Shown piece by piece: positions 1 to 62,785 of a DNA stretch of 62,785 bases. The stretch is from Prevotella sp. (lineage in GTDB: Bacteria > Bacteroidota > Bacteroidia > Bacteroidales > Bacteroidaceae). The notes beneath the pieces were generated by a model. That model saw only the letters and a list, made by a program, of their open reading frames with translations. It was not told where the DNA came from and ran no database searches. The stretch is taken from the NCBI GenBank assembly GCA_017538105.1, contig JAFYJN010000068.1, forward strand, positions 1 to 62,785, written 5' to 3'. Each line of letters starts with the position of its first letter. The first letter of the stretch is position 1. The translations under genes were made by a program, and so were the position numbers.

Positions 1-1
1 A

Positions 2-931
2 TACGCATCCAACCCCGTTCAGGACGGCTTCACGCCCTACTACTTCGACCGTGACCACCTCGGAAGCGTCCGGCAGGTGATAAAGGCATACGGCAGCACC
101 AAGGGGACGGTCGTACAGAGAATGGAATACTACCCCTCCGGCCTGCAGTTCTGCGACGGCAACGCCGACACCGACGTGCAGCCGAACAGGTACAACGGCA
201 AGGAGTACGACAAGATGCACGGCCTGTGTACCTACGACTACGGCGCGAGGCAGTACAACCCCGTCACCGCGCGCTGGGACAGGATGGATCCGCTGTGCGA
301 GAAGTACTACGACATCAGCCCGTATGCGTATTGCGGGAATAATCCGGTAAATGCGGTTGACCCGGACGGGAGAGATTGGTATATGACTTCCGATAGCATT
401 GTACAATGGATACCTGAAGTTACTTCACAGGATAACACCCCAGATGGAGGGACATATATAGGAAAAGAATATATGGGATTAACTATAGATATTTATGAAG
501 AATACTATGGTGAGGGAGAGAACGGCTTGTCAATAGGAATTATTTACGATTCTCAAAATTTAGGGGAAAGATGGATTCAAAGCGTTAGCACAGAATACGA
601 AGACGAACCAGATGCAAACAATGGACCAAATTGTGATAGGAGTAAAGATTATCCGCCACCATTCTATTACACAAATGTGGAAGAAACGTTTCATAAAAGT
701 AGAAATAGTTATTATTTTGAAGATCGTCCTTCTAGGGATAGTCGAAAAACCGTAAATTGGAATGCAGAATTAACTTTGGCAAGACCAAACAATGGTTACA
801 AACCTGTCGTTACTTTAAATTATGGATTTCGAAATAATAACGGGTTAATCCGTCTTAATCCTATCACTATTTCCGTCCCTTCTCCTTTTCAGAATAAACT
901 GATTTCTGATTATAATGCCAGAATCAAATGA
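2..931 (+). CDS. Rhs-family polymorphic toxin, C-terminal part (5' end outside window)
   Basis: The frame is open from the first bases of the window, so this is the end of a longer protein; an internal GTG at 77 is probably not the true start. The first ~115 codons are GC-rich and carry Rhs core hallmarks: YYFDRDHLGSV, then YNGKEYD, YDYGARQYNP, RWDRMDP and the closing AYCGNNPVNAVDPDGRDW. From about base 370 the sequence becomes clearly AT-rich and encodes ~185 residues that I do not recognise. This is the normal architecture of an Rhs shell followed by a swappable C-terminal toxin. The toxin domain shows no obvious nuclease or deaminase motif. The next gene starts inside the stop codon (ATGA, 928-931), as expected for a cognate immunity gene. 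The Rhs call is firm; the toxin activity is unknown. Confidence 0.9.
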   Translation, partial: YASNPVQDGFTPYYFDRDHLGSVRQVIKAYGSTKGTVVQRMEYYPSGLQFCDGNADTDVQPNRYNGKEYDKMHGLCTYDYGARQYNPVTARWDRMDPLCEKYYDISPYAYCGNNPVNAVDPDGRDWYMTSDSIVQWIPEVTSQDNTPDGGTYIGKEYMGLTIDIYEEYYGEGENGLSIGIIYDSQNLGERWIQSVSTEYEDEPDANNGPNCDRSKDYPPPFYYTNVEETFHKSRNSYYFEDRPSRDSRKTVNWNAELTLARPNNGYKPVVTLNYGFRNNNGLIRLNPITISVPSPFQNKLISDYNARIK

Positions 932-1995
932 TTGTAAGAAGATACATATTTCTGTTTTGTTGCATCGTTCTTTTATCATGTAATAATCAAATAATATATG
1001 ACAGGGATGCAACAAAAATATTTTATGTTGAAAATGATTCTTCCTTCGTAGATGAGATTCTCTTAGGATATGATGGAATATCAGACAGGATTCCAAGAAC
1101 AATAGCCATTTCATACCTATATGTGAATAGGCACACAGACAAAAAATATTGGTCTTCATCAATGCCTACCTATTACCGTGCTTATGTTTATGAAAGTAAG
1201 GTGGATTTGGACACTTATAAGTCAATGGTAAAATATATTCAATCATTGGAACTGAAAGAAGGTATGCCCCATAAAACATATGAGCAATGGGGCGCATCGT
1301 CGGTTGTCCTTAAACATGGAAATAAGCGATATCACAAGTCCATGAAGCGGAGAGAATATGTTGCCTTTCTAAGAGGGTTGTTGCCTTTACTGAATAATGA
1401 TTCCGGTCTTCAGGAAGCTGTCAGTAATAAAATCAATATTTACCAAGACGACAATCATCCTTATAAATACGAAGATATGATATACGGTGAACTTGACGAA
1501 GTGGAATTCAATGGGAACAACAAGTTCGCCTTACAATTAAAGTCTTCACTTAACATTGATTATGTCTTTACAGACATTGCGGAGAGGATATATAATAACA
1601 AGTTACATCCATACTCATCTCATGAAGGTGTTCCTTTATATTTAGATTTAAAGTTTAATAGAAACAACATCGATAGCATCACTTTTGATAAATTCCGCCT
1701 TTCCTCTACAAAAATACAATTATGCCAAGAAGGACTATCTACGAATCTTCCAACAGAAATAAATGGCGATGAGCAATTGCCTGTATGCTATCTTAGAAAA
1801 TTGATAAACAACAATAATGTTATATACATACAGGTCGTCTATTGTATGCTTAATTCATGTGAAGAAGCGAAATCCAAATTAAAAGAAGGTATGCGTTCTG
1901 ACTATCTTTCAGACGCATGGTTTGTTTATTATTATGACAAAAAAGCAAAACAATTTGTTTATAAAAAATATATCATCAACCCAAAAGAGATATAA
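928..1995 (+). CDS. Lipoprotein, candidate immunity protein to the Rhs C-terminal domain
   Basis: A 355-residue protein with a short signal peptide and lipobox ending in Cys18 (IVLLSC), so a lipoprotein is predicted. No family recognised. The ATG overlaps the Rhs stop codon by 4 bp (ATGA), so the two genes should be translationally coupled. The gene is AT-rich like the Rhs C-terminal region and unlike the GC-rich Rhs core, which suggests toxin tip and neighbour arrived together. Position and composition are the grounds for calling it immunity; nothing in the sequence shows the activity. A membrane-anchored immunity protein would imply a toxin acting in or entering through the periplasm. Confidence 0.6.
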   Translation: MIVRRYIFLFCCIVLLSCNNQIIYDRDATKIFYVENDSSFVDEILLGYDGISDRIPRTIAISYLYVNRHTDKKYWSSSMPTYYRAYVYESKVDLDTYKSMVKYIQSLELKEGMPHKTYEQWGASSVVLKHGNKRYHKSMKRREYVAFLRGLLPLLNNDSGLQEAVSNKINIYQDDNHPYKYEDMIYGELDEVEFNGNNKFALQLKSSLNIDYVFTDIAERIYNNKLHPYSSHEGVPLYLDLKFNRNNIDSITFDKFRLSSTKIQLCQEGLSTNLPTEINGDEQLPVCYLRKLINNNNVIYIQVVYCMLNSCEEAKSKLKEGMRSDYLSDAWFVYYYDKKAKQFVYKKYIINPKEI

Positions 1996-1997
1996 AT

Positions 1998-2153
1998 TTG
2001 ATAAAACCGCACAGTGATAGATTTTTGAGACTTTTCTATATCATATGTTTAGGAATGACAATAGTGACAATTAGTCTTATCGTATATTATTGTTCTGGAA
2101 ATACAGAATTAATGTACATAGGTGTACTTGAAAATTCTAAAAATAAAGATTGA
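1998..2153 (+). CDS. Small single-pass membrane ORF, possibly the 5' half of a frameshifted gene
   Basis: A TTG-started frame of 51 codons begins 3 bp after the previous stop. It encodes a basic N-terminus and a hydrophobic helix (LRLFYIICLGMTIVTISLIV), then ends at TGA 2151-2153. The next frame (2122-2361) overlaps its end and continues with soluble beta-rich sequence. Read together through a frame change near 2122-2150 they would form one membrane-anchored protein of about 120 residues. Either two tiny coupled genes or one broken gene is possible. Confidence 0.35.
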   Translation: MIKPHSDRFLRLFYIICLGMTIVTISLIVYYCSGNTELMYIGVLENSKNKD

Positions 2154-2361
2154 GAAGGATTTGGGAAATGCAACAATGGCAAGCTATATGAAGGTGTATG
2201 TAGATGGCCAGATAGTATATAACGAGAAGTGCTTCGTACGAGATACTGTAGAAAATGTCATTTGGCACAAAGATATGGGCATTTTACAAATTTGTTTACG
2301 ATATGAAGAAGATAAAGACACAATAACAATAAACATCAAAGGAACTAAAGATCCAAATTAA
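2122..2361 (+). CDS. Small hypothetical protein (79 aa from GTG)
   Basis: A short AT-rich frame with a GTG start overlapping the end of the upstream small ORF; a later in-frame ATG at 2176 is an alternative start. The translation (MKVYVDGQIVYNEKCFV ...) looks like a compact beta-strand domain. No family recognised. It lies directly downstream of the Rhs/lipoprotein pair and shares its composition, so it may be part of the same toxin-immunity cassette or a remnant of an older one. Confidence 0.4.
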   Translation: MYLKILKIKIEKDLGNATMASYMKVYVDGQIVYNEKCFVRDTVENVIWHKDMGILQICLRYEEDKDTITINIKGTKDPN

Positions 2362-2407
2362 AGAACAGACCTGTCCCAGAACTAAATAGAAATAGGTGAT
2401 TTTTTAT

Positions 2408-2438
2408 TTGGTAGGATAAAATAAAAGGTGTATATTTG
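2408..2438 (+). promoter_or_regulatory. Bacteroidota-type promoter for rubredoxin
   Basis: TTG at 2408-2410, 20 bp spacer, TATATTTG at 2431-2438. This matches the TTG-N19-21-TAnnTTTG pattern of the Bacteroidota primary sigma factor. It would give a leader of about 220 nt that contains both a class A and a class B palindromic element. Confidence 0.7.
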
Positions 2439-2484
2439 CAGAGTGGGGGGCAAGGGGCAAGGAGCATGGGGCAAGGAGCAAAAA

Positions 2485-2560
2485 CCCACCCCGGCCCTCC
2501 CAAAGGGAGGGTGCATGAGAGGAAACGGGGTGAACTCTGTACACTAAACATTAAACACTA
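2485..2560 (+). repeat. Class A GC-rich palindromic element with downstream tail
   Basis: Core at 2485-2511 reads CCCACCCCGGCCC then the hairpin CCCTCCC-AAA-GGGAGGG (arms overlap the preceding text). It is followed by a conserved tail (TGCATGAGAGGAAACGGGG, then TGTACACTAAACATTAAAC). The same core plus tail recurs at 14592, 34144 and, reversed, near 3955-4002. Orientation is plus, the same as the upstream gene ending at 2361, but here it is ~120 bp from the stop. Confidence 0.85.
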
Positions 2561-2607
2561 TACCCTTAAACTCAAATAAAAATAATACACAAAACCCATA
2601 ACCTCGA

Positions 2608-2648
2608 GTAGGTTGCCCCTTCCTTGGGAGGGGGAAAGGGGGAGGTTC
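2608..2648 (+). repeat. Class B GC-rich element in the rubredoxin leader
   Basis: GTAGGTTGCCCCTTCCTTGG then GAGGGGGAAAGGGGGAGGTT, ending 14 bp before the rubredoxin ATG. The same order of motifs occurs upstream of the WaaP-like gene (41403-41443, minus), of cysS (25738-25775) and at the 5' end of the aldo/keto reductase (3755-3786, minus). Unlike class A it lies at gene 5' ends. Confidence 0.7.
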
Positions 2649-2662
2649 AAAAAAACAACATT

Positions 2663-2824
2663 ATGAAAAAGTACATTTGCGAAACATGCGGGTACGTTTA
2701 CGACCCCGAAGTAGGCGATCCCGACAACGGGATAGAGCCGGGCACAGCCTTTGAGGACATACCCGAAGACTGGGTATGCCCTATCTGTGGCGTGGGCAAG
2801 GATGATTTCTCGCCCGAGGACTAA
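2663..2824 (+). CDS. Rubredoxin
   Basis: A 53-residue protein with the two rubredoxin knuckles [10 protein letters not shown] (Cys6, Cys9) and [11 protein letters not shown] (Cys39, Cys42) that bind one iron by four cysteines, plus the typical [18 protein letters not shown] core. Full family length. The start was set at ATG 2663, which gives [10 protein letters not shown]; longer frames would translate the class B repeat. Rubredoxins carry single electrons to oxygen- or peroxide-reducing enzymes in anaerobes. Its TAA overlaps the stop of the convergent reductase gene (CTAA, 2821-2824). Confidence 0.97.
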
Positions 2825-3804
2825 AGGATTTCGTTGAGGTTTGTTGCCAGTTGTTCCACACTGCTGGCACCTACCAATACTGACGTGACCCCTTTCTGTG
2901 ACAGAATCCAGCGGAGGGCGTACCCAGCCAGGGTGCGCCCTTCTTGGTGCGCCTCCTCGTTCCATGTCTGCAACTGGCGCAACAGTTCGGGCGTGAGTGT
3001 CTGCTGTGAGAGTGACGTGTTACGGCTCATGCGCGACCCCTCGGGGATGCCGTTGAGGTAACGGTTGGTGAGCAGACCCTGTGCCAAGGGCGAGAAAGAG
3101 ATGAAGCCGATGCCTTCTTGTTCGCAGAAGGCGAGCTGTCCCTGCTCCATCGGTTCGCGGTTGAGCATATTGAGCTTGTCCTGGTAGATGAGCAGCGGCA
3201 CGTCGCGTTCCTTCAGGTAGGCGTGGGCTTTCTTCAGCTCTTCCACCGGCCAGTTGGAGATGCCGATATAGAGTGCCTTGCCTTGTCGGACGATATCGAC
3301 GAGTGCCTGCAGTGTCTCTTCGATAGGTGTGAGCGGGTCATAGCGATGGCTGTAGAACAGGTCGACATAGTCGAGGTGCATACGCTTGAGGCTCTGGTCG
3401 AGGCTCGCCATGAGGTATTTCCGCGAACCCCAGTTGCCATAGGGACCGGGCCACATATCGTAACCGGCCTTGCTGCTGATGAACAGTTCGTCGCGGTAAG
3501 GTCGGAAATCGTCGTCCATCAGTCGTCCCATGGTCTCCTCGGCACTGCCGTAGGGAGGGCCGTAGTTATTGGCCAGGTCGAAATGAACGATGCCATGGTC
3601 GAAAGCATAATGGGTGATGGCACGGCTACGTTCGTAGGGGTCCACGCCCCCGAAGTTATGCCAGAAGCCCAATGACAGTTTGGGAAGGAGCACGCCGCTC
3701 CGTCCGCAACGAACATACAGTTCTCCAGATTGTTCGTAACGATGGGGAGAAAAAGCCCCACCTCCATCCCCTCCCGAGGGAGGGGCGTAAATAGCTTTAC
3801 TCAT
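2821..3804 (-). CDS. Aldo/keto reductase, YghZ (L-glyceraldehyde 3-phosphate reductase) type
   Basis: A 327-residue NADPH-dependent aldo/keto reductase. The AKR catalytic set is visible: Asp76 and Tyr81 (HFDLANNYG), Lys112 (SSKAGYDM) and His153 (YSHRYD). The long matches to E. coli YghZ that I recall ([50 protein letters not shown]) point to that subgroup, but the substrate is inferred. The C-terminus ends about 20-25 residues earlier than E. coli YghZ. Residues ~7-16 ([11 protein letters not shown]) are encoded by a class B palindrome; no other in-frame ATG follows before the conserved fold, so the element seems to supply the start region. Convergent with rubredoxin, with overlapping stop codons. 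Confidence 0.9.
3755..3786 (-). repeat. Class B element inside the 5' end of the reductase gene
   Basis: On the minus strand CGCCCCTCCCTCGGGAGGGG followed by ATGGAGGTGGGG. Equivalent to the class B elements in the leaders of rubredoxin, cysS and the WaaP-like gene, but here it is translated. Confidence 0.6.
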
Positions 3805-3817
3805 AGGTTTTATAGAA

Positions 3818-3956
3818 TGTTGAGTGTTGAGTGTTGAATGTTGACGAGTTGTTGAGGCATATGTCGAAAAATTGTCGCTTCGCGATTTTTAGAATGATGA
3901 GTGTTGAATGTTGATTGTTTAGTGTTGAATGTTTAGTGTACAGTGTTTAGTGTTCA
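3818..3956. repeat. Minisatellite-like array of GTTGA(A/G)TGTTGA units
   Basis: Short degenerate units (GTTGAGTGTTGAATGTTGA, then GTTTAGTGTTGAATGTTTAG) interrupted by TTGTCGCTTCGCGATTTTT. The same units recur at 5943-5975, 14640-14690 (reversed), 37689-37735 and 34192-34312 (reversed). No gene is visible here. Confidence 0.6.
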
Positions 3957-3975
3957 CCCCGTCTCCTCTTATACA

Positions 3976-4096
3976 CCCTCCCTTGGGGAGGGCCGGGGTG
4001 GGTATTTGCCCCTTAACACTCCCTCCCCTCGGGAGGGCCGGGGTGGGTATTTGCCCCTTAACACTCCCTCCCCTCGGGGAGGGTTGGGGAGGGGGC
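3976..4096 (-). repeat. Three tandem class A elements behind ispG
   Basis: Three copies, at about 3976-4002, 4019-4047 and 4066-4096, with spacers GTATTTGCCCCTTAACACT. In minus-strand orientation each reads CCCACCCCGGCCCTCCC-loop-GGGAGGG, the orientation seen behind other genes. The ispG reading frame ends inside the copy nearest the gene. Confidence 0.85.
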
Positions 4097-5455
4097 TCCT
4101 ATCAGCTCCAACAGCCGTTCGACGGCTTCTTCTTCGGGGATATTTTTCAGGACACATTCCTTGCCTCGGTAGAGGGATATCTTTCCTCTGCCGGCACCGA
4201 CATAACCGTAGTCGGCATCGGCCATCTCGCCCGGTCCGTTGACGATGCATCCCATGATGCCGATTTTCAGTCCCACGAGATGTTGGGTGGCTTCCTTGAT
4301 GCGTGCGATGGTGCGCGGCAGGTCGTAGAGCGTGCGTCCGCAACCAGGACAGGAGATATATTCCGTCTTCGTGAATTTGATGCGTGCGGCTTGTAGGATG
4401 GCGTCGGCCAGCGTTACCAGCTGCTCGTTGCTGAACGATGGGCTGTGGAGCACCAGCTGGTGCGCCTTGCGGTCGATGAGCAGGGCACCGACGGCCATGG
4501 CTGCTTTCAGTTGCAGTGTCTCCCAGTCGGGAGCCTCCAGTGCCAACGTGATGGTATCGTCGTGGATGGACTCCTCTGCCTTCTGTCGCAACAGCGTACA
4601 TTCCGGGATGAGCTCCACCAGTTTTCTGGCCACGGGAATCTCACGTTCCGGCTCCTCCGACAGGCTGACGCGGATGGTGTCGCCGATGCCTTCGGTGAGT
4701 AGGGCACCGATGCCCACGGCACTCTTGATACGCCCGTCCTCGCCCTCGCCCGCCTCGGTCACTCCGAGATGCAGCGGATAGTGCATATTCTCACCATCCA
4801 TCGTCTTGACCAACAGACGCACAGTCTGCACCATGACAACGGTGTTCGACGCCTTGATGCTGATGACCACATCGTCGAACCGTTCGCGGCGGAAGATGCG
4901 CAGAAACTCCATGCAGCTCTCCACGATACCCTCGGGCGTGTCGCCGTAGCGAGACATGATACGGTCGGAGAGTGAGCCGTGGTTCACGCCGATGCGCACC
5001 GCCGTATGCTGTTCCTTGCAGATGGTGATGAAGGGAAGGAGTCGGGCTTCAATCTTTTTCAGTTCCTCTTGGTATTCCTCATCGGAATATTCCAAGTGCT
5101 TGAATGTGCGGGCTGGGTCAACATAGTTGCCGGGGTTGATACGTACTTTCTCACAGTACCGCGCCGCCACATCGGCCACGTTGGCGTTGAAATGCACATC
5201 GGCCACCAGCGGCTGTGGATAGCCGTCGGCCTTCAGCCGGGCGGAGATATTCTTCATGTTCTCCGCCTCGCGTGAGCCCTGTGTGGTGAAACGCACCAGT
5301 TCACCACCGGCATCGATGATACGCTTGGTCTGGGCCACACAGCCCTCGGTGTCGTTGGTATCGACGGTGGCCATCGACTGGATGCGGATGGGGTTGTCGC
5401 CGCCGATGGCGATATCCCCCACATGGCAGACGCTGCTAATTCGTCTTGTACTCAT
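4058..5455 (-). CDS. ispG: 4-hydroxy-3-methylbut-2-enyl diphosphate synthase (MEP pathway)
   Basis: A 465-residue IspG/GcpE that makes HMBPP from MEcPP with a [4Fe-4S] cluster. The N-terminal TIM barrel is clear (IRIQSMATVDTNDT, VADVHFN, VRINPGN, VISIKASNT, HLGVTEAGEGEDG, IRVSLSEEP). The C-terminal cluster domain has Cys369 and Cys372 (CPGCGRT), Cys403 (MGCIVNGPGE) and Glu410. Many Bacteroidota IspG proteins, as I recall, are about 600 residues because of an extra middle domain; here only ~85 residues separate barrel and cluster domain, so much of that insert appears to be missing. The last ~11 residues (PSPTLPEGREC) and the stop are encoded by a class A element. Overlaps purE by 20 bp; co-transcription expected. 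Confidence 0.96.
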   Translation of the reverse strand: MSTRRISSVCHVGDIAIGGDNPIRIQSMATVDTNDTEGCVAQTKRIIDAGGELVRFTTQGSREAENMKNISARLKADGYPQPLVADVHFNANVADVAARYCEKVRINPGNYVDPARTFKHLEYSDEEYQEELKKIEARLLPFITICKEQHTAVRIGVNHGSLSDRIMSRYGDTPEGIVESCMEFLRIFRRERFDDVVISIKASNTVVMVQTVRLLVKTMDGENMHYPLHLGVTEAGEGEDGRIKSAVGIGALLTEGIGDTIRVSLSEEPEREIPVARKLVELIPECTLLRQKAEESIHDDTITLALEAPDWETLQLKAAMAVGALLIDRKAHQLVLHSPSFSNEQLVTLADAILQAARIKFTKTEYISCPGCGRTLYDLPRTIARIKEATQHLVGLKIGIMGCIVNGPGEMADADYGYVGAGRGKISLYRGKECVLKNIPEEEAVERLLELIGAPSPTLPEGREC

Positions 5456-5942
5456 ATTTCACTTCCGCCAAGTCCTTGTTCGCCTTCTCAATCTTCTGCT
5501 TCAGACCCTCCTTGTAGGTGGCGAGGCGCTGGGCGATGTCACTGTCGGCCAGTGCCAGCATCTCCGTGGCCAGCACCGCCGCGTTCATGGCACCGTTGAC
5601 ACTCACCGTGGCCACGGGGATGCCCGGGGGCATCTGCACGATGCTCAGCAGGGCATCGAGACCGTCGAGCATTCCCTTGATGGGCACACCGATGACGGGC
5701 AGGGTGGTCTGTGCGGCGATGACTCCCGGCAGGGCGGCCGCCATACCGGCGCCGGCGATGATGACTTTCACGCCACGGCCTGCCGCCTCCTTGGCGAAGC
5801 GTTCCACGGCCTCCGGCGTGCGATGTGCCGACAGGGCGTTCACCTCGAAGGGAATCTTCATGTCATTGAGAAATGTCATGGCTTTCTCCATGACGGGCAG
5901 GTCGGATGTGCTGCCCATGATAATGCTAACTTGTGGATTCAT
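5436..5942 (-). CDS. purE: 5-(carboxyamino)imidazole ribonucleotide mutase
   Basis: A 168-residue PurE, which converts N5-CAIR to CAIR in purine synthesis. The signature GSTSDLPVM near the N-terminus, SAHRTPE (catalytic His in the 40s) and AGMAAALPGVIAA, PVIGVP, QMPPGIPVATV are all present. Length is normal for class I PurE. First gene of the purE-ispG pair; its 3' end overlaps ispG by 20 bp. The ATG is followed at once upstream by GTTGAATG minisatellite sequence, so the promoter could not be identified. Confidence 0.97.
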   Translation of the reverse strand: MNPQVSIIMGSTSDLPVMEKAMTFLNDMKIPFEVNALSAHRTPEAVERFAKEAAGRGVKVIIAGAGMAAALPGVIAAQTTLPVIGVPIKGMLDGLDALLSIVQMPPGIPVATVSVNGAMNAAVLATEMLALADSDIAQRLATYKEGLKQKIEKANKDLAEVKYEYKTN

Positions 5943-6260
5943 TGTTGAATGTTGAGTGTTGAATGTTGAATTGTCGCTGACGCGATTTTTAGAATTTTGA
6001 ATTTAATTAAGGAGTTCAGGAGTGTAGGAGTTTAGAAGTGTAGACAATAGTCCGCGAGTGACCTCTTGCTCCTTGCCCCTTGCTCCTGCCACGGGCATAT
6101 CTCTCACCTCTTACCTCTCACCCCTTCTATCTACTGGCATATCTCTCACCTCTCACCTCTTTATGCACCCTCCCTTAGGGAGGGCCGGGGTGGTTTTTTG
6201 CCCCTTACCTCTCACCCCTCACCCCTTTACGCCCCCTCCCTTTGGGAGGGCCGGGGTGGG
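5943..6260. repeat. Intergenic repeat block, including two class A elements
   Basis: No gene in this ~320 bp gap. From purE outward it holds GTTGAATG units, TTGTCGCTGACGCGATTTTT, CT-rich runs resembling GCCCCTTGCTCCTTGCC and CTCACCTCTTACCTCTCACC, and two class A palindromes (about 6168-6193 and 6234-6260). The second abuts the stop codon of the PAP2 gene at 6265 and is in the class A orientation for that gene. Confidence 0.8.
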
Positions 6261-6264
6261 TATC

Positions 6265-6882
6265 CTAATTCCATATCACTGCCCAGAAGGCGCAGACGAT
6301 GCCGAGGAAGAATCCCGCCACCACCTGGGGGAGCGTATGCTGGCGCAGTATCATGCGGCTGGTGCCGATGAGACCGGCGAGTAGGATGACCAGACAGAGC
6401 CACCACACGGGGTTGAAGGAGAAAATCTGTGCGAAGGCCGCCAATGCCCCCGCCAGTCCCCCGATGGCCGCCATGTGTGAAGAGATTTTCCATTTCAGGT
6501 TGATGGCCGTGCATAGCACCTCGATGACCATGGCCGCCACCAGCACACTGCCCACGGAATGGGGGATGTGGAACAGGTTGACGACGTAATAGCACACGAA
6601 GTAACACACGAAACAGATGAGGTAGGGCACCAATCGTCGTTCCTTGGCACCCAGTTCGATGGGCGTCCATCCCTGGTAGTTGCGGTAGAAGCTGATGAGC
6701 AATGTGGGCAGCAGGATAGTGAGGAAATAGACGATGAGCAGTATCTTCATCTTTGTCCAGAAGGGCAGGAAACTGAGGTAGCTGAATACGAAGAGCAGCA
6801 GCATACCGATGAAAGGCATGTAGAACGGCCTGAACAGCGTGCTCAGTATCTTTGCGGTGATGATGAGGTTTTTCTCGTTCAT
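6265..6882 (-). CDS. PAP2-family membrane phosphatase
   Basis: A 205-residue polytopic membrane protein (five to six hydrophobic helices). PAP2 motifs are present in altered form: KERRLVP for the first motif, ISSHMA (Ser-x-His) for the second, and SRMILRQHTLPQVVAG for the third, where the usual Asp after His is replaced by Gln. Members dephosphorylate lipid phosphates such as undecaprenyl pyrophosphate or phosphatidic acid; the substrate here is unknown. The ATG overlaps the rpoN stop (ATGA, 6879-6882), so it is the last gene of that run. The stop codon is followed directly by a class A element. Confidence 0.8.
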   Translation of the reverse strand: MNEKNLIITAKILSTLFRPFYMPFIGMLLLFVFSYLSFLPFWTKMKILLIVYFLTILLPTLLISFYRNYQGWTPIELGAKERRLVPYLICFVCYFVCYYVVNLFHIPHSVGSVLVAAMVIEVLCTAINLKWKISSHMAAIGGLAGALAAFAQIFSFNPVWWLCLVILLAGLIGTSRMILRQHTLPQVVAGFFLGIVCAFWAVIWN

Positions 6883-8384
6883 TTTCTCAGTGTGGCTTTG
6901 GGAATACCGAGTTGTTCGCGGTATTTGGTCACGGTGCGTCGTGCGATGGGGAAGCCGTGTTTGGCTAGTTCGGCTCTCAGTGCCTCGTCGTTCAGCGGAT
7001 GGTGTTTGTCCTCATGGTCGACAATTTCTTTGAGCGCATTTTTTATCTGCCGTGTCGATAGTTCCTTGCCGTCTTCGGTGGTATAACCGTCGGTGAAGAA
7101 ATGGCGCAGGGGAAAGGTGCCCCAGCGTGTCTGTGCATATTTCTGGTTGCTCACGCGTGAGATGGTGGAGATGTCGAGATGCGTCTTCTCGGCGATGTCT
7201 TTCAGTTTCATCGGGCGGAGCAGGTTTTCGTCACCCTCGCGGAAATAGTCGAGCTGCCACTTGATGATGGCGCTCATGGTGGCGCTCATGGTGAGTTGCC
7301 GTTGTTGCAGCGCGGTGATAAACCCTTTGGCTTTCTCCACTTTCTCCTTGGCATAGGTCAACGCTTCTTTTTCGCTTCGTGAGAGCGGCGTCTGTGCGTC
7401 TTTGAGGGATTGTGACAGTTCGGTGAACGATTCCGAGATGTGCAACTCGGGCACTTGTCCTCTGTTGATGGTAAAACTCACACTATCGTCTTCATGGGTG
7501 TCGACGATGAAATCAGGTGTTATCTGTTGTGTGCTTCTCCCTATTGTTTCGCCGAGGGGTGCTCCCGGTTTGGGGTTCAGCCGTTGTGCTTCGTTTTTCA
7601 GTTGTCGACCTTCCTCATCGTCAAGTTTCATGGCGGTGGCGATGCGGCCCCATCGGTTGTTCATGAAATCGTCGAAGTGACGTGTGAGCAGGGTGGTGAG
7701 GCGTTGTTTCTCCTCTCCCTCGTCGTGGCGTGCCACCTGCAGGAGCAGACACTCTTGCAATGTGTGGGCACCGATGCCGGGGGGGTCGAAACGTTGCAGT
7801 ATCTTCACCACCTCGTCGATTTCTTCCACGGTGGTGTAGATGTTCTGGTGGATGGCCAACTCATCGCAGAGTGTGTCGTTGTCTTTCCTCAGTAGGCCAT
7901 CTTCGTCGAGCGACCCGATGAGGTATTCCATGATGTCACGCTGTTGGTCGGTGAGGTCATATTCACCTGCCTGTTCGCGCAGTGTGTCATAGAATGATGT
8001 TTCCTCGCGCCATACAGGATAGTCGGTGTTCTCGATGTAGTTGCCGTAGTATGGCTCGTCGCCTTCCATGCGATCGTCACTGCCCATGATGGAGAGTGCG
8101 CGTTCCAGCTCATCCGCCCGTTGCTCGCGTTCGTCGCGTTGTTCCTCCGACTCACTGATGCCCATGTCTATGTTCGACGGCTCCTCTGCAAGATGGTCAT
8201 GGTGTTCTTCGATGGAAGAGGGCTCAAGGGCGGGGTTGTCGGCCAGTTCCGACACCACCTGTTCTTCCAGCTGTGTGATGGGCATCTCCAACAGTTTCAC
8301 CTGCAACATCTGTTGTTGTGACAGGTGTTGCACGGTCTGCTGTGTCTGCGTCTGCGCCTGTGTCTGGGTGAGTTTCTGTGCCAT
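6879..8384 (-). CDS. rpoN: RNA polymerase sigma-54 factor
   Basis: A 501-residue sigma-54. The N-terminal glutamine-rich activator-interacting region (QTQAQTQTQQTVQHLSQQQM, LLEMPITQLEEQVVSEL) is followed by an acidic linker, the core-binding region and a C-terminal HTH with the RpoN box ARRTVTKYRE close to the end. The start was placed at ATG 8384 (MAQKLTQ); the frame is open 38 codons further but that part does not resemble sigma-54 and overlaps the upstream gene. Sits in an operon-like run between a helical unknown protein and a PAP2 phosphatase. Activation requires enhancer-binding ATPases; none is encoded in the window. Confidence 0.96.
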   Translation of the reverse strand: MAQKLTQTQAQTQTQQTVQHLSQQQMLQVKLLEMPITQLEEQVVSELADNPALEPSSIEEHHDHLAEEPSNIDMGISESEEQRDEREQRADELERALSIMGSDDRMEGDEPYYGNYIENTDYPVWREETSFYDTLREQAGEYDLTDQQRDIMEYLIGSLDEDGLLRKDNDTLCDELAIHQNIYTTVEEIDEVVKILQRFDPPGIGAHTLQECLLLQVARHDEGEEKQRLTTLLTRHFDDFMNNRWGRIATAMKLDDEEGRQLKNEAQRLNPKPGAPLGETIGRSTQQITPDFIVDTHEDDSVSFTINRGQVPELHISESFTELSQSLKDAQTPLSRSEKEALTYAKEKVEKAKGFITALQQRQLTMSATMSAIIKWQLDYFREGDENLLRPMKLKDIAEKTHLDISTISRVSNQKYAQTRWGTFPLRHFFTDGYTTEDGKELSTRQIKNALKEIVDHEDKHHPLNDEALRAELAKHGFPIARRTVTKYREQLGIPKATLRK

Positions 8385-8407
8385 GTGTCGGAGTGTTGTC
8401 GGGAGTG

Positions 8408-9058
8408 TTATTTCTTGAAATAGTCCATCATCATCGACGCGGCGGCCACAAGCCGGTCGGGGTTGTCGTTGCCATAACGCTGCCAGATGGCGGTGCATGC
8501 CGTCAGCAGTTTCTCATCGGCTTGGAAACGTGGGCGCAGGTAGGGGTCGCACACCTGATAGGTGAGCAGCACGTTGACCACCGTTTCGGGTGTCACCTTC
8601 ATCTTTCTGGCCAGTTGCGCCACCTCGGGCGTCTCTTTCACCATCGTATTGGGCGTGAGACGGAAATACAGGTCGAGGATGATGGTGAGCATGATGGGTG
8701 TGAGCGTGGGATGCCCCTCGATAGGCATGAAGTCTTTCTCAAACGAGGCCTGCACGTCAACGCCCTCGTAGAACAGGTCGGCATTGTTGAACCCTTGCAT
8801 CTTGCGCAGTAGCTGCACCCCCTTGCGCAGTTTCTGTGGACTCTTGGCGTAGGTGTTCCACAGTCGTTCGATGCGTGGCGTGTCGAGCTGACGCATACGT
8901 ATCATCTGCGCATAGAGCACCTTCGGCTCGATGTGCAGTTCCAGGGCCAGGTTGACCATGCCGCGTGAATAGAGCGGTTTCACGCCCACGGGTTTCTTCA
9001 GATACAGCTGCATGAGCAAGAGCCAGTAGCTGTCGTCCCATCCTGTTTTTTTCGTCAT
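8408..9058 (-). CDS. Conserved helical protein of unknown function
   Basis: A 216-residue soluble, mostly helical protein without signal peptide or membrane segment. I recall similar hypothetical proteins beside rpoN in Bacteroidota but cannot name a family. Visible features are a Trp/Tyr-rich N-terminus (DDSYWLLLMQLYLKK), a middle segment rich in Arg/Leu and a C-terminal part DNPDRLVAAASMMMDYFKK. It ends 23 bp before the rpoN start and begins 12 bp after the peptidase gene, so all are probably one transcript. Confidence 0.8.
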   Translation of the reverse strand: MTKKTGWDDSYWLLLMQLYLKKPVGVKPLYSRGMVNLALELHIEPKVLYAQMIRMRQLDTPRIERLWNTYAKSPQKLRKGVQLLRKMQGFNNADLFYEGVDVQASFEKDFMPIEGHPTLTPIMLTIILDLYFRLTPNTMVKETPEVAQLARKMKVTPETVVNVLLTYQVCDPYLRPRFQADEKLLTACTAIWQRYGNDNPDRLVAAASMMMDYFKK

Positions 9059-9070
9059 GATGAAAGGGTT

Positions 9071-10135
9071 TTATGGTTTGTCCTGATGATTGTCCAGCAC
9101 TTGTCGCGACACCACGATGACGATGGTTTTCATGCGCAGGTATGCCTCGCTGATGAACATCATTCCACCGAAGGGGTTCTCCTTGCCCCATGAGTTCTTG
9201 GCGATGTAGTAGCGTTGTCCCTCGTCGTCGTGAGCCTTGCCCACGATGGCCATGCAATGGTCATCGGTGGTGGCGTGGCGGTCGAACTCTATCTGTCGCC
9301 GTCCCTGCGTGGCGTCCTTGGCGTCTATGTCCATCACGGCTATGCCCTCCTCGAATGAGAACCCCGGCTCGCTGATGTCACCCTCCCAGCATACGGCATG
9401 ACCTGTGGCCAGGGCATGATCTACGAGGTGTTGCAGACTGTCGAGGGGCACGTTCACGGCACATTCGGCATAGAAGTTGTCGGGCGACTCGATGACATAT
9501 TCACTGCCGAAGGGATGGTGTGTCCACGACCCCAGAGTGACATATTCCTGCTCACGAAGCACGCTGTGTGCAAATTCGAGCGGAGTGTATTCGCATGAGT
9601 ACATGAACACAAAACGGGGTAGGGGGCCCATCGTCTCTTGCAGTTGCTCCTCCACCTCATGCCGCACCTGTTCGGCACCTCGTGACTGATGTGTCATGCC
9701 GTCGGTCATGACCTCTAACTTACGACACAGGGTGGGGTAGTCGATGCTGTCGTAGGCGCGGAAGGTGCTCAACGGCTCGCATCCGTAGCGACGCATGAGG
9801 CGCAGCGTCATCGGTGCCATGCCACGGGTGGTCAGGGCGCGTTTCTCATTCTCGGAATAATTGCGCATGCACTGCTCGCGAAGGTACATAAACGCCAGGT
9901 GGTCGGCGCTCAGTTCGATGCTGTCGCCCTGCATCATGTGTTCGCTCTCGATGGTGGACAGCATGGCATATACCCAGCACAGCTCGCCATCGCCCTGGTC
10001 CTTCACGGGCATGTGTTTCAACAGCACATCGGTATGGAAGGTGTGCTTGGTCTGCGTTGACGCGCCGCGCTCCTTACTTTGTCCACATGCCATCATGAGG
10101 ACAGCGGCTGTTATGATGGCGAGAACCCCTCTCAT
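9071..10135 (-). CDS. C1-family (papain-like) cysteine peptidase, lipoprotein
   Basis: A 354-residue lipoprotein: signal peptide with lipobox LMMAC (Cys17), then a papain-fold domain. Catalytic Cys53 lies in DQGDGELCWVYA, the His in DDHCMAIVGKA and the Asn in AKNSWGKENPFGG. The overall layout resembles the bleomycin-hydrolase/C1B-like peptidases of gut Bacteroidota. The start was set at ATG 10135, which gives a proper signal peptide; the frame extends 18 codons upstream into the previous gene. 17 bp separate it from the upstream lipoprotein gene. Confidence 0.88.
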   Translation of the reverse strand: MRGVLAIITAAVLMMACGQSKERGASTQTKHTFHTDVLLKHMPVKDQGDGELCWVYAMLSTIESEHMMQGDSIELSADHLAFMYLREQCMRNYSENEKRALTTRGMAPMTLRLMRRYGCEPLSTFRAYDSIDYPTLCRKLEVMTDGMTHQSRGAEQVRHEVEEQLQETMGPLPRFVFMYSCEYTPLEFAHSVLREQEYVTLGSWTHHPFGSEYVIESPDNFYAECAVNVPLDSLQHLVDHALATGHAVCWEGDISEPGFSFEEGIAVMDIDAKDATQGRRQIEFDRHATTDDHCMAIVGKAHDDEGQRYYIAKNSWGKENPFGGMMFISEAYLRMKTIVIVVSRQVLDNHQDKP

Positions 10136-10152
10136 TGGCTGTTGTCGTGTTT

Positions 10153-10710
10153 TTATTTCATTTCGCCGTAAACGACTCCTTCTGGCCACGGCTGATAGTC
10201 AGGATATATTTTAACAATTCTGGCAAATGGCTGCCAGTCTATATCCTTATCTTGTATTGTCTCGTTTTCGGCCAGTCCGAACTCCACGGTGCCCGTTTTC
10301 ATGTTCCTGAATTTCCACAACACTTTGTGTTCATCCAGTGGTTTTATCCAGCCGCTGTTAACGGTGTTGTAGATGACTTTGGAGAATTTGATGGTTTCCG
10401 AGGTCTTGTAATAGACACCTTTCTGGAGGCGTGGCTTGCCGGCATTCTCGGGGTCGTTGGCTATATCATTGATTCCTTTATCCGAGAACTTTGTCAGTGT
10501 GAACAGGTCATATTGGTTGACTACCACAATGAACCCGTCATATTGCTCGGGAAGGTTTTTCAGTGTCCACCATCCTTGGATATAGTCATTCCTCAAATCT
10601 ACCGCCTCTTCCTCGTCGTCATCCTTGTTGCATGAGCTGGAACAGAGCGTCAATGAGGCCACCATCAACGACAGTAAAGTGAAGAGAAAATGCTTTGTCT
10701 TTTTGTTCAT
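10153..10710 (-). CDS. Lipoprotein of unknown function
   Basis: A 185-residue lipoprotein with signal peptide and lipobox ending at Cys27 (LCSSSC), then an acidic stretch (DDDEEE) that is a common outer-membrane export-like signal in Bacteroidota. The mature part (GWWTLKNLPEQYDGFIVVV) looks like a small beta-barrel of lipocalin type, which I cannot confirm. First gene of the run that leads through the C1 peptidase to rpoN; a good promoter lies 23-52 bp upstream. Confidence 0.8.
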   Translation of the reverse strand: MNKKTKHFLFTLLSLMVASLTLCSSSCNKDDDEEEAVDLRNDYIQGWWTLKNLPEQYDGFIVVVNQYDLFTLTKFSDKGINDIANDPENAGKPRLQKGVYYKTSETIKFSKVIYNTVNSGWIKPLDEHKVLWKFRNMKTGTVEFGLAENETIQDKDIDWQPFARIVKIYPDYQPWPEGVVYGEMK

Positions 10711-11053
10711 TGCCGAAATTGCTGTTTGCTTGCAAAGGTAGTGTAAACCGAAGACAATACAAAAGAAAAGTACATTTTTCTTTCTTTTCCGAAACGCCGC
10801 CTATCTTATTGGAAGGTAGGGAAAGTTGAGTTAAAAAACCAAAATTGCAATAGAGCGAGAGCAAAAGAAAACTTGTTTTCAGAGCATGAGCAAGTGCGAT
10901 GTATTCAGACATTCTAAAACACAGAGCAGGCTGTCCTTGACCCGCAATTCAATATTTATTTAATATTTGAGCAAACTATTATCAAAAGTCAATTAAAAGT
11001 CGTCATCAAACACAATTGTAAAATTTTGATTTTGATATTTGAAAAAATAACAT
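10711..11053. other. Gene-free interval with promoter-bearing repeat
   Basis: The part at about 10730-10880 (TGCAAAGGTAGTG, then AACCGAAGACAATACAAAA, TATCTTATTGGAAGGTAG, GAGCGAGAGCAAAAG) is a diverged copy of the blocks at 19576-19690 and 19728-19840. The remainder up to 11030 is AT-rich and shows no gene. Confidence 0.6.
10733..10762 (-). promoter_or_regulatory. Promoter of the lipoprotein-peptidase-rpoN-PAP2 run
   Basis: Minus strand: TTG (10762-10760), 19 bp, TACCTTTG (10740-10733). It is nearly identical to the promoter in front of the CoA-transferase gene (19577-19606): both contain TTGTCTTCGGTTT(A/G)CACTACC. Confidence 0.8.
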
Positions 11054-11061
11054 TATCTTCG
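11032..11061 (+). promoter_or_regulatory. Promoter of small gene at 11071
   Basis: TTG 11032-11034, 19 bp, TATCTTCG 11054-11061 (one mismatch to TAnnTTTG). It is only 9 bp from the ATG, so the message would have a very short leader. Confidence 0.5.
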
Positions 11062-11070
11062 CGTAAAAAA

Positions 11071-11244
11071 ATGAACAAAGAGCATATAACCGAAATATTT
11101 AGCGTCTTATCAGAGGTTGAGGATTACCTTTACAATGAACTTGACGTAATTTGTGATGAAGATTTTCTTGATGACACAAATCAACTTCTAAATAGGATCC
11201 GGCAATCAAAAGATTTATTGGAAAGAAATTATATCAAACAGTAG
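11071..11244 (+). CDS. Small acidic helical protein
   Basis: A 57-residue protein (MNKEHITEIFSVLSEVEDYL ...) predicted as two helices with many Glu/Asp. The ATG at 11071 was chosen because it follows a promoter-like TATCTTCG; the frame is open 15 codons further but would include the promoter. No family recognised. It stands alone between the rpoN run and a KilA-N gene on the other strand. Confidence 0.5.
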   Translation: MNKEHITEIFSVLSEVEDYLYNELDVICDEDFLDDTNQLLNRIRQSKDLLERNYIKQ

Positions 11245-11408
11245 TTTCTGTGATATTGTAAATACCTCTGATGTTCTTCCTCTATCCTTATCAATCGCAT
11301 ATCACGGTTTAAGCCTAAAGATTGTCAATCCCGACTCGACAGGCATAGACATTGCCGACGGAGAAATGCATGCTGAGTCTGCGTGTATTTCTTTCCCTTC
11401 ATAACGGT

Positions 11409-12209
11409 TTACTTTAACAGCTTCCTCCCTTCATTATCCTCCAAAACCTGCATCTGCTGGATGGCAATATGATTGAGTTTTACGAGCCGTTCGCCTTGTG
11501 GCATACCGTCATTGATAAGTACAGCGTTGATATTTTCCATATTCGAAAGACAGATGAGCTCGTTGATAGTGGCGTAGTCGCGGATATTGCCTTTGAGGTC
11601 TGGATTTGCCTCACGCCATTGTTTGGCAGTCATTCCAAACATCGCCACATTGAGCACATCGGCTTCCTCTGCATACTTCATCGCAGCTTGCTCGTGAGTT
11701 ACTTCTGCAGGAATGAGGTTGCTTTTGATAGCTTCGGTATGGATGCGGTAGTTGATTTTGGATAACTCGCGTTTGGCTGACCATGCAAGTTGCTTTTGTT
11801 CATCAGCTTTAAGTCTTTGATACTCCTTGACAAGTAAAAGTTGGAAACGCGGACTTATCCACATGCCAAAATGGTAGGCAATATCCCTATGAGCGTATGT
11901 ACCTCCATAACGCCCAGCTTTAGCCATAATGCCGATTGCGCCCGTTCGCTCTATCCATGCCTTGACAGACAAAACAAAGTTGTTGCTTCCTGCCTCATTC
12001 CTAATTGTATCGAATTCGGTACAATTAAAATTTGGGTTATATAACATCTCCCATTCACCGAGATATTCAATAGTACTCTTCAAACTCATCCATCTGAATA
12101 CTATGTGCTCCTGCATCTGGCTGTGAGCCATGTCGGTTAGTGAGATATAGTCTTCGTTCTGTACACTAACGACAGTAATCAGTGTATTATCTACTTTTAT
12201 CTTTGCCAT
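11409..12209 (-). CDS. KilA-N domain protein
   Basis: A 266-residue protein with an N-terminal KilA-N type DNA-binding fold: YISLTDMAHSQ, then a segment WIERTGAIGIMAKAGRYGGT and AHRDIAYHFGMWISPRFQLLL, typical of phage-derived KilA-N proteins. The C-terminal ~110 residues are helical and basic (RELSKINYRIHTEAIK ...). The start was set at ATG 12209 (MAKIKVDNT). KilA-N proteins are found in phages and genomic islands as antirepressor-like or accessory proteins; the role here is unknown. The mobile-element flavour fits the ATPase gene remnant next to it. Confidence 0.88.
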   Translation of the reverse strand: MAKIKVDNTLITVVSVQNEDYISLTDMAHSQMQEHIVFRWMSLKSTIEYLGEWEMLYNPNFNCTEFDTIRNEAGSNNFVLSVKAWIERTGAIGIMAKAGRYGGTYAHRDIAYHFGMWISPRFQLLLVKEYQRLKADEQKQLAWSAKRELSKINYRIHTEAIKSNLIPAEVTHEQAAMKYAEEADVLNVAMFGMTAKQWREANPDLKGNIRDYATINELICLSNMENINAVLINDGMPQGERLVKLNHIAIQQMQVLEDNEGRKLLK

Positions 12210-12236
12210 GATGATAATATTGAATATAATTTGATA

Positions 12237-12244
12237 CAAAGATA
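12237..12244 (-). promoter_or_regulatory. -7 element of the KilA-N gene
   Basis: Minus strand TATCTTTG (12244-12237), 28 bp from the start codon. No clear TTG at the expected distance. Confidence 0.5.
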
Positions 12245-12335
12245 ATATAATTTCATGTAATTGGCGATGTAGTCTACGTTAAGATATATTAACGTGTGTT
12301 CGACAAAATATAACTGTCTGAAAATTTGGTGATTA

Positions 12336-12494
12336 GCGAAAATTGTTGTAACGTATATGGTCCTTGCATACCTGCTCGAAAGTCTGACCTGCCCAACTAC
12401 TCTTGGCTGGATTGTCCAAAAAGTGAGTCCAGAAATGCTCATCTGGGTTCTGTCGGCCTTTTGCGGAAAATGTATCAAAAAAGGCTGTTTTAGC
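12336..12494 (-). pseudogene. Remnant of an AAA-family ATP-binding protein
   Basis: The minus strand encodes AFFDTFSAKGRQNPDEHFW, THFLDNPAKSSWAGQTFEQ and VCKDHIRYN before a stop. This closely resembles, from memory, the C-terminal half of the AAA ATPases (DUF234/DUF4143-like) that are common in Prevotella and Bacteroides, where FW-x(7-10)-W-x-G-x-x-FE-x-x-C-x-x-HI is conserved. There is no Walker motif upstream; the frame before it is non-conserved and overlaps a hairpin, and the similarity stops after HI. So this is a fragment of about 50 codons of a ~500-codon gene. Confidence 0.45.
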
Positions 12495-12530
12495 ACCTGA
12501 CTTTAGCAAAAATGCCCAAAATACAATAAA

Positions 12531-12576
12531 CTTAAGTGCGGAAACTATACAAAATATAGTAGTTTCCGCACTTAAG
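12531..12576. repeat. Long hairpin (16-bp perfect arms)
   Basis: CTTAAGTGCGGAAACT (12531-12546) and AGTTTCCGCACTTAAG (12561-12576) with a 14-nt AT-rich loop. It lacks a following T-run, so a plain intrinsic terminator is unlikely. It lies in a gene-free ~500-bp gap between the KilA-N gene and the next secreted protein gene, next to the ATPase remnant. Confidence 0.75.
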
Positions 12577-12700
12577 TAGAGAAAGTGGCTCATACAATAC
12601 ACCATGCCCGAGAAGTTTTATGGGTTGACTCTATACATTGCCCCCACAATGGACAATTGAAAAATAGTACGGAAACAACGGTGGATAATGGATTTTTTTG

Positions 12701-12708
12701 TACATTTG
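12701..12708 (+). promoter_or_regulatory. -7 element upstream of gene at 12741
   Basis: TACATTTG followed by CA, 33 bp before the ATG. Matches TAnnTTTG; no convincing TTG at -33. Confidence 0.5.
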
Positions 12709-12740
12709 CAGCGGAATTGTTCAATCTAAAACTTAACAAG

Positions 12741-13355
12741 ATGAGAAGAATATTATTGTCGATTATCTTTGTCTGCTGCACGATGGCACTGACGGCACAG
12801 AATAGTATACAAGTGAACTACCAAGGTTCAAAACCCACCATCAGCGACTTTGTGTCAGCCTACCTTCTCTCTTACGTCTGGGACGAGGAGGAGGATGTAC
12901 TCGACGAAGCGAGAAATGCCGCCAAACAGGTTTGGATTCAGCACCTTCAGGGCAAACCGCTGGACGAGTTCGATACGCTCATCATCGACGAGAAAAACGG
13001 CTATGTGGCCTATGAGTTCAGATATGGTGATTCTATGGTGAGGACAGAGATGTGCTACTGGAACGAGTCGGACCAGAAACATAAACTCTTTGCCTACAAC
13101 GTGAGATGTTTCGATAAAGGGAAGTACTCTCCCGGACAATTCGACGGCCTTACGTTCTACCGCTACAACAATGCCACGAAGAAGATGACCTTGTGTGAGG
13201 ACGTGGGCTTCGACGAGAGATTCATGACGGACGATGGTGCCTATAACTCCTATGCCCTGCCACGTACCGGCAAGGACATCGTTGTCACGTCGTGGTATGA
13301 CACGGGAAAGAGGGAGAAGACGCTGAAGTGGAATGGGCGTCGGTTCAGATTCTGA
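12741..13355 (+). CDS. Secreted protein of unknown function
   Basis: A 204-residue protein with an N-terminal signal peptide (MRRILLSIIFVCCTMALTAQ, cut after TAQ predicted). The mature part resembles small Bacteroidota periplasmic proteins with alternating beta strands (AYEFRYGDSMVRTEMCYWN, GLTFYRYNNATKKMTLCEDVG, ETLKWNGRRFRF); no family recognised. The ATG at 12741 was chosen because it gives the signal peptide and follows the promoter. It ends 6 bp before the U32 gene start, so the two are probably co-transcribed. Confidence 0.8.
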   Translation: MRRILLSIIFVCCTMALTAQNSIQVNYQGSKPTISDFVSAYLLSYVWDEEEDVLDEARNAAKQVWIQHLQGKPLDEFDTLIIDEKNGYVAYEFRYGDSMVRTEMCYWNESDQKHKLFAYNVRCFDKGKYSPGQFDGLTFYRYNNATKKMTLCEDVGFDERFMTDDGAYNSYALPRTGKDIVVTSWYDTGKREKTLKWNGRRFRF

Positions 13356-13361
13356 TATGTG

Positions 13362-14654
13362 ATGAAGATCAGTGATTTCGAGGTGATGGCACCTGTCGGG
13401 TCGCGCGACTCGTTGGTGGCAGCCATACAGGCCGGTGCCGATGCCGTATATTTCGGTATCGGAAAACTGAATATGCGCTCCCATTCGGCCAACCCGTTTA
13501 CCATTGACGACCTGCGCGAGATAGCTGCCACGTGCAACGAGCACGGCATCAAGTCGTACCTCACCCTGAACACCATCATCTACGATGGTGACATGGCCGT
13601 GATGCGCCAGATGGTGGATGCCGCCCATGAGGCGGGCATCAGTGCCATCATCGCTTCCGACGTGGCGGTGATGACCTATTGTCGTCAGGTGGGTCAGGAG
13701 GTACACCTGTCCACCCAGCTCAACATCTCCAACATCGAGGCCCTGCGGTTCTACGCCCAGTTTGCCGACGTAGTGGTGCTCGCCCGTGAGCTGAACCTCG
13801 ACCAGGTGGCGGAGATACACCGGCAGATAGAAGAACAGGATATACGTGGTCCGCAGGGTGAGCGCGTGCGCATAGAGATGTTCTGTCACGGGGCGCTGTG
13901 CATGGCCGTCAGCGGCAAGTGTTACCTCAGTCTCGACAATGCCGCCCGCTCGGCCAACCGTGGCGAGTGCATGCAGCTGTGCCGCCGCAACTATATCGTG
14001 ACAGATGCCGAAACTGGCACCCAGTTGAATATTGACAATAAATATATCATGAGTCCCAAGGACCTGAAGACCATCCGTTTCATCGACCGCATGATGGCGG
14101 CGGGTGTGCGGGTGTTCAAGATTGAGGGGCGTGCCCGGGGACCCGAATATGTCTATCAGGTGGTACGCTGCTACAAGGAGGCTATCCAGAGCGTGCTCGA
14201 CGGCTCGTTCAGCGAGGCGAAGAAAGATGAGTGGGATGCCCGATTGTCTGCCGTCTTCAACCGTGGCTTCTGGGATGGCTATTACCTGGGACAGACCCTG
14301 GGTGAGTGGAACAAGAACTACGGCTCCAACGCCACTGAGCGCAAGGTGTATATCGGCAAGGGCGTGAAATACTATTCGCGCTTGGGTGTGGCAGAGTTCA
14401 CGTGCGAGGCCGCAGAGTTCAGCGTGGGTGATAAACTGCTCATCACGGGACCCACCACGGGCGTGATGTATGTCGATGCCACGGAGATACGCTATGAGCT
14501 GCAACCCGTGGAGACGGCACAGAAAGGGACGCATATCTCCATCCCCGTACCGGGGAAGATACGGCCGTCGGACAAGTTGTTTAAATTAATACCCACCCCG
14601 ACCCTCCCCAAGGGAGGGTGCATAAGAGGAGACGGGGTGAACACTGTACACTAA
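13362..14654 (+). CDS. U32 family protein, TrhP-like tRNA hydroxylation protein
   Basis: About 430 residues. Matches the U32 family: ELMAPVGS-like MAPVGSRDSL, AGADAVYFG, YLTLNTI, VHLSTQLNISN, and the cysteine signature MFCHGALCMAVSGKCYLS followed by GECMQLCRR, all in TrhP/YegQ-type proteins that work with prephenate and iron-sulfur chemistry in forming 5-hydroxyuridine at tRNA position 34. The C-terminal domain (NYGSNATERKVYIGKGVKYY) fits too. Whether it is TrhP or another U32 member is inferred. ATG 13362 is preferred over the GTG three bases before. The last ~20 residues (PTPTLPKGGCIRGDGVNTVH) are encoded by a class A element, and the stop lies in its tail. Confidence 0.88.
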   Translation: MKISDFEVMAPVGSRDSLVAAIQAGADAVYFGIGKLNMRSHSANPFTIDDLREIAATCNEHGIKSYLTLNTIIYDGDMAVMRQMVDAAHEAGISAIIASDVAVMTYCRQVGQEVHLSTQLNISNIEALRFYAQFADVVVLARELNLDQVAEIHRQIEEQDIRGPQGERVRIEMFCHGALCMAVSGKCYLSLDNAARSANRGECMQLCRRNYIVTDAETGTQLNIDNKYIMSPKDLKTIRFIDRMMAAGVRVFKIEGRARGPEYVYQVVRCYKEAIQSVLDGSFSEAKKDEWDARLSAVFNRGFWDGYYLGQTLGEWNKNYGSNATERKVYIGKGVKYYSRLGVAEFTCEAAEFSVGDKLLITGPTTGVMYVDATEIRYELQPVETAQKGTHISIPVPGKIRPSDKLFKLIPTPTLPKGGCIRGDGVNTVH

Positions 14655-14690
14655 ACACTCATCACTCAACACTCATCACTCAACAAGAAA
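14592..14690 (+). repeat. Class A element with full tail, partly coding
   Basis: Core 14592-14618 (CCCACCCCGACCCTCCCC-AAGGGAGGG), tail TGCATAAGAGGAGACGGGG and CACTGTACACTAAACACTC, then ATCACTCAACACTCATCACT units to the sufE start. The upstream gene reads through the core and stops in the tail. Confidence 0.85.
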
Positions 14691-14691
14691 C

Positions 14692-15114
14692 ATGACAATT
14701 AACGAGATACAAGACGAGGTGATAGAGGAGTTTTCCGATTTCACCGATTGGATGGACAAGTACCAGTTGCTCATCGACCTGGGTAATGACCAGGAGCCGC
14801 TCGACGAGCGTTACAAGACCGAGCAGAACCTCATTGACGGATGCCAGAGCCGTGTGTGGCTGGTGGCCGACTACCATGATGGCTTGTTGTCGTTCACCGC
14901 CGAGAGCGACGCGCTAATCGTGAAGGGTATCGTTGCCCTGCTCATCCGTGTGCTCAGCGACCATACGCCTCAGGAGATTCTCGATGCCGACCTGTATTTC
15001 ATCGACCGCATCGGACTGCGTGAGCACCTCTCGCCCACGCGCAGCAACGGCCTGCTGGCCATGGTGAAACAGATAAAGGCGTATGCCTTGGCGTATGGGA
15101 TGAAAGATGCGTAA
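14692..15114 (+). CDS. sufE: Cysteine desulfuration protein SufE
   Basis: A 140-residue SufE-like sulfur acceptor. The catalytic Cys51 is in NLIDGCQSRVW; SDHTPQEILDAD and GLREHLSPTRSNGLLAMV are typical of the family. It accepts persulfide sulfur from a SufS-type desulfurase for Fe-S cluster assembly; no sufS, sufB or sufC gene is in the window, so it is a stand-alone gene here. Its 3' end overlaps the next methyltransferase gene by 8 bp. Confidence 0.95.
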   Translation: MTINEIQDEVIEEFSDFTDWMDKYQLLIDLGNDQEPLDERYKTEQNLIDGCQSRVWLVADYHDGLLSFTAESDALIVKGIVALLIRVLSDHTPQEILDADLYFIDRIGLREHLSPTRSNGLLAMVKQIKAYALAYGMKDA

Positions 15115-15634
15115 GTTGAGAACCATAGAGATGAACCGCCTCACGGTGGAGGAGTTCAAGGCATCGGAGAAACTGCCGCTCACGGTGGTGCTCGATGATG
15201 TGCGCTCGCTCTATAATGTGGGGTCGGTGTTCCGCACCTGCGATGCTTTCCGTGTGGAGCGTGTCTGTCTGTGCGGCATCACCGCCTGTCCGCCGAATGC
15301 GGAGATACATAAGACGGCCTTAGGTGGCGAGGATGCCGTAGATTGGCAATATTTCGCCACTGCCGAGGAGGCGGTGAAGGCATTACAAGCTGAGGGCGTG
15401 TTCGTCTATAGCATCGAGCAGGTGGAGGGTTCTACGAAGTTGCAGGAGTTACAAACAGACCCTTCACGCCGTTACGCCGTGGTTTTCGGTAACGAGGTGA
15501 AGGGTGTGCATCAGAGTGTGGTCGATATGTCGGACGGTTGCTTGGAGATTCCCCAGTTTGGCACCAAGCACTCGCTCAATGTGGCCAACACCGCCAGCAT
15601 CGTGATATGGGAGTTTGCAAGAAGAAAAATATAA
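15107..15634 (+). CDS. TrmH/SpoU family RNA methyltransferase
   Basis: A 175-residue SPOUT-fold SAM-dependent RNA ribose methyltransferase. The three SpoU motifs are visible: LYNVGSVFRTCDAF (motif 1), VVFGNEVKGV (motif 2) and LEIPQFGTKHSLNVANTASI (motif 3), which form the trefoil knot. There is no N-terminal L30e-like substrate domain, so it is the short TrmL/TrmH-like form; the RNA target cannot be told. Overlaps sufE by 8 bp and is followed by two class A elements. Confidence 0.93.
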   Translation: MRKLRTIEMNRLTVEEFKASEKLPLTVVLDDVRSLYNVGSVFRTCDAFRVERVCLCGITACPPNAEIHKTALGGEDAVDWQYFATAEEAVKALQAEGVFVYSIEQVEGSTKLQELQTDPSRRYAVVFGNEVKGVHQSVVDMSDGCLEIPQFGTKHSLNVANTASIVIWEFARRKI

Positions 15635-15646
15635 CCTACCCTAACA

Positions 15647-15712
15647 CCCACCCCGGCCCTCCCCAAGGGAGGGAGCGTTAAAGAACCCACCCCGGCCCTC
15701 CCCAAGGGAGGG
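15647..15712 (+). repeat. Two tandem class A elements behind the methyltransferase gene
   Basis: Copies at 15647-15673 and 15686-15712, 13-40 bp after the stop codon, in the same orientation as the gene. Spacer is AGCGTTAAAGAA. The next gene (15769) is convergent and does not have a class A element at its own 3' end. Confidence 0.85.
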
Positions 15713-15768
15713 AGTTAGGGGGCCAGGAACACACACCTATTATCCTTCTCAAGATTTCTTTCCCGTGC

Positions 15769-17850
15769 TTATTTGATTACAAGTTTGCGTGAGATGTGGC
15801 TCTTCGCCGTGCTGATGCAGACGGTATAGATGCCCTTGGGTAACTGTTGCATGTTCAGCAACACTTCTTGACCGCGCATCAGGTTGTTGAGGAATTGCGA
15901 CTGGCAGAGACGCCCCTGTTGGTCATAAACCATCATGGTGGCCTGTGCTTCGGCATTGTTGAAGAGTACGCGCCACAGTCCTCCTTCTTTCTTCATGCTT
16001 ATCGGCTGCTCACTGCCATAGACCGATGGTATGCCCGTGGCATCGGCCAGTTGGAGCGCCATCTTCAGACCCTCATAAGCATCTATCTTGCCATAGCCCC
16101 AGCGACTGTTCCACTCGTCGCTGCCCGTGAATTCATCCTTGCGCGATGTGGAGGCCACGATGTCATGCAGTTGTTCGCAGCTCAGGTTCGGGTTGGCCTG
16201 TAGCCAGAGCGCCATGGTGCCGCTCACCACGGGAGCTGCCATGGATGTGCCAGCACTGGCCATATAGTATTGGTCTTCACCATTGACATTGATTTTGTCG
16301 ACGAGCAGAGGACCGTCACCGCCACTTTCCGACACATAGTCGATGGCCGAGGCAATCATGCCTCCTGGAGCCGCCACATCAGGTTTGCGCAGTTCCGGTC
16401 TGATGGTAGGACCGATAGATGAAGAGGTGTTGAGTTCATTTAAACCATTAACCATTCCATAAGCTTGAGCATCAATTGTGCCCATTGTCAGGCTGTTGAT
16501 GACGGTCTTGCTCACGTAGTTTCCCACGCAGAACGCTTTCTCGGCACATTGGCCTATGCCACCGATACTCATCACGTTGTCGCCTTCAAGACTGGTCAGG
16601 CCCAGTTTGGTGAAGTTGACCTTTTTGAACTCGTTGCCTTCTTCCGTCCAAGCGTCGAAGCCGTCGCCCGCATGACCGCTCACCACGAACACGGTGTAGT
16701 AGATGGGTGAGGTGTTGGTGGGATAGTATAGATAGTGCTCTTTTCCATTGTACGTACATATTTCGTTCGCTGAAAATTCACCATCGAACGACAGTTCCTT
16801 GGGATTTCCAGCTCCCGTGGTTTTGTATGCTTTCACGGTAAGGTGTTGCTGTCCATCGGTGGCTTTTCCCCAGAGGTCGATGACGGGGTCGATACCACCT
16901 TGTTTGATAGCGATAGCCACCTGCTCGTCGTCTTCGGTGAAGGTGTAGCTGACGTGTACTTTTTCGGCACCAGAGTTGCCTGCGGCGAGAACGAGAGCCC
17001 TGCCTGTGCCCGCTGTGGCAATATTGTCGACAAACTGGTCATAGGGTGTCAGCCCGTCGTGTGGTCCGTGGATGCCACCGAAACTCATGTTCACCACGAA
17101 AGGTTGTCCTTTCTCTTGAGCATATTGGTCGATAAAAGTCAGGTCTTCCATCACCTCTGCTTCCTCCATCGACGAGGAAATCATCATGATGTCGGCCTCC
17201 GGAGCCACGCCGCTGAAGTCGTTCTGGCTGATGACCGACCCTGCGGCGATGCCCGCCGTGTGCGTGCCGTGCCCGCCAGGTTCTTCATATTCGTCGTTGC
17301 CGGCTGGAATGTCGGTGGTGGGTTCCGTCACCACACCTTTTGCATAGTCTTTGCGGTTCCACACCACCTTCACACGCTTGTTGCCCTCGTTGTCGAGGAA
17401 CGCGATATGGTCGTATTTGAAACCACCGTCAATCATCGCCACCAGCACGCCTTTTCCCGTGAAGGGTGTCTCAAACTCACCGCTCTCGCGGATGGTATGC
17501 ACACCAATGTCTTCACGTGCCTTGTCCATGAAGAAATGGAAGCGTCGTGAGCCATGGATGCGGCTGATGCGTTTGTCAGCACTAAGTGTCTCGCGCAGGA
17601 AATGTGCTGGTACGATGGCCGTTGCCATCCCTTTTCCCACTACTGTGGCGTGGTAGCCAGCCTGGCGGATACCGGCTACCAGGGCATCAGCATCGTCAGC
17701 GGTCATTGTCACAGCTTGTAGTTTGCTGTCATCGGCAAGAGCCTGCAATTTAGCCGTGGCATCCAGTCGTTGCTGTTTGGTATTCAAGTCTTGGGCCTGC
17801 ACCATGAGCGTAGCCCCGAAAAACAGTAATAGGGTACAAAATTTACGCAT
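15769..17850 (-). CDS. Secreted subtilisin-like (S8) serine protease with T9SS-like C-terminal domain
   Basis: A 693-residue protein: signal peptide (ends near VQAQ20), N-terminal prodomain-like region to ~130, then an S8 catalytic domain with Asp141 (VAMIDGGF), His194 (GGHGTHTAG) and Ser536 (AGTSMAAP). A large insertion separates His and Ser. The last ~75 residues (ATMMVYDQQGRLCQSQFL, LPKGIYTVCISTAKSHISRK) match the beta-sandwich type A sorting domain of type IX secretion cargo, so it is likely exported to the surface. Transcribed alone from a consensus promoter at 17876-17906. Confidence 0.93.
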   Translation of the reverse strand: MRKFCTLLLFFGATLMVQAQDLNTKQQRLDATAKLQALADDSKLQAVTMTADDADALVAGIRQAGYHATVVGKGMATAIVPAHFLRETLSADKRISRIHGSRRFHFFMDKAREDIGVHTIRESGEFETPFTGKGVLVAMIDGGFKYDHIAFLDNEGNKRVKVVWNRKDYAKGVVTEPTTDIPAGNDEYEEPGGHGTHTAGIAAGSVISQNDFSGVAPEADIMMISSSMEEAEVMEDLTFIDQYAQEKGQPFVVNMSFGGIHGPHDGLTPYDQFVDNIATAGTGRALVLAAGNSGAEKVHVSYTFTEDDEQVAIAIKQGGIDPVIDLWGKATDGQQHLTVKAYKTTGAGNPKELSFDGEFSANEICTYNGKEHYLYYPTNTSPIYYTVFVVSGHAGDGFDAWTEEGNEFKKVNFTKLGLTSLEGDNVMSIGGIGQCAEKAFCVGNYVSKTVINSLTMGTIDAQAYGMVNGLNELNTSSSIGPTIRPELRKPDVAAPGGMIASAIDYVSESGGDGPLLVDKINVNGEDQYYMASAGTSMAAPVVSGTMALWLQANPNLSCEQLHDIVASTSRKDEFTGSDEWNSRWGYGKIDAYEGLKMALQLADATGIPSVYGSEQPISMKKEGGLWRVLFNNAEAQATMMVYDQQGRLCQSQFLNNLMRGQEVLLNMQQLPKGIYTVCISTAKSHISRKLVIK

Positions 17851-17875
17851 GCACTTAGTTTTTTGCTGTTCGGTG

Positions 17876-17906
17876 CAAATTTACAGATAAACACTGTAAT
17901 ATCCAA
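17876..17906 (-). promoter_or_regulatory. Promoter of the S8 protease gene
   Basis: Minus strand: TTG (17906-17904), 20 bp, TAAATTTG (17883-17876), 26 bp from the start codon. Full match to TTG-N20-TAnnTTTG. The hairpin terminator of the upstream gene lies immediately before it. Confidence 0.8.
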
Positions 17907-17912
17907 GCAATA

Positions 17913-17955
17913 ACAAAAAAAGTGACAAACTGTAATGAACAGTCTGTCACTTTTT
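17913..17955 (-). terminator. Intrinsic terminator downstream of the CoA-transferase gene
   Basis: AAAAAGTGACA and TGTCACTTTTT (17945-17955) pair across a ~19-nt imperfect middle (AACTGT/ACAGT also pair). In minus orientation the stem is followed by a T-run. It lies about 75 bp beyond the stop of the gene at 18031. Confidence 0.75.
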
Positions 17956-17982
17956 AGGGTTACTTGCCTCTAACTTTTTACC

Positions 17983-18027
17983 CCCTCCCTTTGGGAGGGC
18001 TGGGGTGGGTATTAGGGTCGGGGTGGG
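17983..18027 (-). repeat. Class A element behind the CoA-transferase gene
   Basis: One full copy (17983-18009) and a truncated CCCACCCCGACCC copy nearest to the gene. Orientation is class A for the minus-strand gene, and the truncated copy abuts its stop codon at 18031-18033. Confidence 0.85.
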
Positions 18028-18030
18028 TGT

Positions 18031-19536
18031 TTATTTCACATATTCCGCGAAGTCGGTCAGGTGCATGTCGCCCTTGCGTGCCAGCGTGTCGTGCATGGCG
18101 AAGGCGGCGGGCAGGTAATGCTTGGTATGTCCACCCTTGGCCATCTTCAGGTAGTCCCAAAGCAGCTGCTTGTAGTCGGGGTGAGCACAGTTCTCAATGA
18201 TGATTTCCGCGCGCTGTGCCGGACTCTTTCCACGCAGGTCGGCCACGCCCTGTTCGGTCACGATGATGTTCACGTCGTGCTCCGAGCTGTCCTGGTGGCT
18301 CACGAAGGGCACGATGGAGCTGATGAGACCACCCTTGGCTGTGGACGGGCAGGTGAAGATGCTCAGGTAGGCGTTGCGGATGAAGTCGCCGCTGCCGCCG
18401 ATGCCGTTCATCATCTTCGTGCCGCTGATATGTGTTGAGTTGGCATTGCCGTAGATGTCACATTCGATGGCTGTGTTGATGGCGATGACACCCAGTCGGC
18501 GAATCAGTTCGGGACTGTTGGAAATCTCGCTCTGGCGCAGTGTCAGGTGGTTACGGAAATGGTCCATGTTGTCATACACCTGCATCAGGCATTCGTTGCT
18601 CACGGTGAGCGAGCAGGCCGAAGCGTCTTTCACGCGTCCTTCGAGCATCATGCCGATGACCGAGTTCTGAATCACCTCGGTGTAGATGTTGAAGTCGGGC
18701 ACGTGCTTGTCCTGTCCCAGTGCGCCGAGGATGGCGTTGGCTGTCGAGCCCACGCCGCTCTGCAGCGGCAGGAACTCCTTGGGGATACGTCCCTTGTGCA
18801 TCTCATCGACGAGGAACTCGGCGGTGAGGTAACCGATGCGGTCGGTTACGGGGTTGCTGTCGGTGAAGGCGCGTGCCTCGTCGGGGATGTTGCACTCCAC
18901 CACGCCCACGATTTTCTTCGGGTCGATTTCCACGTAGGGCTTGCCGATGCGGTCGCTTACGTGCTCGATGGGTATGGCCTTGCGGTAAGGCGGGTCGAGC
19001 GGCTCGTACACGTCGTGAATGAATTTCGCGTTGGGGTTATGGAACGAGTTCAGTTCGAGGATGACATGCTTCGCCAGACGTGCTGCCGTGGGGCTGATGC
19101 CACCGGCTGCGGTAAGGTATGCCTTGCATACGTCATCACCCTCTTCGATGTCGCACACCTCGAGGATGGCCCAGTTCACATCGCCATAGAAGCCGTAGCG
19201 CAGTTCCTGTGCCATGTGGCTCAGGTGCAGGTCATTATAGGGAATCTCTCCCATGTTCACATGTTTGCGGAAGTCGGGGTTGGTGGTGTAGGGGGCGCGG
19301 TATTTGATGGCCTGGGCAACTGCCAGGTCGCCGTCCGTGCTCTGTCCTGTGGAAGCACCGGTGAAGATACCCACTTTGAACTCTCGTCCGGCCTCATGCT
19401 CGGCCGTGGCGATTTTCGCCAACTCCTTGGTAACGGCCTTGGCCACACCAGCGGGTGTAAATCCGCTCAATGCCAGGTTGTCACCGTTTTTAATCAATGC
19501 CGCCGCTTCGGCAGCAGTAAGACGTGTATAAGCCAT
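18031..19536 (-). CDS. Acetyl-CoA hydrolase/transferase family, probable succinyl-CoA:acetate CoA-transferase
   Basis: A 501-residue class I CoA-transferase. Catalytic Glu287 in IYTEVIQNSVIG; the GGSGDFIRNAYLS and IVTEQGVADLRGKSP segments are conserved in Cat1/AarC-type enzymes. In Bacteroidota this enzyme moves CoA between succinate/propionate and acetate in fermentation of sugars to succinate, acetate and propionate; the exact pair of acids is inferred. Single-gene transcript with consensus promoter (19577-19606), terminator (17913-17955) and a class A element between. Confidence 0.93.
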   Translation of the reverse strand: MAYTRLTAAEAAALIKNGDNLALSGFTPAGVAKAVTKELAKIATAEHEAGREFKVGIFTGASTGQSTDGDLAVAQAIKYRAPYTTNPDFRKHVNMGEIPYNDLHLSHMAQELRYGFYGDVNWAILEVCDIEEGDDVCKAYLTAAGGISPTAARLAKHVILELNSFHNPNAKFIHDVYEPLDPPYRKAIPIEHVSDRIGKPYVEIDPKKIVGVVECNIPDEARAFTDSNPVTDRIGYLTAEFLVDEMHKGRIPKEFLPLQSGVGSTANAILGALGQDKHVPDFNIYTEVIQNSVIGMMLEGRVKDASACSLTVSNECLMQVYDNMDHFRNHLTLRQSEISNSPELIRRLGVIAINTAIECDIYGNANSTHISGTKMMNGIGGSGDFIRNAYLSIFTCPSTAKGGLISSIVPFVSHQDSSEHDVNIIVTEQGVADLRGKSPAQRAEIIIENCAHPDYKQLLWDYLKMAKGGHTKHYLPAAFAMHDTLARKGDMHLTDFAEYVK

Positions 19537-19575
19537 TGAATAATAAAAGATTTTATGGGTTTTTCAATATTTGGT

Positions 19576-19840
19576 GCAAAGGTAGTGCAAACCGAAGACA
19601 ATACAAAATAAAATGATTTTTATTTTTTTGTTGAGGTGCAGCCTACCTTATAGAAAGGTAGTGCAAAAATTCGATTAAGTGAGCGAAATGAGAGTTTATT
19701 TTCATTTCCGAGCGTGAGATTTTTATTAAAACCGAAGACAATACAAAATAAAATGATTTTTATTTTTATTGTTGGTGCTGCCTACCTTATAGAAAGGTAG
19801 TGCAAGTTGAGTGAAAAACCCACAAAGCCATTAAGGGAGA
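19576..19840. repeat. Two tandem copies of a ~100-bp promoter-containing repeat
   Basis: Copy 1 (19576-19690) and copy 2 (19728-19840) share ACCGAAGACAATACAAAATA, AAATGATTTTTATTTTT and CTACCTTATAGAAAGGTAGTGCAA. The last contains the short palindrome CTACCTT-ATAG-AAGGTAG. Only copy 1 keeps the TACCTTTG box facing a gene; copy 2 has lost it. The ~310-bp gap holds no gene. Confidence 0.75.
19577..19606 (-). promoter_or_regulatory. Promoter of the CoA-transferase gene
   Basis: Minus strand: TTG (19606-19604), 19 bp, TACCTTTG (19584-19577). The sequence TTGTCTTCGGTTTGCACTAC is shared with the promoter at 10733-10762. Confidence 0.8.
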
Positions 19841-19848
19841 GCACTCAT

Positions 19849-20325
19849 TTATTCGAGTCTGAAGGTGACAGGTACGCTATATCTTACGCATATGGGCTGT
19901 CCATTTTCTGTTCCAGGAATCCATTTTGGCATGGACTTAACGATGCGGAGGGCTTCCTTGTCGAAGGCAGGATCTAGACCCCTCACGACTTTCAAATCGG
20001 TGAGGCTGCCGTCTGTCTCCACTACAAAGGTAACGATAACCCGACCCTGGACATCCGCCTCAACGTCGGGCCACTGCAAATTTTCTTTCAGAAATTGGAG
20101 CATAGCCTCTTGTCCACCGGGAAAGGACGGATAGGTATAGGGGACACCACAATAAATACTGTCCTGTTTCACGCTGTCTTTACGATGAGCATCCTGACTT
20201 CTACATAGCACTGTCAAGGGCCAAGGTGAGACCAGGTAAGGACGTTCAACAGTCTCTTGTGCCAACACTGGCAACATAACCCATGCAGCCATCAAGGCCA
20301 TCATCATTATTCTTTTCGTCATCAT
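19849..20325 (-). CDS. Secreted TonB C-terminal domain protein
   Basis: A 158-residue protein with a signal peptide (ends near VLAQ) and a TonB-C type domain: PSFPGGQEAMLQFLKENLQWP, GRVIVTFVVETDGSLTDLKV and FDKEALRIVKSMPKWIPGTENG, ending VPVTFRLE, the usual Bacteroidota form. It lacks the N-terminal membrane anchor and proline-rich spacer of a real TonB, so it is not a complete energy transducer; such stand-alone domains are common in Bacteroidota and their role is not known to me. Promoter at 20381-20388. Confidence 0.88.
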   Translation of the reverse strand: MMTKRIMMMALMAAWVMLPVLAQETVERPYLVSPWPLTVLCRSQDAHRKDSVKQDSIYCGVPYTYPSFPGGQEAMLQFLKENLQWPDVEADVQGRVIVTFVVETDGSLTDLKVVRGLDPAFDKEALRIVKSMPKWIPGTENGQPICVRYSVPVTFRLE

Positions 20326-20380
20326 TTGTTTTTTGGCACCAGCATCATCAAGCGGGTAAAAGTGAATTAATAGTGATATG

Positions 20381-20388
20381 CAAACATA
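20381..20388 (-). promoter_or_regulatory. -7 element of the TonB-domain gene
   Basis: Minus strand TATGTTTG (20388-20381), 56 bp before the start codon. TAnnTTTG match. Confidence 0.55.
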
Positions 20389-20402
20389 ATTTCTGTGATT
20401 AA

Positions 20403-20993
20403 TTAAATAATAGCAAAATTTATAACTTTTTTATTTTCAATATCCACAATCACATGTCCGTCCCACTTTCCTCCGTCAGTTATCTTCACCCAATCGTGTT
20501 TTAATTCTCTTGCCCATCCGTTTGGTGTATGCCATCCTGTAAACATATTAACATATACAAGTTTCTTTTTCCTTTCGTTATCTTTATAACCGATATATTG
20601 TTTGAAATAGTAATTATAGGGGAATGGCTTATAACTATCATCAATACTATCATCACTAATACTGGTAACAACGCCCTCGAAATGCTTTTTTACAAGATCT
20701 CGTGCTATACTGAATTCATCTTCCGAGAGGATGAATACAGAATCCTTCACAATATCAAATGATTGTTCCAACTCTGGAATTGACAAATCCTCAATCCTGA
20801 TGTCCAATGAGTCGATAGGCTTATCTTTTGCTTTGAAAGAAGGCCATTTCATTCTTGCATCCATCTCAGCCAGATGCTTTCTTAATTCTTCTTTCGAATC
20901 CTGAACGGTTTCTTTTCTCCCGGAATTTGAGCAGTTAATGAATAAAACAGCAGCAATTATTGCTAGAAAAATCAGATAACTATTTGATTTCAT
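20403..20993 (-). CDS. Lipoprotein of unknown function (paralogue of 21328-21936)
   Basis: A 196-residue lipoprotein: signal peptide with lipobox LFINC (Cys21). The mature protein has an acidic helical start (SKEELRKHLAEMDARMKWP), then DSLDIRIEDLSIP, DSVFILSEDEF and a C-terminal PFPYNYYFKQYIGYK, VYVNMFTGWHTPNGWARELK. The gene 21328-21936 encodes a protein of the same length and order with roughly 60% or more identical residues by eye, so this is a tandem duplication. No family recognised. AT-rich, with its own promoter. Confidence 0.75.
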   Translation of the reverse strand: MKSNSYLIFLAIIAAVLFINCSNSGRKETVQDSKEELRKHLAEMDARMKWPSFKAKDKPIDSLDIRIEDLSIPELEQSFDIVKDSVFILSEDEFSIARDLVKKHFEGVVTSISDDSIDDSYKPFPYNYYFKQYIGYKDNERKKKLVYVNMFTGWHTPNGWARELKHDWVKITDGGKWDGHVIVDIENKKVINFAII

Positions 20994-21065
20994 ATTTTTT
21001 ATTTTTTCTGTTAAACATAAAAGACTTCTTGTATATCGTTAGTATTAATACTACATAAGTTTTTG

Positions 21066-21096
21066 CAAAGATAATCATTAAATCATCTTTTTGCAA
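21066..21096 (-). promoter_or_regulatory. Promoter of lipoprotein gene 20403-20993
   Basis: Minus strand: TTG (21096-21094), 20 bp, TATCTTTG (21073-21066). Consensus match, 72 bp upstream of the start. The rest of the ~330-bp gap to 21327 is AT-rich and I see no gene in it. Confidence 0.7.
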
Positions 21097-21327
21097 TACC
21101 CTATCGCTTATTGACACAATTAAAAATAGCAACAAACTGAAAAACAACATGTTGCAGATATTGCCACATTCTTTTTGACACAACAGTTTTAAAGAGAAGT
21201 TTAGGAGTGAGCAATGGATTGACGGTCTCATTATATCAATTTCCTCGTCCCATCGATATTAAGACCTTTCTCTTCATCATACTATCAAATGTGATAATCC
21301 CTGTTCCCTTGATTCATTGATGACACA

Positions 21328-21936
21328 TCAATAAGGCCCGTGTATATATAAGGATTTAACTTCTTTCTTTTCAATATCCACTATTATATGTCCGAAACTC
21401 TTTCCTCCGTCATATACCATTAACCACTTGTCTTTTAATTCTCTTGCCCATCCGTTTGGCGTTTGCCATGATGTAAACATATTCACATATACTAGTCTCT
21501 TCCCATCTTTCTCTTTATATCCAATATATTGCTTGAAGTAGTAATTATAGGGGAATGGTTTTTTTCTGTCATCGATACTATCATTACCAACACTTGTATC
21601 TATACTGTCGAAATGCTTCTTTACAAGATATCGTGCCATATTGAATTCATCTTCCGAGAGGATGAATACAGAATCTTTGACAACATCAAATTCCAAATCT
21701 AGCAAAGGAATTGATAAATCTTCTATCCTGATGTCCAATGAGTCGATAGACTTATCTTTTGCTTCGACCCAAGGCCACTTCATTCTTTCCATCTTCTCGG
21801 CTAATTGACTTGACATCTCACTTTCCGTTTCTTCCTTCGCTTCTTGAATAGGGTCTTTTTTCTTTGAGTTTGAACAACTTAGGAAAATACCGGCAAGTAT
21901 CAAGATTAAAAATGTAGATAAACTATTTGATTTCAT
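21328..21936 (-). CDS. Lipoprotein of unknown function (paralogue of 20403-20993)
   Basis: A 202-residue lipoprotein with lipobox IFLSC (Cys21). It shares with its neighbour the blocks DSLDIRIEDLSIP, VKDSVFILSEDEF, KPFPYNYYFKQYIGYK, VYVNMF and TPNGWAREL; the N-terminal helical region and the extreme C-terminus differ most. Retention of both copies with divergence at the ends would fit specificity variants of one protein, for example immunity proteins, but this is inference. Starts 49 bp after the upstream gene's stop. Confidence 0.75.
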   Translation of the reverse strand: MKSNSLSTFLILILAGIFLSCSNSKKKDPIQEAKEETESEMSSQLAEKMERMKWPWVEAKDKSIDSLDIRIEDLSIPLLDLEFDVVKDSVFILSEDEFNMARYLVKKHFDSIDTSVGNDSIDDRKKPFPYNYYFKQYIGYKEKDGKRLVYVNMFTSWQTPNGWARELKDKWLMVYDGGKSFGHIIVDIEKKEVKSLYIHGPY

Positions 21937-21985
21937 ACCTTTATTTATTATTGTTGATATATCATAGTTTCCCCAAATATCACGT

Positions 21986-22708
21986 TCATATCCACATATA
22001 TGGAGAATTTTGCAAAGGACTTCCTTCTTCTCTCCACTTCTTTCTTAAAGCGTCAAGATTTTCGTCCTTATTGCTTTCCCACCATTTATTATAGATAGCT
22101 TTGATTGTTTTCATATCATCAATCGTCATTCTCGACTTTGGAGGATTGCCCTTATCCTCTTTCCTGATAATTACACATTGATTATAGATTTGGTAAGGTT
22201 TCATCTTCTCATTCCATCTATCATATCCTATGCCAAAGGGAACATTGTCCATGATGGAATCTTTTGTCATTATTAAATCAATCATATAGGCATAGTTGAC
22301 ACCTAAAAGGCTCCCTATGACCATATTTTGCAAGTTGGATTCGTATGGATTGACAAATCCTGCAATTCCATTTTTGTCCATATCTATATGACTGATAAGA
22401 TAAGGAATGACCTCTTTTCCGTATGAGTGAATCTCTTTCATCACATTCGGCGTTAAACTAAATACGGGTTCCTCAATAATCGTGTCTCCTTCATTTACAT
22501 ATCGAATGCCGATGTAATTCCTTGACACTAAAAACTCTATATCCGAAGAGTAAAGGTCGTTTGAAGTTTCGAAAGAATCTTTAATGACAACCACGTCAGA
22601 AGGAATGTTCATGTTAGATTTGCCAACACGCTCACCACTCTTTTCATGCGTTACTTTACAACAACAAATACATAGAATTAAAATGATAGATAATATTATC
22701 TTCTTCAT
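21986..22708 (-). CDS. Lipoprotein of unknown function
   Basis: A 240-residue lipoprotein with a short hydrophobic signal and lipobox near LCICCC. The mature region has helical stretches (TPNVMKEIHSYGKEVIPYLI, NLQNMVIGSLLGVNYAYMID) and a Trp-rich C-terminus (IKAIYNKWWESNKDENL). No family recognised. It is part of the 20.4-25.5 kb AT-rich block of secreted proteins, all on the minus strand; the neighbours are not homologous to it. Confidence 0.7.
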   Translation of the reverse strand: MKKIILSIILILCICCCKVTHEKSGERVGKSNMNIPSDVVVIKDSFETSNDLYSSDIEFLVSRNYIGIRYVNEGDTIIEEPVFSLTPNVMKEIHSYGKEVIPYLISHIDMDKNGIAGFVNPYESNLQNMVIGSLLGVNYAYMIDLIMTKDSIMDNVPFGIGYDRWNEKMKPYQIYNQCVIIRKEDKGNPPKSRMTIDDMKTIKAIYNKWWESNKDENLDALRKKWREEGSPLQNSPYMWI

Positions 22709-22827
22709 ATTTTTATTTGGTTTGAGGTCTTTATACTATACCCTGTGGGTGGAAACCACGTTACTGTCATGGTCAGTATTTCAATTTCTCCATTTCGGTG
22801 ATATTTGTCCCATAGATTCACAGGATT

Positions 22828-23436
22828 TTATGGAGTCGGATACTTTTGAAGGGGTTCTAGATATCCATAGTACTCATGATACTTGAGAGTCATTCTTTTC
22901 CTTGTAATAACATCTCTTAAGAGTCCATAGCTGATGGTATCTTCTTTCCATGCAGAAGTATTTATTATTAAGTTTTTGTAACCATCATTGTATACTATTT
23001 GATTATCTTTATTCGTGATAAGATGGTAACTTTTTAAATCTGATAAATCACTTAGGTGTATTCTGTCGTCATCATGAAACCAGACAATTGTCTTACCTAA
23101 ATAGACAGAATCTCCAGAAACGAAACACATATCTACATCTTCAAGAAATTCAATATTATCCGAACGGTTATCTTCCGTTTTCTTAAAATAACAGACATAC
23201 AATTTTGCATTTGAATAGATAGGCTCTTCACACGATTTATACCTTTCTTCTGCTTCTTTTATTTCTAACGAATGATATGAATCGATAAAAGCTGTTTCCA
23301 GTATCTTAATTTCAAATATAGATATTTTTTGTTTGCATGAAATGTTGCATGCCATGAAAAATAGCATGATGCAAAGAATCAGTAATTTATTAAGATAAAA
23401 CAATCTGGAATGCTTCAAACCTGCGATTGATTTCAT
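22828..23436 (-). CDS. Secreted or lipid-anchored protein of unknown function
   Basis: A 202-residue protein with a long hydrophobic N-terminus (LNKLLILCIMLFFMACNISC), where either Cys in MACNISC could be lipidated. The mature part is acidic and beta-rich (LYVCYFKKTEDNRSDNIEF, DSVYLGKTIVWFHDDDRIHL). No family recognised. Same AT-rich composition and orientation as its neighbours. Confidence 0.65.
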   Translation of the reverse strand: MKSIAGLKHSRLFYLNKLLILCIMLFFMACNISCKQKISIFEIKILETAFIDSYHSLEIKEAEERYKSCEEPIYSNAKLYVCYFKKTEDNRSDNIEFLEDVDMCFVSGDSVYLGKTIVWFHDDDRIHLSDLSDLKSYHLITNKDNQIVYNDGYKNLIINTSAWKEDTISYGLLRDVITRKRMTLKYHEYYGYLEPLQKYPTP

Positions 23437-23533
23437 GATCTTTTCAATTTCCTTGTTCCCTACGTTTTTATCACATATAAGACTAAACTATCATTATCAA
23501 AACATATTATCGAATTCTCTTTATTCCTCGTGA

Positions 23534-23986
23534 TTAAGACCTTTTCTTTTTTGCCAAATATTTTCTTATTCTTTTCAATGCGTATTTCTTTGAAATAATG
23601 CGTTTGCTCCAAATAACTATTACAGCATCATATCCATTATCTAAAGATTCTTCCTCATTGAGTATAATAAGTTGACAGCATTTGGCCCAACTACTATTAT
23701 CGAGATTAGCAATTCTGAAAATGTAATTCTTTTCTTCAATCAAACCTCCTCCGGAACCTCCAAGAAAAAAGCATTTTTTCCCTGTGAAATCAAAAGAATC
23801 CCTTTTTTGGCTGAATAGAATATTCAAAAACTTGCTCTCATCTTCGTTGAGAAGGCAACTATTGTCCTTACCCAAGTTTTCTGGATTTATTCCATTCTCA
23901 TGCGTCTTTACCCCACCATTTATTTGAGAACTTACGAACGTCGGAAAGACCAATAATAAAAGCGGAATTATTTTCTTTATTTTCAT
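23534..23986 (-). CDS. Secreted protein of unknown function
   Basis: A 150-residue protein with signal peptide (MKIKKIIPLLLLVFPTFVSS). It has a glycine-rich turn FFLGGSGGGLIEE and a basic C-terminus (KKYALKRIRKYLAKKKRS). The ATG at 23986 is preferred because nine further residues upstream would precede the signal peptide. No family recognised. Lies 42 bp downstream of the next gene and may share its transcript. Confidence 0.65.
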   Translation of the reverse strand: MKIKKIIPLLLLVFPTFVSSQINGGVKTHENGINPENLGKDNSCLLNEDESKFLNILFSQKRDSFDFTGKKCFFLGGSGGGLIEEKNYIFRIANLDNSSWAKCCQLIILNEEESLDNGYDAVIVIWSKRIISKKYALKRIRKYLAKKKRS

Positions 23987-24028
23987 ATTATTTCTTGTTT
24001 TATGGTTATTCATTTATCTTAATGGCTC

Positions 24029-24742
24029 CTATTTCGTTTTTTTCCTCCAATCCCTTTCTTCGATATTTGGTAAGACATCATCTATTAGACCTTGTGTATC
24101 AAAGTCTGCCTTACTCTCCGTATAATTGAATTTGGAATAATCCATATAGAAGAAAAAATGAAGACACGCCACCCACCATTTAGAATCTCTTTCTATGGCA
24201 GAAAAATCAGAATAAGGAATATAATATGTTCTATAGTATGGTCGTTTTTCAGTATTCATAAAATCCTCCACGCCTATAACCCCTCGAAGAAACACGCCTC
24301 TTATAAACGATACATATACTTTAACTGTAGATTTCCCTCTAAAAGGCCTATCTAATCCATAATAGACGTCTTCCTTTTTTACCCAATTCTTCGTTATCTT
24401 TTGAACGAAGTGTCTGTTTTTTGAAATAATGTCGTAAAACTCATGTGGATACTTCATATATGTGTCACTTCCATAGCGGCTATTGGCATACCAAATGGTG
24501 TCACCTTTAGAAATTTGCTCAACATTATATATGCTAATAGGCGAGTCGGGTTTATAGATGGGGTACACCTTTAATTTGCCGTTTTCGACAAGAGAATCTA
24601 TTTCGGCTATCCAATATAACGTGTCACGACCATTGATGTCTTTTTGTTCAAATGACATCACCACATAATCTTTTATGTCCAATTTCTGTGAAAGAGTAAT
24701 TAGAGGACAACAAAATAAAATGAATAATACAAACTGTTTCAT
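24029..24742 (-). CDS. Secreted protein of unknown function
   Basis: A 237-residue protein with signal peptide (MKQFVLFILFCCPLITLS). The mature part is rich in Tyr, Trp and charged residues (KGDTIWYANSRYGSDTYMKY, STVKVYVSFIRGVFLRGVIG). No family recognised. The start was set at ATG 24742, which gives the best signal peptide. Its promoter region (24770-24835) is almost the same as that of the gene 24998-25468. Confidence 0.65.
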   Translation of the reverse strand: MKQFVLFILFCCPLITLSQKLDIKDYVVMSFEQKDINGRDTLYWIAEIDSLVENGKLKVYPIYKPDSPISIYNVEQISKGDTIWYANSRYGSDTYMKYPHEFYDIISKNRHFVQKITKNWVKKEDVYYGLDRPFRGKSTVKVYVSFIRGVFLRGVIGVEDFMNTEKRPYYRTYYIPYSDFSAIERDSKWWVACLHFFFYMDYSKFNYTESKADFDTQGLIDDVLPNIEERDWRKKTK

Positions 24743-24769
24743 AATATTATCTTTCAAATGCATTACCCC

Positions 24770-24835
24770 TCTTCATTATTATATGTTTTTGTTTGTCTGT
24801 GGCAAATATATGAAATAGTTTTTAAAGTTCCAAAT
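24770..24835 (-). promoter_or_regulatory. Duplicated promoter region, copy 1
   Basis: Minus strand TTG-N20-TATATTTG (-7 box at 24810-24803). The block from CTTCATTATTATATG to AAAGTTCCAAAT closely matches 25531-25605, so the promoter regions of the two secreted-protein genes are duplicates while the genes are not. Confidence 0.7.
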
Positions 24836-24997
24836 TTGAATACTGGGATTTAACGTTGTTACATGCAAATAACCGTCTGAATTACAACAAGTAGCACGTT
24901 TTTTACATGTTACATTTGAAAATGCGTATTTTCTGGTCTATAGCCCAGTCCCTGTATGCTCGCACTATTATAAATACAAACCAATAAAAGAATCACA

Positions 24998-25468
24998 TTA
25001 TTCGCTTTGCATATTAGTAGAGAAAACATTGTTAATTCTCATTTTGTCATCAAATATAAATAGATATAGCCTGACCATGGTAAACAAATCTGTTTTATAT
25101 CGTTTAAAATAATGATAATCAACAATCTCCGCCATTATCATTTTGTTCTCCATTTTAGAAAACCTCAACAGATGTTCTGGATTACTCACTTTCTTTGATA
25201 AACAATGGATTATTATTTCTGTCGTTTGACTCTTTTCGGCATCTAATTCCAAAAACGAAGATTCTGCACTTCCCTTTAATAGTATTTTTGCAAAATTTCT
25301 ATCAAAATCAAATAAGCTATCACTAACAATTATATGTTTCCTTTTTGTCATCAAATCTTTCGCAATGAACGTATAAGCATTTCTGTAGGGATTACAGGTA
25401 CTTTTGTTCATCGTACTACAAGAAATGACACAAAACAATGCAAATAAAAATATCGCCGTTTTCTTCAT
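24998..25468 (-). CDS. Lipoprotein of unknown function
   Basis: A 156-residue lipoprotein: MKKTAIFLFALFCVISC with lipobox Cys17. Mature part helical and beta mixed (SESSFLELDAE-like, HCLSKKVSNPEHLLRFSKM). No family recognised. ATG 25468 is preferred to the ATG 12 codons upstream since it starts the signal peptide directly. Last gene of the AT-rich block, next to the divergent cysS. Confidence 0.65.
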   Translation of the reverse strand: MKKTAIFLFALFCVISCSTMNKSTCNPYRNAYTFIAKDLMTKRKHIIVSDSLFDFDRNFAKILLKGSAESSFLELDAEKSQTTEIIIHCLSKKVSNPEHLLRFSKMENKMIMAEIVDYHYFKRYKTDLFTMVRLYLFIFDDKMRINNVFSTNMQSE

Positions 25469-25530
25469 AGGTATCTTCTGTTTCATAAGTTTTCCCTTCC
25501 CCAAAAACTATGTTTGATCAGTTGTCATAG

Positions 25531-25605
25531 TATTCTCCCCTTCATTATAGTATGTTTTTATATAACAGTGGCAAATATATGAAATAGTTTTCAATGTTCC
25601 AAATC
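25531..25605 (-). promoter_or_regulatory. Duplicated promoter region, copy 2
   Basis: Minus strand -7 box TATATTTG at 25579-25572. Shares GGCAAATATATGAAATAGTT and flanking bases with 24770-24835. Confidence 0.7.
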
Positions 25606-25677
25606 TGTGCTTAGAAAGTGTATTGTTTTTAAAACACAGCCTTTTTCCTTCAAAAACATCAAAAAACGGTTGATATT

Positions 25678-25708
25678 TTGTGTATTAGCCGAAATTGCAC
25701 TACCTTTG
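25678..25708 (+). promoter_or_regulatory. Promoter of cysS
   Basis: TTG 25678-25680, 20 bp, TACCTTTG 25701-25708. Full consensus. The leader of ~75 nt contains a class B element. Confidence 0.8.
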
Positions 25709-25737
25709 CAGAATAATTTATCATTCACTCCCAGCGA

Positions 25738-25775
25738 GTGTCCCCCTCCTTGTGAGGGGGGGGCGGGGGAGGCTC
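25738..25775 (+). repeat. Class B element in the cysS leader
   Basis: TGTCCCCCTCCTTGTGAGGG then GGGGCGGGGGAGGCTC, ending 12 bp before the cysS ATG. Position relative to the start codon is close to that in front of rubredoxin and the WaaP-like gene. Confidence 0.65.
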
Positions 25776-25786
25776 TAATTTTAGCG

Positions 25787-27280
25787 ATGACGAAACAACG
25801 ACTGATTATTTACAATACCCTCAAGAGGACAAAAGAGCCTTTTGAGCCACTGAACGCCCCCAACGTGGGCATGTATGTGTGCGGCCCCACGGTTTATGGC
25901 GACCCCCATCTGGGACATGCCCGTCCCGCCATCACCTTCGACCTGCTGTTCCGTTACCTGAAGCACCTGGGCTATAAGGTGCGCTACGTGCGTAACATCA
26001 CCGACGTGGGCCATCTGGAGCATGATGCCGACGAGGGCGACGACAAGATAGAGAAGAAAGCACGACTGGAGCAGTTGGAGCCGATGGAGATAGCACAATA
26101 CTACACCAACCGCTACCATGCTGCGATGGAAGCCCTTAACGTGCTGCCGCCAAGCATTGAGCCCCACGCCACGGGACACATCATCGAGCAGCAGCAACTG
26201 GTGCAGCAGATTCTTGATCACGGCTATGCCTACGAGAGCAACGGCAGCGTGTATTTCGACATAGAGAAATACAACAAAGACCATCACTACGGTATCCTCT
26301 CCGGACGGAACCTCGACGATGTGATCAACGCCTCGCGCGAACTTGACGGGGTGGGGGAGAAACGTAACCAAGTGGACTTCGCCCTGTGGAAGAAGGCACA
26401 GCCCGAGCATATCATGCGGTGGCCCTCGCCCTGGAGCGACGGCTTCCCCGGATGGCACTGCGAATGTACGGCCATGGGAAGGAAATACCTCGGTCAGGAG
26501 TTTGACATCCACGGCGGCGGCATGGACCTCGTGTTCCCGCACCATGAGTGTGAGATAGCACAGGCCGTAGCCTCGCAGGGCAAGCCGATGGTGCGCTACT
26601 GGATGCACAACAACATGATAACCATCAACGGACAGAAGATGGGTAAGTCGCTGGGTAACTTCATCACCCTGGAGCAGTTCTTCACGGGTAACCATCCCAG
26701 TCTGACGAAGGCCTACTCACCCATGACCATCCGTTTCTTCATCCTCTCCGCACACTACCGTGGCACCGTCGATTTCGCCGATGACACGCTGCAGGCCAGT
26801 GAGAAGGGACTGGAGCGACTGCTCAACGGCATAGCCGATGCTGAACGCATCGTGGTGAGCAAGGAGTCGGATGCTGCCACACATGAGACGGTGGCCGCCC
26901 TGCGCCAGAAATGCTACGACGCCATGAACGACGACCTGCAGACACCTATCGTGATCAGCCATCTGTTCGAGGCCTGCCGGTTGGTGAACACCATCAATGC
27001 CCATCAGGCGAAAATCAGTGCCGACGACCAGAAGGAGCTGCTCGATACGATGCGCCTGTTTGCCTTCGACCTGCTCGGTCTGCGCCCGGAGAAGGGCAAC
27101 TCCAACGAGGCCCGCGAAGAGGCTTTCGGCAAGGTGGTCGATATGGTGCTGGAGCTGCGTGCCAAGGCCAAGGCTGCCAAAGACTGGGCCACGAGCGACC
27201 AGATACGCGATGCCCTGAGTGCCGCCGGCTTTGAGGTGAAAGACACCAAGGATGGTGTGACGTGGAAATTGCAAAAATAA
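25787..27280 (+). CDS. cysS: Cysteinyl-tRNA synthetase
   Basis: A 497-residue class I aminoacyl-tRNA synthetase. HIGH motif as HLGHAR, the zinc-binding Cys of [10 protein letters not shown] and the [15 protein letters not shown] ligands, and KMSKS as KMGKSLGN. Normal length. ATG 25787 ([14 protein letters not shown]) was chosen because the open frame upstream reads through promoter and class B element. Followed by a 200-bp repeat block. Confidence 0.97.
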
Positions 27281-27282
27281 AA

Positions 27283-27488
27283 AGGAAGTTAGAGGAAGTA
27301 AAAGGGGAAGTTATAAAAGGAAGTAAAAAGGGAAGTAAAGCACTTCGTGCTGGACAATAGCCTGGAAAGGTAAAAAGGTAAAGAAGTAAAAGGGTAAAAG
27401 TTGTGGGCGGAGTAATGTCCATTTTAACTCCCATGAGCGAAGCGTATTAACTTCCAATTTAACTCCCAATAAAAAACTTCCATTTAAA
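27283..27488. repeat. Dispersed ~200-bp repeat, copy 1 (GGAAGTTA/TAACTTCC arrays)
   Basis: Left part: repeated AAAAGGAAGT(T/A)A units; middle: AAGCACTTCGTGCTGGACAA then TAGCCTGGAAAGGTAAAAAG; right part: TTTTAACTCCCATGAGCGAA, GCG, TTAACTTCCAATTTAACTCC. The second copy at 30857-31080 keeps the same order. Left and right parts are complementary heptamers, so the RNA could fold back. Confidence 0.8.
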
Positions 27489-27498
27489 AAATAGATAT

Positions 27499-28551
27499 AT
27501 GACGCAGAAAATCAGTGAATGTCCACGGTGCGGCAAGATGATTTATTCGCATGCCGCGATGTGTCCGTACTGCAAGAAAAAGACAGGGTTCCCACCCGCC
27601 GAGAGCGTGGCGGCCCAGTCAAGGGAGACACTGCGGCAATCGGAGAGGCCACAGGAATACCACGCGGCCACGCCACAGCCACAAACAGTACAGCACGATG
27701 CTCAGCAGGCTCAGCAGGCTCAGCCGCGCCGCCAGATAAAGATGCCTTTCGAGGTGTCGCGCAAATATTCGGAGGTCACTAGCAAATATTCCAAGGCCAA
27801 CATCGCCAAGGGGGTGGTCATAGCCTTGTTGGCTCTCGCTGTGATCGGTCTCTTCCTTGCCGTGCAGATGCAGAACCGCAAACAGTTGAGGTTGGCTTCG
27901 ACGGTTGACCATGGCACGAAGGATATCATTGACAGCATGGCCAACGAGGTGTCGCTCAGCGGCTATGTCATCGCCAAGTTCCCCGAGCGGTCGCGCCACT
28001 GTATGTATTACTTGCAGGACGGTCGTATGTATGAGTTCGATGCACTGACCCGCGACTCCAAGGAGATGGATCTCGCCGCCCTCAACAGTCAGGCGCTCGT
28101 CAACTACGAAGGCAGTGGCATTTTGCAGGCCAATATCAGTCCCGATGAGTCATATATCATGATTGTGGCTTCGCGCAACTCCAGCAATACGGAGTGCGGA
28201 CTGTACCAGATGGATACGAAGACGAAGGCCATCGCTGTGCTCGACCGTGGTAAGGTGACCTTCGACAATGGTGAATATACGGTGGAGTCGGGTGGTCGTA
28301 TGGCACGTTATGACCAGGAAGGTACGAAGCTCGCCGGTCTGACCATCGAAGAGGCCGAGGCGTTGCCAAAGCCGCAGCCCAAGACAGAGAAGAAAGAGGC
28401 TACTGAAGAAACGCATGAGCGTGAGGAGCCCCGTGTGAGGGTGACCGAGCAGATACAGCCCAAGGTGGATGTGGTGAAACAGCCCACGGTGCCCACGGAA
28501 ATAAAAATTTCGCCGAAGATAGCACCTGTCACCCCGAAAAAAGAAGACTGA
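27499..28551 (+). CDS. Zinc-ribbon membrane protein of unknown function
   Basis: A 350-residue protein: N-terminal zinc ribbon (CPRCGKMIYSHAAMCPYC, Cys8/11/22/25), a Gln/Pro-rich linker, one membrane helix at about 105-125 (VVIALLALAVIGLFLAV), then an extracytoplasmic domain with beta-propeller-like repeats (YEFDALTRDSKEMDL, ISPDESYIMIVASR) and a charged Pro/Lys/Glu tail. The stop shares its last A with the next ATG (TGATG), so it is coupled to the SGNH gene and likely works in the same surface-modification module. Confidence 0.75.
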   Translation: MTQKISECPRCGKMIYSHAAMCPYCKKKTGFPPAESVAAQSRETLRQSERPQEYHAATPQPQTVQHDAQQAQQAQPRRQIKMPFEVSRKYSEVTSKYSKANIAKGVVIALLALAVIGLFLAVQMQNRKQLRLASTVDHGTKDIIDSMANEVSLSGYVIAKFPERSRHCMYYLQDGRMYEFDALTRDSKEMDLAALNSQALVNYEGSGILQANISPDESYIMIVASRNSSNTECGLYQMDTKTKAIAVLDRGKVTFDNGEYTVESGGRMARYDQEGTKLAGLTIEEAEALPKPQPKTEKKEATEETHEREEPRVRVTEQIQPKVDVVKQPTVPTEIKISPKIAPVTPKKED

Positions 28552-29366
28552 TGCGTACCCAACTGAAAATTCTGCTCCTTTTAATTGATGTGTTGGTGGT
28601 GCTGGCCATCTATGCCATGAGTCCCGTGGAATGGACTCTCGCCAACAACGAATTACGTAAGGTGAAATTCCTGCCTGCCACCGACAGCACCGCCGTGGCG
28701 GCACAGACAGATACTAACGGCGAGACGCAGGGTGATGATACCGAACAGGCGACTGTTGCCACTTTGGCAACAACCCCGCAGCCCAAGGTCAAAGACACCA
28801 ACCCGCAGCGTTTCCTTTTCTTCGGCGACAGTATGTTGGAAGGACTGTCGCGCCGTCTGTGCGACTATGCCGCGCAGAACGGTCATGAGCAGCGTACCGT
28901 GTTGTGGTACAGCTCGACATCGGAGAAATGGGCCACTACCAACACCCTCGACTATTATATCCGCGAGGTGCAACCCACCTTCATCCTTTGCTGTCTGTGC
29001 AGCAATGAACTGTTTGTTCGTGACCTGGACCGTCGCGACAAGTTCATCGCCACCATCGTCAAGAAGATGGGTGACATTCCCTTTGTGTGGATCAGTCCAC
29101 CCAACTGGAAAGAAGATACGGGCATCAACGCGCTCATCGTCAAACATGTGGGCAAGGAACGTTATTTCGACAGCACACACCTGACACTGGCAAGGGGTAA
29201 AGACAAGGCGCACCCCACCTTCGATGCTGCCGCCCATTGGTTTGACCTCGTGGCCGAATGGCTGGAGAGTGACCAGACGGCCCATCCCATCGTCATGCAG
29301 AAACCCACGCAGAAAGTGAAATGGAGCCACGTGACCATGCTCCAGCCCAATGACCCGGGGAAATAA
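28551..29366 (+). CDS. Membrane-anchored SGNH-like hydrolase/acyltransferase partner
   Basis: A 271-residue protein with an N-terminal membrane anchor (LKILLLLIDVLVVLAIYAMS), a low-complexity Thr/Ala/Gln linker and an SGNH-type domain starting FLFFGDSMLEGL (nucleophile Ser in GDS). The distal part has DSTHLTLARGKDKAHPTFDAA where a catalytic His would lie. Directly upstream of an MBOAT gene: pairs of MBOAT and SGNH proteins O-acetylate polysaccharides (PatA/PatB, AlgI/AlgX). The role as the periplasmic acetyl-transfer partner is inferred from this. Confidence 0.78.
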   Translation: MRTQLKILLLLIDVLVVLAIYAMSPVEWTLANNELRKVKFLPATDSTAVAAQTDTNGETQGDDTEQATVATLATTPQPKVKDTNPQRFLFFGDSMLEGLSRRLCDYAAQNGHEQRTVLWYSSTSEKWATTNTLDYYIREVQPTFILCCLCSNELFVRDLDRRDKFIATIVKKMGDIPFVWISPPNWKEDTGINALIVKHVGKERYFDSTHLTLARGKDKAHPTFDAAAHWFDLVAEWLESDQTAHPIVMQKPTQKVKWSHVTMLQPNDPGK

Positions 29367-29387
29367 ACACAAGCACATCCAAACATC

Positions 29388-30854
29388 ATGATACAACAGC
29401 TTTTCCAATCGCTATTGCAGTTTTTCACCACGCCTGACAAGGACTGGTCCATCGTGACCATGCCTTTCATGGTGCTCTTCGTCATCTTTTTCGCCATCTT
29501 CATCTTCATCAACCGTCGCCGCCATACGGCCATGCTGGCCTACGTGGTGGTGTTCAGCCTCTTCTTTGCCTATAAGTCGAACGGCTGGTTGATGTTGCTG
29601 TTGCCCACGACGACATTCCTGTCGTGGTGGCTCACCGACCGTATGCGTCGGAAAGAGGGTGGGGGGCGCAAGGCCCTCATGTGGCTCACCGTGGTTGTGG
29701 AGCTATTGCCGCTGCTTTATTTCAAATACACCAATTTCCTCATCGAGATATTCAATGAGATGACGGCTTCGAACTTCTCGCCGTTGTCTATCCTCCTGCC
29801 CGTGGGAATCTCGTTCTACACTTTACAGGCGGTGAGTTACACCGCTGACGTGTACAAGGGTAAATTCACCCTCGATGTCAACCTGCTTGAATATGCTTTC
29901 TACCTCACTTTCTTCCCCCTGCTCATGGCGGGTCCTATCACACGTGCCGAGGTGTTGTTGCCGCAGGTGAAGGAACGCAGACCGTTGGAAGAGAAACTGA
30001 TTTATGCAGGATTGTGGCTCATCCTGGTGGGTCTGCTCAAGAAAGCGTTGGTGGCTGATTATATCGCGCAATACAACAACTGGATTTTCGAAGACCCCAC
30101 GGGCTTCTCGGGTTTCGAGGGTGCCATGGGCGTGTTAGGCTATACCCTGCAGATTTTCCTCGACTTCTCCGGTTATAGTGACATGAGTATCGGTATCGCC
30201 GCCATCATGGGTTTCCAGTTGCGCGAGAACTTCAACTTCCCCTACCAGTCGCTGAACCTCACCGAGTTCTGGCGGCGTTGGCATATCGCCCTGTCCACTT
30301 GGTTCCGCGACTATGTGTATATCCCTTTGGGCGGCAACCGCAAGGGCAAGTTCCGTATGTACCTCAACTGTTTTATCAGCATGTTGCTCTCGGGTCTGTG
30401 GCACGGCGCATCGTGGATGTTCGTCATCTGGGGTGCGATGCACGGCGTGGGTCTGGTTATTCACAAGGCCTGTAAGGGCTGGCTCGACAAGATTCCCAAC
30501 ACATGGTATGTGAAGATTGTGGCTTGGTTCATCACGTTCGTCTTTGTAGCCGTGGCATGGGTGTTCTTCCGCTCGTCGAGTGTTGATACGGCGGTCACCC
30601 TGCTGAACCATATCGCCGTGGATTTCAGTTGGGACTACTTGCCGCCATTCGTCAGCACCCGGTTGATGTGGACGCTATTCCTCGTGCTGGGATTTGCTTT
30701 GCATGGGTTGCGCAAGAGCCATTCGGAAAAACTGAAAGATTGGTTTGTACGTTCGCCGTGGTTGGTGAAACTGGTCATCTTCATCATCGTGATGCAGCTG
30801 GTCATCAACTTCCGCCAGGACAACGTGCAGCCGTTTATCTATGCGCAGTTCTGA
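29388..30854 (+). CDS. MBOAT family O-acyltransferase (AlgI/PatA-like)
   Basis: A 488-residue polytopic membrane protein with ~11 hydrophobic segments. MBOAT hallmarks: LPVGISFYTLQAVSYTADVY, FFPLLMAGPITRAEVLLPQ, NFPYQSLNLTEFWRRWHIAL, TWFRDYVYIPLGGNRKG and the catalytic His in SGLWHGASWMFVIWG. It would pass acetyl groups across the inner membrane to modify a surface glycan. Upstream partner is the SGNH protein; downstream is a CE2-type esterase that could remove or trim such groups. Confidence 0.95.
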   Translation: MIQQLFQSLLQFFTTPDKDWSIVTMPFMVLFVIFFAIFIFINRRRHTAMLAYVVVFSLFFAYKSNGWLMLLLPTTTFLSWWLTDRMRRKEGGGRKALMWLTVVVELLPLLYFKYTNFLIEIFNEMTASNFSPLSILLPVGISFYTLQAVSYTADVYKGKFTLDVNLLEYAFYLTFFPLLMAGPITRAEVLLPQVKERRPLEEKLIYAGLWLILVGLLKKALVADYIAQYNNWIFEDPTGFSGFEGAMGVLGYTLQIFLDFSGYSDMSIGIAAIMGFQLRENFNFPYQSLNLTEFWRRWHIALSTWFRDYVYIPLGGNRKGKFRMYLNCFISMLLSGLWHGASWMFVIWGAMHGVGLVIHKACKGWLDKIPNTWYVKIVAWFITFVFVAVAWVFFRSSSVDTAVTLLNHIAVDFSWDYLPPFVSTRLMWTLFLVLGFALHGLRKSHSEKLKDWFVRSPWLVKLVIFIIVMQLVINFRQDNVQPFIYAQF

Positions 30855-30856
30855 TG

Positions 30857-31080
30857 ACAAAAGGGAGTTAGAAGGAAGTAAAAAGGGAAGTTATAAAAGG
30901 AAGTAAAGCACTTCGTGCAGGACTATAGCTTGGAAAGGTAAAAAAGTAAAAAGGTAAAAATCGGATGCGGTAATGTCCATTTTAACTTCCATGAGCGAAG
31001 CGAATTAACTTCCATTTTAACTCCCTCTTTAACTCCCAATTAAGCAAAAACTCCCAATTAAGCAAAAACTCCCAATTTAG
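30857..31080. repeat. Dispersed ~200-bp repeat, copy 2
   Basis: Same order of blocks as 27283-27488: GGAAGT units, AAGCACTTCGTGCAGGACTA, TAGCTTGGAAAGGTAAAA, AATGTCCATTTTAACTTCC, ATGAGCGAAGCGAATTAAC, then four AACTCCC units. Partial copies occur at 35095-35160 (left part) and 37610-37690 (right part, reversed). Confidence 0.8.
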
Positions 31081-31094
31081 AAGAAAAGGAAGTA

Positions 31095-32183
31095 ATGAAA
31101 AAGATATTTCTCTGTTTTGTTTTTTTGCTGGCTTTGCTCACTGTTGAGGCCCGTGAATATAACTATGTGCGTGCCCATGACAACCGTTTTGTTTATGTGG
31201 GAAGGGTAAGTGTGTCTGCGGCGGAGGGCGGGACGGCCAAATGGACCTATCCCGGCGTGCAGATACATTGTGTGTTCGAGGGTACCAGCGTGCGCATGAA
31301 GACCAATCCCGGCAGTGGGTTTTATGTCATCAACCTCGACGATGAGGAACCATTCAAGGTGGAGTCGCAGCAGGACGGCGACTCGTTGGTGTTCATCGCC
31401 GACGGACTGGATGACACGTCGCACCGATTGACCATCACCTATTGTCAGGAGGGACTGTTGCGCAAGCCCGTGTTCTATGGCTTGTATCTCGACCCCAACC
31501 GCACATTGGGACGGAGGCCCAAGCTCCCCTCGCGGAAGATGGAGTTCATCGGTAACTCCATCACCTGTGGCTATGGCATTGAGGGCGACGGCAGCGAGAA
31601 GAAATTCTCCTATAGTCAGCAGAACATTACGCTTACCTACGGCGCACTCACCGCCCAGGCTTTCGGTGCGCAGTATATAGTGGTGGCCCGTTCGGGTATC
31701 GGCATCTACCGCAACAACAATGGTAATGTGAATGGTGACCGTATGGTCATGCCCACCCTCTATCCCTATACGCAGTTTGGCACCTCGGGTGAGCGGTGGG
31801 ACTTCAGCCGTTACCAGCCCGATGTGGTATGCGTGAACCTCGGCACGAACGACACCACGAACCCCAGGTATATCAATTCGAAGTTGGCTGACGCCTTCAA
31901 ACGCTTTGTGCGTACCCTGCGACAGCATTACCCCCATGCCAAGATAGTGTTGCTCACGGGCACGATGATTAGCGGACAGCGGTTGGCCGACGTGAAAGCC
32001 GCTCAGCAGGCTGCCGTCGACGATGCCCGCAGCCGTGGTGACCGCGAGGTGTACCGTTTCGATTTCGACCCTGCCGACGGCACTTATGGCTATGGCACAC
32101 ACCGTCACCCTTCCGCCCGGCAACATGCCCACATGGCGGAACAGCTGATACCTTTCATTCAGCGTATCACGGGGTGGGATTAA
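31095..32183 (+). CDS. Secreted SGNH esterase, carbohydrate esterase family 2-like
   Basis: A 362-residue secreted protein (signal MKKIFLCFVFLLALLTVEA). N-terminal ~125 residues form a jelly-roll-like domain (WTYPGVQIHCVFEGTSVRMK), then an SGNH domain with Ser in FIGNSITCGYG, Gly/Asn in VNLGTNDT and His in THRHPSARQH. This two-domain order is that of CE2 acetyl esterases, which deacetylate xylan or mannan side groups. Position behind the MBOAT gene suggests turnover of the same O-acetyl groups, or it may act on dietary glycans. Confidence 0.88.
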   Translation: MKKIFLCFVFLLALLTVEAREYNYVRAHDNRFVYVGRVSVSAAEGGTAKWTYPGVQIHCVFEGTSVRMKTNPGSGFYVINLDDEEPFKVESQQDGDSLVFIADGLDDTSHRLTITYCQEGLLRKPVFYGLYLDPNRTLGRRPKLPSRKMEFIGNSITCGYGIEGDGSEKKFSYSQQNITLTYGALTAQAFGAQYIVVARSGIGIYRNNNGNVNGDRMVMPTLYPYTQFGTSGERWDFSRYQPDVVCVNLGTNDTTNPRYINSKLADAFKRFVRTLRQHYPHAKIVLLTGTMISGQRLADVKAAQQAAVDDARSRGDREVYRFDFDPADGTYGYGTHRHPSARQHAHMAEQLIPFIQRITGWD

Positions 32184-32190
32184 GTTTACT

Positions 32191-34125
32191 ATGAAGAGAT
32201 ATTGGTCTGTCATAAAGTATCTGTTGCTTGTCCACCTGCTGGCATTGGTGGTCATGACTCTCTTTCGTGTCATCGAGTATATGGAGCTGGGCCACATGAT
32301 TGGCGCCAACAACGATGCCAGCGTGTTGACAGCCTTTGTCAAAGGGGTGTGGTTCGACAATGTCATCGCCTGTTATGTGATGAGCGTGCCGTTGGTGCTC
32401 ACCCTCATACTCTTTCCCTGGAAACGGCCTTTTAAGTTCATGAAATGGTGGTTCACGGTGTTGTATGTGTTCGTGTTCATGGCTTCGGCGGCCAACATAC
32501 CCTATTTCGCCTATTTCTTCAAGAATATCGACTCCAGCATTTTTGGCTGGTTCGGTTATGCGGGCACCACGGCGGGTATGGTCTTCGGCGAGAGTTCGTA
32601 TTGGTTTTATATTGCGCTCTATCTGGTATTGACGGGCTTGTTCATCTGGGCTGTGCGTTGGTTGTGCCAGCGTGGTGAACGTGCCTGGCGTCATGCTGAA
32701 CGGGAGGTGAACCGTAAGCAATGGGCTGGCTGTGCTGCCATCACCTTGGCGCTGCTTTTCCTCTGTTTCTTCGGCATCCGTGGACGCACGGGTTACAACC
32801 CCATCAAGATCAGTCAGGCATACTACTGCAACGACCCCTTCCTCAACCAGTTGGGCATCAACCCGATGTTCAATCTGCTTACATCGACACTCGATGACCT
32901 GCGCAAGGAGAACCGAGAGTTGCAACTTATGCCCTATGACGAGGCGCTCGCCCACACACGCCAATACCTCGGTATCGACACGCCTTATGACAGTGCGCAT
33001 GTGATGAACCGCCATGTGGAGGTCCAAGGCGAACCGCAGACACCCAACATTGTGATGATACTCATGGAGTCGATGTCGGCAGACCTGTTGCAGACCTTCG
33101 GACAAAAAGAACGACTTACCCCCACGCTCGACAGTCTGTATGACCATGCACTCGCCTTCACCCGTTTTTATTCGGCAGGCATCCATACCAACCATGGCAT
33201 CACCGCCACCCTGTATTCCTATCCCGCATTGATGTTCCGCAACCTGATGAAAGGCACGGTGACACCTCATCGCGAGGGGTTGCCCACGGTGCTCCATCAA
33301 TATGGATACCATAACTTGTTCTTCATGACGCATGAGGCACAGTACGACAATATGAACGCTTTCCTGCGCACCAATGGCTATGACGAGGTGTTCGCCCAGG
33401 AAGATTATCCCAAGGAGGAACGGGTGAATGCTTTTGGAGTGCCCGACAAATACTTGTTTGACTATGCCCTGCCCGTGCTGAACGAACGTGCCAAGGGGGG
33501 CACACCGTTCTTCGCCACACTGCTCACCATCAGCAACCATCCGCCGTTTATCATCCCCGAATGGTTCAAGCCCCAAACGGCACAGCCAGAGACGCAGATT
33601 GTGGAATATGCCGACTATTGCATTGGACAGTTCCTAGCAGAGGCGCGACGTCAACCATGGTACGACAACACTTTGTTCATCATTCTTGCCGACCATGGCA
33701 AACTGATGGGACAGAGTGAGGCCGAGTTGCCGCAGTCGTTTAACCATATCCCTTTACTCATCTTCGGGGCAGGTGTGAACGCCCAGCGCTACGATGGCTT
33801 GGCCATGCAGGTGGACGTGATGCCCACGGTGCTGGGAATGCTGCACATGAGTTATGATTATGATGGATTTGGCCAGGACCTGTTGCGGCAGCGCCGTGAC
33901 CGTGTCTTCTACACTTCCGACACCCAGATTGTGGGACGCGACAGTACGGCCTGTTTCATCTATAACCCTAAAGCGGAGAAATATTTCCATTATATGGTGC
34001 TGCCAGATGGACAGTTACAACCGACCACTCCATCACCCCATTTTGATGCCCTGAAAGATTACGCTTTCTCAATGGTGCAAACGGCAGAATATCTATATAG
34101 AAGACCTACCCCAACTAACAACTAA
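32191..34125 (+). CDS. LtaS-like sulfatase-fold membrane transferase
   Basis: A 644-residue protein with five N-terminal membrane helices (to ~190) and an extracytoplasmic sulfatase/alkaline-phosphatase-fold domain from ~285. Metal and catalytic residues are visible: Glu in VMILMESMSADLL, Thr in HTNHGITATLYSYP, DH in IILADHGKL and His in FNHIPLLIFG. This is the lipoteichoic-acid-synthase/phosphoglycerol transferase group; in Gram-negatives such enzymes add phosphoglycerol or phosphoethanolamine to glycans or lipid A. The last residues (RRPTPTNN) run toward class A-type sequence. Starts 7 bp after the esterase stop. Confidence 0.88.
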   Translation: MKRYWSVIKYLLLVHLLALVVMTLFRVIEYMELGHMIGANNDASVLTAFVKGVWFDNVIACYVMSVPLVLTLILFPWKRPFKFMKWWFTVLYVFVFMASAANIPYFAYFFKNIDSSIFGWFGYAGTTAGMVFGESSYWFYIALYLVLTGLFIWAVRWLCQRGERAWRHAEREVNRKQWAGCAAITLALLFLCFFGIRGRTGYNPIKISQAYYCNDPFLNQLGINPMFNLLTSTLDDLRKENRELQLMPYDEALAHTRQYLGIDTPYDSAHVMNRHVEVQGEPQTPNIVMILMESMSADLLQTFGQKERLTPTLDSLYDHALAFTRFYSAGIHTNHGITATLYSYPALMFRNLMKGTVTPHREGLPTVLHQYGYHNLFFMTHEAQYDNMNAFLRTNGYDEVFAQEDYPKEERVNAFGVPDKYLFDYALPVLNERAKGGTPFFATLLTISNHPPFIIPEWFKPQTAQPETQIVEYADYCIGQFLAEARRQPWYDNTLFIILADHGKLMGQSEAELPQSFNHIPLLIFGAGVNAQRYDGLAMQVDVMPTVLGMLHMSYDYDGFGQDLLRQRRDRVFYTSDTQIVGRDSTACFIYNPKAEKYFHYMVLPDGQLQPTTPSPHFDALKDYAFSMVQTAEYLYRRPTPTNN

Positions 34126-34128
34126 CAC

Positions 34129-34200
34129 CCACCCCGACTAACACCCACCCCGACCCTCCCCAAGGGAGGGAGCATAAGAGGAAACAGGGCGAACACTAAA
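34129..34200 (+). repeat. Class A element behind the LtaS-like gene
   Basis: A truncated CCCACCCCGACTAAC copy, then a full copy 34144-34170 with tail AGCATAAGAGGAAACAGGG. Same orientation as the gene. Confidence 0.85.
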
Positions 34201-34207
34201 CACTAAA

Positions 34208-34312
34208 CCCTGTACACTAAACATTAAACCCTGTACACTAAACACTAAACCCTGTACACTAAACACTAAACCCTGTACACTAAACACTAAACCCTGTACA
34301 CTAAACATTAAA
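34208..34312 (+). repeat. Five tandem 21-bp repeats just before the nucleotidyltransferase gene
   Basis: Five head-to-tail copies of CCCTGTACACTAAACA(C/T)TAA plus A, at 34208, 34229, 34250, 34271 and 34292. First and last units have T at the variable base, the three inner ones C. The unit contains TGTACA and equals the tail sequence of class A elements, so the array is an expanded tail. It ends 7 bp before the ATG at 34320. Confidence 0.95.
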
Positions 34313-34319
34313 ACAAATA

Positions 34320-35048
34320 ATGAAAGCAGTAGTACTCGCGGCCGGTATGGCCAAACGATTGAGACCCCTGACGAATGACCGTCCGAAATGTTTACTGATG
34401 GTCGGCGAACGTTGTTTGTTGGAGCGCACCATGGATGCGCTTATCGCCCACGATATTACCGAATGGGTGGTCGTGACAGGTTATCGCGGAGAGATGATAC
34501 GCTCGTTCCTCGACAACCATTATCCCCAGTGTACCATCCATTATGTGGACAATAGTGTCTATGAGACCACCAACAATATCTATTCGCTGTGGTTGGCACG
34601 CGACTTTGCCCGGGGTGAGGATGTCGTGTTGCTTGACAGTGATATCCTCTTCGACCCACAGATGATTACTCGTGTGTTGGAGGTTCCCGGTTCAGCTCTC
34701 TCCGTGAATCGTCATGATTTGGGTGAAGAAGAGATGAAAGTGGTGGTGGACGGTGAAGGACGTATCACCGAAATCAGCAAGACCTGTCGCGTGGAAGATG
34801 CCATAGGCGAGTCGGTGGGCATAGAAAAAATGACGGCGGAATACACCGCCGCCCTTTATGCCGAGCTCGACCAGATGATAGAACAAGAGGGACTGGTCGA
34901 TATCTTCTATGAACGGGCCTTTGAACGTCTTATCCCGCAAGGACACACCTTCCGCGTGGTGGACACCACCGATATATTCTCCATGGAACTCGACACGGTG
35001 GAGGATTTTGAACGCGCGAAAGAATTGATACCCGAAGAGCTTTATTAA
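34320..35048 (+). CDS. Sugar/choline-phosphate nucleotidyltransferase family (LicC-like)
   Basis: A 242-residue nucleotidyltransferase with the GT-A signature VLAAGMAKRLRPLTNDRPKCLL, NTP-binding GYRGE and VVLLDSDILF (metal-binding Asp). NSVYETTNNIYSLWLAR and the substrate region YAELDQMIEQEGLVDIFYER resemble LicC-type CTP:phosphocholine cytidylyltransferases and related enzymes; which phosphate ester is activated cannot be decided by eye. A LicD gene lies 2.7 kb away, which favours a CDP-alcohol role. Its leader is the 21-bp tandem array. Confidence 0.82.
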   Translation: MKAVVLAAGMAKRLRPLTNDRPKCLLMVGERCLLERTMDALIAHDITEWVVVTGYRGEMIRSFLDNHYPQCTIHYVDNSVYETTNNIYSLWLARDFARGEDVVLLDSDILFDPQMITRVLEVPGSALSVNRHDLGEEEMKVVVDGEGRITEISKTCRVEDAIGESVGIEKMTAEYTAALYAELDQMIEQEGLVDIFYERAFERLIPQGHTFRVVDTTDIFSMELDTVEDFERAKELIPEELY

Positions 35049-35056
35049 AGCAAACA

Positions 35057-35247
35057 CCCACCCTGCTCCCTCCCTTTGGGAGGGGGGAAGGGAAGTAAAA
35101 GGAAGTTAGAAGAAGTTAGAAGCCAATAGCCAGGAAAAGTAAAAGGGTAAAAAAGGAAAGGGGCATGAGAATTCCACTTTGGGTATTCTCTTGCCCCTTG
35201 CTCCTTGCCCCTTCTTTACACCCTCCCTTTGGGAGGGCCGGGGTGGG
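35057..35247. repeat. Convergent intergenic region with two class A elements
   Basis: Class A at ~35057-35085 in plus orientation behind the nucleotidyltransferase gene, and at 35221-35247 in minus orientation behind the UDP-glucose dehydrogenase gene. Between them are GGAAGT units of the 200-bp repeat (35095-35160) and CTTGCCCCTTGCTCCTTGCC. Each convergent gene thus has its own element pointing away from its stop. Confidence 0.85.
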
Positions 35248-35249
35248 TA

Positions 35250-36506
35250 TTACAGCATGTACCTGCAATCAACCACGGGCTTAGCGGTACGTTCACGCAC
35301 ATCGCGGAATTCCGGCCATGCCGTGGTGATGACCAACGACTGAGCCTGATTGAGGATTTCCTCGTAACTCGCCACATAGTCGATGGGCAGGGAATAGTAC
35401 TTCTTGAACTCGTCGATGGCCACGGGGTCGTAGCCACAAATGTTTTTATAACCGGCATCCATCAGTGCCTTGATAATCTTGGCACTGGGCGTGTCGCGCA
35501 CATCGTCGCTGCCCGGCTTGAACGACAGGCCGAGGATGCCGATGCGTTGCTCTTTGTCGTCGCCAATGGCGCGGATGATTTTCCGGGCGATGAACGAAGG
35601 CATCTGGTCGTTGGTGTCGATGACATGGTGCAGGATTTGTGCGTCGAAACCTGCCGTGCGCGCCACGGCATATAAGGCATTCGTGTCCTTGGGCAGGCAG
35701 TAGCCGCCATAGCCACAGCCGGGATAGACATACGACGCCATGGTGGCACCGCCCCACCGCTTGTCCATGTGAAGGATGCGGAAGGCCTCGGCGGTGTCGA
35801 TGCCGCCGATGGTGTCGGCCACGACGCTCATCTCGTTGCTGTAGCTGATGAGCGTGGCCAGCAAGGTGTTGGAGAGGTATTTGATGAACTCGCCGGTATT
35901 GAGTGACACACAGAACACTGGCTCCTTGACCGTGGCATATACCTGACGGAGGACACTGGAGGAGCGGTCGTCGCTCACGCCCAGCACGATGCGGTCGGCA
36001 TTCATGAAATCGTCCCAGCAATGACCCTCGCGCAGGAATTCGGGGTTGTTGGCCACACCGATGTCGGTGCCAACCTTCAGCCCTTTCTCCTCGATGAAGG
36101 GGATGATTTTCTGTGAGGTGGTTGACGGCGGGATGGTCGATTTCACCACCAACACCTGATAGCGGTCCTGTGGCCGTACCGCCAAGGTCTGTTCGATGGC
36201 GGCGAAGAGATAGGTGAGGTCAGCCTGTCCGTCCTTGCCATAGGGTGTTCCCACGCAGTAATAGACGCAGTCGCTCTGTTGCACCGCCTCTTCCAAACTA
36301 TCGATACTGATGGGGAAGAAGTTCTTGTTCAGGTGACGGGTGAGAGCCTCGTCAAGTCCCGGCTCCAGGAAAGGCAGTTTGCCTTGGCGGATGGTGGCCA
36401 GCCGTCCCTCGCTGATTTCCACGCCATAGACGGTATGGCCATATTCAGCGAAGCCCAACGAGGTGGTGAGCCCCACGAACCCCAGTCCGAAAACAGTGAT
36501 TACCAT
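35250..36506 (-). CDS. UDP-glucose 6-dehydrogenase family
   Basis: A 418-residue NAD-dependent nucleotide-sugar dehydrogenase. N-terminal Rossmann motif VFGLGFVGL, middle VGTPYGKDGQADL and STIPPSTT, NNPEFLREG, and the catalytic Cys270 in GYGGYCLPKDT; C-terminal LGLSFKPGSDDVRDTPS. It oxidises UDP-glucose to UDP-glucuronate (or a related NDP-hexose). Overlaps the SDR gene by 7 bp; the SDR resembles UDP-glucuronate decarboxylase, so the pair may make UDP-xylose. Confidence 0.92.
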   Translation of the reverse strand: MVITVFGLGFVGLTTSLGFAEYGHTVYGVEISEGRLATIRQGKLPFLEPGLDEALTRHLNKNFFPISIDSLEEAVQQSDCVYYCVGTPYGKDGQADLTYLFAAIEQTLAVRPQDRYQVLVVKSTIPPSTTSQKIIPFIEEKGLKVGTDIGVANNPEFLREGHCWDDFMNADRIVLGVSDDRSSSVLRQVYATVKEPVFCVSLNTGEFIKYLSNTLLATLISYSNEMSVVADTIGGIDTAEAFRILHMDKRWGGATMASYVYPGCGYGGYCLPKDTNALYAVARTAGFDAQILHHVIDTNDQMPSFIARKIIRAIGDDKEQRIGILGLSFKPGSDDVRDTPSAKIIKALMDAGYKNICGYDPVAIDEFKKYYSLPIDYVASYEEILNQAQSLVITTAWPEFRDVRERTAKPVVDCRYML

Positions 36507-37591
36507 GTATATTCGCCCTCCTCGCTCTCTTTCAGGAATTGCAGGAACCGTGCCACGCCCTCTTCCACGAAGATGGTGGGGTTGTAGTTCAACTCACGGC
36601 GTGCCTTGTCGATATTCGGACAGCGACGCTGTGGGTTGTTCGTCAGGTATTCCTTGTCTTCGGAGCGTGCATAGCGCACCTGTCCTGTGTAACCGAAGAT
36701 TTCACGACCAGTCTCGGCATAGATTTCTGCCAACTGTGCGATGGTGATTTCGGGCTTCTCAATACCGATGTTGTAATAGCCATAGGTGCCGTGAAGCAAT
36801 ATCTTCAGGTAGCCGCAGATAGAGTCGGCGATGTAGCAGAACGTACGTGTGGGTGTGCCGTCGGAAAGAATCTCGATGTCTTTGTTCTGCATGATGGCCA
36901 GTGCGAAGTCGGCGGGCACGCGCTTGTCGCCGATACGCATACCTGGCCCGTAGTTATTGAACGGTCGTGCCACACCGATAGGCATGTTGAATTTCTGCGC
37001 GAAGAGCATGCACATCGTCTCGCCGAAACGTTTCGACTCATCGTAGCAGGCGCGCGGTCCCGTGGGACAAACATTACCGTTATAGTCCTCGGAGGTAGGC
37101 ACATGGGCAGGGTCGGGGTCGCCATACAGCTCGCTGGAGGAATAGAACAGGAAGCCGCGGATGGCTTTCTGGCTATAGAAATCCAAGAGTGAGCGCAGTC
37201 CCCAGATATTCGCGTCGAGAGTCTCGATGGGGTATTGGCGGTAGAACATCGGTGAGGCGATGGAAGCCATGTGGATGATATAGTCGGCCTCGTCGGCACC
37301 CTCTACGTCGGCGATGTTGTCACGTATGATGTCGAACTTCTGGATGTTGAAATGCGGGTCTTTCTCCAGTTTTTTTATCCATTCGGGATGACCGAGCATG
37401 AAATTGTCGAGACCGATAATCTTTTTGATACCCAGCTCCTCGGCACTCTGGCTGAAGAATTTCATGAAGTAATAACCCAGGAATCCTGCGCATCCGGTGA
37501 TGAGCACGGTGGAATCCTTGAAACGTAACTGCTCTTCAGCGGACAGTCCGTTGAGCGTGTGTTTGATGTCGTTTGTCAGTATGTTCTGCAT
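36500..37591 (-). CDS. NAD-dependent nucleotide-sugar SDR, UDP-glucuronate decarboxylase-like
   Basis: A 363-residue extended SDR. Rossmann motif VLITGCAGFLGYY, catalytic Ser in FYSSSELYG and YxxxK as CYDESKRFGE, followed by VARPFNNYGPGM. HMASIASPMFYRQYP and RRCPNIDKARRELNYNP match the UDP-glucuronate decarboxylase (UDP-xylose synthase) group better than dTDP-glucose dehydratases. Start chosen at ATG 37591 (MQNILTNDIK); the frame upstream is repeat sequence. Overlaps the UDP-glucose dehydrogenase gene, whose product would be its substrate. Confidence 0.87.
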   Translation of the reverse strand: MQNILTNDIKHTLNGLSAEEQLRFKDSTVLITGCAGFLGYYFMKFFSQSAEELGIKKIIGLDNFMLGHPEWIKKLEKDPHFNIQKFDIIRDNIADVEGADEADYIIHMASIASPMFYRQYPIETLDANIWGLRSLLDFYSQKAIRGFLFYSSSELYGDPDPAHVPTSEDYNGNVCPTGPRACYDESKRFGETMCMLFAQKFNMPIGVARPFNNYGPGMRIGDKRVPADFALAIMQNKDIEILSDGTPTRTFCYIADSICGYLKILLHGTYGYYNIGIEKPEITIAQLAEIYAETGREIFGYTGQVRYARSEDKEYLTNNPQRRCPNIDKARRELNYNPTIFVEEGVARFLQFLKESEEGEYTW

Positions 37592-37787
37592 TGTTGTATA
37601 TATTTTAAATGGGAGTTCATTCGCTTCGCTCATGGGAGTTGTAATTTTATAGGGAGTTAAAGTGGGAGTTAATTCGCTTTGCGATTTTTTGAATGTTGAT
37701 TTTTGAATTTTGATCGTTGAATTGTCGCTTCGCGATTCTGATTTATCAATGAAGAATTTATGGGGTATTCTCTTGCCCCTTGCCCCC
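37592..37787. repeat. Repeat-filled gap between SDR and licD-like genes
   Basis: Contains reversed right-part units of the 200-bp repeat (GGGAGTTCATTCGCTTCGCT, GGGAGTTAATTCGCTTTGCG), a GTTGA-type minisatellite and TTGTCGCTTCGCGATTC. No promoter or gene recognised. A class A element (37793-37817) overlaps the end of the LicD gene. Confidence 0.65.
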
Positions 37788-38621
37788 TCATTCCCTCCCT
37801 TTGGGAGGGTCAGGGGTATATTCCCTATACGGTAGTTCCAGGTCGAGGATGTGGAAGTTATGCTGTTTCTGGTGCTCCCCATCGGGTATTTTCATGTAGT
37901 CGCCGTAGATCTGCGTGAGATAACGGTCGTAGTCTTTGATGCCCATGAAGGTCTTCCCCTCGAACGTGTAGGGTGCAAACACAGCGTGAATGGACTTGGG
38001 CATCACCCCGTGGGGACCCTCCGTGTAGTCGTTCACCAGTTCCGCTTTGTCATAGTCATATTTGGTGAGCACCTTGCGAATCTTCTTCTGAAGCGACTCC
38101 ATGGTGGTGAGTTTGCGGGTGAGTAGGGGAACCCATGAGCTGGGCCCGTGGCCATGGCGGTAGGGGTCGCGGTGGATCCAGTAGAGAGCCTGTCGGAGCA
38201 GTGCGTAGCGTGACTGGTGCCACTTCCTCGTGATGATATTGGAGGGCACGGCATCCAGGGGGAATACATCCACATAGATTCCTCCGAGGTAGCTGAGATG
38301 GAGCCGCTCGATGAGGGTTGTGGAGGCATCCTGCACCTTACCGAAGGGCAGGGGATAGTTCTTGTCGTTCTCCGGACATACGAACTCGTAAGGAGCGGGC
38401 AGCCATTCCTTGCTGTGCTCGATGAACCGTTCGTAGTCGGGTCGGGGCAGCACGATGTCCATGTCATCGTCCCAAGGAATGAATCCCTTATGGCGTACTG
38501 CACCGAGGAGACTGCCGTTGAACATACCGTAGGTGATGCCGTGCTCACGGAAGGTTTGATCCATCACTTCCATGATTTTCAGCATGCGCATCTGCAGTGG
38601 ACGAATGTCGTATTGAGCCAT
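37788..38621 (-). CDS. LicD family phosphotransferase
   Basis: A 277-residue LicD/FKTN-type protein. The nucleotidyltransferase-like core is clear: GMFNGSLLGAVRHKGFIPWD with DDMDI following. LicD proteins attach phosphocholine or another CDP-activated phosphate alcohol to surface glycans; the donor here is not known. The last ~10 residues (YTPDPPKGRE) are encoded by a class A element (37793-37817), which also supplies the stop. Followed by the rfbF-DegT pair upstream (48 bp gap). Confidence 0.92.
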   Translation of the reverse strand: MAQYDIRPLQMRMLKIMEVMDQTFREHGITYGMFNGSLLGAVRHKGFIPWDDDMDIVLPRPDYERFIEHSKEWLPAPYEFVCPENDKNYPLPFGKVQDASTTLIERLHLSYLGGIYVDVFPLDAVPSNIITRKWHQSRYALLRQALYWIHRDPYRHGHGPSSWVPLLTRKLTTMESLQKKIRKVLTKYDYDKAELVNDYTEGPHGVMPKSIHAVFAPYTFEGKTFMGIKDYDRYLTQIYGDYMKIPDGEHQKQHNFHILDLELPYREYTPDPPKGRE

Positions 38622-38669
38622 TGGCTTTTTGGGGTTTGTGAGTCTATGAGTTAGTAATCTCTCACCTCT

Positions 38670-39437
38670 TTACAATTTCCACGGAGCATTTCCTGTCTGC
38701 CACAACTCGTTGAGATTGTCGCGGTCGCGCACGGTGTCCATGCACTGCCAGAAGCCCTCGTGGCGGTAGGTCTTCAACTGCCCTTCGGCGGCGAGACGTT
38801 CCAAAGGCTCACGCTCGAAGGTGGTCAGGTCGTTGTCGATATAGTCGAACACCTTAGGACTGAGCACAAAGAACCCTCCGTTAATCCATCCTTGGTTCAC
38901 CTGGGGCTTCTCCTTGAATGAGCGTACGAAGTCGTTCTCGTCGATCTGTATCTCACCGAAACGAGCCGTTGGGTGTACGGCGGTCACCATGGCCAATTTC
39001 CCTGACTGACGGTACTGTTTAACCAATTCCTCGATGTTGACATCGGAGACGGCATCGCCATAGGTCACCATGAAGTCCTCGTTGCCGATGACATTTTTCA
39101 GGCGCAGGATGCGACCGCCGGTCAAAGAGGCACCGCCGGTATCGACAAGCGTCACGCGCCAGTCGGTGGTGTGCTCTTGGATATATTTCACCTTGCCGGT
39201 GCTCAGGTCGATGGTGAAATCGTTGTTTTGTGCGTAGTATTGCAGGAAATAATCCTTGATGACCTCGCCCTTATATCCCAAAGCGATGACGAAGTCCTTG
39301 TAGCCGTAGTGGGCATAATGGTTCATGATATGCCAGAGGATGGGTTTTCCGCCAATCTCCACCATGGGCTTGGGGATGAGTTTGGTGTACTCTGACAGCC
39401 GGGTGCCGAAACCTCCGGCCAGGATAATTGTTTTCAT
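38670..39437 (-). CDS. rfbF: Glucose-1-phosphate cytidylyltransferase
   Basis: A 255-residue RfbF/DdhA type nucleotidyltransferase: TIILAGGFGTRLSEYTKLIP, KPMVEIGGKPILWHIM, ALGYKGEVIKDYF, FMVTYGDAVSDV, and INGGFFVLSPKVFDYI. It makes CDP-glucose, normally the first step to CDP-deoxysugars. No CDP-glucose 4,6-dehydratase (RfbG) is seen in the window, so either that gene is elsewhere or the CDP-sugar is used otherwise. The ATG overlaps the DegT stop (4 bp). Confidence 0.94.
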   Translation of the reverse strand: MKTIILAGGFGTRLSEYTKLIPKPMVEIGGKPILWHIMNHYAHYGYKDFVIALGYKGEVIKDYFLQYYAQNNDFTIDLSTGKVKYIQEHTTDWRVTLVDTGGASLTGGRILRLKNVIGNEDFMVTYGDAVSDVNIEELVKQYRQSGKLAMVTAVHPTARFGEIQIDENDFVRSFKEKPQVNQGWINGGFFVLSPKVFDYIDNDLTTFEREPLERLAAEGQLKTYRHEGFWQCMDTVRDRDNLNELWQTGNAPWKL

Positions 39438-40543
39438 AGGCTATAGATGATTTGGCAGATTTGTTGTATCTGCTCGTCTGTTAATTCCGGGTGCATGGGC
39501 AGTGAGATGATACGACTATACACCTCGTCGGTGACAGGCAGGTCGTAGTCGGCCTTGAAGAACGACAGTTTGTGGTTGGGCGCATACTGGATGCCGTATT
39601 GAATATCCGCCTCTTTCAACTGCTGTTCGAGCAACGGCCGTTTGCCGTCGAGAATTTGCAAAGCGAAGATATGGGGCACAATGTCATGGGCGTAGTCCAT
39701 GGGAGTGAGGCGCACGTGTGGCACATCTTTCAACAGTTCAGTATAGCGTTGTGCGATGGCGCGGCGACGCGGAGCGAATTCGCTTTCGAAACGGGACAGC
39801 TGCACCAGACCGATGGCCGCGAAGATATTACTCATGTGAAAGCGGTATCCCTGGTCCACCACGTCGAAGGTCCAGCTGCGCTTGCCTGCATAACGTTTTT
39901 CGGAGTCTTTCTGCACTCCCAGCAGACGGGCGTCACTCGCCTGTTGAATCACATCGGGGTCGGCGGTGAAGAGGGCACCGCCCTCGCCGGTGGTGATATT
40001 CTTGATGCCGTCGAAGCTGAAGCATACCACGTCACCGAAAGAGCCGATTTTCTCGCCGTCGAGAGAACAACCGAAGGCATGGGCGGCATCTTCCACCAGA
40101 CGGAGACCATGTTCACGGGCAAACGCCTGATATTGACGTGCCATCTGGCAGTTGCTCGCATAATACACGGGCATCATGGCTTTGGTGCGCGGGGTGATAC
40201 GCCGCTCGGCATCGTTGAGGTCGAGTGTCAAGGTGACAGGGTCGATGTCGCAGCTCACGGGAATGCAACCGGCACCGGTGATGGCTTGGTAGGAAGCCAC
40301 GAAAGTGAAGGAGGGCACCAGCACCTCGTCGCCGGGACGTGTCACGGCTTGGATGGCCAGATGCAAGGCCGCCGTGCCGCTGTTGACACAGATGCATCGC
40401 CGTCCGCCACCGATATAATCCTCCAAGGCATGTTCCAGCTCTCCCACGGTTTCTCCCATGCCTAAGTAGCCAATGTCTTCAATGATATGCGCCACAGCGT
40501 CTGCTTCGGCCTTTCCCACTACCGACTTGGATAATCTTATCAT
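39434..40543 (-). CDS. DegT/DnrJ/EryC1/StrS family sugar aminotransferase
   Basis: A 369-residue PLP-dependent sugar aminotransferase. CVNSGTAALHLAIQA, LVPSFTFVAS, EDAAHAFGCS and the PLP-binding Lys181 in GIKNITTGEGGAL are present, with the C-terminal region typical of the family. Lys181 argues for true aminotransfer rather than the Lys-less RfbH-type dehydrase that normally follows RfbF. It makes an amino sugar for a surface polysaccharide. Coupled by 4 bp to rfbF. Confidence 0.92.
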   Translation of the reverse strand: MIRLSKSVVGKAEADAVAHIIEDIGYLGMGETVGELEHALEDYIGGGRRCICVNSGTAALHLAIQAVTRPGDEVLVPSFTFVASYQAITGAGCIPVSCDIDPVTLTLDLNDAERRITPRTKAMMPVYYASNCQMARQYQAFAREHGLRLVEDAAHAFGCSLDGEKIGSFGDVVCFSFDGIKNITTGEGGALFTADPDVIQQASDARLLGVQKDSEKRYAGKRSWTFDVVDQGYRFHMSNIFAAIGLVQLSRFESEFAPRRRAIAQRYTELLKDVPHVRLTPMDYAHDIVPHIFALQILDGKRPLLEQQLKEADIQYGIQYAPNHKLSFFKADYDLPVTDEVYSRIISLPMHPELTDEQIQQICQIIYSL

Positions 40544-40568
40544 AAGAGCATAGTATTGTTTCGGGGTG

Positions 40569-40576
40569 TAAAGTTA
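40569..40576 (-). promoter_or_regulatory. Possible -7 element of the DegT-rfbF run
   Basis: Minus strand TAACTTTA (one mismatch to TAnnTTTG), 26 bp before the DegT start and preceded by a T-rich tract. Confidence 0.4.
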
Positions 40577-40637
40577 CGCAAAAAAAATCATATCAGCTCA
40601 AACAAATGCGTTTTTTGCGCCTTTTCAACATGAAAGA

Positions 40638-41390
40638 TTATAATTCCAGTTCAAATTCCATTTCGCGCTTCTTTTGGTAATGGGTCCAGAACCGTTTGCG
40701 TTCCTCCATAAGTAAATGTTCCGCCGAGTCAGCATCCAACGACCTAAGACGGGCATATTCGCGTACAAGCAGTTGAAGGAAACGTTTAGGCCCCCATAGC
40801 CGGGCGAAACTGCGGCATCCCTCTTCCATGCTCACCGTTCCGAAACGCATACGGTTGATGTCGACGATGGAGAAATGGTAACCCTCTTCATCTTTCTCCC
40901 ATAAAACATTGCCTGGTGAGAAATCAAGGTGCAGCACCCCTTTGCCGTGCATGTCGGCACAGTAGGATGCCAGTGCTCTGGCCAAAGGAGCGTAGGTCTC
41001 TTCGGTGGCATTGCCCATCTCATAAAGCAGGTGAGCGTATGGGCATTGGAGACTGATGAACCACGAATAGCGCAAGATGCCCGTTGAACGCTCTTCGATA
41101 TAGGCGACGGGCTCAGGGGTCTCAATGCCTTTTTCCCGTAATATAGTGGCGTAATGGAACGCCCGTTCGCCTTTGGGTTTGCGCAAGCCCGTGGAGTAGA
41201 CGATGTTGTTGGGGAAAGATGGTTTTTTATACCGTTTCACATTGAGTATTGTGCCGTCGGGGGCTGTAAATGTCTTGATAAGGTTTCGTCTGCCGCCATA
41301 CACATAGGTTCCTTCGGTATCCATCTTGTCAGGCAGTTGACAGATGAACGACCGCAGGTGCTCGTAGGATGGATTCAGACGGAGTGTCAT
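40638..41390 (-). CDS. Lipopolysaccharide kinase (WaaP/KdkA-like) family
   Basis: A 250-residue protein-kinase-fold enzyme: Lys in LNVKRYKKPSF, catalytic loop HLDFSPGNVL (HxDxxxxN) and VDINRMRF in the DFG position. Such kinases phosphorylate Kdo or heptose in the LPS inner core, which fits the adjoining acyltransferase and exporter genes. A class B element lies 12-52 bp before the start codon. The minus-strand neighbour upstream (GT4) is separated by class A elements. Confidence 0.88.
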   Translation of the reverse strand: MTLRLNPSYEHLRSFICQLPDKMDTEGTYVYGGRRNLIKTFTAPDGTILNVKRYKKPSFPNNIVYSTGLRKPKGERAFHYATILREKGIETPEPVAYIEERSTGILRYSWFISLQCPYAHLLYEMGNATEETYAPLARALASYCADMHGKGVLHLDFSPGNVLWEKDEEGYHFSIVDINRMRFGTVSMEEGCRSFARLWGPKRFLQLLVREYARLRSLDADSAEHLLMEERKRFWTHYQKKREMEFELEL

Positions 41391-41402
41391 GGAATGTTTA
41401 AA

Positions 41403-41443
41403 ACCTCCCCCTTTCCCCCTCCCAAGGAGGGGAGAACCTACTT
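41403..41443 (-). repeat. Class B element upstream of the WaaP-like gene
   Basis: Minus strand: GTAGGTTCTCCCCTCCTTGG then GAGGGGGAAAGGGGGAGGTT. Nearly the same as the element before rubredoxin (2608-2648), with similar distance to the ATG (12 bp). Confidence 0.75.
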
Positions 41444-41514
41444 GAGGTTTAGGGTAAAGTGTATTATTTTATATTTGAATTAAAGTATTTCTATATAAGT
41501 TGGGTATTCATTCT

Positions 41515-41662
41515 CCCTCCCTTTGGGAGGGCTGGGGTGGGTATTTTTCCTCTCACCCCTTTATGCACCCTCCCTTTGGGAGGGTTAGGGGTGGGTTTTT
41601 AACGCTCCCTCCCTTTGGGAGGGTCGGGGTGGGTGTCCCCCTTTGGGAGGGCTGGGGTGGGT
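41515..41662 (-). repeat. Four class A elements, two inside the GT4 coding region
   Basis: Copies at about 41515-41541, 41569-41597, 41607-41633 and a truncated one at 41640-41662, all in class A orientation for the minus-strand glycosyltransferase. The two nearest the gene are translated. Highest local density in the window. Confidence 0.85.
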
Positions 41663-42777
41663 ATTTCTTTATAAACTTGCAGCACTTGGCTGGCCACGTC
41701 GGTGCCCTCGAAGCGGCGGATGTATGCTTGGGAGCGGCTGATGCGTTCTTCGCGTCCTTCTGCTCCTTTCAACACTTGGAGAATGGCGTGTGCCATTCCT
41801 TCCTCGTCATCAGGCAGCACATACAGGCTGTCGGGGCCGCCGGCCTCCTCCAGACAACTGCCCGAACAGGCCACGACGGGCAGTCCGCTCTGTATGGCTT
41901 CGATGACAGGGATGCCGAAACCTTCATAGCGCGAGGGATAGACACACGCCTCGGCCATCTGGTAGATGGCGGGCAGGTCGGCATTGGGCACATGGTGCAG
42001 GAACAGCACTCTCCCTTTCAGGCCATTGCTTTCTGCATAACGTTTCACCTGTTCCGCATAAGGCGTGTTTCGCCCCACAATGACCAAGGAGAGGTCTTCG
42101 GGCAGACGGTGCAACGCCTTCACGGCCAACAGGATGTTTTTCCGCTCTTCGATAGTGCCCACATTGACGATGTATCGGGCAGGCAGCAGGTAACGGGCGT
42201 TGACCTCCTGTTTCTTGTCTTCGTTGGCAGGATGGTGGAAATGCGTGTCGCAACTTTGGTATATCACCTCTATCTTGTCGGGGTTGACACCACCCAGTTC
42301 CACGATGTCACGCTTTGTACATTCGCTGATGGCGATGATACGGTCGGCCTCCTTCACGCTCTTATGGAATTTGGCCGTATAGATTTTCACATCCCACCAA
42401 TGGTAATATTCGGGATGGCGCATGAAGATGAGGTCGTGGATGGTCACCACGCTCTTGATACCGGCGGCGTGGATGCCTATAGGCAGCTCGCCCGACAGAC
42501 CATGGAAGATGTCGATATGGTCGCGCTGCAAGTCTTTAATGATACCCCGACTACGCCAGAGAGACTTCACCAACACTTTCTCGGGATAGACAAAACGTAG
42601 GCGGTCGGAGGGTTTTACCTGACTGCGCAGTTCTTCGCGTCCCTCGTCAGGGGCGTATAAGAGCAGATGTGTGTCGTCGTCGACAATCTCAGCGAGGTCG
42701 TTGACGAGTGTCCGTCCGTAGTTGCCCAATCCGGAGCCGTTGCGGACGATACGTTTGGCATCGAACCCGATGTTCAT
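41599..42777 (-). CDS. Glycosyltransferase family 4
   Basis: A 392-residue GT-B glycosyltransferase: FDAKRIVRNGSGLGNYGR, HGLSGELPIG, VVTIHDLIFMRHP, YIVNVGTIEERKN, and the EX7E motif in YEGFGIPVIEAIQSGLPVV. It resembles mannosyl/rhamnosyl-transferases of LPS assembly. Start chosen at ATG 42777 (MNIGFDAKR), overlapping the acyltransferase stop (ATGA). The last ~21 residues (PTPALPKGDTHPDPPKGRER) come from two class A elements, so the natural enzyme probably ended near LQVYKEI. Confidence 0.92.
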   Translation of the reverse strand: MNIGFDAKRIVRNGSGLGNYGRTLVNDLAEIVDDDTHLLLYAPDEGREELRSQVKPSDRLRFVYPEKVLVKSLWRSRGIIKDLQRDHIDIFHGLSGELPIGIHAAGIKSVVTIHDLIFMRHPEYYHWWDVKIYTAKFHKSVKEADRIIAISECTKRDIVELGGVNPDKIEVIYQSCDTHFHHPANEDKKQEVNARYLLPARYIVNVGTIEERKNILLAVKALHRLPEDLSLVIVGRNTPYAEQVKRYAESNGLKGRVLFLHHVPNADLPAIYQMAEACVYPSRYEGFGIPVIEAIQSGLPVVACSGSCLEEAGGPDSLYVLPDDEEGMAHAILQVLKGAEGREERISRSQAYIRRFEGTDVASQVLQVYKEIPTPALPKGDTHPDPPKGRER

Positions 42778-43709
42778 TTGTCGCCCTCCTCTCTTTTTAA
42801 GACTTTTCCATTTACCACCTTGAAGCGGCGGTCGAATTCCTCGTGCGTGCGCTTCCAACGGTTATGGCTCCACAGATAGAACTCGGGATGCTGTCGGATG
42901 GTCTGTTCCAGCATCGTAAAGAAACGGCGTGTTATCTCATGTTCTTCCATCTTCTGCGGTTCTTTGGTGATGAGGTGATAGGTACAGGTGTAGTAACCCC
43001 GTCGGGGACGGCTCATCTCCACATAGACCACGGCATTGTTCATCTTTTTCATGATACGCTCGGCACCTGTGAACACCGGTGTTTCCTGGTTGAGGAAAGG
43101 CAGCCACAAGTGTATATTTTCCCATTTGGGCGTCTGGTCAGAAATATAGCCAAAAATGGACATGATGCCTTTGCGCTTGAAATCAATGAGGTAACGTAGG
43201 ATGTCTTGTTTGGGGACGGGCACATTGTTATGGATGCACGACCGTATCTTCTGCCACAACCTGTCGGCGGCTTTGTTGTAGAGAGGGTGGTACACCAGTC
43301 CCACGCGCCATTTGTCGTTTTCATAATCCTTGCCCACGCACGACAGCCATTCCCAGTTGCAGTAGTGGCCGAGGATGGCGGCCACGCTCTGTCCCTCCTT
43401 GAAGCAGTCGGTGACCACTTCCGGGTTGGTCATGATGAACCGTTTGTCAAGGTTCTTTCTGCTGATGCTGAGCAGTTTGATGGCTTCCAGGAAATAGTCG
43501 CACAGCCAATGGTAGAACTTCCGTTCTATGACGCGTCGCTCTTTCTCGTCTTTCTCGGGGAATGATGCCGACAAGTTTTTGCGCACTACTTTCTTCCTGT
43601 ACCCCACCAGTCGGTAGATGATGAGGTAGATGCCGTCGGAGAGTACGTAGAGTGCCCTGAAAGGCAGCAATGACAGCAGATAGCAAAAACCGTATAAGAT
43701 ATAATACAT
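42774..43709 (-). CDS. Lipid A acyltransferase (LpxL/HtrB family)
   Basis: A 311-residue membrane-anchored late acyltransferase. N-terminal hydrophobic helix, then HX4E as ILGHYCNWEW, GYISDQTPKW and PVFTGAERIMKKMN. It adds a secondary acyl chain to lipid A. The stop overlaps the GT4 start by 4 bp. Sits downstream of the MsbA-like exporter gene, separated by ~120 bp of repeats, which agrees with a lipid A/LPS role for this segment. Confidence 0.92.
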   Translation of the reverse strand: MYYILYGFCYLLSLLPFRALYVLSDGIYLIIYRLVGYRKKVVRKNLSASFPEKDEKERRVIERKFYHWLCDYFLEAIKLLSISRKNLDKRFIMTNPEVVTDCFKEGQSVAAILGHYCNWEWLSCVGKDYENDKWRVGLVYHPLYNKAADRLWQKIRSCIHNNVPVPKQDILRYLIDFKRKGIMSIFGYISDQTPKWENIHLWLPFLNQETPVFTGAERIMKKMNNAVVYVEMSRPRRGYYTCTYHLITKEPQKMEEHEITRRFFTMLEQTIRQHPEFYLWSHNRWKRTHEEFDRRFKVVNGKVLKREEGDK

Positions 43710-43712
43710 TTA

Positions 43713-43822
43713 TTGACGAGTTGCGAGTTATGAGTTGCGAGTTATGAGTTACGAATTTCAGGAGTCTGTAGGGAAACCTTTCAACCCTTAACGCTCCCTC
43801 CCTCGGGGAGGGCTGGGGTGGG
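43713..43822. repeat. GAGTTGCGAGTTAT units and a class A element
   Basis: 43713-43755 holds the tandem GAGTTGCGAGTTATGAGTTG type units; 43795-43822 is a class A copy in minus orientation, 7 bp from the ABC exporter stop codon. Confidence 0.8.
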
Positions 43823-43828
43823 TACCCT

Positions 43829-45655
43829 TTATGCCTGCATGTCGTGCAATTTCTTGTAGTATCCGTCGGCGGCGAGCAGCTCTTCGTGGGTGCCTCGTTC
43901 CACGATTTGTCCTTCGTGCAGCACACATATCTCGTCGGCACTGCGGATGGTGGACAATCGGTGGGCGATGGCCACGGTGGTGCGTGTCTTCATCAGTCGT
44001 TCCAATGCGTCTTGCACCAACCGCTCGCTTTCGGTGTCGAGAGCTGAGGTGGCTTCGTCGAGGATGAGGATGGGCGGGTTCTTCAGGATGGCGCGTGCGA
44101 TGCTCACCCGTTGGCGTTGACCGCCTGACAGTCGTCCGCCACGGTCGCCGACGCGTGTTTGGTATCCTTCTTCCGAAGCCGTAATAAACTCATGGGCGTT
44201 GGCGATGCGTGCCGCCTCCTCCACCTGTTCCTGCGTGGCATGTTCCACGCCGAAAGCGATGTTGTTGAAGAATGTGTCGTTGAAGAGTATCGACTCTTGG
44301 TTCACGTTGCCGATGAGCGAGCGCAGGTCGTGAATGCGCAGGTCTTTCACATTCACGCCGTCGATGAGAATCTCCCCCTCCACCACATCGTAGAAACGTG
44401 GGATGAGGTCGACGAGTGTCGACTTGCCGCTGCCGCTCTGTCCCACAAGTGCCACAGTCTTGCCTTTCTCTATCACGAGGTTGATGTCGCGCAACACCCA
44501 CTGTTCGCCATAGCGGAACGACACATGGCGAAACTCTATCTGGTGGTTGAACCCATTGAGTTCTTTTGGTTGCTCGGGATCTTTGATGGCCACTTCAGCC
44601 ATCAAAATCTTGTCCACGCGCTCCATCGAGGCCAGTCCCTTGGGGATGTTATAGCCAGCTTTGGAGAACTCTTTCAGCGGGTTGATGATGCTGTAGAGGA
44701 TGACGAGGTAGTAGATGAAGGTGGGACCGCTGATGCTTCCATTATTGAGCACCAATACACCGCCGAACCACAGCACGATGACGATGAGCACCGTGCCCAA
44801 GAACTCGCTCATGGGATGGGCCATCTGTTGACGGATGTTCACCCGCATGATGTGGTTGCGATATCCGCTGTTCACCTCGTCGAAACGTTCGTTCATCCGC
44901 TCTTCGGCACAGAAGGCTTTGACGATGCGCTGTCCGCCAAGCGTCTCCTCCACTTGACTCATCGTGTCGCTCCATAGTCCTTGCGCCACGATGGATTTCT
45001 GTTTCAGCTTGCGCCCCACAAAACCCATGAACCAGCCCATGACGGGAACCACGGCCAGCGTGAAGAGGGTAAGTTGCCAACTGATGAGCAGCAGTGTGGC
45101 GAAATAGGCGATGATGAGGATGGGATTTTTGAACAGCATGTCGAGCGATGACATGATGGATGTTTCTATCTCCTGTACATCGCCGCTCATTCGGGCGATG
45201 ATGTCGCCTTTGCGTTCCTCGGAGAAGAACCCCATGTGCAACGAGTTGATTTTTCGATACAGTTGGTTGCGTATGTCGCGCACCACGCCAGTACGTATGG
45301 GTATGATGGTGGCCGAGGAGAGGAAATAGGCTCCCGTCTTAAGGAAGGTCATGAAAGCGAGCACCAGTCCGATGATGAGCAGGGTCGTGGTGGCTCCCAC
45401 ACTTCCGATAAGTTGGTTGACATAGTAGTCAGCGTTGTTGCTAAGCACATCCTTCAGCGAGCCGTCACCCCATGCCATCAAGTGTGTGGCCGTGGTAGCC
45501 TTCTCCGTCTGGAAGAGTATCTGCAGGATGGGAATAAGCGTGGCGAAGGAAAAAATGTTCAGCACTGCCGACAGGATGTTGAACAACACCGACAGACTGA
45601 GGTATTTCTTGTAGGGCGGTATGAACCGTTTTAGTACTTGCCAAAATTCTTTCAT
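43829..45655 (-). CDS. ABC exporter, MsbA-like lipid flippase
   Basis: A 608-residue half-transporter: six membrane helices (to ~330) then an ATPase domain with Walker A GQSGSGKST, signature RLSGGQRQR, Walker B ILILDEATSALD and H-loop AHRLSTIRSADE. The order fits MsbA/LipA-flippase type type I exporters that move lipid A-core across the inner membrane. Start chosen at ATG 45655 (MKEFWQVLKRF), which overlaps the miaB stop (ATGA); the frame upstream lies inside miaB. Confidence 0.92.
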   Translation of the reverse strand: MKEFWQVLKRFIPPYKKYLSLSVLFNILSAVLNIFSFATLIPILQILFQTEKATTATHLMAWGDGSLKDVLSNNADYYVNQLIGSVGATTTLLIIGLVLAFMTFLKTGAYFLSSATIIPIRTGVVRDIRNQLYRKINSLHMGFFSEERKGDIIARMSGDVQEIETSIMSSLDMLFKNPILIIAYFATLLLISWQLTLFTLAVVPVMGWFMGFVGRKLKQKSIVAQGLWSDTMSQVEETLGGQRIVKAFCAEERMNERFDEVNSGYRNHIMRVNIRQQMAHPMSEFLGTVLIVIVLWFGGVLVLNNGSISGPTFIYYLVILYSIINPLKEFSKAGYNIPKGLASMERVDKILMAEVAIKDPEQPKELNGFNHQIEFRHVSFRYGEQWVLRDINLVIEKGKTVALVGQSGSGKSTLVDLIPRFYDVVEGEILIDGVNVKDLRIHDLRSLIGNVNQESILFNDTFFNNIAFGVEHATQEQVEEAARIANAHEFITASEEGYQTRVGDRGGRLSGGQRQRVSIARAILKNPPILILDEATSALDTESERLVQDALERLMKTRTTVAIAHRLSTIRSADEICVLHEGQIVERGTHEELLAADGYYKKLHDMQA

Positions 45656-47016
45656 ATTACCTCCTCTCCGAATAATGTGGCACTGGTGCTGCCGGTGATA
45701 CGTACCATGACATGTTCGCCAGGATGATGGACACCCTTGTCGAACACCACCATCTTGTTCTGTTCGGTACGTCCGCACAGTTGTTGGCGCGAGCGTTTGC
45801 TGAATCCCTCCACGAGCACGTCGAACATCTTGCCCTCGTCACGTTGGTTGGCTATGGCCGACAGTTCTGTCTGCAGGTGAATGAGTTCGATGAGACGGCG
45901 AATCTTTGTTTCCTCGGGAACGTCGTCGGGCAGGTGACGGGAGGCATATGTACCAGGCCGTTCACTGTATTTGAACATGAAAGCCGAGTCGTAACCCACT
46001 TCACGCATGAGCGAGAGGGATAGTTGGTGGTCCTCCTCGGTTTCCGAGTGGTAGCCCACGAAGATGTCGGTCGACAGTCCGCAGTCGGGTATGATGCGCC
46101 GTATGGCCGCCACGCGGTCGAGGTACCACTCCCGGGTGTATTTGCGGTTCATCAGGTGAAGTATGCGGTTGCTGCCGCTCTGCACGGGCAGGTGGATATG
46201 CCGACATACGTTGGGCATGTCGGCGATGACGTGCAGCGTGTCGTCACTCATATCCTTGGGATGCGACGTGGTGAAACGGATGCGCATTTCCGGAACTTCT
46301 TCGGCCACACGGCGCAACAACAGGGGAAAGGTAATGTCTGTACTCCCGCACTCTTCTGCTCCCTTGCTCCTATAAGAGTTCACGTTCTGTCCGAGCAGTG
46401 TCACCTCTTTGAAACCACGGTCGCGCAGGTCGCGCACTTCGGTAAGGATGCTGTCGATGTCGCGTGACCGTTCCCTTCCACGGGTGTAGGGCACGATGCA
46501 GTAGTGGCAGAAATTGTTGCAGCCACGCATGATGCTCACGTAGCCGCCGATATGGTGGCCACCGATGCGTTGAGGCACCACGTCGCGATAGGTCTCGGTG
46601 GTTGACAGTTCGATGTTGATGGCTTTCTGTCCCAGTTCACATTGCGCGATGAGGTCGGGCAGCGACAGGTAAGCGTCGGGACCTGCCACAAGGTCGGCAT
46701 GGTGATGTTCCAGCAGGTCGTCTTTTACCCTTTCGGCCATGCAGCCCAGCACACCGATAATCAGACCGGGTGCATGTGCATCTTTAATCTTATCCTTTTT
46801 TAATTTTTTAATTTTTAAATATTTCAACTCCTCCAGCCGGTGCAGGATTTTGTTTTCCGCATTCTCGCGCACAGAGCAGGTGTTCAGGAACACCGCGTCG
46901 GCCTCTTCGGCACTGTCGCAGAGCTCATAGCCCGCCATACCCATCACCGAGGCCACCACCTCGCTGTCGGCAACGTTCATCTGGCAACCATAGGTCTCGA
47001 TATATAGTTTTTTCAT
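45652..47016 (-). CDS. miaB: tRNA-2-methylthio-N6-dimethylallyladenosine synthase
   Basis: A 454-residue radical-SAM methylthiotransferase. The N-terminal cluster cysteines are Cys11 (YGCQMN), Cys47 (NTCSVRE) and Cys92 (GCMAE); the radical SAM triad is in GCNNFCHYCIVPYTRGRE; a TRAM domain ends the protein. It modifies A37 of tRNAs reading UNN codons. Residues ~66-80 (YLKIKKLKKDKIKDAHAP) form a Lys-rich insertion absent from the E. coli enzyme as I recall it, encoded by AT-rich DNA that resembles the repeat at 55490-55555. ATG 47016 overlaps the PAP2 stop; coupled at both ends although functionally unrelated to its neighbours. Confidence 0.96.
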   Translation of the reverse strand: MKKLYIETYGCQMNVADSEVVASVMGMAGYELCDSAEEADAVFLNTCSVRENAENKILHRLEELKYLKIKKLKKDKIKDAHAPGLIIGVLGCMAERVKDDLLEHHHADLVAGPDAYLSLPDLIAQCELGQKAINIELSTTETYRDVVPQRIGGHHIGGYVSIMRGCNNFCHYCIVPYTRGRERSRDIDSILTEVRDLRDRGFKEVTLLGQNVNSYRSKGAEECGSTDITFPLLLRRVAEEVPEMRIRFTTSHPKDMSDDTLHVIADMPNVCRHIHLPVQSGSNRILHLMNRKYTREWYLDRVAAIRRIIPDCGLSTDIFVGYHSETEEDHQLSLSLMREVGYDSAFMFKYSERPGTYASRHLPDDVPEETKIRRLIELIHLQTELSAIANQRDEGKMFDVLVEGFSKRSRQQLCGRTEQNKMVVFDKGVHHPGEHVMVRITGSTSATLFGEEVI

Positions 47017-48026
47017 CTTCTCTTTTTCTTTTTTCTTTTTGGAGTACCAGAGGCATAAGACACAGACCATCTCCCCCCCTTGTAACGCATCAGCACCCAA
47101 TAGCAGAGTGTGCCGCTCACCAATCCCGCCAAGGCATCGATGGCGTAATGTGCCTTGATATAAAACGTGCCGAAGAACATGAGCACGCCCAGAGGCAACA
47201 GACAGAAAAAGAGGCGTCGGCTGCGACTGTGCCAAGCCAACAACAGCAGTACCAGCGTCACGCTCACATGGCTGCTCGGGAAGGCCGCCGTGGGACGCTC
47301 GCCGGCATTGTGTGCATGCACCACCAACTGGTGGAATGGTCCTCCCTCCCATCCTGGTATGGGGAGACACTCCTGGTTGTCGAAGAAATACCCGTGGAGG
47401 TTGGGGAACACCCCTTGTCCTATCAAGTCCTCGCCCACAGCCTTGTAGTAATATTGCGGACCGGCCACTGGCAACAGGTCGAAAATGACATAATGAGCGA
47501 AGAACGTGCCCACGATGACAAAGATAACCCGCTCAAATTCCTGAGGGCGCCGCATGAGGTAATAGACGGCCACAGCGGCGATGATGGGGTAGTAGGAACT
47601 GTAGCCCAGACACATCAGTTCGCTGAACACTTTGTTGTCGAACATCTGCGAGAAGAGGAGTGCCGGCTGGCATCCAAAGAGCCATTGCTCGGCATCGGCG
47701 AACAGATGGTCGAGGTTGGGCAACATACGGTTGAGTTCGTAAGTGTCGGGATACCATCTGCTAAGCAACGCCATATGTGCCAACACCCTCAACACTTTCA
47801 AGGCTTTGCAGGGAACCAATCGGTAGACACCCCATAGGACAGCCATAACGGCCAGCACCCCCATCCTTCTCCAAACCATCAGCGAAGGGTTGGCGGCTTG
47901 GTTCCAGAACGCCAGCGTTACGAGCAAGGTGCCCACCAAATAGATGAGAATGACCCATTCAAAGGCCATCAGTCCCCGGGTGGGATGCTTCTCTATCGTG
48001 AACAGTTCCTTTAAAAATCTCTTCAT
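47013..48026 (-). CDS. PAP2/Aur1-like phosphatase or phosphotransferase
   Basis: A 337-residue polytopic membrane protein (6-8 helices). PAP2 motifs AFPSSHVSVT and KAHYAIDALAGLVSG are complete, and LLPVAGPQYYY precedes them, an arrangement seen in Aur1/IPC-synthase-like PAP2_3 proteins. It may move a phosphate head group between lipids or dephosphorylate a lipid carrier; substrate unknown. The C-terminal tail is very basic (PKRKKKKRR). First gene of the PAP2-miaB-ABC chain, each joined by ATGA. Confidence 0.85.
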   Translation of the reverse strand: MKRFLKELFTIEKHPTRGLMAFEWVILIYLVGTLLVTLAFWNQAANPSLMVWRRMGVLAVMAVLWGVYRLVPCKALKVLRVLAHMALLSRWYPDTYELNRMLPNLDHLFADAEQWLFGCQPALLFSQMFDNKVFSELMCLGYSSYYPIIAAVAVYYLMRRPQEFERVIFVIVGTFFAHYVIFDLLPVAGPQYYYKAVGEDLIGQGVFPNLHGYFFDNQECLPIPGWEGGPFHQLVVHAHNAGERPTAAFPSSHVSVTLVLLLLAWHSRSRRLFFCLLPLGVLMFFGTFYIKAHYAIDALAGLVSGTLCYWVLMRYKGGRWSVSYASGTPKRKKKKRR

Positions 48027-48051
48027 TTCTCTAATTACTTACCCTTAACAC

Positions 48052-48077
48052 CCTCTTCTGGGAGGGCCGGGGTGGGT
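48052..48077 (-). repeat. Class A element behind the SDR gene
   Basis: CCCACCCCGGCCCTCCCAGA then AGAGGGTG on the minus strand (one arm degenerate). It is 2 bp from the SDR stop codon and 25 bp before the PAP2 start. Confidence 0.8.
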
Positions 48078-48079
48078 TC

Positions 48080-49075
48080 TCACAGCCATCCGTTTTCCTT
48101 ATACCACTTCACGGCCAAGGGCACGCCCCGTTCGAGGTCGTATTCAGGATGGTAGCCCAGTTCATCGATGGCGGGCTGTATGTCGCACTGCCAGTTGCGC
48201 TGTTTGAGGATATGGTATTTGTCGTTGTTCAGGGCGGTCACCTTCTTGCGCCAACGACCCACATATTCGCCGCAGAACGTGATGGCGCGGAGCACCCATA
48301 CGGGAGCCTTGATACGAAGGAGCCATTTGTCGCCCAACTCGTGGTGGAGCAAGTCGCTGAATGTGCGCGATTGGTACACCTTGCCGTCGCTGAGGAAATA
48401 TTTGCGACCGTTCTTGCCTTTTTCGATGGCGAGGAACACCGCCTGTACCACATCCTGCACATAGACGAACGTGATGTCCTGCGGTTTGTAGCCCACGCTG
48501 AAGTCGGTATGTTTCTTGATACTGTCGGCCATGAGGAAATAGTCGCGTTCGCGTGGACCATATACCCCCGTGGGACGGAGCACCACGAGCGGAAAGCCCT
48601 CTAGGGTGTCGAGGTAACGCTCTGCCGCCAGTTTGCTCTCGCCGTAGGCCGTGTTGGGCTTCGGCGTGTCGTCTTCGCGGATAGGCTGGTAGGGCTGTTG
48701 CTCATGTATGGGACCGAAGATGCTCAGCGAACTGAGGTAGACGAAGCGTTTAAGTGGCATGTCAAGCGCTCGCAGCGCGTCGGCCAGGTTCTTCGTTCCC
48801 TCGGTGTTGATACGGAAGAAGTCGCGTTTGTCCAGACATTTGGTGACGCCCGCCGCATGCACCACCACATCAAAGCGCACCTCCTGCAGTTGCTTGCGCA
48901 GCAGTTCAGGGTCGTTGAGGTTGAGCGTGATGAAATGGATGCGGGGGTCGGTGAGGTATTCTTTCGAGCTGCTCTTGCGCATGCCCGCCCAAACATCGTA
49001 GCCTTGACGCAGAGCCTCTTCCACGATGAAACTGCCGATGAAACCGCTGGCGCCGGTGATGAGAATCTTGTACAT
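48080..49075 (-). CDS. NAD-dependent epimerase/dehydratase (extended SDR)
   Basis: A 331-residue extended SDR: ILITGASGFIGSF, catalytic Ser in VYLSSLSIFGP, YxxxK as AYGESKLAAER and VLRPTGVYGPRERDYF. Similar proteins act on nucleotide sugars or sterol/isoprenoid-like substrates; the last ~100 residues (WVLRAITFCGEYVGRWRKK) hint at membrane association. The start was set at ATG 49075 (MYKILITGAS). Transcribed divergently from the RNase R gene with a promoter at 49124-49131. Confidence 0.88.
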   Translation of the reverse strand: MYKILITGASGFIGSFIVEEALRQGYDVWAGMRKSSSKEYLTDPRIHFITLNLNDPELLRKQLQEVRFDVVVHAAGVTKCLDKRDFFRINTEGTKNLADALRALDMPLKRFVYLSSLSIFGPIHEQQPYQPIREDDTPKPNTAYGESKLAAERYLDTLEGFPLVVLRPTGVYGPRERDYFLMADSIKKHTDFSVGYKPQDITFVYVQDVVQAVFLAIEKGKNGRKYFLSDGKVYQSRTFSDLLHHELGDKWLLRIKAPVWVLRAITFCGEYVGRWRKKVTALNNDKYHILKQRNWQCDIQPAIDELGYHPEYDLERGVPLAVKWYKENGWL

Positions 49076-49120
49076 ATAAGCGTTAGTTACGACCAAATTG
49101 GCATTTTCTGTCGAAATTTT

Positions 49121-49151
49121 TTGCAAAGTTACGAATTATTTTGTTATTTTG
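49121..49151. promoter_or_regulatory. Divergent promoters of SDR and RNase R genes
   Basis: Minus strand: TAACTTTG (49131-49124) faces the SDR gene. Plus strand: TTG 49121-49123, 20 bp, TTATTTTG 49144-49151 (one mismatch) faces the RNase R gene. The two overlap, so they probably compete. Confidence 0.6.
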
Positions 49152-49173
49152 CGGAAAACAAAATCGAATAACT

Positions 49174-51369
49174 ATGGGAAAAGGCAAAAAAGGCGCTCGT
49201 CGCCTGAACAAGAAGCAGATAACGGAGTTGATCTATAACCTTTTTGAAGAACAACCCAACGAGACTTTTTCTTACAAACAAGTGTTCCGCGCACTCCATC
49301 TCGACACCCATCCCCAGCGTATGTTGGCGATTAACCTGATGGAAGAGATGGCATGGGACGATTTCCTGAGCAAGGTGTCGGACCAGAGCTACCGGTTGAA
49401 CACCAAGGGACAGGTGCAGGAGGGCGTGTTCCGTCGCAAGGCCAACGGCAAGAACAGCTTTTTGCCCGATGATGGGGGCAAACCTGTGTTCGTGGCCGAG
49501 CGCAACTCCATGTTCGCCCTTGATGGCGACCGTGTGCGTGTGTCGTTCATGGCCCGTCGGCAGAAACATATCAAGGAGGCGATGGTCACCGAAATTCTCT
49601 CCCATGCCCGCGACACCTTTGTGGGACAGTTGAAGGTGGAGCGCGATTTTGCCTTCCTCATCACCGAGAGCAACATCTTCGTCCACGATATCATGGTGCC
49701 CAAGAAGAAACTCAAAGGTGGCAAGACGGGCGACAAGGCCGTGGTGCGCATCACGCAATGGCCGTCGAAAGAATCGAAGAACATCGTGGGTGAGGTGGTC
49801 GACGTTTTGGGCAAGACGGGCGACAATACCGTTGAGATGCATGCCATCTTGGCTCAATACGGTTTGCCCTATCGTTACCCGAAAGTGGTGGAGGAAGCCG
49901 CCGAGAAAATATCCGCCGAGATTACCCCTGCCGACTATGCCGAGCGTGAAGATTTCCGCGATGTGTGTACGTTCACCATAGACCCCAAGGACGCCAAGGA
50001 TTACGACGACGCCCTCTCCATCCGTAAGGTGAGCAAGGGCCTGTGGGAGGTGGGCGTGCATATCGCCGATGTGTCGCATTATGTGAAGGAGGGAAGTATC
50101 ATCGACAAGGAGGCGCAGAAACGCGCCACCAGTGTCTATCTCGTTGACCGCACCATACCGATGTTGCCCGAACGACTGTGCAATTTCATTTGTTCGCTGC
50201 GTCCCGACGAGGAGAAACTTTGCTTCAGTACCATTTTCGTGATGGATGACAAGGCAGAGGTGAAGAGTTGGCGCTTGGTGCATACCGTCATACGCAGCAA
50301 CCGTCGTTTCGCCTACGAGGAGGTACAGGCCATCCTGGAACAGAACGGTGTGAAAGACGGCACTGGTGAGCCCGCTCCGCCAGCCCCGAAGGGAGGCTAC
50401 AAGGGTGAGTTGGCCGATGAGTTGATCACGCTCGACCGTCTGGCCAAACGGCTACGGGAGGCGCGTTTCGCCAATGGAGCGGTGAAGTTCGATCGCGAGG
50501 AACTGCATTTCGATATCGATGCCGATGGAAAGCCCACACGTTGCTATTTCAAGATGTCGAAAGATGCCAACAAACTCATCGAGGAGTTCATGCTGTTGGC
50601 CAACCGCACGGTGGCCGAGAGCATCGGTAGAGTGAAGAAGGGCCAAAAGGCGAAGACGCTGCCCTATCGTATTCATGACTCACCCGACCCCACGAAACTC
50701 GAGAATCTGCGCGAGTTCATCGTCAAGTTTGGCTATAAACTGAAGACCACGGGCACCAAGGGAGCCATCTCACGCAGTCTGAACGCGCTGATGGAACAGA
50801 GCGCGGGACGGCGTGAGCAGAAACTCATCGAGACGGTGGCTCTTCGCGCGATGATGAAAGCCAAATACAGCGTTCACAATATCGGACACTATGGACTGGC
50901 CTTCGACTACTATACCCATTTCACCAGTCCTATCCGTCGCTATCCCGACACCATGGTCCACCGCTTGCTCACCCGTTACCAAGCGGGCGGACGCAGTGCC
51001 AACAAAGAGCATTACGAGGAGTTGTGCGAGCACTCGTCGGACATGGAGCAGTTGGCCCAGAACGCAGAGCGCGACTCCATCAAGTACAAAATGGTGGAGT
51101 TCATGGGCGACAAGATAGGCGAGGTGTTCGACGCTCACATCAGCGGCATACAGTCGTATGGCATCTATTGCGAGATTGACGAGAACCACTGCGAGGGCAT
51201 GGTGCCCATGCATGATTTGGACGACGACTATTATGAGTTTGACGAGCGCAACTACTGTTTGGTGGGACGCCGCCATCACCATAAGTACCAGTTGGGCGAT
51301 GCCGTGCGCATCAAGGTGGCACGTGCCAATATCGAGAAACGTCAACTCGATTTCATCCTGGCGGATTGA
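49174..51369 (+). CDS. rnr: Ribonuclease R
   Basis: A 731-residue RNase II-family 3'-5' exoribonuclease: N-terminal winged-helix and cold-shock domains, RNB domain with the Asp cluster in DPKDAKDYDDAL, GVHIADVSHYV, YSVHNIGHYGLAFDYYTHFT, SPIRRYPD, and a C-terminal S1 domain. ATG 49174 (MGKGKKGARR) was preferred to a TTG 11 codons earlier. A low-complexity loop at ~395-415 (GTGEPAPPAPKGGYKG) replaces a shorter segment in the Bacteroides enzymes I remember and looks like translated class A-type sequence. Confidence 0.96.
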   Translation: MGKGKKGARRLNKKQITELIYNLFEEQPNETFSYKQVFRALHLDTHPQRMLAINLMEEMAWDDFLSKVSDQSYRLNTKGQVQEGVFRRKANGKNSFLPDDGGKPVFVAERNSMFALDGDRVRVSFMARRQKHIKEAMVTEILSHARDTFVGQLKVERDFAFLITESNIFVHDIMVPKKKLKGGKTGDKAVVRITQWPSKESKNIVGEVVDVLGKTGDNTVEMHAILAQYGLPYRYPKVVEEAAEKISAEITPADYAEREDFRDVCTFTIDPKDAKDYDDALSIRKVSKGLWEVGVHIADVSHYVKEGSIIDKEAQKRATSVYLVDRTIPMLPERLCNFICSLRPDEEKLCFSTIFVMDDKAEVKSWRLVHTVIRSNRRFAYEEVQAILEQNGVKDGTGEPAPPAPKGGYKGELADELITLDRLAKRLREARFANGAVKFDREELHFDIDADGKPTRCYFKMSKDANKLIEEFMLLANRTVAESIGRVKKGQKAKTLPYRIHDSPDPTKLENLREFIVKFGYKLKTTGTKGAISRSLNALMEQSAGRREQKLIETVALRAMMKAKYSVHNIGHYGLAFDYYTHFTSPIRRYPDTMVHRLLTRYQAGGRSANKEHYEELCEHSSDMEQLAQNAERDSIKYKMVEFMGDKIGEVFDAHISGIQSYGIYCEIDENHCEGMVPMHDLDDDYYEFDERNYCLVGRRHHHKYQLGDAVRIKVARANIEKRQLDFILAD

Positions 51370-51404
51370 ACAGGGTAGGGGCGACTGTAGGATTTCCTAT
51401 AACG

Positions 51405-51440
51405 AAGGCCGGATAGCGAGCAACTCGCCATCCGGCCTTT
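51405..51440 (+). terminator. Intrinsic terminator behind RNase R (probably bidirectional)
   Basis: AAGGCCGGAT and ATCCGGCCTT (51430-51439) with inner GCGAG-CAA-CTCGC pairing; followed by TTTCC on the plus strand. It lies between convergent genes. Here the gene has a normal hairpin instead of a class A element. Confidence 0.85.
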
Positions 51441-51477
51441 CCTTACAACCATCAAAGAGATGGCTTGATTTATTTCT

Positions 51478-52299
51478 TTATTTCACGGTCTTGGCAAACT
51501 CTGGTTCGAGCCAACCTTTTTCCTTCATCTCTTTCAGTGAGAGACGAGCCTCGGGAAGACCGAAAGCGTAAGGTAAAATCTCATACTGCTGGTATACGAA
51601 AACCACGCTGTCATTGTCGATGTAAATACCGTTTTCAGGCAATTCCACGGTCTTGCCACCTTTGTCATTATACTCACTCAAAGGTGATTCGGCTTCGTTG
51701 TATTCGCTGCCCATCGTTTCCTTGAGGTAAGATTCCAGCCCTTGTCCAACCGCTTTCTTCACGTCGTTGAGCTTGTCTTGTGCCAAGATATTCTTGCCAA
51801 GCACCTTACCCGTGGCTTTGTCGAATGTCACTCCTTCGAAAAGAGCTGACCCATGAGCGCCACCCAAGTATACATCCTGCATCACACCCATGGTGATCAC
51901 CTGGTCGTTCTCATACAAAATCTTGATTTCGACATTGTTGGAGAGTGAAGGACCTTCCGGGTCGCTGCCTTCATAGTCGGCCTCTCCTTTCAGTTCCTCT
52001 GCCTTGCTGTTTACAAAGTATTTAGCCATGGCTTTGATACTGGTGGAGTCGACAGTCTTGTCTCCTTCGATAACCCTCATAATCATCTGATTGATGCTCT
52101 TGGTCAAGGCTTCATTTCCAACAGGAACGACAATCTTTATGGATGTGGAAATATCCTGTTTGCCTTCGTGTGTATTAACAGAGTCGATAACGCTATCGAT
52201 TTTGGGTGTATTGTCAGCGGCGTCACCCTGAACCGCACCTTTTTTGTTGCATGCCAGCATGAGCAGCAAAGCACTGGCAAAAATCAATAATTTTTTCAT
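51478..52299 (-). CDS. DUF3298/RsiV-like lipoprotein
   Basis: A 273-residue lipoprotein (lipobox LLMLAC, Cys17). The mature part matches the DUF3298/DUF4163 arrangement: an N-terminal beta domain (ISTSIKIVVPVGNEALTKSI), GGAHG motif in VYLGGAHGSALFEG, and a C-terminal VVFVYQQYEILPYAFGLPEA. In Bacillus the related RsiV is an anti-sigma factor, but most Bacteroidota members are stand-alone lipoproteins of unknown role. Second gene after 52334-53242 (34 bp gap). Confidence 0.85.
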   Translation of the reverse strand: MKKLLIFASALLLMLACNKKGAVQGDAADNTPKIDSVIDSVNTHEGKQDISTSIKIVVPVGNEALTKSINQMIMRVIEGDKTVDSTSIKAMAKYFVNSKAEELKGEADYEGSDPEGPSLSNNVEIKILYENDQVITMGVMQDVYLGGAHGSALFEGVTFDKATGKVLGKNILAQDKLNDVKKAVGQGLESYLKETMGSEYNEAESPLSEYNDKGGKTVELPENGIYIDNDSVVFVYQQYEILPYAFGLPEARLSLKEMKEKGWLEPEFAKTVK

Positions 52300-52333
52300 G
52301 TTTTAATGTTCTATTTTTATTTGTTGTTTCTGT

Positions 52334-53242
52334 TTATTCTGAATCGGCATCATTGGCAACCAGCACCTCCAGCAACTGAAGGTTGATGGCCTCTATTTCG
52401 CTGGCTTTGTCGCCCTTGGCTTTCAAGCTTTCAAGCATCTTTTGACGCTCACCTTTGCTGAACAAACTCAATTGGGAAGTTGTGAGCACGTCTTTCGAAA
52501 CATTGCCAGTCTGGTCTTCCGAACCTTGTACTCGTTTCAGCACAATGGGTTTGCCGGCGTCGTCCCACACCTCTTCGTCCTCTTTGGATTGCTTGATAGG
52601 TTGTAGGGTTAGTCCATCATCCATGCGTTGCACGTTGAAGGCTTCATTTCCCAGTTTGAACGAGCCACTTGGCAAGTCGTAAGAGTCGATCAATTCAAGA
52701 GCGGTTTTCTCGGCGTTGAGTCCCGTCACTTCAGCCTTGGTAGCGTCAAACACAACCTTTGTGCCATCTTCCTTGGTGTATTCTCCGCTGAAGAGATAAC
52801 GCAGCACGTCGGCATTCATCGTTTGATGGATGTCGCTGGTTGGGACATAGACAGCAACAGCCTTGTTGTCTTTATTGTACTGTACGAATACCGTCTTCTC
52901 ATTCAGCTCCTTCAACAAGAACTTGTCACCCTCTTCGCCTGTGAAACAATATGCCTCGACATAATTGGAGTCGTTCTTTGCGAGTCCGTTATTCCCCTTG
53001 GCTGTCACGTATCCCTCGTCTGTTGGTACGAGTCTGAACATGATTCCACCCTCATGTGTGCTTCCACCCTCACAGTTGAAGCCGCTGTCGCATTTCGTGG
53101 CGGTGAAGAAATATAGGCCGTCTGTCCAGGTCTTGCCCGCAATGTCCATTTTTTCTTCATTGGTCTTTTTACCTTGATTTTGGCAAGCGCCCAATGCCAT
53201 GATACCAATGGCCAAGCATGCCAATAGAGTTTTTTTGTTCAT
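52334..53242 (-). CDS. Lipoprotein of unknown function
   Basis: A 302-residue lipoprotein (signal MNKKTLLACLAIGIMALGAC, Cys20). The mature region starts with DGLYFFTATKCDSGFNCEGG and is made of beta-rich repeats (DVLRYLFSGEYTKEDGTKVV, NAEKTALELIDSY) with an acidic, Lys/Glu-rich C-terminus. No family recognised. ATG 53242 gives the signal peptide and follows a consensus promoter; likely one transcript with the DUF3298 gene. Confidence 0.78.
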   Translation of the reverse strand: MNKKTLLACLAIGIMALGACQNQGKKTNEEKMDIAGKTWTDGLYFFTATKCDSGFNCEGGSTHEGGIMFRLVPTDEGYVTAKGNNGLAKNDSNYVEAYCFTGEEGDKFLLKELNEKTVFVQYNKDNKAVAVYVPTSDIHQTMNADVLRYLFSGEYTKEDGTKVVFDATKAEVTGLNAEKTALELIDSYDLPSGSFKLGNEAFNVQRMDDGLTLQPIKQSKEDEEVWDDAGKPIVLKRVQGSEDQTGNVSKDVLTTSQLSLFSKGERQKMLESLKAKGDKASEIEAINLQLLEVLVANDADSE

Positions 53243-53314
53243 AGTTGTTGTTAATAATTGATTCTTAAAATGGATATTTAAATAACTTGGTTGTTCATAT
53301 ATGAATATTTCGCA

Positions 53315-53345
53315 CAAAGGTAGATGTTATTCCGAAATTGAGCAA
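53315..53345 (-). promoter_or_regulatory. Promoter of the two-lipoprotein operon
   Basis: Minus strand: TTG (53345-53343), 20 bp, TACCTTTG (53322-53315). Full consensus, 72 bp before the start codon. Confidence 0.75.
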
Positions 53346-53487
53346 AAATTCAGTGTTGATTTTTGAAGAATTTGAAAAAAGTCCTTGTTTTTCGTAAGAT
53401 GTTATAGGCATTGGTTTTTATAGTTATTATAGTACTCATAGCTTTTATAGCTATTATGGGCGATGGCATACATGGTTTTTATGGGTG

Positions 53488-55482
53488 TCAGAATTTCCAC
53501 CGCATTTGCAGTTGCAAGTCGGTCATTGAGGAGTGGTCGATTCGTTGCAGCCCGCTGGAGATATGGCCACGGTCGAAATAGTTGGTGGACTGTAGGCGGG
53601 CAATGAGCGCGAGCCGCGGGGAGGGGTCGATGCGGGCCACGAAGGTCAGGCGGAGTCCCTCACCTTCAAACGAAGGGAAGGAATAACGGTAGAGTAGGCC
53701 TGGCTCCATGGTGTAGATGCGGCTGTCGTTGTCATCGGTGTGGAAATACCCCGCCGAAGTGGTCAACTGCACCTTTTTGCCAATCTGTGCGGTGACACGT
53801 TCGCTGACCATCCATCCAAAACTGTTTTTCTCGTATTGAGAGTGTGCCACATCGCCTTGTGTGGTGCTTTTCAGCCATCCTCCGTCATAGGTGAATGCCA
53901 TCCGGCCGCGTTGCTCCCATTGGTTGATAAGCGCCGTCTTTTCTCTGTTGTCACGTTGGCGGTAGCGCAGTCGGTAGCGGGCCGTCCATGAGCAGGGGCC
54001 ATGGCTGATGGTGGCCTGGATCATGTTGTCCCAGGTGTTCGATGAATGTAGTGCGATGTAGCGTGGTTCGGCGAAATGCACATAGTCGGTATATGCCTGC
54101 AGCAACAGTTGGTCCGATGGGTTCCACCGCGCCCCAAGGTATGCCCCGTGTTCATTCTGCGTGCGTCCTCCTTCGCTGAAAGAGTTGGCATGCAGGGCTT
54201 GGTATTTGGCGGCATAGTATCGGTGTATGAACGAGAATGACAGCCGTTCGGCAGCCTGAATGTTCAGCGTGTTGATGGTGGCCATGCCGCCACCTTTACT
54301 GGTGGCTGTTTCACCACGGAAACTGAAGCGGTGGGCGGTATATCCATAGTCGGCACTGATGTTCCAGAACTCGTTGCCGGAGGGGTAATGGCGTCGGTAA
54401 GGTTGGCTGATGTCAGGTTGTAAGATACGGTCGAGGTGTGAATAGGCGAAGGTGGTTCCAAAGCGCCAGCCGCCTGTTCTGCCTGCGAGGTGTGTTCCTG
54501 CGAGTGTTTCATGGGTGTTGTTCTTCTTCTCCATTTCGGTGAGGGTGCGGTGGTACCCTGTGTTGACGATGGTGGTGATGTCATCGCCGTTGTCCGCCAA
54601 TGTGCCGTCGATGCCTCGGTAGGAGGCGAAGGCGGAGAACTCCACCGCCGATCCCAGGCGTACGGTTGCCGCCACCCCTTGTAGATAGTCGCCATCATAG
54701 TTCGATGCGTGTGGCCGGATGAGGTTGCCTGTTGCTCCCGCGGTGTTGGTCGACATGAGTTTGCCTATGCTGAACTGATTGTTGAGCACTAGTCCCATGC
54801 CCGCCGACACGCGGTAACGTCCCACGGTGAGCTGTTCGAGCGCTCCCAGATGGCGCACGTCGATATAGAACGAATAGAAATCGTAGCCCCAGGGGTTGTG
54901 TTTGCCAAAGAAAGGCTCGCCAGCATCCTGCGACCCCGTGATGCCGAATCTCACGCGGTCGGAGTGGCGGAAGGCATAGCGGAAACGGTGGGCGACGGGT
55001 CCGCCGAGATAGCCGTTGTCGTCACCCCTTCGTTTGTAAAAGGGTATGCGTCCATCGAGAAACAGTTCGTGCTTTCCCTGTTTCATGATGTCGCCGAAGG
55101 AGGGCCATCCCCGTTCAGGCAACGGTCCGATGGTGATGAAATGGGTGAGCAGCCGGCGTGTGGCGAAGTCTATGGATGGTATCATGGCCAATTCGCCCAT
55201 TGACAGCATCTGGTGGTATTGGTAGAGATAGGCGCAAATATCCTCCACCTGCCGTTCGTTGAGAAAGGTGAGTTGTTCGAGTTGTTCGCGTGTGGCCGTA
55301 TTGATATTGATGGGTTGCTGTTCCAGTTCACAGAGCGTTTCATACAACTCTTCCCACGCACCGCTCTCGCTGTCCTCTAGCGAGGTCCATTGGTTGAAGT
55401 CGTCTTCCCAGGGATGGACGTGCTGTGCCGCCAGAGATAGCGCCAGACCGAAAAATAGTGTGAGCAGGAGAGCTTTTCTCAT
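53488..55482 (-). CDS. Outer-membrane protein with N-terminal helix-hairpin-helix domain
   Basis: A 664-residue secreted protein: signal peptide (ends near SLAAQ), an HhH domain of the ComEA type (ININTATREQLEQLTFLNER) at about 57-90, then ~500 residues of alternating Tyr/Trp/Phe-rich strands that end in an aromatic C-terminus (QLQMRWKF), typical of an outer-membrane beta barrel. This fused HhH-barrel protein is widespread in Bacteroidota; its role is not known to me, though HhH suggests DNA contact and possibly DNA uptake. Confidence 0.82.
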   Translation of the reverse strand: MRKALLLTLFFGLALSLAAQHVHPWEDDFNQWTSLEDSESGAWEELYETLCELEQQPININTATREQLEQLTFLNERQVEDICAYLYQYHQMLSMGELAMIPSIDFATRRLLTHFITIGPLPERGWPSFGDIMKQGKHELFLDGRIPFYKRRGDDNGYLGGPVAHRFRYAFRHSDRVRFGITGSQDAGEPFFGKHNPWGYDFYSFYIDVRHLGALEQLTVGRYRVSAGMGLVLNNQFSIGKLMSTNTAGATGNLIRPHASNYDGDYLQGVAATVRLGSAVEFSAFASYRGIDGTLADNGDDITTIVNTGYHRTLTEMEKKNNTHETLAGTHLAGRTGGWRFGTTFAYSHLDRILQPDISQPYRRHYPSGNEFWNISADYGYTAHRFSFRGETATSKGGGMATINTLNIQAAERLSFSFIHRYYAAKYQALHANSFSEGGRTQNEHGAYLGARWNPSDQLLLQAYTDYVHFAEPRYIALHSSNTWDNMIQATISHGPCSWTARYRLRYRQRDNREKTALINQWEQRGRMAFTYDGGWLKSTTQGDVAHSQYEKNSFGWMVSERVTAQIGKKVQLTTSAGYFHTDDNDSRIYTMEPGLLYRYSFPSFEGEGLRLTFVARIDPSPRLALIARLQSTNYFDRGHISSGLQRIDHSSMTDLQLQMRWKF

Positions 55483-55489
55483 GGAAAAT

Positions 55490-55555
55490 TAAAATATTAA
55501 AAGATTAAAATATTAAAAGGTTGAAAGATTTAAAAAATTAAAAGATTATAAGATT
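55490..55555. repeat. AT-rich tandem repeat
   Basis: Units of ATTAAAATATTAAAAG, then GGTTGAAAGATTTAAAAAAT and TAAAAGATTATAAGATT. A close relative of the last part is found within miaB at about 46778-46830 (reverse strand). Confidence 0.75.
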
Positions 55556-55630
55556 GTCTGTTTTTCCTGCAAATATACTAAAAAGAATCAATTTTTCGGG
55601 TTATGGTAGTAGAAAACAGCCAAGAATCAT

Positions 55631-55638
55631 TATTTTTG
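55631..55638 (+). promoter_or_regulatory. -7 element of the DUF4294 gene
   Basis: TATTTTTG followed by CA, 24 bp before the ATG. TAnnTTTG match. Confidence 0.6.
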
Positions 55639-55661
55639 CACGCACATAGCTTGTTGTCGAG

Positions 55662-56312
55662 ATGAAAAAAACGTTGTTGCTGTTGATAGCCTTGTGCCTC
55701 TTTGCTGGTGTACGAGCCCAGACAGGTTCGTTCAAGCATGGGGAAAAAGGGAATCCCGAAGACCGCGAGGTGGACATGAACAATCCCACCTTCGTGCCAA
55801 CGATGAAGGTGGGAAAGACCCTCCTCGATGGAGACAGCGCACTCTTCATGGATTTGAGCAATGTGTATGTCTATCCACCGGTGGAGCTGACATCCAGCAA
55901 GCAACAGAAAGCATACAGTCGTTTGGTGAGGAACGTGAAGAAGGTGCTGCCCATCGCCAAGGAATGCAATGCCATCATCATCGAGACGTATGAGTATTTG
56001 CAGACGTTGCCCGACAAACGGGCCAAGGACGAGCATATGAAAAAGGTTGAAAAGGATATCTACCAAACCTACAAGCCACGAATGAAAAAACTTACCTATT
56101 CGCAAGGCAAGCTGCTCATCAAACTCATCAACCGCGAATGCAACTCGTCGGCTTACGACATCATGCGCGCTTTCCTTGGTCCCATCCGCTCTGGTTTCTG
56201 GCAGGCTTTCGCATGGACTTTTGGGGCATCGCTGAAGAAAGAATATGATGCTGAAGGCACCGACCGCCTCACTGAGCGCGTGGTGCTGCTCGTTGAGGCG
56301 GGACAGTTGTGA
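55662..56312 (+). CDS. DUF4294 family protein
   Basis: A 216-residue secreted protein (signal MKKTLLLLIALCLFAGVRAQ). The mature domain (VYVYPPVELTSSKQQKAYSR, LVRNVKKVLPIAKEC, LTYSQGKLLIKLINRECNSS, YDIMRAFLGPIRSGFWQAFA, WTFGASLKKEYD) is the Bacteroidota DUF4294 fold; function unknown. The last eight codons and the stop coincide with a 24-bp sequence repeated at the far end of the adjacent island (62646-62668). Confidence 0.9.
   Translation: MKKTLLLLIALCLFAGVRAQTGSFKHGEKGNPEDREVDMNNPTFVPTMKVGKTLLDGDSALFMDLSNVYVYPPVELTSSKQQKAYSRLVRNVKKVLPIAKECNAIIIETYEYLQTLPDKRAKDEHMKKVEKDIYQTYKPRMKKLTYSQGKLLIKLINRECNSSAYDIMRAFLGPIRSGFWQAFAWTFGASLKKEYDAEGTDRLTERVVLLVEAGQL
56289..56312 (+). repeat. Left island boundary: direct-repeat copy at the DUF4294 3' end
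   Basis: CTCGTTGAGGCGGGACAGTT then GTGA. The right copy (62646-62668) lacks only the C at 56299. An inverted copy of the same bases lies at 62614-62636. See the findings. Confidence 0.7.
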
Positions 56313-56361
56313 AAGTGCCGGTACTTTCTATTAAACAAAAATTCCCTCTTCGGAGGGAATT
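56311..56361. terminator. Hairpins between convergent DUF4294 and DUF1810 genes
   Basis: First an 18-bp dyad GAAAGTGCCGGTACTTTC (56311-56328), then AATTCCCTC-TTCG-GAGGGAATT (56340-56361), a 9-bp perfect stem with a UUCG tetraloop. The same pair of structures, in inverted order, follows the second DUF1810 gene at 62563-62616. Confidence 0.85.
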
Positions 56362-56362
56362 G

Positions 56363-56737
56363 TTACCATCGATATTTATCAATCATTTGTTTAAAAACAG
56401 GTTCGTCGGAAACAGAAGCAAAAAGGAGCATACAGGTACGAATCTTTAATACCCCCAAGTTACTAAATATTTCATAAATGGGTTTTTCATGATTCAGTAT
56501 AACTTGTGTCGCATTTATTAATCTTTCCTTCAAAATAGGATGATTAATATATGCAATTGCTTCTTCACGACCATTAAGACCATAAAATTCTGTTAATTTG
56601 CTTGTTCCAGATCTTTTTAATTGTGGGTAGATATATCTAACCCAACATTCAATACTGAGTTTTCCTTCTTGAATTTCTTTGATAGCCCGTTCATACATTG
56701 TATTTTGAGCTATTAAGAATCGTTCTAAACTATCCAT
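56363..56737 (-). CDS. DUF1810 family protein, copy 1
   Basis: A 124-residue protein with the DUF1810 signature: FLIAQNTMYERAIKEIQEGK, WVRYIYPQLKRSGTSKLTEF, YGLNGREEAIAYINHPILKE and a conserved end CMLLFASVSDEPVF. Usual DUF1810 has HWMWFIFPQ; here the corresponding CWVRYIYPQ is altered. The second copy at 62157-62564 keeps HWMWYVFPQ. AT-rich and diverged; the two copies are inverted relative to each other. Confidence 0.88.
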   Translation of the reverse strand: MDSLERFLIAQNTMYERAIKEIQEGKLSIECWVRYIYPQLKRSGTSKLTEFYGLNGREEAIAYINHPILKERLINATQVILNHEKPIYEIFSNLGVLKIRTCMLLFASVSDEPVFKQMIDKYRW

Positions 56738-56764
56738 GATTTATAAGTTGTTAGTATAAACTTG

Positions 56765-56896
56765 TTATTTCAAAAAATTTTTCCATGCTAAACTATCAAA
56801 AATTTCTGTAAATCCGTCTTCGTATAACTCACAACATCTATTGAAGAATTCACAATCTTTAATGAAGTCAGTAAGATCATATAATTGTTCTTTCAT
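56765..56896 (-). CDS. Small ORF (43 aa)
   Basis: ATG at 56896 encodes MKEQLYDLTDFIKDCEFFNR followed by CCELYEDGFTEIF and a C-terminal DSLAWKNFLK. An acidic helical peptide with three Cys. TGTATTTG lies 5-12 bp before the ATG. No family recognised; could be the N-terminal fragment of a larger gene. Confidence 0.35.
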   Translation of the reverse strand: MKEQLYDLTDFIKDCEFFNRCCELYEDGFTEIFDSLAWKNFLK

Positions 56897-56933
56897 AATG
56901 CAAATACACTACTTATTTTTTAAGGATTATAAC

Positions 56934-57068
56934 TTATATTCCACCATGAGGATAAAACGGAGAAAGTGTTTTATATTCTCCCTTACTTGTTACATCGAAA
57001 ATTACAGCGTTAGGATATTCTTTAAGAATATTCTCTAACTTACATCTTTTATTTTTTATCAGGATCAT
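56934..57068 (-). pseudogene. Truncated paralogue of the DUF6939-like gene at 57470
   Basis: 44 codons from ATG 57068: ILIKNKRCKLENILKEYPNA then VIFDVTSKGEYKTLSPFYPHGGI. They align with residues ~44-88 of the protein at 57470-58081 (SLETIREKYPDAMIIDVTSK, FSPFYPIGGIPVPF) and stop exactly after GGI, where the full protein continues for 115 residues. So this is a 3'-truncated copy or a very short relative. It overlaps the end of the gene 57049-57378 by 20 bp. Confidence 0.6.
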
Positions 57069-57378
57069 ATTCTTTGCCATACATAAAATAATAATTAACA
57101 AATCCTTTATTACACACACGGTGTTTGTCAAAAAACTTTGTAAAAGTAAGATAGTGACGATATAAAAATGAATGAACACGTGTAGGTAAACAAGCAGACA
57201 AGAACTGACTATATGTGCCAGCTGCTACTTGTAAATACTTATACCAGTTTGGCTTACGTCTTATTTCTCCAGTTTCTGGATGTATTTCATACCTATAAGC
57301 TGCTTCAAACCCTTCACATCGACTTTTTATTCCCCATTTCCAATAATAATGATCTAGTAATTTTTTAAGTTTTTTCAT
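57049..57378 (-). CDS. Hypothetical protein, island gene
   Basis: A 109-residue basic, Tyr/Trp-rich protein (LLDHYYWKWGIKSRCEGFEA, YRYEIHPETGEIRRKPNWYK, VHSFLYRHYLTFTKFFDKHR). No signal peptide and no family recognised. It sits between the full and the truncated DUF6939-like genes on the same strand and overlaps the truncated one by 20 bp. Confidence 0.55.
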   Translation of the reverse strand: MKKLKKLLDHYYWKWGIKSRCEGFEAAYRYEIHPETGEIRRKPNWYKYLQVAAGTYSQFLSACLPTRVHSFLYRHYLTFTKFFDKHRVCNKGFVNYYFMYGKEYDPDKK

Positions 57379-57469
57379 ATTAAACTATTGAATTTTTTAT
57401 TTTTTTACCACGTATAAGTGAGGGAAGAGTGTTTCTTAAATTCTCTATTACTTGTTGTTATCGCTTCAT

Positions 57470-58081
57470 TTACTCTGGGTAATTACCTTCGATATACGCC
57501 TTGATGAGTGAAGCGTGTGAGAGGGGACGTTTAGCGTTGTTCACATCAGGATTGGTATTGTAGTCGAGCAGCACCACGGGTCTGTTTTTTGAAATGACAC
57601 GTACGGCAACGACCAATTTCTGGAGTTTGTTCTCCAACACCCATTTGTAACAGGGCAGATAGATGAGTTTGCGGGCCTCGACATAACCGAGCAGTTCTTC
57701 GCCATCCACCCCCTTGCGGTGACCAAGACACGGACCAAATTTTCTGACTGTGCGTTTCATGTTTTTCATGTCGGTCTTCGAAAACATGTGGGGATCAACA
57801 TCGGCATCTTCAAACACCTTCAATCCCTGCCAGATGCCCTCAACGGAAACAGCGATAGTGTCGGAGAAGGGCACAGGAATTCCACCAATGGGATAGAAGG
57901 GACTGAACTTGACAAACTCATTCTGTGCCTTGCTCGTCACGTCGATAATCATGGCATCAGGATACTTTTCACGGATGGTCTCCAAACTCTTCTTTTTGGA
58001 TTCAATGTAAATCATAGGCTTTGTTTTCGAGTCCGCGACAAAAATACCATTTTTTTCTGAATAAACATTGATTTTCATCAT
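57470..58081 (-). CDS. DUF6939-like protein
   Basis: A ~203-residue soluble protein: IDVTSKAQNEFVKFSPFYPI, GGIPVPFSDTIAVSVEGIWQ, GLKVFEDADVDPHMFSK and RKFGPCLGHRKGVDGEELLG. I associate SVEGIWQGLKVFE with the DUF6939 family but from memory only; the fold and role are unknown. Two adjacent ATGs (58081, 58078) are both possible starts. Its truncated relative lies 400 bp downstream. Transcribed away from the sigma-like gene at 58340. Confidence 0.65.
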   Translation of the reverse strand: MMKINVYSEKNGIFVADSKTKPMIYIESKKKSLETIREKYPDAMIIDVTSKAQNEFVKFSPFYPIGGIPVPFSDTIAVSVEGIWQGLKVFEDADVDPHMFSKTDMKNMKRTVRKFGPCLGHRKGVDGEELLGYVEARKLIYLPCYKWVLENKLQKLVVAVRVISKNRPVVLLDYNTNPDVNNAKRPLSHASLIKAYIEGNYPE

Positions 58082-58275
58082 ACAACAACAACTTTTTAAT
58101 TTTTTACCCAATAGCAGGCATATATTATTGCCAAATAACTTCAAAAGGTAATCATAGAATAGGGGATTTTTTTAAAATATTATCGAATTAATATCAGTCA
58201 GAGGGCCTCCGAACAGCATTTTTGTGTATTATTCGTACAAAAATCACTATATTTTGTACATCAGACGTTAAAAAT

Positions 58276-58307
58276 TTGTTTTTTTAATAAAATTGGTATT
58301 ATATTTG
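58276..58307 (+). promoter_or_regulatory. Promoter of the sigma-like gene
   Basis: TTG 58276-58278, 21 bp, TATATTTG 58300-58307, then CAG. A palindrome (58310-58324) begins 3 bp after it, at the probable transcription start. Confidence 0.75.
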
Positions 58308-58309
58308 CA

Positions 58310-58324
58310 GCGTAATTTTTACGC
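58310..58324. promoter_or_regulatory. Operator-like palindrome, site 1
   Basis: GCGTAA-TTT-TTACGC, perfect dyad of 6+3+6, placed directly after the -7 box. Sites with the same half-site and spacing occur at 59090-59104 and 59143-59157. Confidence 0.6.
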
Positions 58325-58339
58325 AATAAATTAGGGAGT

Positions 58340-59002
58340 ATGATAGTAGGAATTAAAGTAAGTGGTTTTGATGAAATGAAAAAGTTGTCTCTGAAGGAAG
58401 AAAAGAGAGGACTTCTTGTTGTGGGTAATCATTTTTTTAATAAAGTGGTTATTGAGGAAAGGGAGAATGTGTTGTTGAGGTTGATGGGTAAGTTTAGGGG
58501 TTTGAGGTATGAGGATTTGGAGGAGATTTATGATGATGGGTGTTTGGTGTTGTGGGAGAAAATGAAGGATAAGGAGTTTAAGTTGAAGGAGAAAAGTATG
58601 GTTGGTTATTTGGTGAGTATTTGTAAGAATATTGGGATGCATTATTTGAGGAAGGTGAATGAGGATGTGTTGAGTCTGGAAAAGATTTTGGAAAGAGGTT
58701 TTGAGGGTGTAGTCGATGAGGGTAGTGGTTTGGTTGAGGTGTTTGATGTGTTGGATGAGAGAGGTAATGAAAATGAGAAGTATGAAAAGTTGGATAAGGT
58801 TTGGGGACGATTGAAAGATGTGGATAAGATGATTTTGGAGAGTTATTATGTTGATGGTTGTAAGATGGAAGAGATTGCGAAGAGGATAGGGTATAAGAAT
58901 GGAAATAGTGTGAAGAGTAAGAAGAATAAAGTGTTGAAGAAAATGATGACCATGATGATGGAAAGAGAGTCGGATTTTAAAGATGTGCTTTTTGCCGCAT
59001 AA
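58340..59002 (+). CDS. Sigma-70-like (ECF-type) RNA polymerase sigma factor with extreme cytosine depletion
   Basis: A 220-residue protein in the order of a small sigma factor: region-2-like LRYEDLEEIYDDGCLVLWEK and SMVGYLVSICKNIGMHYLRK, then region-4-like HTH KLDKVWGRLKDVDKMILESY, YVDGCKMEEIAKRIGYKNGN, SVKSKKNKVLKKM. The codon use is very unusual: Leu almost only TTG, Arg AGG, Val GTG/GTT, Gly GGT/GGG. By hand count the coding strand has about 17 C in 663 bases, with long stretches (for example 58450-58630) almost free of C. Neighbours do not show this. The sigma call rests on layout and HTH; a general DNA-binding protein is possible. Confidence 0.75.
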   Translation: MIVGIKVSGFDEMKKLSLKEEKRGLLVVGNHFFNKVVIEERENVLLRLMGKFRGLRYEDLEEIYDDGCLVLWEKMKDKEFKLKEKSMVGYLVSICKNIGMHYLRKVNEDVLSLEKILERGFEGVVDEGSGLVEVFDVLDERGNENEKYEKLDKVWGRLKDVDKMILESYYVDGCKMEEIAKRIGYKNGNSVKSKKNKVLKKMMTMMMERESDFKDVLFAA

Positions 59003-59089
59003 TATTTAGTGTTATGGCAAAAGCCGTAGCTCTGCCATCATGTCAGTTGGCAGCGATATGGCAGAAAATTCTTCATAGAAAGCCAAGTT

Positions 59090-59104
59090 GCGTTGAAATT
59101 ACGC
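59090..59104. promoter_or_regulatory. Operator-like palindrome, site 2
   Basis: GCGTTG-AAA-TTACGC: one half-site identical to site 1, the other with two changes, same 3-bp spacer. Upstream of the gene at 59238. Confidence 0.45.
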
Positions 59105-59126
59105 GTCAAAATGGCACAAAATACTA

Positions 59127-59141
59127 TGGCACAATATTTGT
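59127..59141 (+). promoter_or_regulatory. Candidate promoter of gene 59238 (sigma-54-like or primary type)
   Basis: TGGCAC-N5-TTGT resembles the sigma-54 -24/-12 pattern (TGGCAC-N5-TTGC) with one change in the -12 part. The same stretch also contains AATATTTG (59133-59140), one mismatch from TAnnTTTG. It is flanked by palindrome sites 2 and 3. Confidence 0.35.
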
Positions 59142-59142
59142 T

Positions 59143-59157
59143 GTGTTATAATTACGC
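59143..59157. promoter_or_regulatory. Operator-like palindrome, site 3
   Basis: GTGTTA-TAA-TTACGC: right half-site identical, left half-site with two changes, same spacer as site 1. Directly downstream of the candidate promoter box. Confidence 0.4.
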
Positions 59158-59237
59158 AACGTCTATTCTTTGATAAATTGATTTTATTATTGGATTTGAC
59201 ATGGTGTAAATGAATAATAAACCTTTAAAAAAATAAA

Positions 59238-59657
59238 ATGAATTACACAGTTTCAGATTTGCTCTCCGGAGCTAAAGTTATGTCGAAGAGTGTTTTCGGA
59301 AAGAAGGAAGAGTATCAACTGAAGTTCAATCATGAAGAGGATGGGCTTTGGTATGTAGACTTTCCTAACTGGCCGTTTGACCATCATAATTTGTTGATGG
59401 TGGCAGGAGCCGATGAATTATGTGCCTTCTTGTCGGATGATGATAAAGAGACCAATGTGTTTGTCCGTCCATCGAAAGAGAAATTGGAACTGGATGGATA
59501 TGCCGAACTGGTTCAAAAAGAACATTCGCTTACAGGTGGATCTGTCTATGAGGTACGTAACCTGGACGGCTTTAATCGCGAAATATGGCTTTGTCCGGTA
59601 ACACTGTTTGTCCTGGGAAAGTATCCTAAGTACATGTACATAAAGAAAGTGTCCTAA
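59238..59657 (+). CDS. Hypothetical protein (DUF6717-like pattern)
   Basis: A 139-residue soluble protein. GLWYVDFPNWPFDHHNLLMVAG then ADELCAFLSDDD recalls a small Bacteroidota family I think is DUF6717 (W-x-x-DxPxW ... LxMVxGADxL), but this is from memory. Its 235-bp upstream region contains two palindromes like the one in front of the sigma-like gene, so the two may be co-regulated. A terminator follows. Confidence 0.65.
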   Translation: MNYTVSDLLSGAKVMSKSVFGKKEEYQLKFNHEEDGLWYVDFPNWPFDHHNLLMVAGADELCAFLSDDDKETNVFVRPSKEKLELDGYAELVQKEHSLTGGSVYEVRNLDGFNREIWLCPVTLFVLGKYPKYMYIKKVS

Positions 59658-59669
59658 TAGAATCGTCGA

Positions 59670-59699
59670 GGACTCCATCAATCATGGTGGAGTCCTTTC
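59670..59699 (+). terminator. Intrinsic terminator after gene 59238-59657
   Basis: GGACTCCA (59670-59677) and TGGAGTCC (59688-59695), 10-nt loop, followed by TTTC. Confidence 0.75.
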
Positions 59700-59786
59700 G
59701 ACACCAATCATTGATTACCTTTTAAGAAAAAAGGGAATATATAGAGATAATCAAGTGTTGGAAATAATACATCTAAAAAAACATCT

Positions 59787-60305
59787 ATGAAGATTATTCT
59801 GATAGCTCTTTCCATCTTCGCCATCTTAGGATGTAAACAAAATTATAAGGAGGGGGACATCGTCTTCCAAGAGTCACAAAGCAAGCAATCATCGCTCATT
59901 CGTAAGGCCACTGGTTCAAGATGGACACACTGCGGAATCATTATAGAGAAAGACGATGGTCTATATGTGCTCGAAGCGTCAAAGACAGTGCGGCTCACGC
60001 CATTTGACCAATGGAAAGCCCAAGGAAAAGGGGGCAATATAAAAAGCCGGAGAGTGACAGACGATTCCCTCAAAGTCAAATACCAACAGTATTTGGGGAA
60101 AACCTACGATTTGGCTTTTCGCTTTGGCAATAACAAATGGTATTGTTCGGAATTGATTTACGATATCTATAAGAACCAGTTCAACATAGAGTTGTGCAAG
60201 CCGCGAAAAGTAAAGGAATACCAGACGGAGGGCATGGAAAAACAAATGCGCAAACGGGGAATCACCCAAGAACAACTTGTCGTGGCACCTTCCGACCTAA
60301 TTTGA
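59787..60305 (+). CDS. YiiX-like (NlpC/P60 superfamily) cysteine hydrolase, lipoprotein
   Basis: A 172-residue lipoprotein (signal MKIILIALSIFAILGC, Cys16). The permuted papain-like YiiX/YebB fold is suggested by KEGDIVFQES near the start, THCGIII with the catalytic His, and WYCSELIYDIY with the catalytic Cys toward the C-terminus; VLEASKTVRLTPFDQW is also typical. Family members are thought to act on amide or ester bonds in lipids or peptidoglycan. Ends 32 bp before the Sel1 gene. Confidence 0.87.
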   Translation: MKIILIALSIFAILGCKQNYKEGDIVFQESQSKQSSLIRKATGSRWTHCGIIIEKDDGLYVLEASKTVRLTPFDQWKAQGKGGNIKSRRVTDDSLKVKYQQYLGKTYDLAFRFGNNKWYCSELIYDIYKNQFNIELCKPRKVKEYQTEGMEKQMRKRGITQEQLVVAPSDLI

Positions 60306-60337
60306 AGCATTGTATACTTAACTAAAAATCTAAATAC

Positions 60338-61273
60338 ATGGGATTCATCAACAAACTATTCAATCACAACGACAACAGTAAAACAGCAGAGGATAGAGAT
60401 TCTTTGGCAATGGCATCTAAAGGAGTGGACAATGGGCAGCCACAAGATGTTCATGCCGATGTGGATTCGCCTAACACATCTAACAGTGTCAAGGCGTGTG
60501 ACTACCTAGACCCCCGTTGCCCACTCTCCTTGTTACCCTTCGATTGGCGCATCGGCATAGTGCGCGGGTCGGCCGCCAAAGGCGATGACGAAGCAAAAGC
60601 TTTACTTGCATACTATGGATTGGAGGAGGACCATACTGTCAACGAGTTGTGGGGCGAACTTTCGGAAGCAAAAGATGACGAATCCTTCCAAAAGGTATTA
60701 GAAAGGATTTACAATTGCACCAAGATTGGTCATCCCGAATCGCTGTTCATCATGGGCGTATGTTTTTACGAGGGTCTTGGAGTGCAGAAGGACCAGGATC
60801 GGGGATGGCAGATGCTGCAGGAATCATGTGAGGGTGGCTGTACCAGTGCCATGAATCAAATAGGTCTGTTGTGGAGAAGATTGGGCAATCATGACGAGGC
60901 TCTCCCATATTTCCAGCGTGCCGCCGATATGGGTGATATGTGTGCTCTGCATAACTTGGGTAATTGCTATTTCTATTCATGGGGTGTGGAGCGTGACGAC
61001 AAAAAAGCGAATGAGCTTTGGCGACAGTCTGCCGCAATGGGTAATCCCGACTCTTATTATACGTTGGGCAACAGCTATTATACAGGTACCCAAGTAGAAC
61101 AGAACATTCCAGAGGCCATCAGGTGCTATACATACGCCGCCACGCATCCATGCAATGTCCAATGGGATGCCGTTGACAAGTTGGTGAAGGTATATCGGAT
61201 GATTGGCGATGAGCAGAAATCACGGGAATGGCAGGAAAAACTCCAGCTGTATCAGAAGAACAACGGTCAATAA
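60338..61273 (+). CDS. Sel1/TPR-repeat protein
   Basis: A 311-residue protein with an acidic, low-complexity N-terminus (~1-60) and at least four Sel1-like repeats from ~115: GHPESLFIMGVCFYEGLGVQ, GCTSAMNQIGLLWRRLGNHD, GDMCALHNLGNCYFYSWGVE and GNPDSYYTLGNSYYTGTQVE. These build a right-handed superhelix for protein contacts. No signal peptide. Behind a YiiX-type hydrolase gene with a 32-bp gap, so probably in one operon. Confidence 0.9.
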   Translation: MGFINKLFNHNDNSKTAEDRDSLAMASKGVDNGQPQDVHADVDSPNTSNSVKACDYLDPRCPLSLLPFDWRIGIVRGSAAKGDDEAKALLAYYGLEEDHTVNELWGELSEAKDDESFQKVLERIYNCTKIGHPESLFIMGVCFYEGLGVQKDQDRGWQMLQESCEGGCTSAMNQIGLLWRRLGNHDEALPYFQRAADMGDMCALHNLGNCYFYSWGVERDDKKANELWRQSAAMGNPDSYYTLGNSYYTGTQVEQNIPEAIRCYTYAATHPCNVQWDAVDKLVKVYRMIGDEQKSREWQEKLQLYQKNNGQ

Positions 61274-61289
61274 CCAATCAATACAATAG

Positions 61290-61418
61290 ATGAAAGTTAA
61301 AATGATTCTGCCTGCCTTGCAGGAAGCCGAAAGTCCATATTGGCGCCCCATCAAATACTCGTTGTTCCCTCCCTTGGAGGTCCTTGCCTTCACGCATAAG
61401 GAATGCTATCGTTGGTAA
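61290..61418 (+). pseudogene. 5' fragment of a B12-binding radical SAM protein gene
   Basis: 42 codons: KVKMILPALQEAESP, YWRPIKYSLFPPL and then an unrelated tail EVLAFTHKECYRW before TAA. The first 29 residues match, from memory, the N-terminus of B12-binding radical SAM proteins of Bacteroidota (continuing GLATLAAYL in full proteins). The similarity breaks after FPPL; the rest of the gene is absent. So this is a breakpoint scar inside the island. Confidence 0.65.
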
Positions 61419-61699
61419 AGCCGCATTGTGAAGAATTCAAGTTATTTGTGTGATGATCGGTATTTCTGAAGCCATGTCGCTTCGACATAATCATTTAAGT
61501 AAATAATACAAAAAGAATCTAAATGCTGATAATTAGTATTTCTATTTTAGCAATCTGTCCAATAAAAGTTGATTAATCGGTCTTTGAAATAATTGAATTA
61601 CAGTCTGTTATGCAGGTTCTTGAAATGAAACGGACTTGATTTTGTAACTTTTTTTATTGTTTAATCGTCTAATATTATGTTTAACCAAATAATCAATAT
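61419..61699. other. Gene-free AT-rich gap
   Basis: About 280 bp between the radical SAM fragment and the next gene. No coding frame, repeat or strong promoter; TATGTTTA at 61676-61683 is a weak -7 candidate for the gene at 61700. Confidence 0.5.
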
Positions 61700-62179
61700 A
61701 TGAAAAAAAGAAAAAAGTATAAAATGATTGAAGAATATTGGAATGATAAAAATTCGGATTTATTTTATAATAATAAAGAATTTGATTTTATTGAATCAAT
61801 TCCAAGAACTATGCTTTTCAAACCACATTGGCCTAAAGGTTGGGTTTATTGGGACAAAGAGTATCTTGATGAAGAAATAGAATCTTATTTTCCTCTTATT
61901 GGAAAAAGGAAAGGATTAAAGGATCTTGAATCATTGAAACGTTATATAAATTTTCCTGTAAATAGAATTTTATTTATAAATAATGCAAGATGTCTATATA
62001 ATGATACTCCTTATAACGGTCATTTTGATGAATATCAAATAGCATGGTTACGTAAAGCAATGCAAACTTATGCCAAAATTGCCGATGATCCAATTTATCA
62101 AGAAGTTCTCGATAAATATGGTTGGAACGAACCAGAAATAAAAGACAAAGAAAAAAATGATACAAGCCAAACAACGTAA
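61700..62179 (+). CDS. Hypothetical protein, island gene
   Basis: A 159-residue protein, very AT-rich at the DNA level, with Lys/Asn/Ile-rich sequence: a basic start (MKKRKKYKMIEEYWNDK), FDFIESIPRTMLFKPHWPKG, and DEYQIAWLRKAMQTYAKIAD. No family recognised. It overlaps the DUF1810 gene downstream by 23 bp, so those two are coupled. Confidence 0.6.
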   Translation: MKKRKKYKMIEEYWNDKNSDLFYNNKEFDFIESIPRTMLFKPHWPKGWVYWDKEYLDEEIESYFPLIGKRKGLKDLESLKRYINFPVNRILFINNARCLYNDTPYNGHFDEYQIAWLRKAMQTYAKIADDPIYQEVLDKYGWNEPEIKDKEKNDTSQTT

Positions 62180-62564
62180 TCTTCTACGGTTTGTACATGC
62201 TCAAGATAGTGGTGGTATCTATGACGATACCGCCACTTATGAGCAAGCACTTAAAGAAGTGAAAGCTGGTCGTAAGCAAACCCACTGGATGTGGTACGTA
62301 TTTCCGCAGATGAAAGGTTTGGGGCATAGCGAGATTGCCAACTTCTATGGAATCAATGGACGAGAAGAAGCCTATGCCTATATTGCCAACCCCATCCTAC
62401 GAGAACGACTAGTGGAGATTTCCGAAGCTGTGCTTAATAATGAACACTCTGCTTATGCCATTTTTGGTGATGACATAATAAAGTTCCGAGCATGTATGCT
62501 TCTTTTCGCTTCTGTCTCTGATGAACCTGTGTTTCAACAAATTATTAGTAAATATCGATGGTAA
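62157..62564 (+). CDS. DUF1810 family protein, copy 2
   Basis: A 135-residue protein with complete DUF1810 features: LLRFVHAQDSGGIYDD, ALKEVKAGRKQTHWMWYVFP, QMKGLGHSEIANFYGINGRE and the end CMLLFASVSDEPVFQQII. It matches copy 1 (56363-56737) most strongly over the last 60 residues; copy 2 has the canonical HWMWYVFPQ. The base composition is higher in GC than copy 1, so copy 1 may be older or from another source. Followed by the same hairpin pair as copy 1. Confidence 0.9.
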   Translation: MIQAKQRNLLRFVHAQDSGGIYDDTATYEQALKEVKAGRKQTHWMWYVFPQMKGLGHSEIANFYGINGREEAYAYIANPILRERLVEISEAVLNNEHSAYAIFGDDIIKFRACMLLFASVSDEPVFQQIISKYRW

Positions 62565-62590
62565 CAATTCCCTCTTTGGAGGGAATTGTT
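62563..62590. terminator. Hairpin after DUF1810 copy 2
   Basis: AACAATTCCCTC-TTTG-GAGGGAATTGTT, 12-bp perfect stem, overlapping the stop codon. Counterpart of the hairpin at 56340-56361. The dyad GAAAGTACCGGCACTTTC follows at 62599-62616. Confidence 0.85.
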
Positions 62591-62614
62591 TAAAATAGAA
62601 AGTACCGGCACTTT

Positions 62615-62667
62615 CACAACTGTCCCCCTCAACGAGCAGCACGCGCTCGTTGAGGGGGACAGTTGTG
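62615..62667. repeat. Perfect 23-bp inverted repeat at the right island boundary
   Basis: Left arm 62615-62637 and right arm 62645-62667 are exact reverse complements around AGCACGC. Each arm contains the DUF4294 3'-end sequence (CTCGTTGAGG ... GGGACAGTTGTG), once inverted and once direct. Confidence 0.9.
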
Positions 62668-62698
62668 AGGAAATGTTTAGTGTAGGGTGCTTAGTACC

Positions 62699-62785
62699 TT
62701 AATTCTCGGTGAAAAGCACTTGTATGAGGGTCTGTCCCACAGCCTTGAGCGTGTTTTTGTCAAGGTGCGCCATATCGTCTGCTAC
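62699..62785 (-). CDS. C-terminal end of a minus-strand gene (partial; possibly M28 peptidase)
   Basis: The window ends inside this gene. 28 codons are visible before TAA (62701-62699): VADDMAHLDKNTLKAVGQTL then IQVLFTEN. The pattern D-D-x-x-x-x-x-D-x-x-x-L is similar to the end of M28-family metallopeptidases (HTP-x-D-x-x-x-x-ID), which I suggest with little certainty. No class A element follows this stop; instead the island boundary palindrome lies 32 bp away. Confidence 0.45.
   Translation of the reverse strand, partial: VADDMAHLDKNTLKAVGQTLIQVLFTEN

Follow-up and report, generated by a model that had tools for sequence, protein, structure and literature searches.

Selection, not mutation, keeps cytosine off the coding strand, and with it guanine off the template strand, in a gene for a predicted ECF-like sigma factor of Prevotella-type bacteria; the exceptions are short hairpins located towards the two ends of the gene. 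The gene (58340–59002, forward strand, 663 nt, 220 aa) lies on a contig of 62,785 nucleotides, the whole of which we call the window. It contains 212 A, 17 C, 227 G, and 207 T, that is, 2.6% C; the window as a whole has 23.7% C. The exact count agrees with the hand count of the initial annotation, which had put about 17 C (2.6%) in the 663 bases and had noticed their clustering at the start and the end of the gene. The clustering is confirmed by the positions, which are 58389, 58391, 58412, 58415, 58430, 58640, 58676, 58714, 58808, 58878, 58950, 58951, 58971, 58988, 58995, 58996, and 58998. The body of the gene (58431–58949, forward strand) thus has 5 C in 519 nt, and its template strand is nearly without G. 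It also holds that leucine is encoded by TTG and arginine by AGG (AGG or AGA for the latter). In the 400-base windows listed, C elsewhere is at least 9.25%, with the lowest value at 61601. In a set of 251 ORFs of at least 100 aa from the same genome, called mechanically in the window and 14 further stretches (310,799 bases), no ORF apart from the sigma factor gene (2.6% C) falls below 11.25%. Its neighbours have an ordinary composition, in agreement with the earlier proposal that the gene shows a strong strand asymmetry and more than a low GC content.

The sigma factor and its family

The product is a predicted ECF-like sigma factor, as the initial call of a sigma-like gene had it. It passes the cut-off of the NCBIfam profile TIGR02937 (53.8 bits, for a cut-off of 42.9), and it misses the gathering score of 25.7 of the Pfam profiles Sigma70_r2 and r4 (best 16.8 bits). 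The top Foldseek matches of the predicted structure (pLDDT 61) are sigma factors by title. Two of them have E ≤0.001 (best 6.1e-4), with whole-chain TM scores of 0.2–0.4, and region 4 alone reaches a TM score of 0.86 with 3hug_K. Searches by sequence for solved relatives in the sigma family gave none at E 0.001. The protein resembles the ECF/sigma-70 family (TIGR02937) in regions 2 and 4, length, and fold, but differs from it by the C-poor gene, a linker modelled with low confidence (106–142), an ssrA-like C-terminus, and the lack of any neighbour that Pfam identifies as an anti-sigma factor. The C-terminal tail (58979–59002, forward strand) ends with FAA, and 23 of the 27 full-length members of the family end with AA or VA. 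This tail, a putative ClpXP degron, resembles the tag GNNSYALAA encoded by the tmRNA of the window genome.

Some match to the gene is present in 24 of 149 related genomes, and 7 of the 149 (window genome included), all from one genus, carry an orthologue, with 55–77% identity for those other than the window's own. A scan of GTDB genomes provided 30 relatives with 55–75% protein identity, among which the six orthologues of the 149-genome search (L002–L007) recur. By their labels, 25 of these relatives are Prevotella or Prevotellaceae, and 5 are Porphyromonadaceae, Bacteroidaceae, Bacteroidales, or Bacteroidetes. Rumen or omasum is named as the source of 7, and two carry neither a metagenomic nor an uncultured label: P. 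ruminicola KHT3 (L031) and Prevotella sp. P5-92 (L039). We found no viral relative in IMG/VR (viral_contigs) and rejected a viral origin on this basis.

The depletion is a trait of this family, so a local accident, which had been considered at the outset, is no longer tenable. Among the 30 members measured (at least 300 nt, window included), 28 have at most 6% C, the exceptions being L049 (8.3%) and L040 (12.0%); the shorter L060 has 4.7% C over its match. None of the 417 other ORFs of at least 300 nt in these loci falls below 11.1% C, and their GC skew is 0.03 ± 0.09 (maximum 0.42), against 0.49–0.88 in the family. Among 23 distant sigma factor relatives (L008–L030, 23–35% identity), 22 have 11.6–29.8% C over the match, and the nearest homologue outside the genus (L067, in a search of 393 genomes) has an ordinary 23%. 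One distant relative, L017 (in G139, with the match on the minus strand), has 5.7% C over the match, 6.8% over the whole frame, and a skew of 0.41. It lies in an AT-rich genome, with 12.3% C in the flanks, and is possibly a milder case of the same asymmetry, part of which may therefore predate the C-poor sigma factor family or be more widespread than it.

Codon usage and hairpins in the coding region

Across 25 members, excluding L040 and L049, the body holds 152 C that could be avoided with the protein unchanged, whereas the codon usage of the background would lead to 1,815. The amino acids of the family follow: proline is absent, and glutamine, threonine, alanine, and histidine are rare. A strand-specific C-to-T mutation of the coding strand, by a deaminase or through R-loops, would account for a base almost missing from one strand only, and mutation of the C-to-U type was among the causes put forward initially. 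It is contradicted by the codons. The frequency of T in third position is 0.18 for valine, 0.35 for glycine, and 0.53 for isoleucine, when one predicts 0.43, 0.64, and 0.78 if C mutated to T, and 0.23, 0.42, and 0.56 if C was simply left out. The share of C at these codons has passed to all the other bases. Valine codons end with G at a frequency of 0.72, against 0.55 predicted by the omission of C, and G is enriched over A at lysine, leucine, valine, and glutamate codons. Furthermore, the leucine codons CTT and CTG are retained within a hairpin of the depleted gene (H1, below), the composition is normal again at the end of the ORF, and the deaminase that the initial annotation had advised to look for nearby is absent from the 29 neighbour proteins scanned with Pfam. 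We rejected C-to-T mutation on the data for valine, glycine, and isoleucine and regard it as highly improbable. The origin of the gene in a host with a biased composition, also suggested initially, is at odds with the ordinary neighbours and with the absence of correlation between the C content of the gene and the GC content of the flanks (39.5–57.3%; Spearman rho 0.18, p 0.36, 27 members). Synonymous A/G differences among members are plentiful.

The ratio of observed to expected C per block of codons is mostly 0.00–0.20 in the family. It is raised near the needed His101 (0.35) and Ala180 (0.34), is 0.48–0.64 at codons 16–31, and takes the values 0.37, 0.52, and 1.10 in the final three blocks, from codon 200. 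The C-bearing patches fold as three hairpins that account for most of the C left in the gene, and such interruptions of the depletion again contradict a C-to-T mutation. Most members thus use C for hairpins towards the ends and shun it between them. In H1 (58381–58415, forward strand, codons 14–26), 92.6% of the cells of an alignment of 22 sequences are paired and 5 pairs have changed on both sides, whereas slid controls, which were computed on H1 plus a misplaced H2, pair at 47–64%. This alignment omitted the truncated records and five members in which the hairpin is weaker (L044, L046, L047, L050, and L058, where 33 of 55 pairs form). H2 (58428–58446, forward strand) is weaker than H1, with 81.6% of cells paired against 29.9–66.7% in slid controls and weak covariation. 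H3 (58964–58993, forward strand), at the 3′ end of the ORF, is imperfect in the window copy and stronger in most of the relatives folded. Over 25 sequences, with L053, L055, L059, and truncated records omitted, 82.7% of its cells are paired, 8 pairs show double changes, and slid controls pair at 40–59%. Neither the tail nor H3 is present in L053 and L059, and L055 has a different hairpin in the same place.

Selection against mRNA structure, which had also been proposed, is not supported for the body of the gene. In six members, the minimum free energy (MFE) of a 300-nt stretch of the body lies between about −27 and −33 kcal/mol, whereas recodings with normal codons average −64 to −85. Compared with the mean of minimum-C recodings, however, all six native stretches have slightly more structure (by no more than about one standard deviation in two members), and minimal structure as the target of selection is therefore unsupported. 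We also rejected the avoidance of unpaired C alone, because the residual C is paired no more than in synonymous shuffles (mean z of 0.3 overall and 0.0 in the body, with 12 shuffles each). This is expected, since predictions for an RNA with much G and little C provide most C with a G to pair with. In summary, the initial reading of a sigma-like gene with a strand asymmetry beyond low GC stands, whereas none of its three causes is supported. What remains is selection on C, or on template G, in one gene.

Operator, putative regulator, and neighbours

Upstream of the gene, a TTTG (58275–58278) and a TATATTTG (58300–58307) separated by 21 bp make up what we take, from the consensus for Bacteroidetes, to be a promoter of that type (58275–58307, forward strand). 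The TANNTTTG box was found in all 16 aligned upstream sequences, with a palindrome directly after it. In the window, this palindromic operator, CAGCGTAATTTTTACGCAA (58308–58326), abuts the −7 box; its general form is TTGCGTAA-N3-TTACGCAA. The operator precedes the sigma factor gene in 22 of 31 loci (at most 4 mismatches), and 20 of these 22 have a second copy upstream, mostly 55–56 bp away (the window has one). Among the nine other loci, L051 has no upstream DNA, and the remaining eight (L044–L049, L052, and L058) are here treated as a second group, although the tree does not resolve them as a clade. The operator is absent from this group and the neighbours are mostly other ones (those tested include peptidases M23 and C92 and LytTR), but the genes are still C-poor, which led us to reject the operator as the direct cause of the loss of C. 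Upstream of the sigma factor gene in L004/L058, which is devoid of the palindrome, a different inverted repeat (TATGACAAA...TTTGTCATA) stands ahead of the promoter, and another regulator may thus control the C-poor gene there.

When at most 2 mismatches are allowed, the operator is found at only two places in the window genome: before the sigma factor gene and before a gene encoding DUF6717 (59238–59657, forward strand). The latter is preceded by a second operator pair (59088–59159), made of 59088–59106 (4 mismatches) and 59141–59159 (2 mismatches). The operator is also ahead of DUF6717 homologues, identified by eye, in G009 and G070, which makes three genomes in total. A copy with 3 mismatches lies before L066, the window genome's NrtR orthologue. 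An NrtR gene lies within the fetched flanks of 13 of the 31 loci; 12 of these have the operator and the thirteenth has no upstream DNA. The NrtR protein of L031 matches both the Nudix domain (PF00293, 1.4e-21) and the NrtR winged helix (PF21906, 6.6e-21). All four operator-bearing genomes tested encode an NrtR with 79–96% identity, whereas among three operator-less genomes tested one has an NrtR with 83% identity and two have at best 63–65%. In most loci, the sigma factor gene is part of a small regulon, and the probable regulator at its operator is an NrtR-type Nudix/winged-helix protein. The binding of this operator by NrtR and the sensing of ADP-ribose are predictions, and the ligand is uncertain because AraR, a relative of NrtR, senses arabinose (PMC4666351). 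As in the NrtR regulators described in the available text of that study, Nudix and winged helix are combined, a palindromic operator lies by the promoter, and an imperfect operator precedes the regulator's own gene. Unlike them, the regulator is here tied to a sigma factor, and its Nudix box, reported there as impaired in the NrtR of NAD metabolism, is intact in 13 out of 13 cases. In G070 (C72:6921–7693), an operator pair precedes an NrtR-like match with internal stops, a decaying copy of the regulator.

The neighbour clusters, named from the Pfam matches of representatives, include DUF6939 (20 of 31 loci), DUF1810 (17), DUF6717 (11), and ADP-ribosylglycohydrolase (6). DUF1810 genes are on both sides of the region in the window (56363–56737, reverse strand; 62157–62564, forward strand). 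The one solved relative of DUF1810 that we found is Rv1873 (2jek), and a role in ADP-ribose metabolism may merit a test.

The DUF6939 gene (57470–58081, reverse strand) is divergent from the sigma factor gene. Among the 149 genomes, 15 have DUF6939 and 13 have DarT. DUF6939 is present in all seven genomes with the sigma factor and DarT in none of them; the hypergeometric probability of the co-occurrence of sigma factor and DUF6939, kinship ignored, is 2e-8, and 9e-7 within the genus. In seven of the eight other genomes with DUF6939, the coordinates place DarT directly next to it (G051 has a fragment only), and six genomes have DarT without DUF6939. The one DUF6939-adjoining DarT that was searched matched DarT1 of E. 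coli C7 (8baq, 6.9e-6), and no further DarT chain came up at E 10. In the one long DarT ORF scanned, the DarT domain is followed by a weak match to vWA (15.6 bits, for a cut-off of 27). In L103 (G004) and L104 (G044), DUF6939 comes right before a long DarT1-like ORF, apparently a toxin–antitoxin pair of the DarT–NADAR kind. DUF6939 does not reach the cut-off of 27 of the NADAR-DarT1 profile PF22397 (best 22.5 bits), but six of seven proteins match it below the cut-off (E 8.5e-5 to 0.14; no match in L104). Its structural model is weak (pLDDT 65) and had no structural match at E 0.001. Its profile retrieved only weak unrelated chains among PDB sequences; a match to 29 residues of a cytidine deaminase chain (E 0.23) was taken as chance. 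Constant with the sigma factor in the genomes searched and elsewhere beside DarT, DUF6939 is probably NADAR-like and a candidate guanine de-ADP-ribosylase, which would remove ADP-ribose from guanine. A partial second DUF6939-like match with an internal stop lies beside the intact gene (56925–57050, reverse strand).

These loci are akin to the DarT1–NADAR toxin–antitoxin systems, as presented in the available text of PMC11543638 and PMC11125620, in that DUF6939 adjoins DarT in seven genomes (DarT1-like where tested) and weakly matches the corresponding Pfam profile. They differ because the genomes with the sigma factor have an orphan DUF6939 with a sigma factor and NrtR and no DarT gene, and because the DarT ORF here continues into the region with the weak vWA match. 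A further analogy is the YbiA-like NADAR of E. coli K-12, encoded in a LexA-controlled operon (PMC11125620): there too, a NADAR without DarT is linked to a stress regulon, but an NrtR-type regulator and a dedicated sigma factor here replace LexA.

Explanations for the depletion

DarT1 is described as guanine-specific on DNA and reversed by NADARs (PMC11543638), which act also on RNA guanosine (PMC11833690). A G-rich message would be a poor escape from an attack on RNA guanine; the avoidance of guanine in the template fits an attack on DNA. We tentatively favour, at somewhat less than an even chance, the possibility that a template almost without G enables RNA polymerase to pass along DNA whose guanines are ADP-ribosylated. 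Slightly more doubtful is the larger scenario of a lesion-proof stress sigma factor gene, transcribable despite ADP-ribosylation for want of template guanine, whose composition would be its resistance and which would be coupled to an ADP-ribose sensor together with an enzyme that removes ADP-ribose from guanine. In the favoured reading, a DarT1-like toxin would ADP-ribosylate guanines in the single-stranded DNA of the cell, and RNA polymerase would stall at the adducted template guanines of ordinary genes. The action of DUF6939 would liberate ADP-ribose, which would take NrtR off the operator. The sigma factor gene, with near-zero template guanine, would stay readable, and its product would steer transcription to recovery genes, until the ssrA-like tail let ClpXP end the response. 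We infer this purpose from the composition and the genomic context, both of which are observed. Several facts speak against the avoidance of template guanine. Equal protection would be required for the genes of DUF6939 and NrtR, yet their composition is ordinary, and the second group (eight loci with upstream DNA) is C-poor without the operator and with mostly other neighbours. The attacker would have to be external, since DarT is missing from the seven genomes with the sigma factor. Template G is tolerated in H1, which holds C in leucine codons where TTG is possible. The preference for G over A at lysine, leucine, valine, and glutamate codons is not predicted by this avoidance alone. Finally, our literature searches found nothing on RNA polymerase at ADP-ribosyl-guanine.

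The main rival, which we consider unlikely, is that the mRNA itself is functional: stable hairpins towards its two ends (H1/H2 and H3) would enclose a long body in which G–C pairs cannot form. The message would be stable, single-stranded or protein-bound, and C would be excluded so that the body pairs neither with the hairpins nor with itself. The conservation of the hairpins, with compensatory changes beyond those of slid controls, is consistent with this idea, as are the maintenance of H3 with a different sequence in L052, L054, and L055, the body MFE far weaker than in normal-codon recodings, and the persistence of the trait in the group without the operator. It is harder to reconcile with native stretches slightly more structured than the mean minimum-C recoding, with the preference for G over A, and with residual C no more paired than in shuffles; moreover, the five members with a poor H1 and the two without tail and H3 are all C-poor. 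A direct cost of C, by a shortage of CTP, a chain-ending CTP analogue, or a C-cutting RNase or toxin, would fit a depletion that affects all codon positions and the amino acids, but is quite improbable. The tail and H1 carry extra, avoidable C, the neighbourhood points to ADP-ribose rather than cytidine nucleotides, and viperin is above the cut-off in none of the 149 genomes (one broken match near the cut-off is in G124, a genome without the C-poor sigma factor). The Rho factor loads on C-rich, G-poor RNA. A C-free, G-rich message would escape termination when translation stops, and its antisense RNA would be an ideal Rho site (the MFE of the antisense strand is 0 to −1.5). Rho avoidance would explain why C is lost and also why G is in excess, but the depletion is far beyond need and absent from all the others of the 251 ORFs, which makes this explanation more improbable still.

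To our knowledge, no known type of constraint matches the near-removal of one base from a protein-coding gene. Sigma factors, NrtR, and DarT1–NADAR are known kinds of systems; as far as our literature searches go, a gene nearly purged of one base is new. The matches listed for C-free or C-less genes were unrelated work only, and there was no mention of DUF6939 or DUF6717 in the literature searched, which scarcely covers subscription journals. One base has been nearly removed by selection, at the cost of five amino acids, and this was maintained while the proteins diverged to 55% identity. Whatever the cause, this is a clean natural case of one nucleotide avoided in one gene, and the cause, once found, would expose either a new attack on C in RNA or on G in template DNA or a new function of RNA. 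The loci also connect a stand-alone NADAR-like enzyme to a transcriptional response, when the role of NADARs outside DarT operons is called unclear in PMC11125620.

The trait can be lost: L040 (1979–2641) has an open frame with 12% C. Its operator and H3 are weakened, and it is nested among low-C members (fork support 97/87), so C was most likely regained. It may help to tell, as a natural case of regained C, what depends on the absence of this base.
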